Positions 1 through 64,000 of a stretch of DNA of 64,000 nucleotides are shown here, one piece after another. Every line of letters begins with the position of its first letter. The first letter of the stretch is position 1. The DNA comes from an uncultured Pelagibacteraceae bacterium (GTDB lineage: Bacteria > Pseudomonadota > Alphaproteobacteria > Pelagibacterales > Pelagibacteraceae): positions 1 through 64,000 of the forward strand of contig CACCEJ010000001.1 of assembly GCA_902545035.1 (NCBI GenBank), read 5' to 3'. The notes below the pieces were generated by a model that did not search any database, had not been told where the DNA came from, and worked only from the letters and a program-made list of their open reading frames with translations. Made by a program: the position numbers and the translations under genes.

Positions 1-480
1 TTGATCTGTTATTTTTTTTGAAAAGTCTATTTTAAAAGGAACCTGTTTTATCTTGTTGTGTAGATTAACTATTGAATTTGAAAATTTATCTTTAGGTTCA
101 TAAAAAGATAATATTTCAATTATTTTATCTCTGGCTAATTTATAATCATTTTTAATATTAATTGCTTTAATTAAAAAATTAAAAGATTTTTTTAAATTGT
201 GAGTCTTGAAATGCAATAATCCTAAATTGTAATAAGCTGAGTGGAACTTTGTATTAAGCTTTATCGCCGTCTCAAAATCTAAAATTGACTGTTCTAAATC
301 GTTTAGTCTTAAATTTATTAACCCAACTATATTATGATATTGAGGAATATTGTTTAATTCAGGAAGTTTAGATTTACTTTTACTAGCTAACAACAAAGTA
401 TCTTTAAGAGAATTTTGATTATAGCTTTTAAGAATTTTATTTATTTGATTAAATTCTTCTTTGTAATCTGAGGCAATCAT
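1..480 (-). CDS. TPR-repeat protein, N-terminal part (runs off the left edge)
   Basis: Open minus-strand frame from ATG (cat at 478-480) to the window edge; translation begins MIASDYKEEFNQINKILKSYNQ and contains TPR-like AYYNLGLLHFKTHNLKKSFNFLIKAI. Confidence 0.75.
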   Translation of the reverse strand, partial: MIASDYKEEFNQINKILKSYNQNSLKDTLLLASKSKSKLPELNNIPQYHNIVGLINLRLNDLEQSILDFETAIKLNTKFHSAYYNLGLLHFKTHNLKKSFNFLIKAINIKNDYKLARDKIIEILSFYEPKDKFSNSIVNLHNKIKQVPFKIDFSKKITDQ

Positions 481-502
481 GTCCAAACAATTCAAGTACT
501 TT

Positions 503-577
503 TGGAGCGGGCAATGGGACTCGAACCCACGACCTTCTCGTTGGCAACGAGACGCTCTACCACTGAGCTATGCCCGC
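503..577 (-). tRNA. tRNA-Gly (anticodon GCC), CCA encoded
   Basis: Reverse complement GCGGGCATAGCTCAGTGGTAGAGCGTCTCGTTGCCAACGAGAAGGTCGTGGGTTCGAGTCCCATTGCCCGCTCCA folds as a cloverleaf; anticodon loop TTGCCAA; T-loop GGTTCGAGTCC. Confidence 0.97.
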
Positions 578-594
578 TTGTTCTGTAAGTATTG

Positions 595-623
595 AAAATA
601 GAAGCTTTTCTCCAATTAAGCAA
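595..623 (-). promoter_or_regulatory. candidate sigma70-type promoter for tRNA-Gly
   Basis: On minus strand TTGCTT - 17 nt - TATTTT, ending about 18 nt upstream of the tRNA 5' end. Confidence 0.35.
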
Positions 624-681
624 GAGGCAAAATGATTAGAATTGTGGAACAACCGTGGGCGTCAGTGTGGTCAGCATTTTT

Positions 682-2043
682 TTAATTATTTAACCACTTA
701 TAGTTTTTTTTGTAAACCTCAAATAAAGGATAATATCTTTTATATTTGTCATAGTCATATGATTGAATTCCAGTTCTTAATTGTACATTACTACTAGTTT
801 TAATATATAAATCATCTCTTTTGTGAAATTCAAATATGGACTCACTCCAATTTAATTCGCAAAATTCAAAAATCTTTTTTGTTTCTAAATTTTTATCATT
901 GTTCAAATTTTCCAATGATATTGAAATAATATTTTGTGGATATTTTTTTTTATAATAATCGATTACTTTTAAATATATATCTATATAATCCAATATATCT
1001 TTAATAGAATGAGCCCAAGATAATTTGGCCAAAAGTTTTTCATAAATTGCAATTATATTGTCGTATATATTTCTTGTAGAATTTATAAATTTTGCATCTG
1101 GAAAAACTTTTAGAATTGATTCAATATTAAAAAAATTATCTAATGATTTATCTATAATTTCTTTTTTATTATATGAAGAATTAAATTGAGAGTATCTTTT
1201 GTATAAATAATTTTTTAATTCAATAAAATCTAATTCAATATTATTTAAATTATTAAAATTGTTTTTATTGAAAAGATTTTTATTTTTTATTTGCTCTAAT
1301 ATACCCATGTGAAAAAAAGAACTTTCTCCATATGATGAATAATTATTATTATCACTAGATATAATACTTTCAATTAAAGTTGACCCTGTTCTTGGAAGAC
1401 CAACAATAAAAATTGGTTTTGTGAATTTTTTTTTTGATGAGTTTTCTAAATTAAAAAATTCTATTTTATTATGATACTTTGGCATTATTTTTCTATAATA
1501 AAAATCGGATTGATTATTGTATTGTAAGTTTGAGTTAAACATTATTTTATGGGCATCCTCTAATAAAGATAATTCTTTTTTTAAATTGTCTTTACTTATT
1601 TGGAATTTTGAAAGTAAAAACTTACTAATCGCAAGCTCAACTGAATTTTCTTTTGCACTAAGTGAAATTTTTTTAACTTGATCGTAATACTCATCTTTAA
1701 GAAATTTTGGTTTTAACTGATATAAACCATAATAACTTCTTATTTGGTTTTGATCCAATTCAATGAGTTTTAAGTAATTTTTTTTTGATAGGTCAGTATC
1801 ACCTGTTGTTTGATATAGCACTGCTAATTTAAGATAAACTGAAATATTATCAGGTCTTAATTCTAGAGATTTCTTGAAAAATTTAATACTTTTTTCTAAA
1901 ATTCTCAATTCAAAATAAACAAGTCCCAAAAAATAGAAAATCATAAACTTATCTTTTTCTGTTTTTAACCCATTTTGTAAAATTTTTTCTGCCTCTTTGA
2001 AGTCCTGATCGTACATTAATTTTTTAACAGAATCTAAATTCAT
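682..2043 (-). CDS. TPR-repeat sulfotransferase family protein
   Basis: N-terminal TPR repeats; C-terminal sulfotransferase 5'-PSB-like motif KPIFIVGLPRTGSTLIESIISS. Confidence 0.85.
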   Translation of the reverse strand: MNLDSVKKLMYDQDFKEAEKILQNGLKTEKDKFMIFYFLGLVYFELRILEKSIKFFKKSLELRPDNISVYLKLAVLYQTTGDTDLSKKNYLKLIELDQNQIRSYYGLYQLKPKFLKDEYYDQVKKISLSAKENSVELAISKFLLSKFQISKDNLKKELSLLEDAHKIMFNSNLQYNNQSDFYYRKIMPKYHNKIEFFNLENSSKKKFTKPIFIVGLPRTGSTLIESIISSDNNNYSSYGESSFFHMGILEQIKNKNLFNKNNFNNLNNIELDFIELKNYLYKRYSQFNSSYNKKEIIDKSLDNFFNIESILKVFPDAKFINSTRNIYDNIIAIYEKLLAKLSWAHSIKDILDYIDIYLKVIDYYKKKYPQNIISISLENLNNDKNLETKKIFEFCELNWSESIFEFHKRDDLYIKTSSNVQLRTGIQSYDYDKYKRYYPLFEVYKKNYKWLNN

Positions 2044-2052
2044 AAATATTTA

Positions 2053-3690
2053 TTAAAACTTAATTTTCATAATATTGAGAGTTTCCTGCATAGGAGTTAA
2101 ATAATCGCTATACTTTTTCCATGCGAAAGAGGTATTTTTTTTTATACCCTCCCTAACTTGTTGAAAAGATGCAGTTGTAACAGGTCTTGTATTCTTATAA
2201 TAATTTGTTATCTGATCTTCCCATTTTAAATTTAAGAAATTTAAAATTTCTTTAGAACTATTTACAAAATCATTGACAAAATTTTCGTAATTTATATTCA
2301 ATATTTTTGATCCATACTTTGATTTCCAAAAATTCATTAAGTCAAGGTATAATGAATAATATTTAGCAATATCTTGCTGACTTAAATTAAAATCCATACC
2401 ACTATCAACAAATGAAGTTTTATAATTAGACCAACATACAGCCATAGGATTTCTTTCAATATGTATAATTTTTGCTTCTGGAAAAGCATTTATTATAAAA
2501 CCTATCCATCTAAAATTGACTGGGAGTTTATCAATTATATAACTATTGTTTGAAATTTTAATGATTTGATTGAAGTAAGAGTTTCTTATTTGATTGAAGT
2601 AACTTTGAAAATTTTTAGGTTGTTTAATATCTACTTTATCCATAATTTTTGGTAAAAAATCTAGTTCACCTGCCCCATATATTTGTGAATGACTTGATAA
2701 TATTTGCTCTATCAATGAAGTCCCAGATCTTGGCATGCCAACAATGAAAATTGGTTTACTTTTGAGCTTATCCTCAAAATCTAAATTTATATCTTCATAT
2801 TTCTTAAAAAAGTCTTTTATTTCTCTAAATTGTATTTCAGTTTTTTCAAATGAAAACTTTGAATTTTCTTTCTTAAGTGAATTAGATTTATCTAAATATT
2901 TGAATGCTAAATCATTTTTATCTTGGTCGAAATATCCCTTACTTAAAGCATCAAAAAGTAAAATTTTATTCTCGGCTGAAAAAATATTTCCATCTAAAAG
3001 TTCAAGCTGTTGAAAAATTTTATCATCTTTTTCAATTTTAGTCACTGCTATATAGTTTCTATAACTAGCTATATGATTTTTGTTAATTTTTATTATCTTT
3101 TGAAAATATTCTCTTCCTTTAGAAATATTACCTAAAAAAAGGTAAACACTTCCTATATTATATAAAGTTTTAAAGTCATTTTGATCAAAGCTTAATATTT
3201 TTTCATAAGTTTTGATTAATTCATCAAAATTTTTATTTTCTTTATAAATATTTGCTAAATTATAATAAGCCTGGATATTATTTTTTTTTAATTCAATCGC
3301 TTTTTTGAAACATAAGATTGCCTCATCAATTTTACCAAGACGTTTTTTTGTATTTCCTAAATTATTGTATGCTTCAGAAAAATTTGGATTTAATTTAATT
3401 ACTTCTTCAAAATATGAGACTGCAGTATCATATTTTTTCAATTGCTTGTGTATATTTGCTTGTATGAAGAGTATTTCTGGTTTTTTTTGAACAGATAATA
3501 ATCTATCGAAATACTTTTCTGCTTCAGAATAATTTTGAATATTAACATAAGACAAACCTATTGAATAAACTAATTGATAATCTTTAGGATTTTTTTTCAG
3601 CAATTTTAATCCAGATTTTATTACTCCTTCATAATTCTTTTCTTTATATAAATTTAAAATATTAACTTTATCTAAATTGTTTGAATTCAT
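2053..3690 (-). CDS. TPR-repeat sulfotransferase family protein
   Basis: Multiple TPRs (AYNNLGNTKKRLGKIDEAILCFKKAIEL) and KPIFIVGMPRSGTSLIEQILSSH sulfotransferase motif. Confidence 0.88.
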   Translation of the reverse strand: MNSNNLDKVNILNLYKEKNYEGVIKSGLKLLKKNPKDYQLVYSIGLSYVNIQNYSEAEKYFDRLLSVQKKPEILFIQANIHKQLKKYDTAVSYFEEVIKLNPNFSEAYNNLGNTKKRLGKIDEAILCFKKAIELKKNNIQAYYNLANIYKENKNFDELIKTYEKILSFDQNDFKTLYNIGSVYLFLGNISKGREYFQKIIKINKNHIASYRNYIAVTKIEKDDKIFQQLELLDGNIFSAENKILLFDALSKGYFDQDKNDLAFKYLDKSNSLKKENSKFSFEKTEIQFREIKDFFKKYEDINLDFEDKLKSKPIFIVGMPRSGTSLIEQILSSHSQIYGAGELDFLPKIMDKVDIKQPKNFQSYFNQIRNSYFNQIIKISNNSYIIDKLPVNFRWIGFIINAFPEAKIIHIERNPMAVCWSNYKTSFVDSGMDFNLSQQDIAKYYSLYLDLMNFWKSKYGSKILNINYENFVNDFVNSSKEILNFLNLKWEDQITNYYKNTRPVTTASFQQVREGIKKNTSFAWKKYSDYLTPMQETLNIMKIKF

Positions 3691-3716
3691 TATTTATTTG
3701 TTATAATTTAATTATA

Positions 3717-4358
3717 ATGAAAAAAGAAGATCTTCCCAATATATTACCAGTTTTTCCTTTATCAAATTTTATTATTTTTCCCAAAACAACTGTGCCCTTA
3801 AACATTTTTGAGCCGAGATATATAGAAATGATTGATAACAGTATGAAAACCAACAGATTAATTGGAATGATACAACCTAAAAAATCTGGAGAGCTAAAGA
3901 AACCTGATTTATATAAAGTTGGATGTGCAGGTAAAATTACAAGTTTTAATGAAACAGATGATGGAAGATATTTGATAATTCTCAACGGTATTTGTAGATT
4001 TAAAATAATGGATGAAATTAATAATGATAATTTATATAGAGAATGTGAAGTACAATATGATGATTTTTCAACAGATTTGAGCGACAAATCAGAGGAAATT
4101 AAGTTTTCAGACTTAAATTTAATATTTAGAAATTTAAAAGATTTATTTAAGAAACAAGGATACGAAATAAATTGGAAAGAAATTGAGAAACAAAGTTTAG
4201 ATCAAACTATCAACACATTATCTATGGCTTCACCATTTTCTCTTGAAGAAAAACAAGTTTTACTTGAAAGTAAGGATCTTAATATAAGAAAGGAAAGGTT
4301 AAAAGAAATTCTAAATACTTATGTTGTTGATAATTTTAATAATAAAACAATTCAATAA
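3717..4358 (+). CDS. Lon N-terminal (substrate-binding) domain protein, no protease domain
   Basis: LPNILPVFPLSNFIIFPKTTVPLNIFEPRYIEMI is a typical LON-domain start; ORF starting at 3681 trimmed to the ATG at 3717. Confidence 0.85.
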   Translation: MKKEDLPNILPVFPLSNFIIFPKTTVPLNIFEPRYIEMIDNSMKTNRLIGMIQPKKSGELKKPDLYKVGCAGKITSFNETDDGRYLIILNGICRFKIMDEINNDNLYRECEVQYDDFSTDLSDKSEEIKFSDLNLIFRNLKDLFKKQGYEINWKEIEKQSLDQTINTLSMASPFSLEEKQVLLESKDLNIRKERLKEILNTYVVDNFNNKTIQ

Positions 4359-5438
4359 CTAATTTAAGCCTCCATTGGAAATCAAAGTAGCATATTTATT
4401 TAAACTTCTATTTTTTTTTAAAATTTTAAAAATTGGGTCAGATAAAAAATTATTTAATTTATTATCAAGTTTAAAAAAACTGCTAATAAAATCAATACCT
4501 GTTCCATGTATAAAATTTAGATGCTTAGTTTTTTTTTCAAAGGTTTTAGCAATTAACTCTCCACTGTTAATACCTAAATTTAAATTTTCATCCATAATAT
4601 TTAATAAATTATTTATATCTCTTAATGTCATATTAAATCCTTGACCAGCAAGAGGATGTATTTTATGTATCAAATCACCAAAAGATAAAATATTTTTATG
4701 ACAATAATTTCTCAAAACTGAAAATTTAATATTAAATTTTTCAATACTACTAAAATTTTTAATATTATATTTAAAATTATATTTTTTTATAAAACTTTTT
4801 ATTAATTTTTGCTCAATTTTTTCTCCGGAGTCATTAGAAAAAACTACAGATGTATGAGTTTCTGACAAAGGTAAAAAAGCCAAGGGTCCATTTTTTGTAA
4901 AAATTTGAGTTGCTGTTTTATTTTCAATTTTTTGATGATTTATAATACCTGTATAAGCTGATCCATAATATTTTTTTTTAACTATTCTATGAAAAAATTT
5001 TTTAGTTATCGGATTATTTTGGTCAGAATTAATTATTAAATCATAATTTTTTATAATTTCATAATTAGTATTATGAGATCTTACATAGTTGATAAGTTTA
5101 TTATTTTTGATATTTTTTTTAAGTAATCTATAAATTTCATTATATTTAACCAAATAGAAATTATTCCGATTTTTATCTTTAAATTCAAATAATTCAGAGG
5201 AATTACTTTTCTCTGAATATATTTTAATATTTTCTGAGGGCCATCCTAAAGTATCAAATAATTTTATATTTTTTTTTAAAAACTCATAATTGTCATTTGA
5301 AATAGCTATAGTTCTAGTATTATTATTGAATTTTTTAGTTGAAGATTTATATAAAATTTCAACAGGAATCTTTTTTTTAACTAATAAGTTAGATAAAACT
5401 AAGTTTGTTAAATTATTTCCTAAAAGGCAAATTTTCAT
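4359..5438 (-). CDS. UbiH/UbiF-like FAD-dependent monooxygenase
   Basis: C-terminal motif GDLIHKIHPLAGQGFNMTLRDINNLL; N-terminal MKICLLGNNLTNLVLSNLLVKK resembles a (degenerate) dinucleotide-binding fold; start set at the internal Met. Confidence 0.75.
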   Translation of the reverse strand: MKICLLGNNLTNLVLSNLLVKKKIPVEILYKSSTKKFNNNTRTIAISNDNYEFLKKNIKLFDTLGWPSENIKIYSEKSNSSELFEFKDKNRNNFYLVKYNEIYRLLKKNIKNNKLINYVRSHNTNYEIIKNYDLIINSDQNNPITKKFFHRIVKKKYYGSAYTGIINHQKIENKTATQIFTKNGPLAFLPLSETHTSVVFSNDSGEKIEQKLIKSFIKKYNFKYNIKNFSSIEKFNIKFSVLRNYCHKNILSFGDLIHKIHPLAGQGFNMTLRDINNLLNIMDENLNLGINSGELIAKTFEKKTKHLNFIHGTGIDFISSFFKLDNKLNNFLSDPIFKILKKNRSLNKYATLISNGGLN

Positions 5439-5501
5439 AATATTATTTAATTTTATCAACAAAAATTAAATGATACAAAGTGACAAATCATTAGTAGCAA
5501 A

Positions 5502-7589
5502 ATGAAAATTAAATATTTATTAGATAAATCAAGTAGTTTTCTAATTAAAAGATTAGTAGAGTTTATAGGTGTGTGTTTGCTAATTTTATCAGTATTATTT
5601 CTGATATCATTAGTCAGCTACTCACCAGAGGATCCCAACTTCATCTTTCCAGAAAACACTGAATTAAAGAACTTATTGGGTATAAAAGGTGCTTATACGT
5701 CAGATTTATTTTTTCAATCAATTGGTTTAATATCGTTGTTAATTCCTATTTCTATTTTTTTCACGTCTATAAAAATAATAATTGAAAAAAAAATATTAAT
5801 TATTATTGAGAGTTTATTCTTTATAATTTTATATTCAATAATTGGAACGTTATTTTTTACGGTTTTCCATACCGAAACATATTGGCTTAATTTAAATGGT
5901 AATAATGGATTTGTTGGAAATTTATTTGAAGATACATTTTTCATAAATTTAATAAATATTAATTCAAAACTGGGTTATTTTATATTTCTAATTTTGATCT
6001 CTATTTTCTTTTTACTAAGTATTAATTTTAAATTCAGTTCATTTTCTCTAATTATGAAATTATTTAGTAAGTCAGAGAAAAAATCGTTAAAAAATACATC
6101 TATAGATTTAGAACAAAATTTAGTTTCAGAAAATGACTACATAAGAAATGAAACTAGAGTACAAGAAAATTTTTCATTTGAAAAAGATATACCCTCATCT
6201 GAAAAAAAAATTTTAAAATATAAATTACCAACAATTGACTTTTTAAAAACACCAACAAAAAAAGATAAAAATTTATCTCAAAATAAAGTTGAAGAGAAAA
6301 CTTTAGAAAAAATTTTATTAGACTTTGGTGTAGAAGGAGAAATAAAAAAGGTAAGTCAGGGTCCTGTAGTGACATTATATGAGTTTGAACCAGCTCCAGG
6401 AGTAAAAGTATCAAAAATAATAAATCTTTCAGAGGATATTGCTAGAAACACAAGCTCGGAATCAGCTAGGATTGCAACAATACCTGGAAGTAATACTATA
6501 GGTATAGAATTACCCAAGTCACAAAGAGAAAATGTTTTTTTAAGTGAAATAATCTCTGACTCTAGTTATAAAAAAAAAGATATAAAACTCCCAATTGCTC
6601 TTGGTAAAAGTATTTCTGGATTACCAATAACTGGCGATTTAAGCACAATGCCTCATTTGCTTATAGCTGGTACAACAGGATCTGGAAAATCTGTTTGTAT
6701 TAATACAATTATTTTATCACTTTTGTACAAACACTCTCCTGAAAAATGTAAGTTTATATTAATTGATCCAAAAATGTTGGAGCTGTCGACATATGAAGGT
6801 ATTCCACATTTATTATGCCCTGTCATTACGGAAGCAAAAAGAGCTGCTTCTGTTTTAGGATGGGTTGTTAAAGAAATGGAAAATCGTTACAAACTTATGA
6901 CTAAAGTGGGTGTAAGAAACATTGATGGATACAATGAAAAACATAAGATTTCTATGCCTTTTATTGTTGTAATAGTTGATGAAATGTCTGATCTTATGTT
7001 GGTCGCTGGTAAAGATATTGAGAATTATATACAAAAACTTTCACAGATGGCCAGAGCTGCAGGGATACATATTATAATGGCAACACAAAGACCAAGTGTT
7101 GATGTCATTACTGGAACAATCAAAGCTAACTTTCCTACTAGAATATCTTTTCAAGTTACATCAAAAATAGATAGTAGAACAATTCTTGGTGAACAAGGTG
7201 CTGAACAACTACTTGGTAAGGGAGATATGCTCTATATGACTTCAGCAAATAGAATGACAAGAATACATGCACCATTTGTATCAGAAGGAGAAATTGAAAA
7301 AATAAATAACTTTCTTAGAAACCAAGCTGAACCAGACTACGTTGATGAAATCCTAAATTTTGTTGATGAAAAAGAAGGTTCCAATGCTACAAGTGATAAT
7401 GAAAATCTTGATGAATTGTATAATACTGCTTTAGAGATTGTTAAATCTGAAAGAAAAGCATCAACATCTTTTTTACAAAGAAAATTACAGATTGGTTATA
7501 ATAGAGCAGCAAGAATAGTAGATCAAATGGAGGCAAATGGAGAAGTTAGTCCGGCAAATCATGTAGGAAAAAGAGAAGTGCTTAAATGA
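5502..7589 (+). CDS. ftsK: DNA translocase FtsK/SpoIIIE
   Basis: N-terminal TM helices; Walker A LIAGTTGSGKSVCIN; C-terminal gamma-like winged helix (SFLQRKLQIGYNRAARIVDQMEANGEV). Confidence 0.97.
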   Translation: MKIKYLLDKSSSFLIKRLVEFIGVCLLILSVLFLISLVSYSPEDPNFIFPENTELKNLLGIKGAYTSDLFFQSIGLISLLIPISIFFTSIKIIIEKKILIIIESLFFIILYSIIGTLFFTVFHTETYWLNLNGNNGFVGNLFEDTFFINLININSKLGYFIFLILISIFFLLSINFKFSSFSLIMKLFSKSEKKSLKNTSIDLEQNLVSENDYIRNETRVQENFSFEKDIPSSEKKILKYKLPTIDFLKTPTKKDKNLSQNKVEEKTLEKILLDFGVEGEIKKVSQGPVVTLYEFEPAPGVKVSKIINLSEDIARNTSSESARIATIPGSNTIGIELPKSQRENVFLSEIISDSSYKKKDIKLPIALGKSISGLPITGDLSTMPHLLIAGTTGSGKSVCINTIILSLLYKHSPEKCKFILIDPKMLELSTYEGIPHLLCPVITEAKRAASVLGWVVKEMENRYKLMTKVGVRNIDGYNEKHKISMPFIVVIVDEMSDLMLVAGKDIENYIQKLSQMARAAGIHIIMATQRPSVDVITGTIKANFPTRISFQVTSKIDSRTILGEQGAEQLLGKGDMLYMTSANRMTRIHAPFVSEGEIEKINNFLRNQAEPDYVDEILNFVDEKEGSNATSDNENLDELYNTALEIVKSERKASTSFLQRKLQIGYNRAARIVDQMEANGEVSPANHVGKREVLK

Positions 7590-8146
7590 AAAAATACTTA
7601 TTCTTTTGTTTGATTTTTTTTTTTAATCTAGATGCACAAAGTTCCTCAACTCAACAAATTATAAATCACTTAGAAAATATATATTCTTTGCAATTCAAAT
7701 TTATTCAAAAAATAGATAATAATAATACTGAAAAAGGAGAGTGTATAATTTTGTACCCAAAGAAAATTTTTTGTGAATATTATGATATATACAACAAAGT
7801 ATTAGTCTCGAATGGTAAATCTCTAGTTATCAACTCAGATAAAATCAAAAACTATTATAGATATCCATTAGAGAATACACCGTTGAATTTTATTCTTGAT
7901 AAAAAGTTCTTAATTTCAAAAATGAAGGACACAAGAGATGATAAAGATTATCCTTTTTATTATGTATTTAATTTTGTTTATGAAAATAACTTTATAAAAG
8001 TTTTTTTTGATAAAGAAAGTTTAGATTTAATAGGTTGGGAAACCAAAGATATATACCAAAACTTAATTCAAACCTTTTTAAGTGATGTTAATATTAATAT
8101 TGATGTTGAAGAAAAATTATTTTCAATACAAAAATATACTAATTAA
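7586..8146 (+). CDS. lolA: LolA-like outer membrane lipoprotein carrier
   Basis: Signal peptide; LENIYSLQFKFIQKIDNNNTEKGECIILYPKKIFCEY LolA-like; immediately follows ftsK as in many alphaproteobacteria. Confidence 0.8.
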   Translation: MKKYLFFCLIFFFNLDAQSSSTQQIINHLENIYSLQFKFIQKIDNNNTEKGECIILYPKKIFCEYYDIYNKVLVSNGKSLVINSDKIKNYYRYPLENTPLNFILDKKFLISKMKDTRDDKDYPFYYVFNFVYENNFIKVFFDKESLDLIGWETKDIYQNLIQTFLSDVNINIDVEEKLFSIQKYTN

Positions 8147-8651
8147 CCTCAACATTTATTTTTTCAGATTTAAATACTCGCATCCCTCTAGCTAGATAGT
8201 TTTTAATTGCATTTTTGTGATCTAATGAGCAAGTGTGTAACCAAACTCTAGAGTTTCCATCTTCAAACAACTTTTTAATAGCTTCAGACAACAGATATCC
8301 TCCACATTTTTTTCCGAAGTATTCCTCTAATATCCCAAAATATGCTATTTCTGAGTAATCATTATCAATATCACGAATGGTTTCGTAATATCCTGCCAAG
8401 TTATTATTATCCTTTAAAACAAAGGTTTTTACCCTTGGATTTTCAACGTATTCAATCCATTTTTTATCGGCCCACACTAATCTATCTACCCATCTATGTT
8501 TTCTTCCAATTTGTTTATAAAAAAATTTGTTAATTTGGAAATCAGGTGGATCTATTTGTCTAATTTTAAAGTTTGGACCTGGACTTTTGGATATATTAAG
8601 TTTTTTTAATGAATTTATTTCTAAGAAGCTTCTGTCTACGTTTATTATCAC
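8139..8651 (-). CDS. GNAT family N-acetyltransferase
   Basis: GILEEYFGKKCGGYLLSEAIKKLFEDG...HKNAIKNYLARGMRVFK acetyl-CoA-binding pattern. Confidence 0.8.
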   Translation of the reverse strand: MIINVDRSFLEINSLKKLNISKSPGPNFKIRQIDPPDFQINKFFYKQIGRKHRWVDRLVWADKKWIEYVENPRVKTFVLKDNNNLAGYYETIRDIDNDYSEIAYFGILEEYFGKKCGGYLLSEAIKKLFEDGNSRVWLHTCSLDHKNAIKNYLARGMRVFKSEKINVEVN

Positions 8652-9013
8652 GAAACCATTTTACCAATTTTCTCTCCACCGAACAAATGAAAATGTAAAT
8701 GAGGAACTTCCTGCCCTCCGTCCTCACTTATATTGGCTAGTGCTCTATATCCTTTACCGGTGTCGACAGATATATTTAATTTTTTTGCAACGGTGTTAAT
8801 TCCTTTAAGGAGTCCAACCATTTCCTCAGGTGACGCATTCTGACTAAAATCATCTAAGTCAATATATTTTCCTTTTGGAATAACCAATACATGAATTTTT
8901 TTTTGTGGATTTATATCATGGAAAGATAAAACAAATTCATCCTCATAAATTTTATTACAAGGTATTTCATTTCTTAATATTTTAGCAAATATATTATTAT
9001 CGTCGTAACTCAT
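8648..9013 (-). CDS. HIT family protein (HinT-like)
   Basis: GGQEVPHLHFHLFGG histidine-triad motif. Confidence 0.93.
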   Translation of the reverse strand: MSYDDNNIFAKILRNEIPCNKIYEDEFVLSFHDINPQKKIHVLVIPKGKYIDLDDFSQNASPEEMVGLLKGINTVAKKLNISVDTGKGYRALANISEDGGQEVPHLHFHLFGGEKIGKMVS

Positions 9014-9014
9014 T

Positions 9015-9902
9015 TTATATTTTTTCTAAAACTGATTTTACTGTATCTCCCATAACAGATGGGTTTTTAGAAATTGTAATTCCACACTCTTTTAAAATTT
9101 CAACCTTTTCAATTGCACTTTCTCCGTACGCTGAAACTATTGCTCCAGCATGACCCATTACTCTTCCTTTAGGAGCAGTTAATCCAGCTATGTATGCTAT
9201 AACGGGTTTTTTCATATTTTCTTTTGCAAATTCTCCTGCTGCTACTTCCTGAGGACCACCAATCTCTCCAATCATTAAAATTGCGTCAGTCTCATCGTCT
9301 GTCTCAAATTTTTCAATAATATCTCTAAATGAACTTCCATTTATTGGATCTCCTCCAATACCTACACTCGTTGAGACACCTATATTCAAATTCTTGAGTT
9401 GTTGAGCTGCTTCATAACCTAATGTTCCTGATCTACTTATGATTCCAATTCTTCCTTCTTTATAAATATGTCCTGGCATTATCCCCAACATAGATTTTCC
9501 TGGACTAATAATACCTGCACAATTGGGTCCAACTAAAGTCATTTTAGAACTTTTGGTGTATCTCCTCATATACCTTTTTATTCTGATCATGTCGTGAGAT
9601 GGAATTCCATCAACAATAGCTACACAAGTTTTAATACCAGCATCAGCAGCTTCCATTGCCGAGTCTGCCGCAAAAGCTGGTGGTACAAATAAAATTGATG
9701 CGTCTGCTCCTGTTTCGCTTACTGCATCTTTAACTGTATTAAATACTGGCAAATTTAGGTGCATAGAGCCACCCTTTCCTGGAGTAACTCCACCAACGAC
9801 ATTAGAACCATACTTAATCATCTCGTCTGCATGAAAAGACCCCATTTTTCCTGTAAAACCTTGAATAATTATCTTACTTTTTTTGTCTATAAGTACTGTC
9901 AT
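9015..9902 (-). CDS. CoA ligase alpha subunit; SucD family, MtkB (malate-CoA ligase)-like
   Basis: IQGFTGKMGSFHADEMIKYGSNVVGGVTPGKGG; phospho-His region LMIGEIGGPQE, GHAGAI; MIRIKRYMRRY and NCAGIISPGKSMLGIMPGHIY resemble MtkB. Confidence 0.85.
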   Translation of the reverse strand: MTVLIDKKSKIIIQGFTGKMGSFHADEMIKYGSNVVGGVTPGKGGSMHLNLPVFNTVKDAVSETGADASILFVPPAFAADSAMEAADAGIKTCVAIVDGIPSHDMIRIKRYMRRYTKSSKMTLVGPNCAGIISPGKSMLGIMPGHIYKEGRIGIISRSGTLGYEAAQQLKNLNIGVSTSVGIGGDPINGSSFRDIIEKFETDDETDAILMIGEIGGPQEVAAGEFAKENMKKPVIAYIAGLTAPKGRVMGHAGAIVSAYGESAIEKVEILKECGITISKNPSVMGDTVKSVLEKI

Positions 9903-9905
9903 GAT

Positions 9906-11069
9906 CTATTTATTGAGTGCTGCAACCGCTTTATTCGCTGCATCCTCTAAAGTGTTTGCTTCAATATAATTTATCTTACTCTCTTTTAAAATTTTATTCC
10001 CTTTTTCAACATTTGTACCTGCCAATCTAATAACCAATGGAACATTAACTTCTATTTTTTTAAGAGCTTCTACTATTCCTTCTGCTACCCAATCACATCT
10101 GTTTATACCAGCAAAAATATTTACTAAAATTACTTTTACTTTTTTATCCATTGTAACTAACTTAAATGCTTTAACTATTTTTTCTGGAGTAGCACCACCA
10201 CCCACATCTAAAAAATTAGCAGGACTTCCACCAGCTAGTTTAATCATATCCATTGATGCCATTGCTAATCCAGCACCATTAATAATATTACCAATGTTCC
10301 CATCCAAACTCACATAATTTAATCCTCTATCAGATGCAAAAACTTCTTTTGAGTCTTCTTGTGTCTTATCTCTAAGTTCTGAAACTTGGTTTCTTCTAAA
10401 CATTGCGTTATTATCAAAACTCATTTTACAATCTAAAGCTAAAATTTGTTTTTGTTTTGAAATTACTAATGGATTGACTTCCACCATTGTAGCATCTAGT
10501 TCACTGAATGCTTTATAACATCCAATAATAGTTTCAGAGGCTCTTCTAATTAAATCAGGTTCAATTCCTAAACCAAATGCTAATTCTCTGGCTTGAAAAC
10601 TTTGCATTCCTACAGCAACTTCAATTTTTGATCTAATTATAGTTTCAGGTTTTTCTTTCGAAATTTCCTCAACACTCATACCACCTTCTGTTGATGCAAC
10701 CACCATAATGCTTTCTGAACTTCTATCAAAAACAAGACCAAGATATAGTTCTCGCTCTATATCTGTTGCTTCTTCAATATAAATTCTATTAACTATTTTA
10801 CCTTCGGGGCCTGTTTGATTTGTAACTAATTTTTTTCCTAACAATTTGTCTGTTGCTTGAGCAACTTCCAATGGACTATCACATACTATTATTCCACCAG
10901 CTTTTCCTCTAGCACCAGAGTGAATTTGTGCTTTTACTACCCATTTTGATCCACCAATTTCTCTAGCTTTATTCTCAGCATTCTCTGGGCTATAGACAAT
11001 TCCGCCTCTTGGAATCGTTACTCCAAAATCTGAAAGTATTTTTTTTGCTTGGTATTCGTGAATATCCAT
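9906..11069 (-). CDS. CoA ligase beta subunit; SucC family, MtkA (malate-CoA ligase)-like
   Basis: MDIHEYQAKKILSDFGV start; ATP-grasp IHSGARGKAGG; NIFAGINRCDWVAEGI rather than the usual SucC NIFGGI(M/V)xCDxIAxG. Confidence 0.85.
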   Translation of the reverse strand: MDIHEYQAKKILSDFGVTIPRGGIVYSPENAENKAREIGGSKWVVKAQIHSGARGKAGGIIVCDSPLEVAQATDKLLGKKLVTNQTGPEGKIVNRIYIEEATDIERELYLGLVFDRSSESIMVVASTEGGMSVEEISKEKPETIIRSKIEVAVGMQSFQARELAFGLGIEPDLIRRASETIIGCYKAFSELDATMVEVNPLVISKQKQILALDCKMSFDNNAMFRRNQVSELRDKTQEDSKEVFASDRGLNYVSLDGNIGNIINGAGLAMASMDMIKLAGGSPANFLDVGGGATPEKIVKAFKLVTMDKKVKVILVNIFAGINRCDWVAEGIVEALKKIEVNVPLVIRLAGTNVEKGNKILKESKINYIEANTLEDAANKAVAALNK

Positions 11070-11077
11070 AATTTTAT

Positions 11078-12016
11078 TTATTTATTATGGATTAACTTAT
11101 CGATGTTTACAATATTTTCAGCCATTCTAGCTGATGCAGCATCAATCATCCGTCCATCAAGCTGAGCAGCTCCTTTTCCTTCATTTGCAGCCTTTTCTAG
11201 TTCCTCTAGGATCCTTTTAGCCTTAGTAACCTCTGCTTCAGGTGGTGAGAAAACTTTATTTGCAAGCTCTATTTGAGATGGATGAATTGCCCATTTGCCT
11301 TCAATACCAATTGCAGCTCCTCTTTTAGCAGCAGCTGTATAGGCATCTGGATCATTAAAATCTCCAAATGGTCCATCAATTGCTCTTAAGCCATAAGCTC
11401 TGCAAGTCATTACTAATTCAGATAATCCATGGTGCCATTGATCACCAGGATAATTTTCATTAAGACCACCTATGACAGTTGTTCTTGCTCTTAAACTTGC
11501 AGCATAATCTGCAACACCAAAATGTAATGCCTCAAGCCTTTCACTAGAAGTTGCAATTTCTTTTATATTAGACATTCCCAAAGCTGTCTCAATTAAACAT
11601 TCAATTCCAATTTTATTTTTTAATTTTTTGTTTGTTTCAATCTGAGTTAATAAACAATCAACCATATAAACATCGCTTGCAGTACCAGCTTTTGGAACTA
11701 AAATTGTATCTACATTTTCTCCAGCTTGTTCAACTATTTCAATTAAATCAGAGTACATGTAATGTGTATCTAAACTATTTATTCTCACAGAAATAGTTTT
11801 GCCACTGCCTCTCCAATTCATTTCATTTAATGCTTTAATAACATTTGCTCTTGCAGAAATTTTATCATTAGGAGAAACTGCATCTTCAAGATCTAAAAAA
11901 ACATAATCTGCTGCTGAACTAAGTGCTTTCTCAAACATTTTAGGAGATGAACCTGGAACAGCCAATTCACTTCTTTGTAATCTTGATCTTGCAGGTTTAT
12001 AAAATTTATGGCTCAT
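11078..12016 (-). CDS. HpcH/HpaI (CitE-type) lyase; malyl-CoA lyase-like
   Basis: RLQRSELAVPGSSPKMFEKA...YVFLDLEDAVSPNDK...FGVADYAASLRARTTVIGG...GLRAIDGPFGDFNDPD...GFEGKWAIHPSQI-type motifs. Confidence 0.88.
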   Translation of the reverse strand: MSHKFYKPARSRLQRSELAVPGSSPKMFEKALSSAADYVFLDLEDAVSPNDKISARANVIKALNEMNWRGSGKTISVRINSLDTHYMYSDLIEIVEQAGENVDTILVPKAGTASDVYMVDCLLTQIETNKKLKNKIGIECLIETALGMSNIKEIATSSERLEALHFGVADYAASLRARTTVIGGLNENYPGDQWHHGLSELVMTCRAYGLRAIDGPFGDFNDPDAYTAAAKRGAAIGIEGKWAIHPSQIELANKVFSPPEAEVTKAKRILEELEKAANEGKGAAQLDGRMIDAASARMAENIVNIDKLIHNK

Positions 12017-12285
12017 TTTTTTCTTTTATCTAATTCACTCATTACATCTTCAATTTTTATATTATTTGCCTCAAGGTACATGGCTAAATGATAAAATACA
12101 TCAGCTGCTTCATGTATTTTATTTGAATCTTCCTCAACTGCCTCAATAAGTTCATCTATCTCCTCAAGCACTTTTGCTTTACTCAAAGATTTATCACTCA
12201 AAAGTTTATTAGTATACGAACCATCAACTGGTGAAGATTTTCTTTCTCTTGCAAGTTTAAATAGACTTTCTAGGGTATTTAGCAT
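12013..12285 (-). CDS. hisE: phosphoribosyl-ATP pyrophosphatase
   Basis: SSPVDGSYTNKLL...KVLEEIDELIEAV...HEAADVFYHLAMYL; downstream of hisF. Confidence 0.93.
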   Translation of the reverse strand: MLNTLESLFKLARERKSSPVDGSYTNKLLSDKSLSKAKVLEEIDELIEAVEEDSNKIHEAADVFYHLAMYLEANNIKIEDVMSELDKRKK

Positions 12286-12286
12286 C

Positions 12287-13042
12287 TCAAATCCTAACAG
12301 GTATACCTTTTGAGTCCAGATATTCTTTAGCTTCTTTCACAGAATATTTTCCGTAGTGAAATATGGATGCTGCTAAAACCGCGCTAGCGTTACCTAATTT
12401 GATGCCATCGACTAAATGATCAAGATCCCCAACCCCGCCTGATGCAATTGTGGGTATGTTTACCATAGATGAAATTTTAGCCATCAAATCTATGTCATAG
12501 CCTACCTGAGTACCATCTCTATCCATTGATGTAACAAGTAACTCACCTGCTCCACTCTCTTCCATCTTTTTTGCGAACTCTAAAGCATCAATTCTAGTAT
12601 TATTTCGTCCACCATGAGTAAAAACTTCCCATTTGTCTCCATTTTTCTTAGCATCAATTGCAACAACGATACATTGTGAACCAAATTTTTTTGAACTTTG
12701 AACTACAACATCAGCGTTTTGAACTGCAGCTGTATTAATTGAAACCTTGTCAGCCCCACAGTTTAAAAGTTTGCTAATATCTTCTACACTTCTAACTCCA
12801 CCGCCAACAGTTAAAGGTACAAAACATTTTTTTGAAGTATCTTTTACAACTTCATAAATTGTATCTCTATTTTCATTTGATGCTGTGATATCTAAAAAAC
12901 AAATTTCATCTGCACCACCATCACTATAAATTTTTGCTTGTTCAACAGGATCGCCCGCATCTTGAAGGTCAACAAAGTTTATACCTTTTACAACTCTTCC
13001 ATTTTTAACATCTAAACAAGGTATAATTCTATTTTTAAGCAT
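12287..13042 (-). CDS. hisF: imidazole glycerol phosphate synthase subunit HisF
   Basis: [36 protein letters not shown]. Confidence 0.98.
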
Positions 13043-13760
13043 CTACTTCTTTTGCAAGTTCATCTAATTTTATATCACCATCATATATAGCTTTACCAAC
13101 TATAATTCCTTCAATATTTTTATTTCCTAAATCCTTCGCTCTTTTAATATCATTAATTGAGGAAACTCCCCCAGAAATAATCACTGGGCAATTTGAATTA
13201 TTAGCTACATTTTCTGTTTCATCAAAGTTTGGGCTTAGCTTCATGCCATCTCTATTAATATCGGTATAAATTAATCTACTGACTCCATAATCATTTACAT
13301 ATTTTAAAAATTCTAAAGTTTTTAAATTAGAATTTTCTTTCCATCCAGATACAGACAGATAACCATCTTTAGCATCTAGACCTAAAGCAATCTTGTCTGG
13401 AAATTTTTGACAAGCTTCTTTTAAAAAATTTTTATTTTTTATTGCAGCACTTCCTAAAATTACTTTCTCAACTCCTGCATCAACATACTTTTGAATACTA
13501 TCAAAGTTTCTTACACCACCACCTATTTCAATTTTAACATCAAATTTCCCAACAATTTCCTCAATAATATCAATATTTACAGTTTCACCTGTTAATGCTC
13601 CATCAAGGTCGACAATGTGCAAGTTTCTAAATCCATGATCTTTATATTTACCTGCTTGATCAACTGGGGACATATCATATTCAGTTTTATTATTAAAGTC
13701 TCCTTTAACTAACCTCACGCACTTTTTATCTTTGATATCTATTGCAGGAAATATTTTCAT
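13035..13760 (-). CDS. hisA: phosphoribosylformimino-5-aminoimidazole carboxamide ribotide isomerase
   Basis: [22 protein letters not shown]. Confidence 0.97.
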
Positions 13761-14674
13761 TTTATATAGGATTTAGGGACCTCGAGAATAGAATTTGGTG
13801 TTAATTCTTTTTTATTTTTTCTGTAAGCATAAATTTTATACTTTTCAACTTTTTGGGAATTTAATTTTTTACACTCAATTTTACTTAATAGTTTTTCACA
13901 TTTTTTTTCTGAACGGACCCCGTCAAAAAAAGCAATTCTTTGAGGCATTTTGCTTTTGCCAAAAGTATTTTTATAACGTGAAATAAAGCTATTATATAAA
14001 CCGTATCTTAAATTTTGCTCTAATCCTTTCGTTGGATGGTTTGAAATACCTTTAAAGTCAACTTTAAGTTCACCATCAATCCAAACTTTCATAAAACCTT
14101 TTTTAGAATCTGGATGCCAATTTGTGTTGAATATAATTTGAGTCCAATTTCCAATAAACTCGTCGTTTTGTTTTAAAACTATCTGACTATCTCTGAAGGT
14201 GTCCCCATTTCTATTAAAAGTTAATCCAGCGTGAGTGTGCTTAAACATGACTAAAACTTTTGATGGCTTTAGTCTTTTCCATTGAATAAGGGACATGTTT
14301 GAAGGCGCAACAGAATTGTAATCCTTTGGTAAATAAATATAAAACTGATACCAACGTTCTACTTTAGATGGGTATTTTTTATAATAAAGTTCTGTTCTTT
14401 CTCTGTCATTTTTACAATCACTCCATTTTGGTTCATAACCACATTCTCCATCATTTAATTCAAACTTGATAGATTTTTCACCAACTATTGAAAAGTCAGA
14501 AATAGATACAGGATTTATTGCATGCTTAGCATTAAGCATATGAAATTCTTCTGGAATTGACCTGCCGTATTTATCTTCTTTTAACGCTTTTTTTACTTTG
14601 GAAAATTTAGTTTTTGAAAAAGCATTGTTTGTTAAAAATATTCCAATTAATAGTAACAATAAAAAATTTTTCAT
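13757..14674 (-). CDS. secreted polysaccharide-lyase-like protein (concanavalin-like fold) inside the his operon
   Basis: Signal peptide MKNFLLLLLIGIFLTNNAFS; KFELNDGECGY...RERTELYYKK...RWYQFYIYLPKDY...WIDGELKVDFKG; homologous to 21799..22797. Confidence 0.7.
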   Translation of the reverse strand: MKNFLLLLLIGIFLTNNAFSKTKFSKVKKALKEDKYGRSIPEEFHMLNAKHAINPVSISDFSIVGEKSIKFELNDGECGYEPKWSDCKNDRERTELYYKKYPSKVERWYQFYIYLPKDYNSVAPSNMSLIQWKRLKPSKVLVMFKHTHAGLTFNRNGDTFRDSQIVLKQNDEFIGNWTQIIFNTNWHPDSKKGFMKVWIDGELKVDFKGISNHPTKGLEQNLRYGLYNSFISRYKNTFGKSKMPQRIAFFDGVRSEKKCEKLLSKIECKKLNSQKVEKYKIYAYRKNKKELTPNSILEVPKSYIK

Positions 14675-15297
14675 AAATTTATAAAATTATCAATTATTTT
14701 AAGTCCAATTTTATCACTCTTTTCTGGGTGAAATTGAGTACCAAAGATATTTTGTTTTTCAGCAGCACAAACTACATTTGTTGAGTAATCAGTTGTTGCT
14801 GAAATTACAGATTTATCCTCAGGTACAAATTCATAACTGTGAACAAAGTACATGTGAGATTTATTTTCGATATTTTTAAAAATCTTACTTTCTTTCTTAA
14901 TATTAATTTCATTCCAACCAATGTGTGGAAGCTTGAATTTACCGCCTTGGTTATCAATTTTAGACACTTTGCCTGAGATCCATCCTAAACCTTTAGTCTC
15001 ATTTTCCTCATAGCCGATATCAGCAAACATTTGAAGCCCAACACAAATTCCAAGAAGTGGTTTTTTACTTTCTAATGCAAATTCATTGAGAGTATCTATC
15101 AAACCATTAATATTCTTAAGCCCATCAATGCAGCTTTTAAAAGATCCTTGTCCTGGTAATACAACTTTATCGCTAGCTTTTATGGTCGTAAGATCTGATG
15201 TAACTGCAATATTTACTTTGTCTTTTGCAACTTCTTTAAACGAATTTATTACAGAACTTATATTGCCTGAATTGTAGTCAACAATTGTGACATTCAT
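14671..15297 (-). CDS. hisH: imidazole glycerol phosphate synthase glutaminase HisH
   Basis: VTIVDYNSGNISSVINSF; GICVGLQMFAD; GTQFHPEKS. Confidence 0.97.
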   Translation of the reverse strand: MNVTIVDYNSGNISSVINSFKEVAKDKVNIAVTSDLTTIKASDKVVLPGQGSFKSCIDGLKNINGLIDTLNEFALESKKPLLGICVGLQMFADIGYEENETKGLGWISGKVSKIDNQGGKFKLPHIGWNEINIKKESKIFKNIENKSHMYFVHSYEFVPEDKSVISATTDYSTNVVCAAEKQNIFGTQFHPEKSDKIGLKIIDNFINL

Positions 15298-15302
15298 TAA
15301 AT

Positions 15303-15893
15303 TTATAAAGAACCTTTTGTAGAAGGTATTGTAGTTTTATTTCTTGGATCCATTTCTAAAGCAGCTCTTAATGATCTAGCTAATCCTTTGAAGCAGGACT
15401 CGATAATGTGGTGACTGTTATCGCCATAAATGTTTTCAACGTGCAAAGTAATTCCTGCAGCTTGTGAAAAAGCTTGGAACCATTCTTTAAATAGTTCCGT
15501 GTCCATCTCACCTAATTTTTCTACTTTCAGTTTTACTTTCCAAATTAAATAAGGTCTGTTTGATACATCAATTGCGACTCTAGTTAATGTTTCATCCATC
15601 GGAATCATCGCATGTGCATATCTTTTTATACCAACAAATTTTTTAGATGCTTTTTTTAAACATTCACCAATTGCAATTCCTGTATCTTCAGTTGTGTGGT
15701 GAAGATCAATGTGCGTATCACCTTTAGCTTTAATATTCATATCCATTGATGAGTGTTTGGATAATTGCTCAAGCATGTGATCTAAAAAACCTATACCTGT
15801 GTCAACTTTATACTTACCCTTACCATCAATATTTAAATCAACACTGATGTTGGTCTCTTTTGTTTTTCTACTTATTTTGGCTTTACGTTTCAT
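15303..15893 (-). CDS. hisB: imidazoleglycerol-phosphate dehydratase
   Basis: [55 protein letters not shown]. Confidence 0.98.
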
Positions 15894-15984
15894 AATCTGA
15901 AAAAGGTATATATCTATTATTCAATTATGGCAATAATTCTAGCCTTGGTCTTGAACTATTAGATTTAGTATCCATCTATATCCC

Positions 15985-16500
15985 ATGACAACAATAGTAT
16001 TAGTTAGAAAAAACAATGAAGTAGTAGTTGCTGGTGATGGCCAAGTTAGTATGGGAAACACTGTTATTAAGAAAACTGCTAACAAAGTCCGTAAGATTGA
16101 GAAAAGAAATGTGATCGCAGGATTTGCTGGATCTACAGCAGACGCACTAACATTATTTGAAAGATTAGAGTCCAAGCTAGAGAAACATGCTGGAAATTTG
16201 GCAAGAGCAGCTGTTGAATTGGCTAAAGATTGGCGAACCGATAAATATTTAAGAAGATTAGAAGCTCTTATGGCTGTTGGTGATAAGGAAAATAGTTTCA
16301 TTATTTCAGGAACTGGCGATGTTTTAGAACCTGAGGGAGACGTCATTGGGATAGGATCTGGTGGAAATTATGCACTAGCTTCAGCTAAAGTATTAATGGA
16401 TACTGATTTATCCGCAGAAGAAATTGCAAAAAAAGCAATACAAGTTGCATCTGAAATATGTGTATTTACAAATGATAATTTAAATATTGAGAAAATTTAA
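15985..16500 (+). CDS. hslV: ATP-dependent protease subunit HslV
   Basis: [24 protein letters not shown] catalytic N-terminal Thr; followed by hslU. Confidence 0.97.
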
Positions 16501-16501
16501 C

Positions 16502-17872
16502 ATGGAAAAATCAAACGTAACGACTCTTCCAAATACTAAAGTAAAAAAAGAAAATAGTAGCATTCAGAATTCATTATCTCCAAGAGAAATAGTTTCAGAA
16601 TTGGATAGATTTGTTGTTGGACAAAATAATGCAAAAAGAGCCGTTGCAATTGCTTTGAGAAATAGATGGAGAAGACAGGCTTTGGAAGGAGATATGAAAG
16701 ATGAAGTTCTTCCAAAAAATATTTTAATGATGGGACCAACTGGTGTTGGTAAAACAGAAATATCTAGAAGGTTATCGAAACTGGCTGAAGCACCATTTGT
16801 AAAAGTTGAAGCTACAAGATTTACTGAAGTAGGTTACGTTGGAAGAGACGTTGAACAAATAATTAGAGATCTTTTAGAAATTGCTATCGCAATGGAAAAA
16901 GTAAAGAAAAGAAAAGAAGTTCACGCAAAAGCACAAAAGTTAGCAGAAGACAGGGTGCTCGACGCAATTGTTGGAAATAAAGCAAGTGTTGCAACAAGAG
17001 AAAGTTTTAGAAAAAGATTAAGAGATGGCGATTTAGATGATAATGAAATAGAAATTGCTGTTACTGAAGGTGGTGGTGGAATGCCATCATTTGAAATTCC
17101 TGGAATGCCTGGAGCAAATGTTGGAATGATAAATATTTCTGACATGCTTGGAAAATCAATGGGCCAAAAACCTAAGAAGAAAAAAATGTCAGTTAAAGAG
17201 TCTCATGAAATATTACTTAATGAAGAGGCAGATAAATTAATAGAACAAGACAAAATTATAAAATCTGCAAAAAATACAACTGAGAACAATGGAATCGTAT
17301 TTTTAGACGAAATAGATAAGATATCAGCTAGAACCGATAGAGTTGGTGGAGACGTATCAAGGGAAGGTGTTCAAAGAGACTTACTTCCACTTATTGAAGG
17401 AACAACAGTAAGTACTAAATATGGCCCGATTAAAACTGACCACATATTATTTATTGCTTCTGGTGCGTTCCAATTAGCAAAACCATCAGATCTTTTGCCT
17501 GAGCTTCAAGGAAGACTACCAATAAGAGTTGAGCTAGATGCATTGAATAGTGAGGATTTTAAGCGAATTTTAAAAGAGCCAGACAATAGTTTGATTAAAC
17601 AGTACAAAGCATTACTTAAAACTGAAAATGTTGATTTAGAATTTACTGAGGATGGAATTGATACAATTGCGACAATAGCAAGTGAAGTAAATACTACTGT
17701 CGAAAATATTGGGGCTAGAAGACTGCACACTATTATTGAAAGAGTTTTAGATGAAATTAGTTTTACAGCAACGGACCGAGCTGGAGAAACAATCAGTATA
17801 GACTCGGAATATATTAAGAAAAATATTGGTGAACTAGTTAAAGACGCTGATCTTTCAAAATTTATATTGTAA
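16502..17872 (+). CDS. hslU: HslU ATPase subunit
   Basis: [35 protein letters not shown]; Walker [14 protein letters not shown]; start set at ATG 16502. Confidence 0.98.
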
Positions 17873-17878
17873 TTTAAA

Positions 17879-18295
17879 TTACTTTTTTTTCCTTAAGAGA
17901 ATATCAAAATTTCCTACAGAAGGATTTTCAACAGCCTCAAAATCAATACCTATAATTTTACTCATCAGTTGATTATTGCCTTTAATAAAATGAGGTACTG
18001 AAAACTTTAAAATACTTAGGTTATTAGATTGATATGGATCATTTAAGTTTTTTGATCTTAATCCCTTGCCAGTAATTACATTAATTTTATTAACACCATT
18101 TGCATAACATTCTTCTATATAAGAAGTCATCTTTTGGTTAGCCTCTTCTAAAGTAAAACCATGTAAATCAATAGATTTTTCGATATATCGCTTGGGGGAT
18201 GTAAAAATTTTTTGATCTTTATTTTCTAATTTGTCAGAACTATTTAGAAAATTTTGCCAGTCTTGTTTATCTTTATCTGATATTTTTTTAATCAA
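17879..18295 (-). CDS. Smr domain protein
   Basis: IDLHGFTLEEANQKMTSYIEECYANGVNKINVITGKGLRS. Confidence 0.92.
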   Translation of the reverse strand: MIKKISDKDKQDWQNFLNSSDKLENKDQKIFTSPKRYIEKSIDLHGFTLEEANQKMTSYIEECYANGVNKINVITGKGLRSKNLNDPYQSNNLSILKFSVPHFIKGNNQLMSKIIGIDFEAVENPSVGNFDILLRKKK

Positions 18296-18883
18296 CTAAG
18301 CTTGAGTGTCTACTATTAACCAATTAGGATTTTTTGAAGTACTATCTTTTGTAAATTTCCAAGTATCAAGTACTTTTTTAACTTTTTGAGCATCACCAGA
18401 AATTACTTTATTATCTTTATCTTTAATACAAGATATAATTTCACTTACAAATTCAACACTTACTTCAAGCATATTTTTATTTTGGTTATGATCTTTTATT
18501 TCAGCTGAACTTATTCCTATAAATGTAGTTTCTGAAGTAACATTTCTAGCCTTCTTATCTTTTATAGCTTCATCAAATTGATCATAAACATTTTTTGCTA
18601 AAAGGTTTTTTATAGATTTCAGATCCCCCTTTGAAAAGCTGGTTATTATACTTTCATAAGCTATTTTTGCGCCATTTAGAAAATCTTTCTTTGCTGCTTC
18701 ATCAAAAGTCTCAGCATTTAGAATGGGAGAATTTTTTGTCTCGGGTACTTCGTGGGGAAAACTAGAGTTAATATTTTCCTCAAAACCAGTTTTTTTTCCT
18801 AGAATTCCTCTTAGTCTTAGGAAAATAAAGCCAGCTATCATTGCTAATAATATTATATCGATATATTCGAAGCTATAACTCAT
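18296..18883 (-). CDS. Tim44-like domain protein
   Basis: N-terminal TM (YIDIILLAMIAGFIFLRLRGILGKKTG) and Tim44-like region (KDFLNGAKIAYESIITSFSKGDLKSIKNLL); start trimmed to MSYSFEYIDI. Confidence 0.9.
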   Translation of the reverse strand: MSYSFEYIDIILLAMIAGFIFLRLRGILGKKTGFEENINSSFPHEVPETKNSPILNAETFDEAAKKDFLNGAKIAYESIITSFSKGDLKSIKNLLAKNVYDQFDEAIKDKKARNVTSETTFIGISSAEIKDHNQNKNMLEVSVEFVSEIISCIKDKDNKVISGDAQKVKKVLDTWKFTKDSTSKNPNWLIVDTQA

Positions 18884-18941
18884 AAATAGATAATATTTAC
18901 TATGTTGATTAATTTCAACCGGCAATTTACATTATAGACAA

Positions 18942-19364
18942 ATGAACACAGCAATAATTCTAATTTTAGGGATCCCTCTCATTGAAATCTATTTATTCAT
19001 TAAAGTTGGCTCACAAATTGGAGCTTTAAACACGATATTGTTAATAATTACAACTGCAGTTGTTGGTATTTGGTATGCAAGATATGAAGGTTTTAATACC
19101 TTACGATCTGGCATGTCTCAATTGGTCAAAAATGAAGTTCCACTATATGAAATAGTTTCTGGAGCAGCAATTACATTTGCAGCTTTACTTTTAATTATCC
19201 CTGGTTTCGCAACAGACATTATTGGGATACTGCTAATCTTTCCAATAACAAGGAGAATAATACTTAATAAATACTCAAAAAAATACCCATCAAAGAAAAA
19301 AACTGAAGAAAAAAATTTCATAGAAGGCGAATATGAGGATATAGAAGATAAAGATGGAAGATAA
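18942..19364 (+). CDS. fxsA: FxsA family membrane protein
   Basis: GIPLIEIYLFIKVGSQIGALNTILLIITTAVVG...AALLLIIPGFATDIIG. Confidence 0.93.
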   Translation: MNTAIILILGIPLIEIYLFIKVGSQIGALNTILLIITTAVVGIWYARYEGFNTLRSGMSQLVKNEVPLYEIVSGAAITFAALLLIIPGFATDIIGILLIFPITRRIILNKYSKKYPSKKKTEEKNFIEGEYEDIEDKDGR

Positions 19365-19776
19365 ATACAAAATAATATTAAGTTATATTCAAGATTTGTC
19401 AGTTGAAATACCAAGTCCTGAAGCTTTAATTACAATTAGAAACACTATTCCAGAGTATCAGGTAAAAGTTGATTTAAAATCAAAACCTTTAAAGAGAAAA
19501 ATGATAGAAGTTTTAACAACATTAACTTACGAAAACCCAAATCAAAAAAAAGAGAGAGGATTTTTTCAGATAAAATATGCAACTGCTATTGAAATCACAG
19601 ATGTTCAAATTAAAAAAGAAGAACTGGAAAAGATAGTATTGTGTGACCTGCAAACAAAGATTTATCCAGAATTAGAGGACAAATTTTTAACTATACTTAG
19701 ACAATCAGGACTTCCTGATCTCAAATTTGGTTCAAAGATAGATTTTGAGAAACTTTACAAAAAAAGATTAAGCTAA
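19354..19776 (+). CDS. secB: SecB-like protein-export chaperone
   Basis: Divergent SecB fold pattern and the conserved neighbourhood fxsA-secB / dnaQ. Confidence 0.7.
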   Translation: MEDKYKIILSYIQDLSVEIPSPEALITIRNTIPEYQVKVDLKSKPLKRKMIEVLTTLTYENPNQKKERGFFQIKYATAIEITDVQIKKEELEKIVLCDLQTKIYPELEDKFLTILRQSGLPDLKFGSKIDFEKLYKKRLS

Positions 19777-20438
19777 AAATAATTTTTCTTTAAATTTTTT
19801 TTTAAAAAGTCTTTATGATCAGATAATTCTTTTTCTGTTGGTAAAATTACTTTTTTATAATAATCACCCTTATTTTGAAAAGAAGAAATTTTATTAATAT
19901 CATTATCTACTAAATCTAATGTAGGTTCTTTTTGGTCAATTAAGTTAATATATACTTTAGCAAGTAATTCACAGTCAATAAGAGCTGTGTGTTTCTCTCT
20001 TCTAGAATTGTCAATTCTAAATCTTTTACATAAAGCATCTAGACTTATACCAGAACCTGGAAATTTGTTTCTAGCCAACTCTAATGTGTCTATGACGTTT
20101 AAATTGTTAATTTTTTGTTTTCCAATCAAATTTAATTCATTATTTAAATGTCCAATATCAAACTCAGCATTGTGAATTATTATTTTTTTATTCTCTATAA
20201 ATTTTAAAAAATCATCAGCAATTTCAAAAAATTTTTGCTTAGTTGATAAAAATTCATCAGAATATCCATGAACTTCAAAAGCTTTCTCCGATACTTTTCT
20301 CTCTGGATTTAAATAAACATGAAATATATTTTTTGTTGGAACTAAATTATCTAACTCTATACATCCAATTTCAACAATTCTGTGACCGTCTTTTACAGAT
20401 AAGCCTGTCGTTTCGGTATCAAGAACTATTTTTTTCAT
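19773..20438 (-). CDS. dnaQ: DNA polymerase III epsilon subunit
   Basis: KKIVLDTETTGLSVKDGHRIVEIGCIEL; HNAEFDIGHLN. Confidence 0.95.
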   Translation of the reverse strand: MKKIVLDTETTGLSVKDGHRIVEIGCIELDNLVPTKNIFHVYLNPERKVSEKAFEVHGYSDEFLSTKQKFFEIADDFLKFIENKKIIIHNAEFDIGHLNNELNLIGKQKINNLNVIDTLELARNKFPGSGISLDALCKRFRIDNSRREKHTALIDCELLAKVYINLIDQKEPTLDLVDNDINKISSFQNKGDYYKKVILPTEKELSDHKDFLKKNLKKNYF

Positions 20439-21006
20439 CTAAAATTTTTCTTTTAATCATTTTAATATTTTTTTTTAAGCTATGAGGTTTAAAATTGTTT
20501 TTAATAACAAAATTGGATATTTTCTTTTTATAACCCAAAGATCTTTGTGATCTTCTTAAGCTATCAATGACTTTTTTATTATAAAAAGGCCTTTTTTTAA
20601 GTCTTTTATTAATCTCATTTCTCTTTGATTGTACAAAAATTAAGTAAAAGTTTTTATCGTATAATTTATTTTCAACTAATAATGGTATGTCTAAAACGAC
20701 CATCTTTTTTCTTTTATTCTTTTTAAAGAAAAAATGCATTCTTTTTCTGACGATGGGATGCACTATGTCTGATATTTTTTTCAGATTTTGTTTGTTTTCT
20801 TTGATCACACTACCGAGCTCATTTTTTTTTAAAATTTTTGACTTTATAAATTTTGGAAATCTTTTTTTAATTTTTTTGTAACAAGATTTATCGTTTTTGT
20901 AGATATCACTTACTTCTTTATCTGCATTAAAGACTGGATAACCAAATTGTTTTGCAACAAAGCTTTTTCCTGAACCTATGTCACCTAAAATACCAACTTT
21001 AATCAA
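20419..21006 (-). CDS. coaE: dephospho-CoA kinase
   Basis: MIKVGILGDIGSGKSFVAKQFGYPVFNAD. Confidence 0.93.
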   Translation of the reverse strand: MIKVGILGDIGSGKSFVAKQFGYPVFNADKEVSDIYKNDKSCYKKIKKRFPKFIKSKILKKNELGSVIKENKQNLKKISDIVHPIVRKRMHFFFKKNKRKKMVVLDIPLLVENKLYDKNFYLIFVQSKRNEINKRLKKRPFYNKKVIDSLRRSQRSLGYKKKISNFVIKNNFKPHSLKKNIKMIKRKILDEKNSS

Positions 21007-21794
21007 TTTAAAAGCTCCATAACTTTATTATCTACTTTTGGTTCTAGATTATTCCAAATTTTAAAAGATGCTTGGGCCTGATAAATAAACATTCTTTTTC
21101 CATTTTCTATTTTATTTCCATTTTTTTTTGCAGATCTTAAGAAACTAGTTTCAGAGGGATTGTATATAACATCATAAAAAAATTTTTCGGAACCAATTTT
21201 TGAATAATCCAAATCAATATTTTCGTCTTCTTTTAAACCTAAACTAGTTGCATTAACAATCATATCAAAATCTGAAAATGTTCCCCACTTAATAATTTCA
21301 ATTTCATTAAATATTTTTTTTAAATTTACAGCTTTGCTATGTGTTCTGTTGCTTATTAATATTTTTTTTACATTCATATTGTTTAAAGCCGCTATTATTG
21401 ACGGCGAAACTCCTCCCGCGCCTAATATTAGTACATTTTTGCCAACGATATCGTAATTTGTATGTCTAATGGCCAGCTCAAATCCCTCTATATCTGTATT
21501 GTGACCTATTACTATTCCATCCTTAAAGTATATAGTATTTACTGATTGTGTTTTTTGAGCCTCATTGGATAGTTTATCTAAAAAAGGAATTACAGAATTT
21601 TTAAAAGGAACTGTAACGTTAATTCCATCAATTTTTTTTTCTTTAACTTCTTTAATTAAATTTTCTAATTCTGATATATCTAATTTTTTTTTATCGTAAA
21701 CTGCTTTTAAATTATTAGATTTAATCCAATAATTATGCAACTTTGGAGATAAAGAATGTTCAATTGGGTTTCCTATAACAAGAAATTTTTTCAT
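21003..21794 (-). CDS. aroE: shikimate dehydrogenase
   Basis: FLVIGNPIEHSLSPKLHNYW; INVTVPFK; LILGAGGVSPSII. Confidence 0.97.
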   Translation of the reverse strand: MKKFLVIGNPIEHSLSPKLHNYWIKSNNLKAVYDKKKLDISELENLIKEVKEKKIDGINVTVPFKNSVIPFLDKLSNEAQKTQSVNTIYFKDGIVIGHNTDIEGFELAIRHTNYDIVGKNVLILGAGGVSPSIIAALNNMNVKKILISNRTHSKAVNLKKIFNEIEIIKWGTFSDFDMIVNATSLGLKEDENIDLDYSKIGSEKFFYDVIYNPSETSFLRSAKKNGNKIENGKRMFIYQAQASFKIWNNLEPKVDNKVMELLN

Positions 21795-21798
21795 TTTT

Positions 21799-22797
21799 TT
21801 AATTTAATTCCAGTCTTTTTAATTTTCTTTTTAACTTATGTATTTTTCTAGAAATTTCTGGATCATTATTTTCTTTAATCTTTATTTTAAGTATTGCTAA
21901 TTCCTCTTGTAACAATTCTTTTTCACTTTTTTTATACTCTAATTCAATAGGATAGTTTAATTTGCCTAAAACACTTTCCATTGTTTCTCCTGTATTAATG
22001 TTATCATAGTAAACAACTGTGATACCACCGTCTCTACCCATGCTCCACAGTCTATTTACAGCATTTCTATATATTCCAATCTTTAAATAGGCATTATTTT
22101 TATTTTCATAAACAGTTGGTCCTTTTACATCATAAATAAATTTTCCATTTGCCCAAACTCTATAAAATCCATCTTCTTTATCTGACCAATTTACATTAAT
22201 AAGTATGTCAGTCCATTTACCAACCGGATCAATGCTTCTGCTCTTACATTCAGATCCACACACCACATTGTTGAATGTATACTTTCCATCATTATGCTCA
22301 AAGTGAGATTGTTGAATATATTTCTTATGCAATTTTGAGTGAAACTGTCCCATTTTTAAACTCGCGGGTCTAAATTTTTCTTGACCTTCTGGTACATAGA
22401 TTGACCACGAATACCATTTTTCACCTAATTTAAAATACTTGGAATATAATTCTGCTCTTTCCGACTTATGATCTCTTTCACAATCATTGCTAGGTTGGGA
22501 TCCACCTTCGCCTTTTACTTTAGATCCATCAAAAGTTCCTCCACACTCACCGGGCCTAACCTCAAATCTTATACTTTGTTTTCCGTCCCTAACAGGGTGA
22601 CCATCTTTTTTTGAAACTATTTGAATTTGATGTTTATTTCCTATAGTTCTGTGACCAACTTTCCAAACACATCCAAATCCATTTGATATATCTTTTGGTA
22701 GACAAAATCTCTCTTCTTTTTTATGCGATATAGATTTTGCATACGAAAAACTTACGGATAAAAATCCTAAGACTAAAATCAGTAGAATTTTTTTCAT
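21799..22797 (-). CDS. secreted polysaccharide-lyase-like protein (heparin-lyase-type concanavalin fold)
   Basis: Signal peptide; SIRFEVRPGECGG...HKSERAELYSKYFKLGEKWYSWSIYVPE...WANGKFIYDVKGP; C-terminal charged coiled tail; homologous to 13757..14674. Confidence 0.75.
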   Translation of the reverse strand: MKKILLILVLGFLSVSFSYAKSISHKKEERFCLPKDISNGFGCVWKVGHRTIGNKHQIQIVSKKDGHPVRDGKQSIRFEVRPGECGGTFDGSKVKGEGGSQPSNDCERDHKSERAELYSKYFKLGEKWYSWSIYVPEGQEKFRPASLKMGQFHSKLHKKYIQQSHFEHNDGKYTFNNVVCGSECKSRSIDPVGKWTDILINVNWSDKEDGFYRVWANGKFIYDVKGPTVYENKNNAYLKIGIYRNAVNRLWSMGRDGGITVVYYDNINTGETMESVLGKLNYPIELEYKKSEKELLQEELAILKIKIKENNDPEISRKIHKLKRKLKRLELN

Positions 22798-23378
22798 TTT
22801 TGAAGTTCTAGATATTCCTTAATTTTTTTAATAGGTAAGCCCATTATAGTGTTTTCATCGCCATCAATTTTTGAAAACAGAGTTCTTCCTTCTCCCTCAA
22901 TTTGATAAACATTATAAGCATACAAAGCTTCATCACTTATCTTATTTAGATAAGTGATTAATTCATTTTCAGAAAAATTCTTCATGGTCAAGTATGCTTT
23001 ATCAGTATAGTTCCAAACCATGGATCCATTTTTAGATATACATACCGAACTAATCAAAGAGTGTTTTTTTCCATTAAGTTTTTTTAAAATGTTTAAAGCC
23101 TCTTCCCTGCTTTCTGGTTTTGATATTAATTCCCCAGTCAGATCGATTACGCTATCTGCTCCTAAAACTAGAGTATTATTAATTTTTTGACTAATCTTAT
23201 TTGCTTTTAATTCTGCAAGATTTTTAGAAATAATTTCAGGCGAAGCTCCCTCTTTTAATAGACTTTCTTTTATTGGATCCTCGTCAACATTTGATACTTC
23301 AACATTACAATTGATGTTGTGATTGTCTAATATTTCTTTTCTTACCTTGCTTTTTGAGGCTAAAATAATGTTAGGCAT
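22794..23378 (-). CDS. maf: Maf-like nucleoside triphosphate pyrophosphatase
   Basis: NIILASKSKVRKEIL; LVLGADSVIDL; start trimmed to MPNIILASKS. Confidence 0.95.
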   Translation of the reverse strand: MPNIILASKSKVRKEILDNHNINCNVEVSNVDEDPIKESLLKEGASPEIISKNLAELKANKISQKINNTLVLGADSVIDLTGELISKPESREEALNILKKLNGKKHSLISSVCISKNGSMVWNYTDKAYLTMKNFSENELITYLNKISDEALYAYNVYQIEGEGRTLFSKIDGDENTIMGLPIKKIKEYLELQK

Positions 23379-24198
23379 TTTTTTTATTTTTAATTTCATA
23401 AATTTTAATTACAGATGCTGCTGTTTCTTCAACTGATTTTCTAGTTACATCTATTGTAGGCCAATTATTTTCTTTAAATATTTTTTTAGAACTATTTAAT
23501 TCATCCCTAATTTTGTCTATATTTACGTACTCACTATTTTGATCTTCTTTAAGAGAGTTTAATCTATTTTTTCTTAAATCATATAATCTCTCAGCTTCAG
23601 TCACTAAACCGACAACACAGGGAGAAAAATTTTTTTCTGTAACCTTTGACGGAATTGAATTTTTATTTACTAATGGGATATTTGAAATTTTAAAACCTCT
23701 ATTAGCTAAATAAATGGCTGTTGGAGTTTTACTTGTCCTGCTTACTCCTAGCAGAATGATATCGGATTTTTCTATATCATCAGTTTGATTACCATCATCA
23801 TGATTCATAGTAAATTGAATAGCTTCAATTCTATCGTAGTATTCTTCATTTAAAATGTGTTGACCGCTCGGTTGATGCGAAGCTTTTTGGTTAAGAACTT
23901 TTGAAAAATTTAATATTAAATCTCCTAGAACACCAAAACATGGTATTTCTCTCTCATAAGCTTTTTCTACAAGATACTTTGCAAGCTTACTATTAACTAT
24001 TGTATATAGAATTATAGAATTTTCATCTTTCTTAGCTTGTTTTAATATACTCAAAGTTTGACTTTCAGTACGAGTAAAAGAAAAGTGATTAGTTTCATAC
24101 TCAAAATTAGGAAATTGAGCCTTTAACGCCAAAAAAATCCTATCCAGTGTCTCTCCAGTAGAATCAGATATTAAGTAAATTTGGTATAAGTTTCTCAT
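23371..24198 (-). CDS. ppsR: pyruvate, phosphate dikinase / PEP synthase regulatory protein (DUF299 kinase-phosphorylase)
   Basis: YLISDSTGETLDRI; ILLGVSRTSKTPTAIYLANRG. Confidence 0.95.
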   Translation of the reverse strand: MRNLYQIYLISDSTGETLDRIFLALKAQFPNFEYETNHFSFTRTESQTLSILKQAKKDENSIILYTIVNSKLAKYLVEKAYEREIPCFGVLGDLILNFSKVLNQKASHQPSGQHILNEEYYDRIEAIQFTMNHDDGNQTDDIEKSDIILLGVSRTSKTPTAIYLANRGFKISNIPLVNKNSIPSKVTEKNFSPCVVGLVTEAERLYDLRKNRLNSLKEDQNSEYVNIDKIRDELNSSKKIFKENNWPTIDVTRKSVEETAASVIKIYEIKNKKNA

Positions 24199-24482
24199 GT
24201 ATAAGATGTTTATAAACTATTAGTAAAATAAGAAAAATGCAGATTTATTCTTTGAACTAATAGAAGTTAGTATTTTTCATATAAAATTAACTGAATTATA
24301 AATTTAGATCATAGTTATTCAAATTGTATATAAAATATACAGATTATTAAATTATCCCTTAATTATCTTATTTATTTAAGATAAAAATTGTTGATAATTA
24401 GTTAATTAAGTGTGGAAATTGACTAATTTACGTTATTCACAATACATAATACTAATAAAGTAAATAATATATATCTATTTAT
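24199..24482. other. candidate chromosomal replication origin (oriC)
   Basis: 284 bp extremely AT-rich non-coding gap between ppsR/maf and hemE. TTATTCACA at 24433-24441 matches DnaA-box TTATNCACA; TTATCAACA (minus) 24389-24397 and TTATTCAAA 24315-24323 are one mismatch away; weak box ATTTCCACA (minus) 24411-24419. Flanking genes diverge. Confidence 0.75.
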
Positions 24483-25484
24483 ATGAGTCCCTTAACTAAT
24501 TGTATTAAAAATAAAGATACGAAAACTAATCCTATATGGTTAATGAGACAAGCTGGAAGGTATCTTCCGGAATTTAGAGAAATTAGAAAACAAAATCAAG
24601 ACTTTATAAAACTTTGTTTAAATAGTGATTTAGCATCTGAAATAACTCTCCAACCTATAAAAAGATTTGGATTCGATGGTGCAGTAATATTTTCAGATAT
24701 TTTAATGATACCATATGGACTTGGACAAAAAGTAGAATTTGAAAAAAATTTTGGGCCAAAATTGGGAGATATAAATTTAGAAAAAATAAAAAATGTTGAT
24801 GAAATAAGTTTTACTGAAAAAGTCTACAAAGTTTATAAAGCAATCTCAAAAACGTCGGTAGATTCTTTAATGAGCAGTAGAGATATGATTGGATTTGTTG
24901 GAGCTCCTTGGACTATTTTGGTTTATATGATAAATCAGTCCTCTCCAAAAAAAGGTTTATCAAGTGATTTTTTTAAAGATGATTTTTTAATTAATAGATT
25001 ACTAGGCATAATAGAGAAATTTTTAAAACTTCATATAAAAAATCAAATTGAGGCTGGAGCTCAAGTTATTCAAATCTTTGATAGTTGGGCTGGATTATTA
25101 GAAGATAAAATTCCAGAGTACATATATATACCTACTCTTAATGTTGTCGAATATGTAAAAGAGTTAGGTGTTCCAGTTATTTGTTTTCCTAGAGGTATTA
25201 AAGATTATAAAAATTTTTGTGAAATTGTTAAACCTGACGCTGTAAATATAGATTACGATGTTGACCCAAAAAAAATAGTCAATGAGATCAAAATACCAAT
25301 ACAAGGCGGTCTTGACCCAAAAATATTACTAACTGATCAAAAAACCCTTAAAATAGAAGTTGAAAAATATCTTGGTGTTTTTAAAGACCACCCATACATT
25401 TTTAATTTAGGTCATGGAATACTTCCTGAGACTAAAATTGAAATGGTTGAAGAATTGATAAAGATTGTAAGAAATTTTAAATGA
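24483..25484 (+). CDS. hemE: uroporphyrinogen decarboxylase
   Basis: PIWLMRQAGRYLPEFREIR. Confidence 0.98.
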   Translation: MSPLTNCIKNKDTKTNPIWLMRQAGRYLPEFREIRKQNQDFIKLCLNSDLASEITLQPIKRFGFDGAVIFSDILMIPYGLGQKVEFEKNFGPKLGDINLEKIKNVDEISFTEKVYKVYKAISKTSVDSLMSSRDMIGFVGAPWTILVYMINQSSPKKGLSSDFFKDDFLINRLLGIIEKFLKLHIKNQIEAGAQVIQIFDSWAGLLEDKIPEYIYIPTLNVVEYVKELGVPVICFPRGIKDYKNFCEIVKPDAVNIDYDVDPKKIVNEIKIPIQGGLDPKILLTDQKTLKIEVEKYLGVFKDHPYIFNLGHGILPETKIEMVEELIKIVRNFK

Positions 25485-26473
25485 CACCAGACCATCCAAA
25501 AATTAATTATGGCAAGACAGGTATTATAATTGTTAATCTTGGTACACCTGACTCAACAAGTTGGCTAGATATTAGGAAATATTTAAAAGAATTCTTATCA
25601 GACGGACGAGTAATTGAAGTTAATCCCTTAATTTGGCAAGTAATACTTAACTTATTTATACTTACTTTTAGACCTTCTAAAACAGCTAAAGCTTATAAAG
25701 AAATATGGATGAAAGATAAAAATATGTCTCCTTTAAGATACTTTACAGAAAGACAAGCAGAAAAATTATCTGATCAAATTGGCAATGAAGATTTAATTGT
25801 TGATTTCGCTATGAGATATGGAAATCCAAGTATTAGAAGTAAAATTCATCGCCTTCAAAAAAAAGGTTGTGAAAATTTAATTATATTCCCCCTTTATCCC
25901 CAGTATGCTGCCGCAACAACTGCAACAGTTTGTGATGAAGTTTATAGAACTTTAATGAAAATGAGGTGGCAACCAAATCTTAAAATAATACCTCACTATG
26001 AATCTGAACCATTATATATTGAGGCGATTAAAAATAGTATTTTAAAAAAGATAAGTGAAATTAATTGGAAGCCCGATTTAATAATTGCATCTTATCATGG
26101 AATTCCAAAAAAATATTTTGCTAAAGGTGATCCATATCACTGTTATTGTCACAAAACTACCAGATTAATCTCAGAACAATATTCAGATATTGAAATTAAG
26201 ACCACGTTTCAATCTAGATTTGGTCCGCAAGAGTGGTTGCAACCATATACAGATAAAACTTTTGAAGCTCTACCTAAAGAAGGTAAAAAAAATATTTTGG
26301 TTATTTGCCCTGGATTTTCATCTGATTGTGTAGAAACCTTGGAGGAAATATCTATTCAGGGTAAAGAAAGCTTTATTAATTCAGGTGGTGAAAATTTTGA
26401 AATGGTGCCATGTCTAAATGATAATGAAGATCACATTTCTTTGTTGAAACATCTAGTTATAAAAAACTTATAA
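25481..26473 (+). CDS. hemH: ferrochelatase
   Basis: KTGIIIVNLGTPDS; YPQYAAATTATV; SYHGIPKKYFAKGDPYHCYC. Confidence 0.97.
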   Translation: MTPDHPKINYGKTGIIIVNLGTPDSTSWLDIRKYLKEFLSDGRVIEVNPLIWQVILNLFILTFRPSKTAKAYKEIWMKDKNMSPLRYFTERQAEKLSDQIGNEDLIVDFAMRYGNPSIRSKIHRLQKKGCENLIIFPLYPQYAAATTATVCDEVYRTLMKMRWQPNLKIIPHYESEPLYIEAIKNSILKKISEINWKPDLIIASYHGIPKKYFAKGDPYHCYCHKTTRLISEQYSDIEIKTTFQSRFGPQEWLQPYTDKTFEALPKEGKKNILVICPGFSSDCVETLEEISIQGKESFINSGGENFEMVPCLNDNEDHISLLKHLVIKNL

Positions 26474-26476
26474 ATT

Positions 26477-26911
26477 ATGAGTGGATATCTTCTATTTAAA
26501 TCTCTGCATTTAATTGCGGTTATATCTTGGATGGCTGGACTGTTATATTTGCCAAGAATATTTGTTTATCATGTTGAGAATTTTGAAAAAGACCAAGCTA
26601 CAGAAATTTTTGAGACCATGGAGAGAAAATTGTATAATTATATAATGAGACCAGCTATGATCTTATCATGGTTATTTGGTATAATTTTGATTTGGATTAA
26701 TGGTATTGAGAGTTTTGCTTATTTATGGTTGCAACTTAAAATATTATTTGTAGTGATTTTGACAATTTATCATGAGTATCTTGGAAAATGTATGCGATTA
26801 TTAAAATCAAAAGAAAGTACAAAAACTTCCAAATTTTTTAGGATAATTAATGAAATACCAACAATTTTGTTAATTTTTATTGTTTTTGTTGTAGTATTTA
26901 AACCTATCTAG
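26477..26911 (+). CDS. hemJ: HemJ-type protoporphyrinogen oxidase (UPF0093)
   Basis: YLLFKSLHLIAVISWMAGLLYLPRIFVYHVE; adjacent to hemE-hemH. Confidence 0.9.
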   Translation: MSGYLLFKSLHLIAVISWMAGLLYLPRIFVYHVENFEKDQATEIFETMERKLYNYIMRPAMILSWLFGIILIWINGIESFAYLWLQLKILFVVILTIYHEYLGKCMRLLKSKESTKTSKFFRIINEIPTILLIFIVFVVVFKPI

Positions 26912-26970
26912 GGTTGAAATTTCTATATCAGTATATATATTTGATATATCTTTAACAAAAACTTCCACAC

Positions 26971-28242
26971 ATGAATATTCAAGAATTAAAAGAAAAAAGC
27001 TCAGAAAAGTTAATCACAGAGGCTGAAAAGCTTGGTATTGAAAATGCAAGTACTTTGCGTAGGCAAGAAATTTATTTTGCAATTTTAAAAAAACTTGCAG
27101 AAAAAGGTGAAGAGATTACTGGTGGTGGAGTATTACAGTTGCTCCAAGATGGTTTTGGTTTTTTAAGAGCTATGGAGTCTAATTATTTACCTGGTGCTGA
27201 TGATATATATGTAAGCCCAAGTCAAATTAGAAGATTTGGTTTAAGAACAGGTGATACTGTTGAAGGTCCAATAAGATCTCCAAAAGAAGGTGAAAGATAT
27301 TTTGCACTACTCCAAGTAAGTAAAATAAATTTTGAAGAGCCAGATAAATTCAAACATAAAATAGCATTTGATAATTTAACGCCTTTATATCCCAACAAGC
27401 AGTTAGGGATGGAAGTTGAGTCAAATAAAATTGAAAAAAAACCTGACCTAACACCAAGGCTAATTGATTTAGTTAGTCCAATTGGTAAGGGACAAAGATC
27501 TTTAATTATTTCTCCACCAAAGGCAGGAAAAACAATGATCTTACAAAGTATTGCAAATTCTATAACAGCGAATCATCCTGAATGTTATCTAATGGTTTTA
27601 CTTATTGATGAAAGACCAGAGGAGGTAACTGACATGCAAAGAACTGTTAAAGGTGAGGTAATAAGTTCTACTTTTGACGAGCCTGCTCAACGTCATGTTG
27701 CTGTTGCTGAAATGGTAATTGAGAAAGCAAAGAGGCTTACAGAGCACAAAAAAGATGTTGTTATCTTGTTAGACTCAATTACAAGACTTGGAAGAGCATA
27801 TAATGCAGTTGTCCCAAGTTCTGGTAAAGTTTTAACAGGAGGAGTTGACGCAAATGCTCTTCAAAGACCAAAAAGATTCTTTGGAGCAGCTAGAAATATT
27901 GAGGAAGGAGGATCTCTTACAATCATAGCTACTGCTTTAATAGACACTGGAAGTAGAATGGATGAAGTAATTTTTGAAGAATTTAAAGGTACAGGAAATA
28001 GTGAAACTATTTTAGATAGAAAAATTTCAGAGAAAAGAATTTTTCCCGCAATAGATATTACTAAGTCGGGAACTAGAAGAGAGGAACTTATTTTTGATAA
28101 AAATGATCTTCAAAAAATGAATGTTTTAAGGAGAATCATAGCTCCAATGGGTTCTATGGATGCAATTGATTTCATTAATTCCAAATTGAAAACAACTAAA
28201 AATAACGCCGAATTTTTTAATTCAATGAATAAGCCCTCATAA
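26971..28242 (+). CDS. rho: transcription termination factor Rho
   Basis: [52 protein letters not shown]. Confidence 0.98.
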
Positions 28243-28345
28243 ACTTATCATTGTACTTTATTATTTCTTTAATTTTTTTAAAACATTTATTTTTAATTTA
28301 AAAAAAATATATAAATTAAGTCCCTGAATTAATTAAATTTTAAAT

Positions 28346-30043
28346 ATGTTAGATCAAAATTTTCAAAGAACAATTTCAGATTTATTCTCAAGGAAAAGAT
28401 ATAATGATGTGATTATTAAGGTTGAGGAATATTCCAATATTGAAAACAGACCTGGTGGCCTCTCATCTTTAATTGGGGTATGTAAAATGCTTAAATCAAA
28501 TTATACAGAAGAAGATGTAATATCTGCACTATCTGATTTTGAAGATGCATACAAAAAATTAAAAACACACTTTGCAGGTATTGAAGCATTGGGAAATTAT
28601 ATCACTGCTTGTATACGTAATTCTCAAAAATATTTAAGGATAATAGATTACCTTGAAAATGCTAAAACTATGTTTGATGAGGCAGAAAAAAATTTTCCAT
28701 ATAATGAAAAGTTATATTTAAGTGGTGTAGATTTATATAAGTACTTACTAAATCCAAAAAAAGTTCTTCAATTATCAAAAGAAGTTTTAAAAAACAATCC
28801 TAAATTAAAAATTAATGCATGCACTTATGGAATGATGAATAATTATTTATATGATTGGGGTATAAAAGATTATTTTGAATATTCAAAAAGTTTCAAAAAT
28901 TATTTTCCTAAACTTAAAGTGATTGATTTAAAAGATATTGATTACAAAAAAAATAATAAAATTAAAATAGGATTTGTATCACCTGATTTTGTGGTAAATC
29001 ATTCAGTGACATATTTTGTAAAAAATACAATAAAGAAACTAGATAAAAATATTTTTGAAGTATTTGTATACCAAATCGGTGAATCGTCTTTTTTAAAAGA
29101 ATCTTCTCAAGAGTTAAAAGATAATTCAGATTTTTGGTTTGATTTAACTAAAATATCAAATCAAGAAATAATAAATAAAATACAATATGATAAAATAGAG
29201 ATTTTATTTGACGTAATGGGCTTAACTGGTGCAAAAAAAATTGAAATATTTAATAATAGAATATGCCCCTTACAAATTTCATGGCTTGCTTTTTGTAATA
29301 CAGTTGGATTTGACGACATAGACTGTTTAGTTGCAGATAAAAATTTAATTTATGAAGAGGAAGAAAAATATTATTCAGAAAAAATTCTTAAACTTCCAGA
29401 TGTATGGAATTGCCACTCAGGATTTTCATTTAAGAGAGTTAAACCAGATTTACCATTTAATAAAAACAAATTTATTACCTTTGGCTCATTTAATAATTTT
29501 CTAAAAATTTCAGATGAAGTTGTAAGAACTTGGAGTAAAATATTAATGAAAGTTAAAAATTCTAAACTAATATTGAAATCCTCTTTTAGTTATCAAACAA
29601 AAAATATAATCTCAAAATTTAAAAAATATGGTGTTGAGAAACAATTAGAATTCTTTGATCGTCAAAACTATTCTGAGGTAGAAGATCATTTACGGTTATA
29701 TAATAATGTTGATATTGGTCTAGATACTTTTCCCTATAATGGAGTTACAACTACATTCGAGGCTCTTTGGGCAGGAGTACCAGTTCTTGTAATGAAAGGA
29801 TATAATTTCAATTCAAGATGTGGAGAAAGTATAATGAAAAATGGAAATTTAGAACATTTTATTGGCAAAAACGAGGAAGATTATATTGAAAAGGCTGTAA
29901 ACTTGGCGAGTAATAAAGACCAATTAATTTTTGAAAGACATAAAATTTTTACAGAAATACTAACTACACCATTGTATGATTCTACAAAGTTTGCTGAAGG
30001 ATTAAAAAATGAATTACTAAAAGTTTATAAAAAAAAATTATAA
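28346..30043 (+). CDS. TPR / O-GlcNAc-transferase (SPINDLY)-like glycosyltransferase
   Basis: KIKIGFVSPDFVVNHSVTYFVKN; CPLQISWLAFCNTVGFDDIDCLVAD; GLDTFPYNGVTTTFEALWAGVPVLVMKG. Confidence 0.88.
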   Translation: MLDQNFQRTISDLFSRKRYNDVIIKVEEYSNIENRPGGLSSLIGVCKMLKSNYTEEDVISALSDFEDAYKKLKTHFAGIEALGNYITACIRNSQKYLRIIDYLENAKTMFDEAEKNFPYNEKLYLSGVDLYKYLLNPKKVLQLSKEVLKNNPKLKINACTYGMMNNYLYDWGIKDYFEYSKSFKNYFPKLKVIDLKDIDYKKNNKIKIGFVSPDFVVNHSVTYFVKNTIKKLDKNIFEVFVYQIGESSFLKESSQELKDNSDFWFDLTKISNQEIINKIQYDKIEILFDVMGLTGAKKIEIFNNRICPLQISWLAFCNTVGFDDIDCLVADKNLIYEEEEKYYSEKILKLPDVWNCHSGFSFKRVKPDLPFNKNKFITFGSFNNFLKISDEVVRTWSKILMKVKNSKLILKSSFSYQTKNIISKFKKYGVEKQLEFFDRQNYSEVEDHLRLYNNVDIGLDTFPYNGVTTTFEALWAGVPVLVMKGYNFNSRCGESIMKNGNLEHFIGKNEEDYIEKAVNLASNKDQLIFERHKIFTEILTTPLYDSTKFAEGLKNELLKVYKKKL

Positions 30044-30892
30044 GTATTTTAATTCTTCCATTTCTTTTTTAAATTTTCTTTCTATATCTTCTTTTATTTC
30101 TAAATCCAACAAATTCTCCCATTTATTGTTTGGTCCTAAATTAAAAAATTTTTTAGTTTCACCAGTTTCTTTATTTTTTACAGCTTCATTAAAACCATAT
30201 TTTTTTTCAATCCTTTTTAAATTTTCAAATTCATTTGATTTTATGGAAAGATTAATTTTGTTATCGTCTATTTTTAAATTAAGCAAGTTTGATACATAAT
30301 CCGAAATTTTTCTGAATTCTTCATTTGGATTTGAGACTAAATTTTCATATTTTATTAAAAGATAATTATTTTTGAAATTTTTCCAAGAATTATAATGAGT
30401 TTTCCATGAAGTGATAAGTGTAAACATATCTTTATTAACACTTGGACTGTCTGGTTTAAATTTTTTTCCTAATGCTCTTTTTTCATCAAACAAAAAATCT
30501 TTGGCTTCAAAATAATTTTTTTTGGAATAGTGGTATAAGATCGAACTTATTACATTTCTTGGGTCTCTCACTATATGAATTACTCCTAATGAGTTATCGT
30601 AATTTGTAAAATTAGAGCCACCAATTTTTATTAAAGCATGGTGTGTTTTAAAAAATTTAATTTTTTTATCACTGTTAATAAGGCTTTGCGATTTAGACCA
30701 ATTTAATGAAATTTCTTTAATATCATCTATATTTTTTACAAGATTATTAAAATGTGATCTTAGAGGATACTGAGATATATTTGAAATAGCACTTAAAACT
30801 TCATCATTTTTTTTATCATACAATAAAGATGTCAAAAAAGATCGAACCCAAGTATTTCCACTTTTTGGATATGAAGCTAGCCATATAATCAT
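30038..30892 (-). CDS. sulfotransferase domain protein (Sulfotransfer_1 type)
   Basis: IIWLASYPKSGNTWVRSFLTSLLY; HIVRDPRNVISSILYHYSK. Confidence 0.9.
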   Translation of the reverse strand: MIIWLASYPKSGNTWVRSFLTSLLYDKKNDEVLSAISNISQYPLRSHFNNLVKNIDDIKEISLNWSKSQSLINSDKKIKFFKTHHALIKIGGSNFTNYDNSLGVIHIVRDPRNVISSILYHYSKKNYFEAKDFLFDEKRALGKKFKPDSPSVNKDMFTLITSWKTHYNSWKNFKNNYLLIKYENLVSNPNEEFRKISDYVSNLLNLKIDDNKINLSIKSNEFENLKRIEKKYGFNEAVKNKETGETKKFFNLGPNNKWENLLDLEIKEDIERKFKKEMEELKYL

Positions 30893-30938
30893 TAAGAAAA
30901 TTATATTATTATGAATAATATAAAACTATACTAATAAT

Positions 30939-32270
30939 ATGACAATCTATGCACTTTCGTCAGGACCTGGGGTTTCCGGTGTAGCAGTAATAAGGATATC
31001 TGGTTCAAAGACCTCTGAATTAGTAAAAACACTTACTAATGGAGATCTTCCTGAACCTAGAGTAGCTAAACGTAAAAAGTTCAATAAAATCAAGAATTCT
31101 GAGATAATTGATGAGGGATTGTTAATATGGTTTCCTGGTCCAGACAGCTACACAGGTGAAGATATGGCTGAAATTCATGTACATGGTAGTATCGCAGTAG
31201 TAAGAGCGATTTTGCATGAACTTTCTAAAGTCAATAACTGTCGCCTTGCCGAACCTGGTGAATTTACAAAAATTGCATTTCAAAATGGAAAAATAAATCT
31301 TTTAAAAGCAGAGAGTATTTCAGATTTGATTTCAGCAGAAACAGAGATTCAAAGAAAACAGGCAATTCAAATTATGAGTGGCAAAAGTTCTGAAAAATTT
31401 AATTTACTAAGAGAACAACTTTTAAAAATTTTATCCAACGTTGAGGCGAAAATAGATTTTCCTGAAGATGATCTTCCAGAAGATGTTATTAAAAATATAA
31501 AAACTGATTCAGAAAAAATTAGAAAAGAAATTGAAAAAATTCTAGATGATCAAAAAGTTGGAGAAAGAATAAGAGAAGGTTTTAAGATTGCAATTATTGG
31601 ACCTGCCAATGCTGGAAAGTCTTCATTATTAAATTATCTTTCCAATCGTGATGTAGCTATCGTTTCAGAAATTGCAGGAACTACTCGAGACGTTATTGAA
31701 GCTCATTTAAATTTAGACGGGTACCCAGTGGTAATTTCAGATACTGCCGGAATAAGAGACTCTAAAGATGAAATAGAAAAAAAAGGAATTAAACTAGCTT
31801 TAAAACGTGCTGAAGATGCTGATCTTAATATAATTGTAATTGAACCAAAAAGTGTTGATTTTACTGGCTTTTTGAATGATTTAATTAGTGAAAAATCAAT
31901 AATTGTTATTAATAAAATAGATCTTGGCTACAATAACATCAATAAACAAATTACAAAATTTAATCCAATTTTTTTATCAATTAAAAATGAAACAAACGTA
32001 GACGGATTAATTAATAGAATTAAACATAAATTAAAAAATAAATTCGTTAGTTCAAGCGAAACTTTGATTACCAGAGAAAGACATAGACAAAGTTTAGAGG
32101 ATTGCGTTCAAAATTTAAAAAACTTTGAAGAAAAAAATTCCCAAGAAGATTTCGATAAAGCTGCAGAGGATCTAAGATTAGCAACAAGACACTTAGGAAT
32201 GATTGTTGGTAAAGTAGATGTTGAAGAAATATTAGGTTCCATTTTTAGTGATTTCTGTATAGGTAAATAA
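30939..32270 (+). CDS. mnmE: tRNA modification GTPase MnmE
   Basis: TIYALSSGPGVSGVAVIRISG; G1 GPANAGKSSLLN; C-terminal IFSDFCIGK. Confidence 0.98.
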   Translation: MTIYALSSGPGVSGVAVIRISGSKTSELVKTLTNGDLPEPRVAKRKKFNKIKNSEIIDEGLLIWFPGPDSYTGEDMAEIHVHGSIAVVRAILHELSKVNNCRLAEPGEFTKIAFQNGKINLLKAESISDLISAETEIQRKQAIQIMSGKSSEKFNLLREQLLKILSNVEAKIDFPEDDLPEDVIKNIKTDSEKIRKEIEKILDDQKVGERIREGFKIAIIGPANAGKSSLLNYLSNRDVAIVSEIAGTTRDVIEAHLNLDGYPVVISDTAGIRDSKDEIEKKGIKLALKRAEDADLNIIVIEPKSVDFTGFLNDLISEKSIIVINKIDLGYNNINKQITKFNPIFLSIKNETNVDGLINRIKHKLKNKFVSSSETLITRERHRQSLEDCVQNLKNFEEKNSQEDFDKAAEDLRLATRHLGMIVGKVDVEEILGSIFSDFCIGK

Positions 32271-32290
32271 GTACGCATTTACTTACTTTT

Positions 32291-32320
32291 TTGACACTTT
32301 TAACTGTTTTCTTGTAAATT
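32291..32320 (+). promoter_or_regulatory. candidate promoter upstream of mnmG
   Basis: Perfect -35 TTGACA, 18 nt spacer, TAAATT -10-like, in the mnmE-mnmG spacer. Confidence 0.4.
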
Positions 32321-32345
32321 TTTAGATCAATAATAAATTACGCCT

Positions 32346-34217
32346 ATGAAAAATGAGATATCATTTGATGTAGTTGTAATTGGTGGAGGTCATGCTGGCT
32401 GTGAAGCTGCAGCAGCATCTGCTAGATTGGGGGTAAACACTGCCTTATTCACTCATAAATTTGATACTATTGGTGAGATGTCATGCAATCCAGCTATAGG
32501 GGGATTAGGTAAAGGTCATCTTGTTAGAGAAATAGATGCACTAGATGGTGTAATGGGTGAAGTTGCAGATAAATCAGGAATACAATTTCGATTATTAAAT
32601 AGAAGCAGAGGTCCTGCAGTGCGTGGACCACGTACTCAAAGTGATAGATCATTATATAAGAAATATATGCAGGAAAAACTTGTAAACTACTGTAATTTAA
32701 GCATATTTTCTGATCCTGTAATAGAGTTTATTTTTAAAAAAAACAATATAATTGGTTTTATTACACAAGAGGGTAAAAAAGTACTATCATCTAAAGTAAT
32801 CCTTACAACTGGAACTTTTTTAAATGGTTTAATTCACATCGGTGAAGAAAAAACACCTGCAGGAAGATTTAATGAAAAACCTTCAACAGGTTTAAGTGAA
32901 CAATTAGAAAAATATAATTTTAAAATTGGAAGATTAAAAACAGGAACACCACCAAGACTGGATGCAACGACAATAAATTTCGAAAAACTCGAAGAGCAGC
33001 ATGCAGATGAAGATCCATATTTTTTTTCTTTTCTTACAAAAAAAAATATAAATAGACAGATTTCATGTAGGATGACCTATACCAATCGAGCAGTTCATGA
33101 GATCATATCTAAAAACATAAATAGTAGTGCTATGTATTCAGGAAGTATCAAAGGTATCGGCCCCAGATATTGTCCATCTATTGAAGATAAAATTGTAAAG
33201 TTTGCTGATAAGCAAAAACATCAAATATTTTTAGAGCCAGAAGGTCTAAATGATAAAACAATCTATCCAAATGGAATTTCAACTTCTCTACCTGCTGAAA
33301 TACAACAAGAAATATGTAATAATATCAATGGTTTAGAAAATGTTAAGATTTTAAGACCTGGATACGCAATAGAGTATGATTTTGTTGATCCACGGGAGCT
33401 ATTTCTAACTTTAGAGACAAAAAAAATTAAAAATCTTTACCTCGCAGGACAAATAAATGGAACAACAGGCTATGAAGAAGCTGCAGCACAAGGATTGATA
33501 GCTGGAATAAATGCTGCTCTATCTATTAAAGGAAATGAACCATTCATACTTGATAGATCCGAGGCATATATAGGTGTTATGATAGATGACTTAGTTACAA
33601 AAGGAGTTGCAGAGCCATATAGAATGTTTACCTCAAGGGCAGAATACAGGCTATCTTTGAGATCTGATAATGCGGATATTAGACTTACCCAAAAAGGAAT
33701 TAATATTGGTTTAATATTAGACGAAAGGAAAATTGTATATAAAGAGAAAGCGTATAAATTGCAAAAAAGTCTTAAAAAAATGGAAAATTCTTTAATTTCA
33801 CCTTCAAAAGTATCCAAATTTGGGATTAATATTGCGAAAGATGGGGTCAAAAGAAATGCATTAGAAATACTTAGCCAAAAATCAGTAAAAATGAGTAAAA
33901 TAAGAGAAATTTGGCCAGAGATTGAATATGTTTCACATGAAATAGATGAGCAAATTGAGATAAAAGCTCATTATAAAGGATATTTGAAGAAGCAAGCTGC
34001 AGATATTTTGGCATTTAAAAGAGATGAAAATCTTAAAATACCAGATAATTTAAATTATGACCAATTTTCTGGATTATCAAATGAGGTAAAGTCAAAATTC
34101 AAGAAAATAAAGCCAAAAACACTTGGTCAAGCACTCAGAATAGATGGGGTTACTCCAGCTGCAGTATATATTTTGTTGTCTCATGTCAAAAGAAAGTCTA
34201 TTAAGCATATAGCTTGA
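32346..34217 (+). CDS. mnmG: tRNA uridine-5-carboxymethylaminomethyl modification enzyme MnmG
   Basis: [47 protein letters not shown]. Confidence 0.98.
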
Positions 34218-34858
34218 TTGATTCGAAAATAATAAAAAAAGAGAAAATTTATCTCCCAAATGTTTCACGTGAAACATTAATGGAACTTGAGGACTATTCA
34301 AATTCAATTTTAAATAAAAATAGGAAAATTAATTTGATAAGTTCAAGTACAGAAAAATCAATAAATTCAAGGCATATAACAGATAGTGCACAAACCATTG
34401 AATTTATTGATAAAAATGACATTAAGGTTTGTACTGATCTTGGATCAGGCGCAGGGCTTCCTAGTATAGTTTTGGGTATTTTGATGAAATCTAAAAAACA
34501 AGGTTTTAAGCTAATTTTTTATGAAAAGAGTTATCATAAAAGCAATTTCCTAAAAGAAATGGCAAAAAAATTCAAATTAGAAGCTAAAATTTATCAAAAA
34601 AATATTTTTGAGGAAAAAAACTTAGTTACTGATGTAATAATTTGTCGAGCGTTTAAACCTTTGCCTGTGATTTTTGATATTGCGACAAAAAATTTTAAAA
34701 ATTTTAAATACATAGTCATGTATTTAGGCAAGAGTGGAAAAAAAATTTTGGAAGATGTTTCCAAAAAATGGAAATTTGATGTAGAGAAAATGAAAAGCAT
34801 TACTAATGAAGAGTCATCAGTAGTTAAAATTTCAAATTTAAAAAAAAAATATGAATAG
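34214..34858 (+). CDS. rsmG: 16S rRNA (guanine527-N7)-methyltransferase
   Basis: [40 protein letters not shown]; between mnmG and parA. Confidence 0.95.
34261..34276. promoter_or_regulatory. parS centromere site
   Basis: Perfect 16-bp palindrome TGTTTCACGTGAAACA matching the canonical ParB-binding parS consensus; inside rsmG. Confidence 0.95.
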
Positions 34859-35651
34859 AAAAATTATTTCGATCATAAACCAAAAAGGTGGAGTGGGTAA
34901 GACCACTACAGTAATTAATCTTGCTGCTGGTTTAACAATGAAAGGAAAAAAAATTCTTGTAATTGATCTTGATCCACAAGGAAATGCTACAACAGGTCTA
35001 GGATTATCCAACGCAACTAGTTCTGATCGAACAATTTACAATGTTTTAAATGGAAGTAAAAAAATTTCAGAGGTGGTTCAGTCTACAAGCTTCAAAAATT
35101 TAGATTTAATATCTTCGAATGTTGATTTATCAGGATTAGAGGTTGAGACAGCTGGCGACAATAGAAGAGCCTTTAAACTAAAAGATGAATTAAGCGCTAT
35201 TTTAAACAATTCTGGGCCATCCTATGATTACATCATTATTGACTGCCCACCATCCTTAAGTCTACTTACAATCATGGCATTGGTAGCTTCTGATGCTCTT
35301 GTTGTGCCTCTCCAGACTGAATTTTTTGCGTTAGAGGGTCTTACACAGCTCTTAAAAACAATCGATAGGATAAAGTCAAACTTAAATCCATCTTTAGAGA
35401 TAAGAGGAATACTTCTAACTATGTATGATAAGAGAAATAAATTATCTGGTGAAGTTGAGACAGAGGCAAGAAATTATTTTAAGGATAAAGTCTACAGTAC
35501 AGCAGTACCAAGAAATGTTAGATTATCAGAAGCTCCTTCACATGGCGTACCGGTTTTAATTTATGACAAGGTTTGTCCAGGTAGTAGAGCATATTTTAGT
35601 TTCACAGATGAATTTTTAAATCAAGATAAACCAGTGGAGAGTGCAGCATGA
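34851..35651 (+). CDS. parA: chromosome partitioning ATPase ParA/Soj
   Basis: KIISIINQKGGVGKTTTVINLAAGL deviant Walker A. Confidence 0.98.
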   Translation: MNRKIISIINQKGGVGKTTTVINLAAGLTMKGKKILVIDLDPQGNATTGLGLSNATSSDRTIYNVLNGSKKISEVVQSTSFKNLDLISSNVDLSGLEVETAGDNRRAFKLKDELSAILNNSGPSYDYIIIDCPPSLSLLTIMALVASDALVVPLQTEFFALEGLTQLLKTIDRIKSNLNPSLEIRGILLTMYDKRNKLSGEVETEARNYFKDKVYSTAVPRNVRLSEAPSHGVPVLIYDKVCPGSRAYFSFTDEFLNQDKPVESAA

Positions 35652-36499
35652 TAAATCCGTTTAAATCAAAAAAAGGACTTGGAAGAGGATTATCTTCCTT
35701 GATAGGAGATAGCGACAAAATTGATGATAAAAAAAATGTTTCAATCAGTTCATTAGTTAGAAATAAGTATCAACCAAGAAAAAAATTTGATGAATTGAGT
35801 TTAGAAGAATTAACTAATTCTATAAGAGAGAGGGGTATTATCCAACCTATAATAGTTAGACCATCTCCTGATAAGGAAGATAAATTTGAAATAATAGCTG
35901 GTGAAAGAAGATGGCAAGCTGCACAATATGCTGGACTGCATCAGGTACCAGTGGTTGTAATTAATGCAGACAATCTTAAATCCTTAGAGTTTGCTATTGT
36001 TGAAAATGTTCAAAGAAAAGATTTAAATCCAATTGAGGAAGCAGAAGGTTACAAAAGGCTTATTGATGAATTCAGTTATGATCAAGATAAAGTGTCTAAA
36101 TTTATTGGTAAAAGCAGAGCACATATATCTAATTGTTTACGATTATTATCTCTTCCACAAGAAATTATTGAATTAATAATTAAGGAGAAATTATCCCAAG
36201 GTCATGCAAAAATTTTAGTTGGTTTAGATAATGCTTTACTTTTAGCGAAAAAAATTATTAAAAAAAAATTATCTGTTAGACAAGCTGAGAATTTAGTACG
36301 AATGTTAAAAACAAATTCTAACAGCCTAAGTATGAGAAAAGATCCAAACATTATAAGCCTCGAGGAAGAGTTAACAGATAAAATTGGAATGAGAGTTTTT
36401 GTTAAAAATAAAAAAAATAATTCTGGTACTATTAGTTTAGAGTATAAAGGTGCAGATCAACTTGATAGATTGGTAGAGATTATTAAGCAAAACTATTAA
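35648..36499 (+). CDS. parB: chromosome partitioning protein ParB/Spo0J
   Basis: GLGRGLSSLIGD; GERRWQAAQYAGLHQVPV; ENVQRKDLNPIEEAEGYKRL. Confidence 0.98.
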   Translation: MINPFKSKKGLGRGLSSLIGDSDKIDDKKNVSISSLVRNKYQPRKKFDELSLEELTNSIRERGIIQPIIVRPSPDKEDKFEIIAGERRWQAAQYAGLHQVPVVVINADNLKSLEFAIVENVQRKDLNPIEEAEGYKRLIDEFSYDQDKVSKFIGKSRAHISNCLRLLSLPQEIIELIIKEKLSQGHAKILVGLDNALLLAKKIIKKKLSVRQAENLVRMLKTNSNSLSMRKDPNIISLEEELTDKIGMRVFVKNKKNNSGTISLEYKGADQLDRLVEIIKQNY

Positions 36500-37473
36500 T
36501 AATTACTTACAAAATCAGACACGAAAAGTATTGAATTCGCTGCATTTTTTTTTACTAACGCCTCTAAGGAATTCACTCTCAATATAATCTCTTTTACTTC
36601 ATTGGTAGACCAAGATTGAGCTTGTTTTTTTACAATATCCTTTTCTTTCCAAAATATTGGAGGTTTGAAGTTAGTTATAGCCTGATCAATATTTATATTA
36701 TTGTCAATTTCGTTTCTTATTTTTAAGAGTCTTTTTGATTTATTAAGAATTGTTCTAATTATTAATATACAATCTTCTGGTGAGTAGTTATTTTCATTGA
36801 GGATATTAGAAACTTTCTTTGAATTTTTGCAAAGGTAATTATCCCCTAATTCAAACACACTGTAATTTTCAGCTAAATTTGATAATTTTAACACATCATC
36901 AATGTTTAATTTTTTTTTACTAATTGATAAATTTTTCAATTTTGATAATTCATTTTTTAAATTTATTCTGTCTCCTCCAGATCTTTCAATAAGAATATTT
37001 TTAATTTCTTGGGATAAATTTAATTTATTTTCATTTAAAAAACTTTGAATAATATAACTTAAAGATCGTGTGTCATCTTCATAAACAGCTGTACAAATTA
37101 GATTCTTTTCTTTCTCAAATAGAGTTCTTAGTTTAGATTTTTTTTCTAGGTTGCTAGATTTAATTATTATTTTACAATCTTGTATTTCCTTTTCTAAAAT
37201 ATATAATACAAAATTGTATAATTTTATTGTTGCTCTTGAAATAATAATTATTTTATTATTTTCGAATAAAGAATTTGTCATTAGGTTCGATATAAATTCA
37301 TCTTTATTATTTAGTATATCTTGCTCGTCGTATTTTAATGTATCGCCATCAAAATTTTTTAAATAATAGTTTTTGATTATATCCTCTTTGAGACCTTCAT
37401 TATTTCCATAGATTAAGTGTAAATTTGAATTTAATGATTTTAGTTTATCTAATTCAAAATTTTTAATTATCAT
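36496..37473 (-). CDS. holA: DNA polymerase III delta subunit
   Basis: LIYGNNEGLKEDIIKNY; SGGDRINLKNELSKL; in leuS-lptE-holA order. Confidence 0.88.
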   Translation of the reverse strand: MIIKNFELDKLKSLNSNLHLIYGNNEGLKEDIIKNYYLKNFDGDTLKYDEQDILNNKDEFISNLMTNSLFENNKIIIISRATIKLYNFVLYILEKEIQDCKIIIKSSNLEKKSKLRTLFEKEKNLICTAVYEDDTRSLSYIIQSFLNENKLNLSQEIKNILIERSGGDRINLKNELSKLKNLSISKKKLNIDDVLKLSNLAENYSVFELGDNYLCKNSKKVSNILNENNYSPEDCILIIRTILNKSKRLLKIRNEIDNNINIDQAITNFKPPIFWKEKDIVKKQAQSWSTNEVKEIILRVNSLEALVKKNAANSILFVSDFVSNY

Positions 37474-37939
37474 CTAAATTTATTATAGAGGAGATTATTA
37501 TTTCACTAATCTTATTGGACAAATTTTCAATTATAATTTTTTCATTTTGTTCAAGTTCAAACTTGTCGGTATTATTATTGTAGATATTATTTTTTTTAAT
37601 TTCTTTATTTAGTATTGATGCATTGTTATATTTAATTTCATAATTTGTTGTAACTATAAGTTCAAATTTTAATGGATCTCCTTTCGAGTCTTTAGAAACT
37701 GTTTTTCTTTCTTTAAAACTATTTATTGAAAGGCTATATTTTTTCTTATCTGGACCATCATTATCTTTTATAAGATGAAGTTTATTTTTTATTATATTAT
37801 TTATTTTTTTCTCTCCTGAATATTCAATTTTACCTAACTCAAAATTATAATTTTTTTCAGAAAGAATTGGTTTATATGAACATGAGGTAAGTATAATAAC
37901 TAACAGGATTGAAATATAATTAATATTTAATCTAATCAT
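37463..37939 (-). CDS. lptE: LPS-assembly lipoprotein LptE-like
   Basis: Lipoprotein-type N-terminus ([11 protein letters not shown]); position between leuS and holA. Confidence 0.75.
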
Positions 37940-40484
37940 TTAGTAATAAGTTTATTAATTTGTTTTTTATAAAAATAATTTTATTAATAGATTTATCTTT
38001 TAAATATTTTTCACACATTTTATTAGTTTTTACTATTTCTAACAGACTTTCTTCATCAATATCTCTATTTTCTTTTAAAATGGCCCTTTTTTTTCCGTTA
38101 ATTTGAATAATGTAGTCAATTTTTTCTTCTTTTAAAAATTTTAAGTCTGCTGTTGGCCAACTTATTTTATCACCAACTCCCAAATCTTCAAAACATTCTG
38201 ATGTAAAGTGAGGAATTGCTGGTGAAAATATTGTTAATACTTTTTTATAATTATCCTTTAAACTTTCACTATCTATTTCTTTTTCTATTTCTTTATTTAA
38301 GAAATTATATGTCTCATATATATTTGCTATTATAACATTGTAACTAAAGTTTTCTAAATTATGTGATATCTTGTTTATCATCTGGTTGCTAAATTTTTCT
38401 AGATCACTTTTTCCATTCGAAATTTTTAATTTACTATTTATCTTCTCTTTTATTTTTTTATGAAGCGTCCATAATTTTTGTAAAAACTTATACGAGGCTA
38501 CCATTCCTTGTTCTGACCATTGAACGTCTTTTTCTGGGGGACTATCTGATAAAATAAATAATCTTACAGCGTCAGCACCATAATTATTCATTATTTTCTC
38601 AGGATCAATTACATTTTTCTTTGACTTTGACATTGACTCAGAGGGCCCAACTTTTACAAAATTTTTTGGATTTCCTTTTTTATGATATTGATTACCTTTC
38701 AATTCTATCTCTTCAGGACTTAACCAATTATTATTTTCATCTTTGTATGTCTCATGACATACCATTCCTTGTGTGAATAAACCTTCAAATGGTTCATCAA
38801 ATTTAATATTATCATTTTTGTAACTTAGAGCTTTTAGAAAAAATCTTGAATATAATAAATGTAATATAGCATGTTCAACACCCCCGATATATTGATCAAC
38901 AGGCATCCAATAATCAACATCGTCTTTTGTAAAACCATACTGACTCTCAGTTGGAGAGCAAAATCTTAAGTAGTACCAAGAAGAACAGACGAATGTATCC
39001 AAGGTATCTGTTTCTCTAGTAAATCTTCTTCCGTTAATCGTTAAATTTTTCCAATCGCTATTTGCATCTAGTGGATTACCTTTTGAATTAAGGTTAACAT
39101 TATCAGGAAGTTTTATTGGTAAATTTTCCTTTGACACAGGAGTGACATTACCCTGTTCATCATAAAGAATTGGTATAGGGCATCCCCAGTATCTTTGTCT
39201 TGATACCCCCCAATCTTTTAGTCTAAAATTTATCTTTTTTTTACCTATTCCTTTTTCTTCTAAAATATCAATTGTACTTATTATAGATTCTTCTGGAACT
39301 TTAAGTCCGTTTAGAAACTTCGAATTAATTATAACACCAGTTCCAGCGTATGCTTCGTCACTAACAGTGTATTTATCATTTTCTTCAGTTGGCCTGACTA
39401 CTGTTGTAATCTCAAGGTTATATTTTTTTGCAAAATCAAAATCTCTTTGATCGTGGGCTGGACACCCAAATACTGCTCCAAATCCATAATCCATTAGTAC
39501 AAAATTAGCAAAGAAAACTGGCACTTTTTGAGTGGGATTTAAAGGGTTGATAGCCACTAAATCAGTTTTGAAACCTATTTTTTCACCTATTGCAATTGCT
39601 TCCTCGGTTGTCCCTGTTTTTGAGCACTCTTTTTTAAATTCTTGGAAGCTTCTATCATTTTCATAATATTTAGAAACTTCATGATCTACTGATAGAGCTA
39701 AAAAAGAAAAACCGAATAAAGTATCTGGTCTCGTTGTAAAACATTTAATTTCTTTTACTGGAATTTTTCCCTCAGTTTTAAATGCAATTTCACACCCAAA
39801 AGATTTTCCAATCCAATTTTTTTGCATTATCTTTACTTTGTTGGGCCAGGATTTTAACTTATCCAAACCATCAAGGAGTTCTTGTGAAAATTTTGAAATA
39901 CTAAAGAACCATTGATTTAACTTTTTTCTTTCAACTATAGCTCCAGATCTCCAACCTTTTCCATCTATTACCTGCTCGTTGGCAAGCACTGTTTGGTCTA
40001 CAGGATCCCAATTTACATAATTTTCCTTTCTGTAAACAAGACCTTTTTCAAAGAGTTCTAAAAAAAATAATTGTTGATGTTTATAATATTCTTCTGAACA
40101 AGTTGAAATTTCTCTATCCCAATCAATTGAAAGTCCAAGTCTTTTCAATTGAGCTTTCATTGTTGAAATATTTTTGTTAGTCCACTCTTTTGGATCTAGA
40201 TTATTTTCCCTTGCTGCATTTTCAGCGGGCATTCCAAAAGCATCCCATCCCATTGGGTGTAAAACGTTAAAACCTTTTAAAGTTTTATACCTCGAAAGAA
40301 CATCTCCTATTGTATAATTTCTTACGTGTCCCATATGAATTTTTCCAGATGGGTAAGGGAACATTTCTAAACAATAAAATTTTTTTTTAGACTTATCTAT
40401 TTTAGATTTAAAAACCTTTGAATTAAGCCACTTTTCTTGCCATTTTTCTTCAACAATCTTAAAATTATATCTTTCAGAATTCAC
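37932..40484 (-). CDS. leuS: leucyl-tRNA synthetase
   Basis: [30 protein letters not shown]-type motif [12 protein letters not shown]. Confidence 0.98.
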
Positions 40485-40505
40485 TAAGTTAAATTTTTAT
40501 TGGGT

Positions 40506-41060
40506 TTATTTAATTTTCAGGCCCTTATACTCTTTAAAGTTTTTATCTTTTTTTTGTTTTTTATAAATAGCTGCTTTGTTTAAAATTTTTTTCTTTAATT
40601 CTGCAACAAGCGAACCTGTTTTTTGTGTAATTTTGCAATTCATCATTTGATTACACCTTTTATAAAAAACTTTAATATCTAAAGCGTCAGTTCTTACTTC
40701 ATTTGTTAAAAACCGTATGGAAATTTTTACAGACTCATCGAGATTATCTCCATCTGAATACCAGTCAGTTATTATAATACCCCCACTGTAATTCACTGAA
40801 GAAAGAGGCATAAATTCAATTATATCTAATGAAGCTCTCCAAAGCTCGTTTGCACTTGCAAACATAAAATCACCACCTTTACCTGAATTTTTCATAGAAG
40901 TATCAAGTCTAAAGCCTCTTCCTTCCTCAAGATTTTTTTTAACTCTTTCATCTGGATTTGGTGAAACTTTTCTGGCATCACCAGGAGGTCCACAAGAACT
41001 TAATGCTAGAAATAAGAGACCGAGGAGAATAAATAATGTTGAAATTTTAAAATTAATCAT
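40506..41060 (-). CDS. DUF3576 family lipoprotein
   Basis: Lipobox LALSSCGPPG; conserved position upstream of leuS-lptE-holA. Confidence 0.75.
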   Translation of the reverse strand: MINFKISTLFILLGLLFLALSSCGPPGDARKVSPNPDERVKKNLEEGRGFRLDTSMKNSGKGGDFMFASANELWRASLDIIEFMPLSSVNYSGGIIITDWYSDGDNLDESVKISIRFLTNEVRTDALDIKVFYKRCNQMMNCKITQKTGSLVAELKKKILNKAAIYKKQKKDKNFKEYKGLKIK

Positions 41061-41115
41061 AAATTTTCTTAAAGTCAGGTTGTAGAGGAAAAAACCCTAA
41101 AATTAAAAGTTTTTT

Positions 41116-41143
41116 TTGATTTTGTGAAAAAATGGCATAAAAT
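41116..41143 (+). promoter_or_regulatory. candidate porin promoter
   Basis: TTGATT - 16 nt - TAAAAT upstream of the porin gene. Confidence 0.4.
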
Positions 41144-41242
41144 AACACTTATTTATGATGTAAAAATACAACACTTTAGTAAAAATTATGCAAAAAAACC
41201 AATAAAATGGTCAATAATTTGAAATAATTGATAGAGATACAG

Positions 41243-41258
41243 TGTTTAATATTAAACA
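41243..41258. repeat. perfect 16-bp palindrome in the porin leader
   Basis: TGTTTAATATTAAACA equals its own reverse complement; ends 19 nt before the porin ATG. Confidence 0.8.
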
Positions 41259-41277
41259 ATTAACGAAAGGTAATAAT

Positions 41278-42210
41278 ATGAACAATCTAAAAAAACTTGG
41301 ATTGACAGCATTAGGTACTGCATTAGTAGCAACTTCAGCAACAGCTGCTGACTACTCAATTTCAGGTACTAGTCAAGTTACTTTCAATGGTCGTGATAAT
41401 GACGATACTGGAAATGGCTGGACAATGTCTGACTCAATCACGTTCTCAGCATCAGGTGAAATGGATAACGGTATGACTGTTAGCCATACTTATGAAGTTG
41501 ATGGTGGTGGACAAGGTAACTACAATGTTAAAGTAGATACAGGTGATTTCGGAACATTAACATTCGTTGGTGGATCATCAACTGGTGTAATCGGTTCTTG
41601 GGATGACTTAACTCCAACAGCTAATGAAGAAGCTCATGGTGTAACAGTTGGTGGAACAATTGCAGGCGCTGCAAATGGTACTGCTAACACTACAAACATC
41701 TTCTTATACAGCTATGAAGTAACAGATGGTGTAACTTTCCAAGCTGCTTACTCACCTTCAGAAGGTACAGCAGTTGTTGAAAGTTCAATGGACTATGGTG
41801 TTAAATATACTGGAATGGAAGGTCTAACTGTTTGGGCTGCAATGGGTGAAAACAATGATTCATCTAACGGTGTAGATAACTCTGCACTTGCTGTAACTTA
41901 TGCAATGGGTGGATTAACAGTTGGATACCAAGTTAACGAAAGTGATTACTCAACTGGAACTTCAGATGAAGACTTCACAGCAATAGGTGTATCTTATGCT
42001 GTATCTGATGATCTTTCAGTATCACTAAACTCATCTACAATTGATTTTGAGAGTTCAACTCTTGATGATCAAGAAGCTACAGGTGTAAGTTTCTCTTATA
42101 CTTCTGGTGGAATGACTATATCAGGTTCACACTCAAATGTTGATAACGTAGGTGGAACTTCAACTACTGATAACAGTGGTTACGAGTTAAACTTTAAATT
42201 TGCATTCTAA
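41278..42210 (+). CDS. outer membrane porin
   Basis: RBS AAAGG then ATG at 41278; signal peptide MNNLKKLGLTALGTALVATSATAA; beta-barrel repeat pattern ending ELNFKFAF (C-terminal aromatic). Confidence 0.92.
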   Translation: MNNLKKLGLTALGTALVATSATAADYSISGTSQVTFNGRDNDDTGNGWTMSDSITFSASGEMDNGMTVSHTYEVDGGGQGNYNVKVDTGDFGTLTFVGGSSTGVIGSWDDLTPTANEEAHGVTVGGTIAGAANGTANTTNIFLYSYEVTDGVTFQAAYSPSEGTAVVESSMDYGVKYTGMEGLTVWAAMGENNDSSNGVDNSALAVTYAMGGLTVGYQVNESDYSTGTSDEDFTAIGVSYAVSDDLSVSLNSSTIDFESSTLDDQEATGVSFSYTSGGMTISGSHSNVDNVGGTSTTDNSGYELNFKFAF

Positions 42211-42232
42211 TTTAAAAGTTTAAACACTTATT

Positions 42233-42264
42233 AAAAAGGCCCCTTTTTTGGGGCCTTTTTTTTT
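42233..42264 (+). terminator. rho-independent terminator after the porin
   Basis: AAAAAGGCCCC-TTTTTT-GGGGCCTTTTTTTTT: 6 bp GC stem plus A/T extension and U-tract; A-tract upstream may make it bidirectional. Confidence 0.95.
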
Positions 42265-42802
42265 ATTTAAAGTAAGAAATCCCTGCAAAACCTATTGATT
42301 TGGTAAGCTTAATAATTTTTAAGTTTTCCTTAGAAATACCACCTAAGGCTATAATATTTTTTTTTGACATATTAGAAATCAATTTAAATTTATTAATTCC
42401 CAGGTAGTTATTATTTTTTTTGAAAATGGAAGAGATAAATATTTCACTAACACCTTGTCTCTCTTTAATTTTTATTTCATTCAGTTTATGAGCAGATCCA
42501 ACTAGTAAAAAATTATTTTTGAAATTATAACTTAAATGTTTATAACTTTTATTAAAAGCAGGCAAATATGCACCGTCCATATCTAATTTTAATGCAAGTT
42601 TAATATTATTTGACAAAAGAATTTTAAAACCTCTATTTTTACAATATTGTTTTAGATTAAATAATTCAGTAAGATCAATTTTCTTCTTGTAGTTTCTATA
42701 TATTATTATTGTATTTTTTGATTGTTTATCAATATTACTTTTATAAAATTTATCTATAAAGTAATATTTTTTAAATAAAGTTTTATGCATAAAACAGTTC
42801 AA
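42263..42802 (-). CDS. ThiE-like thiamine phosphate synthase family protein
   Basis: LKLDMDGAYLPAFNKS...LLVGSAHKLNEIKIKERQGVSEIFISSIF...IIALGGISKENLKIIKLTKSIGFAGISYF. Confidence 0.8.
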   Translation of the reverse strand: MNCFMHKTLFKKYYFIDKFYKSNIDKQSKNTIIIYRNYKKKIDLTELFNLKQYCKNRGFKILLSNNIKLALKLDMDGAYLPAFNKSYKHLSYNFKNNFLLVGSAHKLNEIKIKERQGVSEIFISSIFKKNNNYLGINKFKLISNMSKKNIIALGGISKENLKIIKLTKSIGFAGISYFK

Positions 42803-43447
42803 AATTTAATATCAATTCAAAGTGCAATCAAATCAAAATTATTAAACATTGATGGAAAAAAGAAAATACCTAAAATAATTGCAGTTTCCAAAACTTTTAA
42901 AATAGAGCATATTTTACCATTAATTGATTATGGTCATATCGATTTTGGTGAAAATAAAGTTCAAGAGGCAATTGAAAAATGGACAAATATTAAAAAAGAA
43001 AACAACAAAATAAAACTTCATTTAATTGGTAAATTACAAACGAACAAAGTCAAGTTTGCAGTAAAAATATTTGATTATATCCATTCCTTGGACAGTGAAA
43101 AGCTAGCAAAAAAAATTTCTGAGGAACAAAAAAAACATAATGTTAACCCAAAAATTTTTATCCAAATAAATCTTGGACTGGAAAGACAAAAGTCTGGGAT
43201 AGACAAAGAAAATTTACAAAGTTTTTATAACTTATGTAAAGAATTAGACCTTAGTATTGTTGGTATAATGTGTATTCCTCCATTTGATAAGGACTCCACA
43301 AAGTATTTTTCTGAAATGTCAAAACTCAGCCAATCAATAGACCAAAAAGAATTAAGTATGGGAATGTCATCAGATTATCTAAAAGCTGTTGAATTTAATT
43401 CAACATTTCTTAGAATTGGATCAAGCATATTTGGTCAAAGAGGCTAA
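42785..43447 (+). CDS. yggS: YggS-family PLP-binding protein
   Basis: IIAVSKTF...DFGENKVQEAIEKW; LHLIGKLQTNKVK; LSMGMSSDYLKAVEFNSTFLRIGSSIFGQR. Confidence 0.96.
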   Translation: MHKTVQNLISIQSAIKSKLLNIDGKKKIPKIIAVSKTFKIEHILPLIDYGHIDFGENKVQEAIEKWTNIKKENNKIKLHLIGKLQTNKVKFAVKIFDYIHSLDSEKLAKKISEEQKKHNVNPKIFIQINLGLERQKSGIDKENLQSFYNLCKELDLSIVGIMCIPPFDKDSTKYFSEMSKLSQSIDQKELSMGMSSDYLKAVEFNSTFLRIGSSIFGQRG

Positions 43448-43938
43448 AATATTTTTATTTTAGTTTTTTTATTAATTAGCTTAAGCAGAATTAAAAAATC
43501 TTTTTTTTTAAGACCTACACATCCTGCTGTTGGCCTCAAATTTTTGCTTAAATGAAGAAAAATAGCACTACCTTTACCTAATTTTGTATTTTTAGTATTG
43601 TAATTAATAGGAATCACAAAGTCGTATTTATAATCTTTTCTAAATAATTTTTCATGTTTTACATTTTTATTAATTGTAATTAATTTATTATAATTTTTTT
43701 TATTATTCGTGTCATTGCACCATCCCATATTTTTTTTAATTGCTAAACATTTAAGTTTAGTTAAAGGTTTTGTTACTCTATCTTTCCTATAATATAAATC
43801 TCCAAGCGAAAAAATGCCTTTAGGTGTTTTTTTATCACCTTCTATTTTACAATTTGTTAAACCTTTTTTTCCAATACAGGAGTTAAATGTAAAGTCATCA
43901 AACTGAAGAGTCTCTTTATTTTTAACAATAATTGTCAT
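43444..43938 (-). CDS. L,D-transpeptidase (YkuD-like) family protein
   Basis: GDKKTPKGIFSLGDLYYR; IFLHLSKNLRPTAGCVGL catalytic Cys region. Confidence 0.8.
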   Translation of the reverse strand: MTIIVKNKETLQFDDFTFNSCIGKKGLTNCKIEGDKKTPKGIFSLGDLYYRKDRVTKPLTKLKCLAIKKNMGWCNDTNNKKNYNKLITINKNVKHEKLFRKDYKYDFVIPINYNTKNTKLGKGSAIFLHLSKNLRPTAGCVGLKKKDFLILLKLINKKTKIKIF

Positions 43939-43951
43939 ATCCTATTTATAT

Positions 43952-44512
43952 ATGAATAATCAAACATTAGTAATTTATGATTTTAAAATTTTATATCAAG
44001 TACTTAAGGAAGTAGAGGGTCACTTAAATTTCAATTTAATAGATATTGAAAAGTCAAAGATTAAAGAATTAGATGAAAAAAAAACTCAAAATAATTTGAT
44101 TATTTCAGATAAGAAGATCAAAAACTTTGGGGAATATATGTTTGTGGATCAATTACCAGTTAACCTCATAAAACTTATTGAGAGTGTTAATATAAAATTT
44201 TTAAAAAAAAAATATAACCAACAATCAGATATAGATTTAGGAAAATATAAATTAAATTTAAACTCAAGAAAAATCTATGGTAGAAACAAAAGTTTGGACC
44301 TAACAGAAAGAGAGGCAAACATAATAATTTTTCTTAAAAATTCGCAAAATCCGGTTAAAATAAGTAAATTACAGTCTGAGGTTTGGGGTCATAATTCTAA
44401 ATTAGAAACTCACACAGTGGAAACTCATATTTACAGACTAAGAAAAAAAATAAATGATACTTTTAGTGATAATGAATTTATAAAAAGTTCAAAACTAGGT
44501 TATAAGATTTAG
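43952..44512 (+). CDS. OmpR-type winged-helix regulator with degenerate receiver-like N-terminus
   Basis: LTEREANIIIFLKNSQNPVKISKLQSEVWGHNSKLETHTVETHIYRLRKKI C-terminal effector domain. Confidence 0.85.
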   Translation: MNNQTLVIYDFKILYQVLKEVEGHLNFNLIDIEKSKIKELDEKKTQNNLIISDKKIKNFGEYMFVDQLPVNLIKLIESVNIKFLKKKYNQQSDIDLGKYKLNLNSRKIYGRNKSLDLTEREANIIIFLKNSQNPVKISKLQSEVWGHNSKLETHTVETHIYRLRKKINDTFSDNEFIKSSKLGYKI

Positions 44513-46611
44513 TGAATAAGGATGAAAAATCAATTAAAGAAAAACTTAATATTGCAATAGATCATCACAAAAATCAAAAATTTCAATCAGCAGAAAAATT
44601 ATATAAAGAAATTTTAAGTGTAGATGAAAATGATGCTGAAGTTATTTTTAACTTAGGTACTTTATATTCTCAAATGAAAAAATTTAGTTTAGCAAAATCT
44701 TTATTACTAAAGGCTGATGATTTAAATCCAAACAACTTGAACATAAATCTTAACATAGGCTCCTTATTATATAATGAAGGAGATACAGAACTTGCGTTAA
44801 AATATTTTGATAAAGTTATTAAAATCCAATCAAATTTTGCTCTTGCATATTTTAATAAGGGAATAATTCTTAATAACCAAAAAAAATATCATAATGCTAT
44901 AAAATCTTTTGAAAAAGTTATTGAGATTGAACCAAAGAATATAAATGCTTACAATGTACTAGGAATTATTTTACAAGATATTGGTGAATATCAAAAATCT
45001 CTATTTTATTTAAAAAAAGCAATAAATATTGCACCAAATAATTTAAGAGTAGTAAATACATTACTAAACTTACTTAAGTCAGTTAAGTTATCAAATTTAT
45101 TGGAGAGCAATAGTTTAGATTTAGTAGATTTGTTTATTTTTTTATATGATAAAAATTCTATAGATCATAATGAATTATTTAATAATGTTAAAAATCTTAT
45201 TATCTTTGAAGACGATAAAATTAAAATTGAAAAACTTTTTAAATCTGAAGTTTCACTACTTAGTAATCAAATTGTTAAAAAAATTTTAAATAAAAAACTT
45301 TTTCACCTTGTTCTACAAAAATCCTTAGTAAGAGATAAATTTTTAGAGAAATTTTTATACAAAATTAGGAAAGAAATTCTTTTACAATTTGAAATTAATA
45401 AAGGAAATTTAATTAACGACTTATATGATTTTATTTTATCTAATGCAGAGCAATCATTCTTGAATGAATATGTAGTTTATCAATCTGATGAAGAGATGAA
45501 CATGGTAAATGATTTAATGAAAAAAATTGAAAATGAAAAGACAATTAATGAATTAGAAATATCAATACTAGCCTGCTATTTGCCTTTAAAATCGTCAAAA
45601 ATAATTAGTGACAAGCTACTAAATTATATTTCCGATAAATCACTATTTAATGATTTAATACAGATACAAATAAAAGATCATATAAAAGAAGCAGAACTCA
45701 AAAAAAGTATAAATTCTTTTGATATTATTTCAGACAAAGTATCCAGAAGTGTAAGAGACCAGTATGAAAAAAATCCATATCCAAGGTGGAGGTATGCAAA
45801 AAAAACCCCTAAGAATAATTTTCTATCAATACTAAATAATGCAATTAGTCCCAATAAAATTAAAATAAGCAACCAAAATACAGATCAAAATGTTTTAATT
45901 GCAGGCTGTGGCACTGGTCAACAATTAGTTGGCAAAACTTCTTATGCGAATTCAAATATTGTTGCGATAGACCTTAGTTTATCAAGTTTAGCATTTGCAA
46001 AACGTAAAATGCTAGAGCTTGGTCATAAAAATATCGAATTTTTGCAAGGAGATATACTTAGCCTAAATAGTTTGAATAAAAAATTTAATGTAATTGAGTG
46101 TGTAGGAGTTCTTCATCACCTAAAAAATCCAGAAGAGGGTTTAAGAATATTATTAAATATTTTGGAACCTAATGGTTATTTAAAACTTGGTTTGTATAGT
46201 GAATATGCTAGAAAACACATAGTTGAGTTAAAGGAGTTTGTAAGAAATCATAAATTTGAGAGTAATATTAGGGATATAAGAAATTTTAGAGAATTATCTA
46301 AAAATAATAGTAAAGAAAATTCATTTAAAAAAATAAACTTCAATTTTGATTTTTATTCAACATCAAGTGTAAGGGATTTAATTTTTCACGTACAGGAACA
46401 CCAATATACTTTACCAAAAGTAGCCAATATGATTAAAAAATTTCATTTAAAATTTCTAGGTTTTACTAATTCAGCAATTAAGAAAGAGTACTCAAAAATG
46501 TATCCTGAAGATTTGAAAAATACATCACTTGAAAATTGGAATAATTTTGAAATAAATAATCAGGATAGTTTTAGAGAAATGTATCAATTTTGGGTAAAAA
46601 AAGATGACTAA
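44512..46611 (+). CDS. TPR protein with C-terminal SAM-dependent methyltransferase
   Basis: TPR arrays; VLIAGCGTGQQLVGKTSYANSNIVAIDLSLSSLAFAK; GTG start overlaps the upstream TAG (TAGTG). Confidence 0.88.
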   Translation: MNKDEKSIKEKLNIAIDHHKNQKFQSAEKLYKEILSVDENDAEVIFNLGTLYSQMKKFSLAKSLLLKADDLNPNNLNINLNIGSLLYNEGDTELALKYFDKVIKIQSNFALAYFNKGIILNNQKKYHNAIKSFEKVIEIEPKNINAYNVLGIILQDIGEYQKSLFYLKKAINIAPNNLRVVNTLLNLLKSVKLSNLLESNSLDLVDLFIFLYDKNSIDHNELFNNVKNLIIFEDDKIKIEKLFKSEVSLLSNQIVKKILNKKLFHLVLQKSLVRDKFLEKFLYKIRKEILLQFEINKGNLINDLYDFILSNAEQSFLNEYVVYQSDEEMNMVNDLMKKIENEKTINELEISILACYLPLKSSKIISDKLLNYISDKSLFNDLIQIQIKDHIKEAELKKSINSFDIISDKVSRSVRDQYEKNPYPRWRYAKKTPKNNFLSILNNAISPNKIKISNQNTDQNVLIAGCGTGQQLVGKTSYANSNIVAIDLSLSSLAFAKRKMLELGHKNIEFLQGDILSLNSLNKKFNVIECVGVLHHLKNPEEGLRILLNILEPNGYLKLGLYSEYARKHIVELKEFVRNHKFESNIRDIRNFRELSKNNSKENSFKKINFNFDFYSTSSVRDLIFHVQEHQYTLPKVANMIKKFHLKFLGFTNSAIKKEYSKMYPEDLKNTSLENWNNFEINNQDSFREMYQFWVKKDD

Positions 46612-46714
46612 AAAAAAAAATTATATAGCTAAAGATTTATTAACCCCAAAATATAAAACTAGAGTCGTAAAACCAAAAAAAGGTAAAGGTAGTTTTAAAA
46701 GAAAAAAAAAATAA
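46604..46714 (+). CDS. arfA: ArfA-like alternative ribosome-rescue factor (36 aa)
   Basis: Translation MTKKKNYIAKDLLTPKYKTRVVKPKKGKGSFKRKKK; LLxxxxxRxRVxKxKKGKGSYxRK pattern of ArfA; overlaps upstream CDS end. Confidence 0.72.
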   Translation: MTKKKNYIAKDLLTPKYKTRVVKPKKGKGSFKRKKK

Positions 46715-46718
46715 TTTA

Positions 46719-47648
46719 CTAAAGTCTTGCTCCTATCTGTTGAATAACTTTAGAGGACATCTCAGTACCTTTATCCAAACTCTCCTTTAAAGACATGTTA
46801 TTTACATGACCATGTAGAAATCCAGCTGCAAAAAGATCTCCTGCACCAGTCAAATCAACGATTTTTAGCCCTTGTTTAATGCCACATTCTAAAACTTCAT
46901 CTCCATTAATAGCAACAGCACCTTTTTCTCCTCTTGTTAAAACAATTATTTTACCTAAAGATTTAGAAAAATTTATTACTTCATCAAAAGATTTTGCATC
47001 TATCAAAGACATTATTTCTTGCTCATTTGCAAAAGTAATATCCAATTTATTTTTAACTAATTCTAAAAAATGAGGTTTGTGTCGGTCAACACAAAATTGG
47101 TCGGATAAAGACATTGCCACTTTATTTGCACTTTGAATTGCCTTTTCAAAAGCTTTTTTGGGTTCTCCTTCATCCCACAAATATCCTTCTAGAAGTATTA
47201 TTTCGCTTTGCTTAATCGCATCTGAGCTGACATCATTTTCATTAATTTTTCCTGCTGTTCCTAAAAAAGTACACATTGTCCTCTCAGAGTCTGGCGTAAC
47301 TAAAATCAAGCAAGTGCCTGTTGGTAAGTCTTCTTTTTTCTTTGAATAAAAATATTTAACATTTTCTTGTTTCAAGCCATCTTCATATTTACCACCAAGT
47401 TCGTCATCATTTACTTTACCAATAAAACCAACTTCATTTCCAAGTTGAGATAAACCAACTATTGAGTTTGCAACAGACCCACCAGATACAGTTTTTTCTA
47501 TCTTGAGATTTGATAATAAATCTTTGAACTCTTTGTCATCAAAAATTAATTTCATCGTACTTTTTGTTAAATTATTTTTTGTGATAAAGTCATCATCTAC
47601 TTTGCAAATCACATCTACAATTGCGTTTCCAATTCCTAGTATTTTCAT
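46719..47648 (-). CDS. PfkB-family sugar/adenosine kinase
   Basis: SGGSVANSIVGLSQLGNEVGFIGKVNDDELG; VDLTGAGDLFAAGFLHG. Confidence 0.92.
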   Translation of the reverse strand: MKILGIGNAIVDVICKVDDDFITKNNLTKSTMKLIFDDKEFKDLLSNLKIEKTVSGGSVANSIVGLSQLGNEVGFIGKVNDDELGGKYEDGLKQENVKYFYSKKKEDLPTGTCLILVTPDSERTMCTFLGTAGKINENDVSSDAIKQSEIILLEGYLWDEGEPKKAFEKAIQSANKVAMSLSDQFCVDRHKPHFLELVKNKLDITFANEQEIMSLIDAKSFDEVINFSKSLGKIIVLTRGEKGAVAINGDEVLECGIKQGLKIVDLTGAGDLFAAGFLHGHVNNMSLKESLDKGTEMSSKVIQQIGARL

Positions 47649-47651
47649 TGT

Positions 47652-48305
47652 TTATGCTTTCTTGGTTATTAGTGGTTTTTTTCTCTTAGGATAGCAAGTA
47701 GTACAGATTTTACAAGATAAACCATAGCACTCTCTTGCCTTACAATATTCTCTTCCATAATAAATTATTTGAAGGTGTAACTTATTCCAATACTTTTTTG
47801 GAAAAAGCCTTTTTAAATCTTTCTCTGTTTGAACAACATTTTTTCCATTTGTCAAACCCCACCTTTGAGCAAGTCTATGTATATGTGTATCTATGGGGAA
47901 AGCAGGGTATCCAAATCCTTGAGACATCACCACACTAGCTGTTTTATGACCAACACCTGGCAACTCCTCAAGTTGTTCGAATGTTTTAGGAACTTTTCCA
48001 TTATATTTTTTCACTAAAGTTTTTGATAAATTATAAACACTTTTTGCTTTAATTCTAAAGATACCAATACTTCTTATCAGTTTTTCAATTTTTTTTCTTC
48101 CAAGTTTAACAAAATGTTCTGGCTTATTATATTTTGGATATATATTTTTTGTAACATTGTTAACATTTACGTCAGTACATTGTGCAGATAAAAGAACAGA
48201 AACCAATAGAGTAAACATATTTCTGTGTTTGAGAGGTATAGGTGTTTTTGGATATATTTTATTTAAAATTTTAAGAACAATTTTTGCTCTTTGTTCTTCG
48301 CTCAT
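47652..48305 (-). CDS. nth: endonuclease III
   Basis: LLSAQCTDVNVN; LEELPGVGHKTASVV; 4Fe-4S cysteines CKARECYGLSCKICTTC. Confidence 0.96.
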   Translation of the reverse strand: MSEEQRAKIVLKILNKIYPKTPIPLKHRNMFTLLVSVLLSAQCTDVNVNNVTKNIYPKYNKPEHFVKLGRKKIEKLIRSIGIFRIKAKSVYNLSKTLVKKYNGKVPKTFEQLEELPGVGHKTASVVMSQGFGYPAFPIDTHIHRLAQRWGLTNGKNVVQTEKDLKRLFPKKYWNKLHLQIIYYGREYCKARECYGLSCKICTTCYPKRKKPLITKKA

Positions 48306-49078
48306 TTAAAATTTAAAACATCACGCATCGAATACAAACCAGCCTTTTTTTTCATCAACCACTTTCCAGCTGTTAAAGCTCCTTCACTATACAAAGCTCT
48401 ATCAAATGCTTCATGATTTAATGTAATTATTTCTTTTCCACTTGAAAATTTAACTTCGTGTTCACCAACTGTTTTACCTTTTCTTATTGAATTAAAATTT
48501 ATTTTTTTTCCATAAGGAAAACTTTTTTTATTTAGATATTTTTTTCCAAGTAAATTATAAAAATTTTTATTTTTGCCAATTGCAATTCCTTTGCCTAACA
48601 TTAAAGCAGTTCCTGAAGGATGATCTATTTTATGTTTATGATGAACTTCATATACTTTACTTAAAAATTTGTTTCCTAATGATTTAGACGCGATTTCAGT
48701 TAAATACATTAGCAAATTTATGCCCAAACTCATATTTCCGGCCTTTAATATTGGGATTTTTTTTGAAAATTTTTTAATAAGACCCTCTTCTCTTTTGGTA
48801 AACCCAGTTGTACCAATTACAACTCTTTTTTTTAGTTTTGAGGCAATTTCAAGAATTTCAAAAGTACAATTAGGAATAGTAAAATCGATAATTAAATCAA
48901 CATTTTTGAAAGAATTTTCATTATTTAAACTAGGTTTAATTCCAGAAATTTTTTTTTTAATTAATTTATTTTCTGTAAGAGTTGTTAGTTTAAAATTTTT
49001 ATCAACTTTAGAAGATTTCACAAGTTGTTGGCCCATTCGTCCCATGCAACCAGATATCGCTAATTTTACTTTGCTCAT
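48302..49078 (-). CDS. dapB: 4-hydroxy-tetrahydrodipicolinate reductase
   Basis: KLAISGCMGRMGQQLV; VVIGTTGF; EVHHKHKIDHPSGTAL. Confidence 0.97.
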   Translation of the reverse strand: MSKVKLAISGCMGRMGQQLVKSSKVDKNFKLTTLTENKLIKKKISGIKPSLNNENSFKNVDLIIDFTIPNCTFEILEIASKLKKRVVIGTTGFTKREEGLIKKFSKKIPILKAGNMSLGINLLMYLTEIASKSLGNKFLSKVYEVHHKHKIDHPSGTALMLGKGIAIGKNKNFYNLLGKKYLNKKSFPYGKKINFNSIRKGKTVGEHEVKFSSGKEIITLNHEAFDRALYSEGALTAGKWLMKKKAGLYSMRDVLNFK

Positions 49079-49119
49079 TAAATTATTTTAATATATTTTT
49101 TAACCAATATACAACAATT

Positions 49120-50556
49120 ATGGTTATTAAATACCTATTAAAATTTTTTCTGGTCTTATTTTTTTTTGTGTCTCACAACCATTCTAAAGCAGACTTTTTT
49201 AAAGATATTACGTTTAAAATTGAAGATAATGACTTTAGACTTAGTTATGGTATTTCCGTTACAGATATAAACCAAGATAACAAATATGAATTTGTGGTTA
49301 CTGGATTTGGATTTTCAAATTTAGCACTTACTTATCAAAATGGTAAAATGGTTAACATTAATAAATACGAAATATTTGATGATGCTAAAAGAAAAACGAT
49401 TGGGATAGCTGCTTGTGATATAGATCAAGATGGTTTTGAAGAAATTTATTTTTTAAACACAGACACATATAGTGGAGAGAAAAAATATTCAGATAGATTG
49501 ATTGATAATAGTGACAATGGTTTTGTAGATTTGTTTGAAAAAGAGATCAATAAAAAAAACTTGAATTTAACTGCTGGCAGATCAGTAGTTTGTGTTGATA
49601 GAAATGGCGACGGAAAATATGGCATATATGTTGCTAATTATGGAGGCCCCACAAGATTTTATGAACTGCGTAAAAGACAAATTTTAGATTTAGCAGAACA
49701 GCTTAAAATCAATAAAATAACTGGTGGAAGAGCAGTGGTTGCAGGAAATATTCTGTCTGGAAAAACCGACATATTCGCTGCAAATGAGAGAGGTAAAAAT
49801 TTTTTGTATTACAATTCTGATGGATATTTTCAAGATATTGCAGGAGATTATAAAGTTGACGACCAATATGAAAATGGAAGAGGTACAACTTTAACTGATA
49901 TATTATATAGAGGTAGATTAGATATAATTACATCTAATTGGAATGGCTATCATAGAGCCTTCGTTTTAGAGGATAACAAATTTAAAGATATTGCTGCTCC
50001 AACATACAATATTCCAACTAGAATTAGGACTGTGATATCCGCAGACTTTGATAATGATGGTTATGATGAGATATTTATGAATAACATTGGTGAACCAAAT
50101 AAACTTTTCAAAATAAAAGAAAATGGATTTTTTGAAGAAATTGATATCAAAAATGCATATGAAGCAAATGGTCTTGGAACAGGTGCAGCTGTTGCAGATA
50201 TAGATGATGATGGAATTTTAGAATTGTTGATTGCTCATGGCGAGTCTGGAATTCAACCATTAACAATGTATAAAGCTGATATTAAAAAGGACTTTAATTA
50301 TTTAAGGATAAAACCAATAAATAAATTTGGGGCTCCTGCTAGAGGAGCAACTGTAATATTAAATTCTAATTTAAGAAAACATGCTAAAACTATAGATGCT
50401 GGGTCAGGGTATTTATGTCAAATGGAGCCTGTAGCTCACTACGGTATAAGAGAAGGTGAAAAAAATATATCCATAGATGTTATTTGGACAAATGGATTAT
50501 TAGAGACATTTAATATAAATGAACTTAATAAAATAATAGAAATAAGACAAAAATAA
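49120..50556 (+). CDS. secreted FG-GAP/VCBS-repeat protein with ASPIC/UnbV C-terminal domain
   Basis: Signal peptide; DIDQDGFEEIYF, DFDNDGYDEIFMNN, DIDDDGILELLIAHG repeats; GAPARGATVILNSN...IDAGSGYLCQMEPVAHYGI. Confidence 0.88.
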   Translation: MVIKYLLKFFLVLFFFVSHNHSKADFFKDITFKIEDNDFRLSYGISVTDINQDNKYEFVVTGFGFSNLALTYQNGKMVNINKYEIFDDAKRKTIGIAACDIDQDGFEEIYFLNTDTYSGEKKYSDRLIDNSDNGFVDLFEKEINKKNLNLTAGRSVVCVDRNGDGKYGIYVANYGGPTRFYELRKRQILDLAEQLKINKITGGRAVVAGNILSGKTDIFAANERGKNFLYYNSDGYFQDIAGDYKVDDQYENGRGTTLTDILYRGRLDIITSNWNGYHRAFVLEDNKFKDIAAPTYNIPTRIRTVISADFDNDGYDEIFMNNIGEPNKLFKIKENGFFEEIDIKNAYEANGLGTGAAVADIDDDGILELLIAHGESGIQPLTMYKADIKKDFNYLRIKPINKFGAPARGATVILNSNLRKHAKTIDAGSGYLCQMEPVAHYGIREGEKNISIDVIWTNGLLETFNINELNKIIEIRQK

Positions 50557-50557
50557 T

Positions 50558-51289
50558 ATGAGAGAAATATTCGATATATTTTTTAAAAAAATAAAACTTT
50601 TAAAAACTTTGTTTATATTATTATTAGTAACTTTTTTTTGTTTTATAAAACCTTTGTACTCAAAAGACTTTAATTACTATGAGGACCTTGTAAAAGATTG
50701 GATCAAAATCTTTCCTGATCAAAATAGGAATGCTGCCGGCCCGAAATTTTTTAAACATATTTTGGATAAAGGAATCACTTATCAAGATTTTATAGAATAT
50801 AATAAACTATACTGTGCAGTCTCTGGTTCATTAATATCTCCAAACAGTAGACCAGATTTTGTCTATTTAAAAAGTGCAGAAAATGGAGAAAAAATTTGCG
50901 GTTTTTATCATAAATGCTGTTTTCCGTGTTCATGTGATTTAATGAAATATTCTCAAGTTAAAAATATGAAACATAAATTCTCAGATGGAGAAAAAGAATT
51001 TACTGTTTTAACTATTAAAAACCCTTGTGGAAAAAAAGATTTTCCTCGAGAAGTAAATAGAAATTATTTCTGCAATGGTGAAGTTCTTGATAATAATCAA
51101 GTTGTTTCAATAGATAATAGACTTGTTATTGGTCTATTACATAATTCATCAAAATGTAATGAACAGAGTATTGCGGCTATTGATAAAGATGAGTACACTG
51201 GAGCTTATTGTCAATTAAGAAATAATGCACCATTAGAACAGGTTCAAGGTGGTATGGGTGATATTTTTATTAAAATAGCAAGAGATTAA
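50558..51289 (+). CDS. secreted cysteine-rich protein of unknown function
   Basis: Hydrophobic N-terminal segment then IDKD-containing domain with CGFYHKCCFPCSCD cluster; 1 nt after the UnbV-type gene. Confidence 0.75.
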   Translation: MREIFDIFFKKIKLLKTLFILLLVTFFCFIKPLYSKDFNYYEDLVKDWIKIFPDQNRNAAGPKFFKHILDKGITYQDFIEYNKLYCAVSGSLISPNSRPDFVYLKSAENGEKICGFYHKCCFPCSCDLMKYSQVKNMKHKFSDGEKEFTVLTIKNPCGKKDFPREVNRNYFCNGEVLDNNQVVSIDNRLVIGLLHNSSKCNEQSIAAIDKDEYTGAYCQLRNNAPLEQVQGGMGDIFIKIARD

Positions 51290-51332
51290 TTATCTTCTTG
51301 AACTTAAACTTAAATGATTTTGAACTATTAAT

Positions 51333-51434
51333 TTAGATTATACCTATACCTTCTTTATAAAAATAAGCACCTAAAATTAAAATTGCCAAAATATAAACTA
51401 TGCCAAAAATAATATATTTAATTTTTTTTTTCAT
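51333..51434 (-). CDS. 33-aa putative single-pass membrane miniprotein
   Basis: MKKKIKYIIFGIVYILAILILGAYFYKEGIGII; start codon immediately after the dnaJ stop; not in the ORF track (<60 aa). Confidence 0.5.
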   Translation of the reverse strand: MKKKIKYIIFGIVYILAILILGAYFYKEGIGII

Positions 51435-52565
51435 TTAATTTTTCCAGAAACTTTTAGCTTTTTGAAAAAACCTTTTTATACTTGGATTTGATCTATCATT
51501 TTCAATTTTTCTAAATTTTTCAAGTAATTCTTTTTGTTCTTTATTTAAAGATACTGGAACTTCTGTATTTACTTGGACGTATAAATCTCCATAGTCACCT
51601 CTTCTCATAAAGGGCATACCTTTGCCCTTCAATCTAAATTGTTTTCCACTTTGAGTTCCATCTGGAATTTTTATTTTTGCTTTACCTCCATCTATTGTAG
51701 GTATTTCGATTGTTGCTCCTAATGCTGCATCTGTAAATGATATAGGAAATTCAAAAAATAAATTTACTTCAGATCTTTTAAAAAGTTCGTGTGACTCAAC
51801 ATTAATAAATAAATAAAGATCACCATTACTTGCTCCTCTTGATCCAGCTTCTCCTTTCCCAGATAATCTAATCCTTGTTCCATCATCTACACCTTTAGGA
51901 ATAGTCACAGATAGGCGCTTAGTTGTTTGTTTTTTACCTGTACCCCCACAGTTTGTACATGGGTGAGTTATTTGTTCACCGGAACCCGCACACTGAGGGC
52001 AAGTTTGTTGAACAGTAAAAAAGCCCTGGCTTGAACGAACTTGTCCATGTCCTCCACACATAGAACATGTGCTTGCACTATAACCTGGTTTTGAACCTGA
52101 TCCATTGCAAACATCACACTTATCTGACGTCGAGAATTTAATATCCTGTTTTTTTCCAGTATAAGCTTCCTCCAAGGTTATTGAGAGATCATATCTTAAG
52201 TCAGAGCCACGGTTATTAGATCTTCTTGATCTTCTTCCGCCCCCACCAAAACCTTCGCCAAAAAAGTCCTCAAAAATATCAGAAAAAGAGCCAGAAAAGT
52301 CAAAGTTTCCAAAACCACCTCTTCCACCTCCACCACCATTTTCAAATGCAGCATGTCCAAAATTGTCGTAATTTTGTTTTCTCTCAGAATTTGATAAAAC
52401 GTGGTATGCTTCCGAAGCTTCTTTGAATTTTTCTTCTGCTCCTTTGTCGCCCTTATTTTTATCTGGATGGTATTTTACAGCTTGTTTTCTGTATGCCGCT
52501 TTTATTTGATCTGGACCAGCACTTTTTTCAACACCCAAAACATCGTAGTAATCTCTTTTTGCCAT
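51435..52565 (-). CDS. dnaJ: chaperone DnaJ
   Basis: KRDYYDVLGVEKSAG J-domain with HPDKNKG; four CxxCxGxG zinc motifs. Confidence 0.98.
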   Translation of the reverse strand: MAKRDYYDVLGVEKSAGPDQIKAAYRKQAVKYHPDKNKGDKGAEEKFKEASEAYHVLSNSERKQNYDNFGHAAFENGGGGGRGGFGNFDFSGSFSDIFEDFFGEGFGGGGRRSRRSNNRGSDLRYDLSITLEEAYTGKKQDIKFSTSDKCDVCNGSGSKPGYSASTCSMCGGHGQVRSSQGFFTVQQTCPQCAGSGEQITHPCTNCGGTGKKQTTKRLSVTIPKGVDDGTRIRLSGKGEAGSRGASNGDLYLFINVESHELFKRSEVNLFFEFPISFTDAALGATIEIPTIDGGKAKIKIPDGTQSGKQFRLKGKGMPFMRRGDYGDLYVQVNTEVPVSLNKEQKELLEKFRKIENDRSNPSIKRFFQKAKSFWKN

Positions 52566-52593
52566 AACTAGTTATAGACAAATGGTTGATATT

Positions 52594-54513
52594 TTAGGCG
52601 CTTTTTTCTTTATCGTCTTTTACTTCTTCAAAGTCTGCATCAACAACATTATCGTCTTTTTTCCCTTCATCTTTTGCATCTTTAGGTGCATCGCCAGGTT
52701 TTGTACTTTGTTGTGATTTGTAAATAGCTTCACCAAGTTTCATTGAAGCTTGAACCAAATCTTGAGTTTTCTTTTTAATTTCCTCTACATCAGTTCCTTT
52801 TAACGCATTTCTAACATTTGCAGAGGCATCCTCGATAGCTTTCTTATCTGCATCAGAAACTTTACTACCATGCTCTTTTAAATTCTTTTCAGTTGAATGA
52901 AGCAAAGTATCAGCTTGATTTCTGGCATCAACTGCTTCTCTTTTCTTTTTATCAGCTTCTTTATTTGTTTCAGCATCCTTAACCATTTGATTTATTTCAT
53001 CCTCACTTAAACCACCTGATGCCTGAATTTGAATTTTTTGCTCTTTACCAGTTCCCTTATCTTTAGCAGATACATTCACAATACCGTTTGCGTCAATATC
53101 AAATGTAACTTCGATTTGAGGAACGCCTCTTGGTGCTGGGGCAATACCTACTAGCTCGAAATTACCCAGAACCTTATTGTCTGAAGCCATATCTCTTTCA
53201 CCCTGTAAAACTCTTATGGAGACTGCAGGTTGGTTATCTTCTGCTGTTGAGAAAACTTGACTTTTTTTAGTTGGTATTGTTGTGTTTTTCTCTATCAGTT
53301 TAGTTGAAACTCCACCTAATGTCTCAATTCCAAGAGAGAGCGGTGTAACATCAAGTAAAAGGACATCTTTAACGTCACCCTGTAAAACTCCTGCTTGAAT
53401 GGCAGCTCCCATTGCAACAACTTCATCAGGATTCACTGATTTGTTTGGTTCCTTACCGAAGAAGTTCTTAACTTCTTCTATTACTTTAGGCATTCTTGTC
53501 ATTCCACCAACTAAAATCACTTCGTCGATTTCACTTGCATTTAAACCAGCATCTTTAAGAGCTGTTTCACATGGTGGAATTGTTCTAGAAATAAGATCCT
53601 CAACAAGAGCCTCAAGTTTTGCTCTTGTCATTTTCATATTTATATGTTTTGGACCAGTTTTATCCGCAGTTATAAATGGTAAATTAATCTCTGTTTGTGC
53701 AGCTGAAGATAGTTCAATTTTTGCTTTTTCAGCAGATTCTTTAAGTCTTTGTAAAGCTAATTTGTCAGATTTTAAATCAATCCCGTTCTCTTTTTTAAAT
53801 TCGGATAATAGATATTCAACAACAGTGTTATCAAAATCTTCACCACCTAAAAAGGTGTCACCGTTAGTTGATTTTACCTCAAATACTCCATCGCCAAGTT
53901 CAAGTATAGATACATCAAAAGTACCTCCACCTAAGTCATAAACAGCAATTTTTTTATTTGTTTTTTTGTCTAATCCATAAGCAAGGGAGGCCGCTGTTGG
54001 CTCGTTAATAATTCTTAATACTTCTAAGCCTGCAATTTTCCCAGCATCTTTAGTAGCTTGTCTTTGAGCATCATTAAAGTAAGCTGGTACAGTAATTACA
54101 GCCTGTGAAACTTCTTGCCCTAAATATTTCTCTGCTGTCTCTTTCATTTTTTGAAGTGTGAATGCGGAAATCTGGGATGGAGAATACTTGTTTCCTTTAG
54201 CCTCAATCCATGCATCTCCTTTATCTGAATTAACAATCTTAAATGGGGCAGTCTCAACATCTTTTTTTACAGATGGATCATCAAAATTTCTTCCAATCAA
54301 TCTTTTAACTGCAAAAATTGTATTTTCAGGGTTTGTTACTGCTTGTCTTTTTGCAGGTTGACCTATTAATTTTTCGTCATTATCTGAGAATGCTACAACC
54401 GAAGGAGTTGTTCTAGCACCTTCAGCATTTTCTAATACCTTAGCTTGTGTACCTTCCATTACAGCAACACACGAATTTGTAGTTCCAAGATCTATTCCTA
54501 TAACTTTGCTCAT
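52594..54513 (-). CDS. dnaK: chaperone DnaK (Hsp70)
   Basis: [56 protein letters not shown] tail. Confidence 0.99.
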
Positions 54514-54590
54514 AATATTAATTCCTTTCGGTCATATAAGTGCTAATTTTTATACTACAACCATCTTTAATATTTAAATTTTGGTTGTTT

Positions 54591-55226
54591 TTACTGGCTT
54601 TTTTCATCTTTTTGATTTTCATTTTCACTTTCCACTGTTTTTCTCTTTGAAACCCCAACTAAAGATGGTCTCAATAGTCTGTCTTTCATCATAAAGCCTT
54701 TTTGAATTTCCTGAACAATTGTACCAGGTTCTTTTGCATCATCTTCCACTTCCATCATTGCTTGATGTAGATTTGGATCAAGTTTTTCATTAATTGATTT
54801 GATCGGTTCAATATTATTTTTCTTAAATATTGAAAGCATATCATTATTAATAATATTCAAATGTTCTACAATTTTTTTGAGTGCATCAGTATTTTTTAAT
54901 TTTTCGTCATTTTCTAAAGCGACTTTTGATCTCTCAAGATTATCTAATAAGTTAAGGGCTTCTTTTGCAAACGAATATCCTCCATATTCATACGCATCAT
55001 CTTTTTCTTTCTCAAATCTTCTTCTTTGATTTTCCATTTCTGCGAAAGTTCTCGCAAGTTTATCTTTAAGTGCCTCTAGTTCCTCTTCTGGTGTTAGTTT
55101 TTCCTCTTTTTCTTTTTCTACACCATCACTAACATTTTTTTGCTCCTCAACAACTTTTTCTGAAGACTGTTCGTTATTTTCACTTTCTAGAGCTGAAGTG
55201 TTATCTTTATTTTCTTCCTTGTCCAT
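54591..55226 (-). CDS. grpE: nucleotide exchange factor GrpE
   Basis: FAEMENQRRRFEKEKDDAYEYG...LDPNLHQAMMEVE...VQEIQKGFMMKDRLLRPSLVGVSK. Confidence 0.97.
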   Translation of the reverse strand: MDKEENKDNTSALESENNEQSSEKVVEEQKNVSDGVEKEKEEKLTPEEELEALKDKLARTFAEMENQRRRFEKEKDDAYEYGGYSFAKEALNLLDNLERSKVALENDEKLKNTDALKKIVEHLNIINNDMLSIFKKNNIEPIKSINEKLDPNLHQAMMEVEDDAKEPGTIVQEIQKGFMMKDRLLRPSLVGVSKRKTVESENENQKDEKSQ

Positions 55227-55262
55227 ATGTGTTTATATGGTAAGAAATTACATAATTTCTAG

Positions 55263-55865
55263 ATGTCCAAAAAAAAAATTAAAGAAATATTCATTGGCTC
55301 AAATAACAAAGGAAAACTCAAGGAAATTGCAGATCTATTACCTAAAAACTTAAAAATGTATTCTAATTTAGACTACAAAATTCCTAGTCCTGTGGAAACA
55401 GGAACCTCATTCTATGAAAATTCACTTCTTAAGGCGAAATATTTTTCAAAAAAAACTAAAAAAATTTGTATGTCTGATGACTCTGGAATTGAGATTGATA
55501 TTTTAGATAAAAAACCAGGAGTATACTCCGCAGATTGGGCTGGGAAAAAAAGAAATTTTGATTTAGCCATAAAAAAAGTATATCGAGAAATTAATCAGAA
55601 GGATAAAAATTGGAAAAATAAAAAAATTACAGCTAGATTTATCTGTGTTCTGACAATTTTTTGGCCAAACGGAAAATTTGTGAGTAAAATTGGTAAGATT
55701 GAAGGTCGAATATCTAACTTAAAAAAAGGAAAAAATGGTTTTGGCTATGATCCAATCTTCATACCAAAAGGTAAAAGATTAACCTTCGGTGAGCTTGACC
55801 CTCAAAAAAAATATAAAATAGATCATCGTTTTAATGCTTTCAAAAAAATTAAAAAATTTTTTTGA
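55263..55865 (+). CDS. rdgB: RdgB/HAM1 XTP/dITP diphosphatase
   Basis: FIGSNNKGKLKEIADLL; MSDDSGIEIDIL; GFGYDPIFIPKG. Confidence 0.96.
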   Translation: MSKKKIKEIFIGSNNKGKLKEIADLLPKNLKMYSNLDYKIPSPVETGTSFYENSLLKAKYFSKKTKKICMSDDSGIEIDILDKKPGVYSADWAGKKRNFDLAIKKVYREINQKDKNWKNKKITARFICVLTIFWPNGKFVSKIGKIEGRISNLKKGKNGFGYDPIFIPKGKRLTFGELDPQKKYKIDHRFNAFKKIKKFF

Positions 55866-57000
55866 ATTGATTATCCTCAATACTATAGAAATTTAATTGA
55901 TGCGTAATTATATTTTTATTTATTTCAAAAATTCCTATTTTTCCTTTAAATTTATTTTTTTTGTAAAATATATTTTTTGAAATCTTAAAATCATTTTCTA
56001 AAATTAAAAAATAAATTAAGCCAATCAAATCATAACTTAAAAACGATAGTTGGTCACCATCCTGGCCATAATTATTCTTAAAATCAATTAAAAATGTTTC
56101 ATAATTATTTTTATTTATGGATGGAAAATATATTGGATGAAGAGAGGTCTCTTTCAAAAGAGAATTATCAAACCATTGGTTTAAGGTAATGTATTTAATT
56201 CTTTTTGAGGAAACATCTGTATATAGCAATGATGTAGCCACGCTTTTCAAATTTTCATCAAAATCAGCTATTACAACTGAATCAAAGTCAATATTTCCCA
56301 GTGTGTCCCTTTTCTTAAGGTTTTGAATTTTTTTATCTTTATCTTTAAATGATAAACCTTCTATCCTTTTTATTTCATCTTGAAGATTTTTTTTTCTTAT
56401 TTGATATCTTGTTAGATCCTCTATTTGTTTTGTAAGTTTAGTTGGTTCTCTATCGTAATAAAATATGTCTTTATGTTTTATCTTCGTTTTTTTAACTGCA
56501 ATTTCTATTTCTTTTTTAAATTCTGACCTTGGAATTAAAAAAACACTTTTCGACAAATTATTTTTATTGTTAAATTTTTTTATTGTCTGTATTTGTGAAA
56601 TTGCATTCACACCTGCGCTAATAACATTTTTAGGATTATCAATTAATTTATTTGTGAATGAAATGAAAATAACATCTTTTAAATCATCGAGATATTTATT
56701 GCTTTCATTAAATACTGGTCCTAAAATAATTCTTACTCCTTCTTGATATAATTCCTTAGAAACTTTTAGTGCATTTATAGGATTCGATTTTGTGTCTCTC
56801 GGAAGAATCTCTATTTTTTTATCATCAATCGTATTAACTGCCATTCTTATTGATTTAATAATTTTTTGACCAATGAGCGAATTTTCGCCACTTAAAGGAA
56901 CGATTAATCCAATTTTAATTTTTTCTTCTGAGTAAGCACTTTTATTTAAAGCGAGGATTATTGCAGCTCCACATAAAAGGAATTTAATAAAAGTTTTCAT
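55849..57000 (-). CDS. periplasmic-binding-fold penicillin-binding protein activator (LpoA/LivK-like)
   Basis: Signal peptide; KIKIGLIVPLSGENSLIGQKIIKSIRMAVN; RIILGPVFNESN; adjacent to divergent rsmI. Confidence 0.82.
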   Translation of the reverse strand: MKTFIKFLLCGAAIILALNKSAYSEEKIKIGLIVPLSGENSLIGQKIIKSIRMAVNTIDDKKIEILPRDTKSNPINALKVSKELYQEGVRIILGPVFNESNKYLDDLKDVIFISFTNKLIDNPKNVISAGVNAISQIQTIKKFNNKNNLSKSVFLIPRSEFKKEIEIAVKKTKIKHKDIFYYDREPTKLTKQIEDLTRYQIRKKNLQDEIKRIEGLSFKDKDKKIQNLKKRDTLGNIDFDSVVIADFDENLKSVATSLLYTDVSSKRIKYITLNQWFDNSLLKETSLHPIYFPSINKNNYETFLIDFKNNYGQDGDQLSFLSYDLIGLIYFLILENDFKISKNIFYKKNKFKGKIGIFEINKNIITHQLNFYSIEDNQFKKIF

Positions 57001-57036
57001 TTTAGTTTTAATAATATAATTAAATAAATAATTTAT

Positions 57037-57888
57037 ATGAATTCAAATAATAATAAATTTAAACCTGGGCTATATTGTGTTGCTACGCCAATAGGAAATA
57101 TGGGAGATATTTCCTTCAGAGCAATTGAAACCTTAAGAAAATCAGATTTAATCTTATGTGAAGATACAAGAGTATCAAAAAATATTCTAAAAAAATTCGA
57201 AATAAATAAAAAAATAATTTCAAATCATAAATTTAACGAAACTAAAAATTTAAAATTAGTAATAGATCTTCTTAAAAATAAAAAAATAGTATCATTAGTT
57301 TCAGATGCTGGTACACCAGCTATTTCTGATCCTGGAAGAATACTTGTAAAAGAATGCATAAAAAATGGAATTGATATTTTTCCAATTCCTGGTGCATCTG
57401 CATTAAGTGCAGCAATATCAATAAGTGGATTTTCTGATAATTTTTACTTTTGTGGGTTTTTACCTGAAAAACAAAACCAAATTAGAAACTTATTTCAGAA
57501 TTTATCAAGTCTTGAGTGTTCAATCGCATTTTTTATATCACCTAATAAACTAAGTAAAAGAGTTAACGATATTAAAGAATTCTTCTTGAATAGAGAAATA
57601 CTAATTTGTAGGGAAATTAGCAAATATCACGAAGAATACATTAGATCACCTGTAAAAGAATTATCAAAAATTAATTTTTCGAGAAAAGGTGAAATAACAG
57701 TTGTTATTTCTGAGATGAAAAAAGAAAGATTAAGTTTCAAAGAACTTGAAGAATCAGATAAAAAAAAAATTAACAAATTAATTAAAAAAATGTCTATTAA
57801 AGATATTGTAAAAAAAGTTGCCGAAGAAAGAAAAATCTCAAAAAAAATCATCTATAATTACTGTCTTCAAATAAAGAATGAGAATTAG
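57037..57888 (+). CDS. rsmI: 16S rRNA (cytidine1402-2'-O)-methyltransferase
   Basis: GLYCVATPIGNMGDISFRAIETLRKSDLILCEDTRVS; SDAGTPAISDPG. Confidence 0.97.
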   Translation: MNSNNNKFKPGLYCVATPIGNMGDISFRAIETLRKSDLILCEDTRVSKNILKKFEINKKIISNHKFNETKNLKLVIDLLKNKKIVSLVSDAGTPAISDPGRILVKECIKNGIDIFPIPGASALSAAISISGFSDNFYFCGFLPEKQNQIRNLFQNLSSLECSIAFFISPNKLSKRVNDIKEFFLNREILICREISKYHEEYIRSPVKELSKINFSRKGEITVVISEMKKERLSFKELEESDKKKINKLIKKMSIKDIVKKVAEERKISKKIIYNYCLQIKNEN

Positions 57889-58471
57889 AAAAGTTATATT
57901 ACTATTTGGTTTCATTATACTTACTGGCTGTGTTGGTTATTCCTCGACAGGAGTTTTGGGAACTGGTGTTTCAATTGCTTTGGATCCAAGAAGTCTTGGC
58001 ACACAAATAGACGATTCCATTATGCAACAAAATTTAAGAGGTAAATTACTGTCAGTTGATAAAAGTTTTATTATTTCTGTGAAAACAAAAATCCTTGATG
58101 GAAGAATATTTCTTACAGGAAAAGTAAATTCAGTTGAAGATAAACTGAAAATAACAAAGTTAGCATGGGAAGTTAAAGGTGCTAGATCAGTTAAAAATGA
58201 TCTTCGAATAAAAGAAAAGTTTAATTTTAAAAGATCTGCAAAAGATTTACTTATAACCTCACAATTAAGAGCAGCACTAATTGGCAGCAAAGAAATTAAA
58301 GCAGTTAATTACAATATCGATACTTATAAAAAAAAAATTTATATCTATGGTATAGCTCAAAATAAAGCTGAAAGAGATGAAGTAACTAAAGAGGCAAAAC
58401 AAATTCTAGACGTTGAGGATGTGATAGCTAGTATTTTTTTGGTTGATGATTTAAGAGTAATAAAAAAATAA
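57878..58471 (+). CDS. BON-domain lipoprotein (DolP/YraP-like)
   Basis: Lipobox ILTGCVGYSS; two BON-like repeats (ISVKTKILDGRIFLTGKVNSVEDKLK); neighbours rsmI as in the yraL-yraP region. Confidence 0.85.
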   Translation: MRIRKVILLFGFIILTGCVGYSSTGVLGTGVSIALDPRSLGTQIDDSIMQQNLRGKLLSVDKSFIISVKTKILDGRIFLTGKVNSVEDKLKITKLAWEVKGARSVKNDLRIKEKFNFKRSAKDLLITSQLRAALIGSKEIKAVNYNIDTYKKKIYIYGIAQNKAERDEVTKEAKQILDVEDVIASIFLVDDLRVIKK

Positions 58472-58479
58472 AAATCTCT

Positions 58480-60768
58480 TTAATTTGATTTTTTATAGTC
58501 AATAACTCCTGCTGAATAAGCTGCTACAGATGCTAAATTTAATATTTCTGAGGTTGATGATCTTAAAGGAGCAATTTCGATAGGTTGAGCAAGACCAATT
58601 AATAATGGACCAATAACTTTAGCTCCACCTAAAGTTTTCATAATTTTGTATGATATTGCTGCACTATGTTGGCCAGGCATTATTAAAATATTTGCTTTTC
58701 CCACTATTTCTGAAAATGGATATAAATCGGAATATTCTGAATCAAGAGCAACATCTGGCTGCATGTCACCGTCAAATATAAAATCAACTTTTCTTTTTTT
58801 TAATATTTCTACTGCATCCCTTATATGTTTCGTTCTGCTAGTAATTGGTTGACCAAATGTTGAATGGGATAAAAAGGCTACTTTTGGATTAAATCCGAAC
58901 AGTCTTACCACCCTTGCTGCTGAAACGGCCATATCAGCTAATTCTTCAGAAGTAGGATACTCATTTACAGAGGTATCTCCTATAAAAACAGTTTTACCTT
59001 TGCTAACAACCATATTTAAGCCAAACATAATCTCACCTTCTCTAGGAGGAATTACTTTTTTAATTTTATCTAATGATTGAGAATATCGTCTTGTATTTCC
59101 AGTCACCATTGCATCTGCATCCCCACATTCAACCATACAAGATGACCAAATCACTCTGTCATTTCTAATCATTCTATCACAATCTCTTTCAAGTAAACCT
59201 TGTTCTCTATGCATTTTTTTAAAGAGAAACTTAACATATTTGTTTCTCATTTTTTTGTCCGTTGAATTTACGATTTTAATGTCAAGATTTTCTCCGTAAC
59301 CAATTTCCTTTAATCTTTGTTTAACAATGTTTTCCTTTGCAACAATTATGGGAGTCCCCAATCCACTATTTTTGAATGCTATTGCAGCTTTAAGAGTGTT
59401 TTCATCTTCACCATCAGCAAATACAACAGTTTTTTGATTTTTTTTGACCTTAGAATTTATTCCTTGTAGTATAGTAACTGATGGATCTAATCTTTGTTTT
59501 AATTGTTCACCATATAAATTAAAATTTTCAATTTTCCTTCTTGCGACTCCACTTTGTATTGCAGCTTTTGCTACTGCAACTGGAATTACACTGATTAGCC
59601 TTGGGTCAAATGTAGATGGAATTATATAATCTTTTCCATATTTTGGTCGATCTCCCCCCATTGCTGCAGCAACTTCATCAGGAACTCTTTCTCTTGCTAA
59701 TTTTGCAATTGCATGAGCAGCTGCAATTTTCATTTCCTCGTTTATTGTTTTTGCTCGTACATCAAGAGCTCCCCTGAATATGTATGGAAAACCAATTAAA
59801 TTATTTACTTGATTTGCATAATCCGATCTACCTGTTGCAATTATTGCATCTTTTCTAATTTTGTAAGCTTCCTCAGGTAGAATTTCTGGATCAGGGTTAG
59901 CGCATGCAAAAATAATTGGATTTTTTGCCATTCTTTTAATCATCTCTTTCTTTAAAATTCCAGCTGATGATAAACCTAAAAAAACATCTGCATCTTCTAA
60001 TGCATCGTACAGATTCTTATTTTTTGTTTTTTTTGCATATTTTAATTTCCACTTATTTAAACCTTTTCTATTAGAATTAATCACTCCTTTACTATCTATC
60101 ATTGTTAAATTATTTTTTTGAACACCTAATTTTATAAATAAGTCCGAGCATGCCATTGCAGATGCACCTGCACCATTTACAACAACTTTAATTTTTGAAA
60201 TTTTTTTTTTTGTAATATGCACTGAATTGATTAAAGCTGCAGAAGTAATAATTGCTGTTCCATGTTGATCATCATGAAACACTGGTATATCTAGTATTTC
60301 TTTTAGATTATCCTCAATCATGAAACATTCTGGAGCAGCGATATCCTCAAGATTAATACCTCCAAAACTAACAGCAAAATTTTTAATGCTGTTGACTATT
60401 TCTTTAGGATCTTTGCTATCAATTTCTAAATCAATAGCATCTATATCTGCAAATCTTTTAAATAAAACTGCCTTACCTTCCATCACTGGTTTTGATGCAA
60501 TTGCCCCAAGGTTTCCCAATCCTAAAATTGCAGATCCATTACTTATTACCGCAACTAAATTTCCTTTAGTTGTATAATCATATGCTAGATCAGGATTTCT
60601 ATGAATTTCTTTAACGGGAGCTGCTACACCCGGTGAATAAGCTAATGCTAGATCTCTTTTTGATGTCATTGGTTTAGATGAATTAATCTCAATCTTGCCA
60701 GATTTATTTGATTTATGAAATTCAAGGGCTTCTTTATCAGAATAATGTTCAATTTTATTTTTTTTCAT
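58480..60768 (-). CDS. maeB: NADP-dependent malic enzyme with phosphotransacetylase-like C-terminal domain
   Basis: DLALAYSPGVAAPVKEI; VFHDDQHGTAIITSAAL; PTA-like C-terminus. Confidence 0.96.
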   Translation of the reverse strand: MKKNKIEHYSDKEALEFHKSNKSGKIEINSSKPMTSKRDLALAYSPGVAAPVKEIHRNPDLAYDYTTKGNLVAVISNGSAILGLGNLGAIASKPVMEGKAVLFKRFADIDAIDLEIDSKDPKEIVNSIKNFAVSFGGINLEDIAAPECFMIEDNLKEILDIPVFHDDQHGTAIITSAALINSVHITKKKISKIKVVVNGAGASAMACSDLFIKLGVQKNNLTMIDSKGVINSNRKGLNKWKLKYAKKTKNKNLYDALEDADVFLGLSSAGILKKEMIKRMAKNPIIFACANPDPEILPEEAYKIRKDAIIATGRSDYANQVNNLIGFPYIFRGALDVRAKTINEEMKIAAAHAIAKLARERVPDEVAAAMGGDRPKYGKDYIIPSTFDPRLISVIPVAVAKAAIQSGVARRKIENFNLYGEQLKQRLDPSVTILQGINSKVKKNQKTVVFADGEDENTLKAAIAFKNSGLGTPIIVAKENIVKQRLKEIGYGENLDIKIVNSTDKKMRNKYVKFLFKKMHREQGLLERDCDRMIRNDRVIWSSCMVECGDADAMVTGNTRRYSQSLDKIKKVIPPREGEIMFGLNMVVSKGKTVFIGDTSVNEYPTSEELADMAVSAARVVRLFGFNPKVAFLSHSTFGQPITSRTKHIRDAVEILKKRKVDFIFDGDMQPDVALDSEYSDLYPFSEIVGKANILIMPGQHSAAISYKIMKTLGGAKVIGPLLIGLAQPIEIAPLRSSTSEILNLASVAAYSAGVIDYKKSN

Positions 60769-60817
60769 AAATTAAATTAATTATACTATTAAGGTAAATT
60801 TAGGACTAATATGATTT

Positions 60818-62347
60818 ATGAACCTAATTAAGTCAACAAGCACGTTCAGTCTATTTGTTTTACTAAGTAGGGTTCTTGGTTACATTAGAGATTTTTTCAT
60901 AGCTATATACCTTGGATCTGGGCCTTTAGCAGATGCTTTCTTTGTTGCCTTTAGAATTCCAAACACTTTTAGAAGATTATTTTCAGAGGGTACCTTTAAC
61001 GCAGCTTTTGTTCCTTCTTATTCATCAGAATTAATTAAAGGCAATAAAACTGCAAACTCATTTGCAAACGTAATCTTTAATTTATTATTACTAGGTTTGT
61101 TTTTTACAATTTTATTAATTGAAATATTTATGCCATTGTTTATTAAAATAATTGCACCAGGATTTTCAAATGACTCTGAAAAATATAATATTGCAATCGA
61201 TTTAACCAGAATTACTTTCCCATTTTTATTTTTTATATGTCTTGCATCTTTTTTTTCAGCAATTTTAAATTCTCATAATAAGTTTGCAGCTGCAGCTGCA
61301 GCACCAATAATTCTAAATATATTACTAATTATTTGTTTGTTGTACGCTGAAAATTTAAATGATGATTTAGTTTATTACATGTCTTACACTGTAACTATAG
61401 CTGGATTTCTACAATTTTTATTTTTATTAATATTTGTAAGAAAATACTTTATAATTAATCTTAATTTTAGTTTTAAAATTAATGAAAAAGTTAGAAAATT
61501 TTTCACTAAACTCTTACCAAGTATATTCTCATCTGGTGTAACCCAAATAAATATATTTGTTGGAACAATCATTGCATCCTTTCAAGTAAGTGCAGTGTCA
61601 TACTTGTATTATGCCGACAGAATTTATCAGATAAATTTGGCAATTGCTGGTATTGCTATAAGCACCGTAATATTGCCTAACTTAAGCCGACATATAAAAA
61701 ATAATAATTCTTTAAAGACTATAGAGCTTCAAAACAAAGCTTTAGAGCTTAGTTTATTTTTAAGTTTACCCGCATCTCTTGCTTTAATTGTTGGCTCAGA
61801 GCAAATAACATCTGCTTTATTTGGTTATGGTTCTTTCGATCAAGAAAGCGTTAATAATTCTGCAAGAGCGTTGTTCTATTTTTCAATAGGTCTTCCAGCA
61901 TTTTCCATGATAAAAATATTTTCAACCTTTTTATTTGCTAGAAATGATACCAAAACACCTTTTAAGTTTTCATTAATTTCTGTAATTCTTAATATAATAA
62001 TAAGTTTAACTTTATTTTCTCGTGTTGGATTTATAATTATACCAATAGCGACAACGATTTCTTCCTGGTTTAATGGTATCATTTTATTAATATTTGTATT
62101 GAGCAAAAATTACTTTAAGTTTAGCTCAAATTTTATAATCCAAATAACAAAGATTATTTTTTCTAATATAATTGCGATTTTAATATTTTATTTTTTAATA
62201 ACTTTACTAGCGAGTCCTTTAGAGTATGCAAATAGTTTTAAATTTATTTTTATTGTTTTTATTGTTTTATTAACTTTAGTGTCATACATTGGGATCTCTA
62301 TAATTATAAAAGCCTTTAAAATTTCAGATATTAATTTAAAGTATTAA
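60818..62347 (+). CDS. murJ: lipid II flippase MurJ
   Basis: LIKSTSTFSLFVLLSRVLGYIRDFFIAIYLGSGPLADAFFVAFRIPNTFRRLFSEG. Confidence 0.97.
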   Translation: MNLIKSTSTFSLFVLLSRVLGYIRDFFIAIYLGSGPLADAFFVAFRIPNTFRRLFSEGTFNAAFVPSYSSELIKGNKTANSFANVIFNLLLLGLFFTILLIEIFMPLFIKIIAPGFSNDSEKYNIAIDLTRITFPFLFFICLASFFSAILNSHNKFAAAAAAPIILNILLIICLLYAENLNDDLVYYMSYTVTIAGFLQFLFLLIFVRKYFIINLNFSFKINEKVRKFFTKLLPSIFSSGVTQINIFVGTIIASFQVSAVSYLYYADRIYQINLAIAGIAISTVILPNLSRHIKNNNSLKTIELQNKALELSLFLSLPASLALIVGSEQITSALFGYGSFDQESVNNSARALFYFSIGLPAFSMIKIFSTFLFARNDTKTPFKFSLISVILNIIISLTLFSRVGFIIIPIATTISSWFNGIILLIFVLSKNYFKFSSNFIIQITKIIFSNIIAILIFYFLITLLASPLEYANSFKFIFIVFIVLLTLVSYIGISIIIKAFKISDINLKY

Positions 62348-62350
62348 TTG

Positions 62351-63352
62351 ATGACCAAAAAAATATTTTCTGGTGTTCAGCCAACAGGCAATCTCCATTT
62401 GGGTAACTACCTAGGTGCAATCAAAAATTTTGTTGAATTAAATAACGATAAAGAAAATGATTGTATATTTTGTGTTGTAGATTTACATGCTATAACTGTT
62501 AAACAGGATAAATATCAATTAAAGAGTAATATCCGCGAAACAGCTGCAACTTTTATTGCGAGCGGAATTGATCCAAGTAAAAGTATTATATTTAATCAAT
62601 CAGAAGTTCCTGCTCATGCTGAAGGTTCTTGGATTTTAAGTTGCATGGCTCCAATGGGTTGGCTCAATAGAATGACTCAATTTAAAGAAAAAGCTGGAAA
62701 AGATAAAGAAAAGGCATCTGTGGGCCTTTATATTTATCCTGTTTTAATGGCAAGTGATATATTGCTTTATGATGCTACACATGTTCCTGTTGGAGAAGAT
62801 CAAAAACAACATTTGGAGTTAACAAGAGATATAGCACATAAATTTAATAAAGACTTTAAATGTGATGATTTTTTAAAAGTTCCTGAACCATTAATAAAGG
62901 AGAATTTCTCAAGAATAATGAGTTTAAAAGATGGTTTGAAAAAAATGAGTAAGTCAGATCCATCTGATTTGAGTAGAATTAATTTGACAGACTCTAAAGA
63001 TGAAATTGTTAACAAAGTTAAAAAGGCAAAAACTGACTCTTTTCCAATTCCAAATGATGAGGAAAAATTAAAAAGTAGGCCTGAAGCTGAAAACCTATTA
63101 GGTATCTTCTCAAGTATTTCAAACCAAACTTTGGGGAAAACTTTAGATGAATTTGGAGGTAAAAATTTTTCAGACTTAAAAGTTCAATTAGCTGAAATTT
63201 TATCAAGTAAAATTTCTCCGATTTCAGAAGAAATAAAAAAGTTAACTAATGATCAACAATATTTAGATAACATTCTGTTAGAAGGGGCAAACAAAGCAAA
63301 CGAAATTGCTCGAAAAAAGATACTAGAAATAAAGAAAATTATAGGCTTTTAA
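62351..63352 (+). CDS. trpS: tryptophanyl-tRNA synthetase
   Basis: IFSGVQPTGNLHLGNYLGAIKNFV; KMSKS; start set at ATG 62351. Confidence 0.98.
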   Translation: MTKKIFSGVQPTGNLHLGNYLGAIKNFVELNNDKENDCIFCVVDLHAITVKQDKYQLKSNIRETAATFIASGIDPSKSIIFNQSEVPAHAEGSWILSCMAPMGWLNRMTQFKEKAGKDKEKASVGLYIYPVLMASDILLYDATHVPVGEDQKQHLELTRDIAHKFNKDFKCDDFLKVPEPLIKENFSRIMSLKDGLKKMSKSDPSDLSRINLTDSKDEIVNKVKKAKTDSFPIPNDEEKLKSRPEAENLLGIFSSISNQTLGKTLDEFGGKNFSDLKVQLAEILSSKISPISEEIKKLTNDQQYLDNILLEGANKANEIARKKILEIKKIIGF

Positions 63353-63391
63353 AATTCTTTAAATTTTAAAATTTATAGTTATATAAATAAT

Positions 63392-63934
63392 ATGTTCATT
63401 CAAACTCAAGAAACACCAAATCCAAATTCATTGAAGTTTATACCTGGTAAAGGTGTATCAAATGATGGGCCCTATGAATTTTTAAACGAAAGTCAAACTG
63501 AAATTCCATTATTAAAAGACATTTTATCGATTAACGGCGTAACTGGAATATTTTTAAGTGAAGATTTTTTATCAATTAATAAATCTCAAGATGAAAAATG
63601 GGAAAACATAAAGCATATAGTTATTTCTCATTTAAATGAATACTATGAAAATGGTAATGAATTTATAATAAATAAAAATACTCCACCAAATGATTTGAAA
63701 GATTATGGAGAGATAGAAAAAAAAATAATCAGGATCCTAGAGACCAAAATTAGACCTGCGGTTGCAAGAGATGGAGGAGATATAACTTTTAAAGAGTTTA
63801 AAGATGGAAAAGTCACAGTTGTATTAAAAGGAAGCTGCTCAGGATGTCCATCTTCAACCCAAACTTTAAAACAGGGTGTACAAAATTTACTTTGTCATTA
63901 TATACCTGAAGTTAATGAAGTTTTAGCTGTATAA
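63392..63934 (+). CDS. NifU/NfuA-like Fe-S scaffold protein
   Basis: Nfu_N domain FIQTQETPNPNSLKFIPG; C-terminal RPAVARDGGDITF...GSCSGCPSSTQTL with CxxC. Confidence 0.96.
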   Translation: MFIQTQETPNPNSLKFIPGKGVSNDGPYEFLNESQTEIPLLKDILSINGVTGIFLSEDFLSINKSQDEKWENIKHIVISHLNEYYENGNEFIINKNTPPNDLKDYGEIEKKIIRILETKIRPAVARDGGDITFKEFKDGKVTVVLKGSCSGCPSSTQTLKQGVQNLLCHYIPEVNEVLAV

Positions 63935-63975
63935 TATCCTCACTATCATTTATAAAGAATAATTGGAGTTACATT

Positions 63976-64000
63976 GTGAAAAAAAAAAACAGAAAAAACC
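63976..64000 (+). CDS. possible start of a further CDS (runs off the right edge)
   Basis: GGAG followed by GTG start, MKKKNRKN...; too short to identify. Confidence 0.3.

Follow-up and report, generated by a model that had tools for sequence, protein, structure and literature searches.

Known origins beside hemE and the locus studied here

The replication origins of Caulobacter and Rickettsia are flanked by hemE and by a gene of family COG1806 (PMC1914354), and the elements of this origin class need not all occur in all genomes (PMC1914354). Within origins, a basal unwinding system has been described that consists of a DnaA box, a short spacer (its GC-rich part averaging 4 bp), and at least three DnaA-trios, whose central base on the opposite strand is a conserved A (consensus 3'-GAT-5', read as 5'-CTA-3' on the box strand) (PMC8287927, PMC8235120, PMC7561715). 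SAR11 bacteria are among the most abundant marine cells. Our literature search found no experimentally defined SAR11 origin and no paper naming the origin locus; SAR11 coverage studies describe a V-shaped profile, and the portion of their text available to us gives no gene at the peak.

We analyzed a 64,000-nucleotide stretch of DNA (the window) that forms the start of a 118,333-bp contig in a 1.02-Mb Pelagibacteraceae assembly of 40 contigs and 71% completeness. Related loci belong to the Pelagibacteraceae, i.e., SAR11 (Pelagibacterales). One of them, from AG-337-G04, is 89% identical to the window locus, and because that genome has been placed in SAR11 clade Ib (PMC9589681), the window probably lies in or near this clade. 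Chromosome-scale analyses were carried out on a complete congener (G012; 1,343,202 bp), in which the homologous gap occupies positions 1,261,949 to 1,262,209.

Judging from its position, flanking genes, DnaA boxes, putative unwinding module, and linked parS, the 284-bp gap between ppsR and hemE is very probably the single chromosomal oriC of this SAR11 bacterium (probability of about 0.94). By sequence, it is a reduced member of the known hemE/COG1806 class of alphaproteobacterial origins, reduced because no CtrA orthologue was found and because IHF and GANTC motifs are not enriched.

An AT-rich gap of nearly constant length

The gap and its two neighbors are as follows.
23371 to 24198, minus strand: ppsR (PRK05339, COG1806/DUF299), conserved origin-flanking gene (NF003742, 296 bits against a cutoff of 225)
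24199 to 24482, no strand: candidate oriC, the whole ppsR-hemE intergenic region (marked by GC content, stability, length constancy, and the GC-skew minimum)
24483 to 25484, plus strand: hemE, conserved origin-flanking gene (TIGR01464, 312 bits against a cutoff of 303)

The initial annotation had described a non-coding, extremely AT-rich gap of 284 bp, and this length is exact (24199 to 24482). Its GC content is 16.5%, compared with 28.5% for the window, and only 0.17% of 284-bp windows have a lower value; few stretches of this length in the window are less stable. Raised AT content is a trait of the hemE/COG1806 origin class. Both flanking genes are conserved at all 109 loci where hemE and ppsR (COG1806) were found, and gap length in these 109 loci remains between 261 and 288 bp, though HemE identity falls to 55%. 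In a sister family, ppsR is gone from beside hemE and maf is the neighbor; the gap there still measures ~270 to 286 bp.

Genes had also been described as mainly minus to the left of the gap and mainly plus to the right. This holds as a tendency, but exceptions exist on both sides: 15985 to 17872 and 18942 to 19776 on the left are on the plus strand, and 30038 to 30892 on the right is on the minus strand. A search for RNA families in and around the gap returned one sub-threshold chance match only. Farther right, the interval from 28346 to 30892 between rho and mnmE encodes a protein of 565 aa with no more than a weak glycosyltransferase match and a 284-aa minus-strand protein, for which no NCBIfam match was found.

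DnaA boxes are local to the gap and conserved in position

To score conservation, a box was counted at an aligned position when it had at most one mismatch to TTATN[AC]ACA, across 36 diverged loci. The corresponding positions in the window are listed here.
24207 to 24215, minus strand: left DnaA box TTATAAACA, beside the ppsR start (box here in 30 of 36 diverged loci)
24315 to 24323, plus strand: weak DnaA-like box TTATTCAAA, one mismatch (12 of 36)
24389 to 24397, minus strand: DnaA box TTATCAACA, first of a minus-strand array with 11-bp steps (25 of 36)
24400 to 24408, minus strand: degenerate second array position TAATTAACT, two mismatches in the window's own copy (18 of 36)
24411 to 24419, minus strand: degenerate third array position ATTTCCACA (18 of 36)
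24433 to 24441, plus strand: main DnaA box TTATTCACA (34 of 36, with 23 exact to TTATN[AC]ACA)

The full DnaA-box match reported earlier at 24433 to 24441 is real: the 118-kb contig has just two strict TTATNCACA sites, and TTATTCACA is one of them. The weaker boxes reported with it were likewise recovered, with one mismatch each at 24315 to 24323 and 24389 to 24397 and two mismatches at 24411 to 24419, and we found two more one-mismatch sites, both on the minus strand, at 24207 to 24215 and 24325 to 24333. The gap thus holds five sites with at most one mismatch, compared with 0.61 in dinucleotide shuffles (P value of ~0.0005), and one strict site (P value = 0.019). Over the whole window, neither strict nor one-mismatch boxes exceed chance, so the box signal is local to the gap. 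The window's own copy has a single strict box and two degenerate array positions, and a plus-strand box found at the position of 24284 in 24 of the 36 diverged loci has been lost from it.

The three minus-strand boxes (24389, 24400, and 24411) are spaced by exactly 11 bp. In 41 diverged gaps, TTATN[AC]ACA occurs 106 times, compared with 7.7 in shuffles (~14-fold), and the variant TTATNAACA alone accounts for 79 occurrences versus 6.7. Among 65 close relatives, the best-conserved blocks are the left edge and the segment from 24417 to 24482, which holds the main box. The homologous gap of the complete congener ranks first for DnaA boxes among 155 intergenic regions that are 120 bp or longer, is the only one of them with more than one strict box, and contains the only ~300-bp window in that genome with three TTATN[AC]ACA sites.

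A predicted unwinding module before hemE

Two further features lie between the main box and hemE.
24446 to 24457, plus strand: DnaA-trio tract ATA ATA CTA ATA (other strand 3'-TAT TAT GAT TAT-5'), 4 nt past the main box
24442 to 24482, no strand: predicted DNA unwinding element, comprising the trios and an AT run to the hemE start (least stable 40 bp)

As read from its sequence, the conserved block before hemE has the layout of the “basal unwinding system” (DnaA-trio), which is a new detail for this locus. The order in the window is TTATTCACA-ATAC-ATA-ATA-CTA-ATA. Such a system takes a DnaA box with at most two mismatches, here TTATTCACA, followed, after a spacer of no more than 16 bp, by three or more trios whose central base on the filament strand is A; the spacer here is 4 nt, and there are four trios, mostly ATA and not the preferred CTA. 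In the diverged loci, TA is found at offsets 5, 8, 11, and 14 past the main box in 86, 75, 67, and 83% of cases, respectively, and at least four NTA triplets are present in 83 of 104 gaps. At the same position, the sister family carries the textbook CTACTACTACTA, for example, TTCACAGGTACAACTACTACTACTAT followed by TATATATA. Stability within the gap is lowest in the 40 bp that begin at 24442, directly after the main box, and that fall in the bottom 0.11% of the window. A perfect box with at least three in-phase NTA triplets within 10 nt occurs once in the 118-kb contig, in the gap, and once in the complete congener, in the homologous gap.

Position on the chromosome

A GC-skew minimum located elsewhere, such as near dnaA, had been named in the initial annotation as evidence that would speak against an origin at this site. 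The cumulative skew minimum of the 118-kb contig lies at 24,156, only 43 bp from the gap, and the proposal stands. In the complete congener, the cumulative skew is lowest at 1.23 to 1.29 Mb, a range that includes the gap, and highest at 0.616 Mb, opposite the gap, giving arms of ~646 and ~697 kb from gap to maximum. The skew shift typical of the hemE/COG1806 class is present at the site, its position being resolved only to tens of kilobases in the complete congener. Because divergent genes bias skew, we regressed third-position GC skew in the congener on gene strand and replichore side. The origin positions accepted by the fit (95% profile) span 1.26 to 1.32 Mb, a range that excludes dnaA at 1.199 Mb; the optimum is at 1.31 Mb, and the gap is inside the accepted set, near its edge. 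With forks starting from the gap, 65% of congener genes are co-directional with replication. The corresponding TA3 skew fit was too flat for locating the origin, and a search of the congener for a dif site marking the terminus gave no convincing match. On a 660-kb contig of the sister family, the gap, at 424 kb, falls within a broad skew valley (~340 to 460 kb) whose minimum is 38 kb away from it.

In the window's own genome, dnaA is intact and located on the same contig as hemE (position 93,050). The distance between dnaA and hemE is ~61 to 69 kb in all five genomes checked, and it is oddly stable across the two families that they represent.

A single linked parS and partition genes

The candidate partition locus comprises three features.
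34261 to 34276, no strand: parS centromere-like site TGTTTCACGTGAAACA, inside the rsmG start and just before parAB (perfect palindrome)
34851 to 35651, plus strand: parA, ParA-type partition ATPase (ParA/RepA-type matches)
35648 to 36499, plus strand: parB, ParB/Spo0J family (TIGR00180, 197.7 bits against a cutoff of 58.45)

The perfect parS, which was absent from the initial annotation, lies 9.8 kb from the gap, and parA, parB, and parS are thus all found near the candidate origin. The exact site is present in 37 of 61 genomes, always as a single copy per genome, and in 35 of the 35 genomes with hemE on the same contig it lies 7.1 to 13.5 kb downstream of hemE. In the complete congener, the best parS match in the genome is 15/16, 7.2 kb away. 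The variable distance from hemE to parS suggests that gene content between origin and parS changes. A second, imperfect parS (TGTTTCACATGAAATA, two mismatches) is seen at 33929 to 33944, 332 bp before the perfect one.

CtrA, IHF, and CcrM

No CtrA orthologue was found in any of five Pelagibacterales genomes, in each of which the best full-length match was 27 to 32% identical to the query. The query, a CtrA-like sequence, was validated by its matches in 56 other alphaproteobacterial genomes, which reached 53 to 88% identity in most. TTAA-N7-TTAA (CtrA) sites are absent from the window's gap. Across relatives they occur above shuffled expectation, yet no position is shared by more than 5 of 36 diverged loci, and the sites overlap DnaA boxes. 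Since the positions are unconserved and CtrA is missing, the excess most probably arises incidentally from AT-rich boxes that contain TTAA, and we rejected CtrA control of the origin.

The IHF consensus WATCAN5WTR has no match in the window's gap, and 21 matches over 104 gaps compare with 40 in shuffles. GANTC is likewise absent from the window's gap and is not enriched in gaps. On the two sides of the gap, which is itself nearly GANTC-free, GANTC occurs at the ppsR start (~38 bp inside) in 107 of 109 loci, which may reflect coding constraint, and at hemE codons 1 and 2 (24485 to 24489) in 66 of 109. Genome-wide, the congener has 0.44 of the first-order expectation for GANTC, with an intergenic density above the genome average. 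A CcrM-type methylase is present in the more complete relatives (see also PMC3973325).

Proposed mechanism and alternative explanations

We observe directly the sequence elements, the conservation of their positions, where the gap lies in the skew profile, and one linked parS; from these we infer DnaA binding, melting, helicase loading, and segregation at the gap. ATP-DnaA would bind the strong box at 24433 to 24441, assisted by the minus-strand boxes at 11-bp steps (24389, 24400, and 24411) and by the left box at 24207. A DnaA filament would extend from the strong box along the strand opposite the NTA triplets (24446 to 24457) and melt the AT run at 24442 to 24482, where the helicase would load for bidirectional replication. 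ParAB would separate the new origins via the parS 9.8 kb away.

It is very unlikely that the gap is only a divergent ppsR/hemE promoter, in which case the boxes would act as DnaA-regulated operators, the conserved block would be the promoter of hemE, and replication would start elsewhere in the skew valley. The conserved block does sit where one would look for a promoter, 22 to 66 bp ahead of the hemE start, but a search toward hemE found nothing resembling a sigma-70 promoter, and promoter-like sites are no more numerous than expected. Divergent genes alone can switch local skew, yet the switch survives strand correction. Nor would a promoter account for position-conserved boxes across the whole gap, even beside ppsR, for a sister-family gap that keeps its ~270 to 286 bp although maf replaced ppsR, or for the linked single parS. 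In Caulobacter, hemE promoters are located within the origin, so promoter and origin roles can coexist.

Even less probable, in our judgment, are two other sites. Many bacteria have their origin next to dnaA, which here lies on the same contig at ~93 kb and is taken as the origin marker by some growth estimators and genome alignments. However, no strict DnaA box is present near dnaA in the window's contig, no box-plus-trio module accompanies the gene, and the strand-corrected fit in the congener excludes it (statistic of ~10.5 versus 3.84). The other possibility, an origin farther along the skew valley toward maf/aroE and up to ~58 kb from the gap, would agree with the strand-corrected GC3 optimum at 1.31 Mb and the accepted set of 1.26 to 1.32 Mb in the congener, but every other intergenic region of the congener has at most one strict box, and the homologous gap holds the only perfect box with trios in that genome. 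The ppsR-hemE gap, initially put forward as a candidate oriC, is supported by skew, and the position-conserved boxes, the DnaA-trio module, and the linked single parS independently support its reading as the origin.

Implications and comparison with known systems

A specialist would expect the location; what this analysis adds is the map of the module, the variant form of the boxes, the constancy of the length, the presence of just one parS, and the missing CtrA. We lean slightly toward the view that SAR11 has a minimal CtrA-free, IHF-free origin of ~284 bp, with one trio module, helically phased lineage-specific TTATNAACA boxes, and one parS per chromosome. If so, DnaA alone would time initiation, perhaps together with CcrM methylation of the GANTC sites just outside the gap, and the absence of CtrA would offer a natural test of an alphaproteobacterial origin working without its usual repressor. 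A precise origin, unwinding site, and parS may also anchor metagenomic growth-rate (peak-to-trough) methods, some of which anchor on dnaA, here 61 to 69 kb off, and the gap could be footprinted and might serve as a component of SAR11 replicating vectors.

Compared with Caulobacter Cori and Rickettsia oriC (PMC1914354), the SAR11 gap has the same two flanking genes, AT richness, DnaA boxes, skew shift, and nearby parAB. It differs in being shorter (284 bp versus 383 to 404 bp), in that many of its boxes are TTATNAACA instead of TTATNCACA, and in that no CtrA orthologue was found in the order Pelagibacterales and the window's copy lacks CtrA and IHF consensus sites. The unwinding module shares with the basal unwinding system (PMC8287927, PMC6669920) the box, the 4-nt spacer, four triplets with a conserved central base on the correct strand, and an AT run after the triplets. 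In contrast, its spacer is AT-rich in the window (GG in the sister family), the first triplet base on the box strand is mostly A and not C, and a second tandem box is at best possible and very weak (TAATTTACG). As in ParABS segregation systems, parA, parB, and a perfect TGTTTCACGTGAAACA lie within 12 kb of the candidate origin, whereas here there is a single exact parS per genome. Finally, in Wolbachia, Ehrlichia, and Anaplasma (hemE-COG1253; PMC1914354), as in the SAR11 sister family, the origin stays with hemE while the other neighbor changes, the new neighbor in the sister family being maf after the loss of ppsR.
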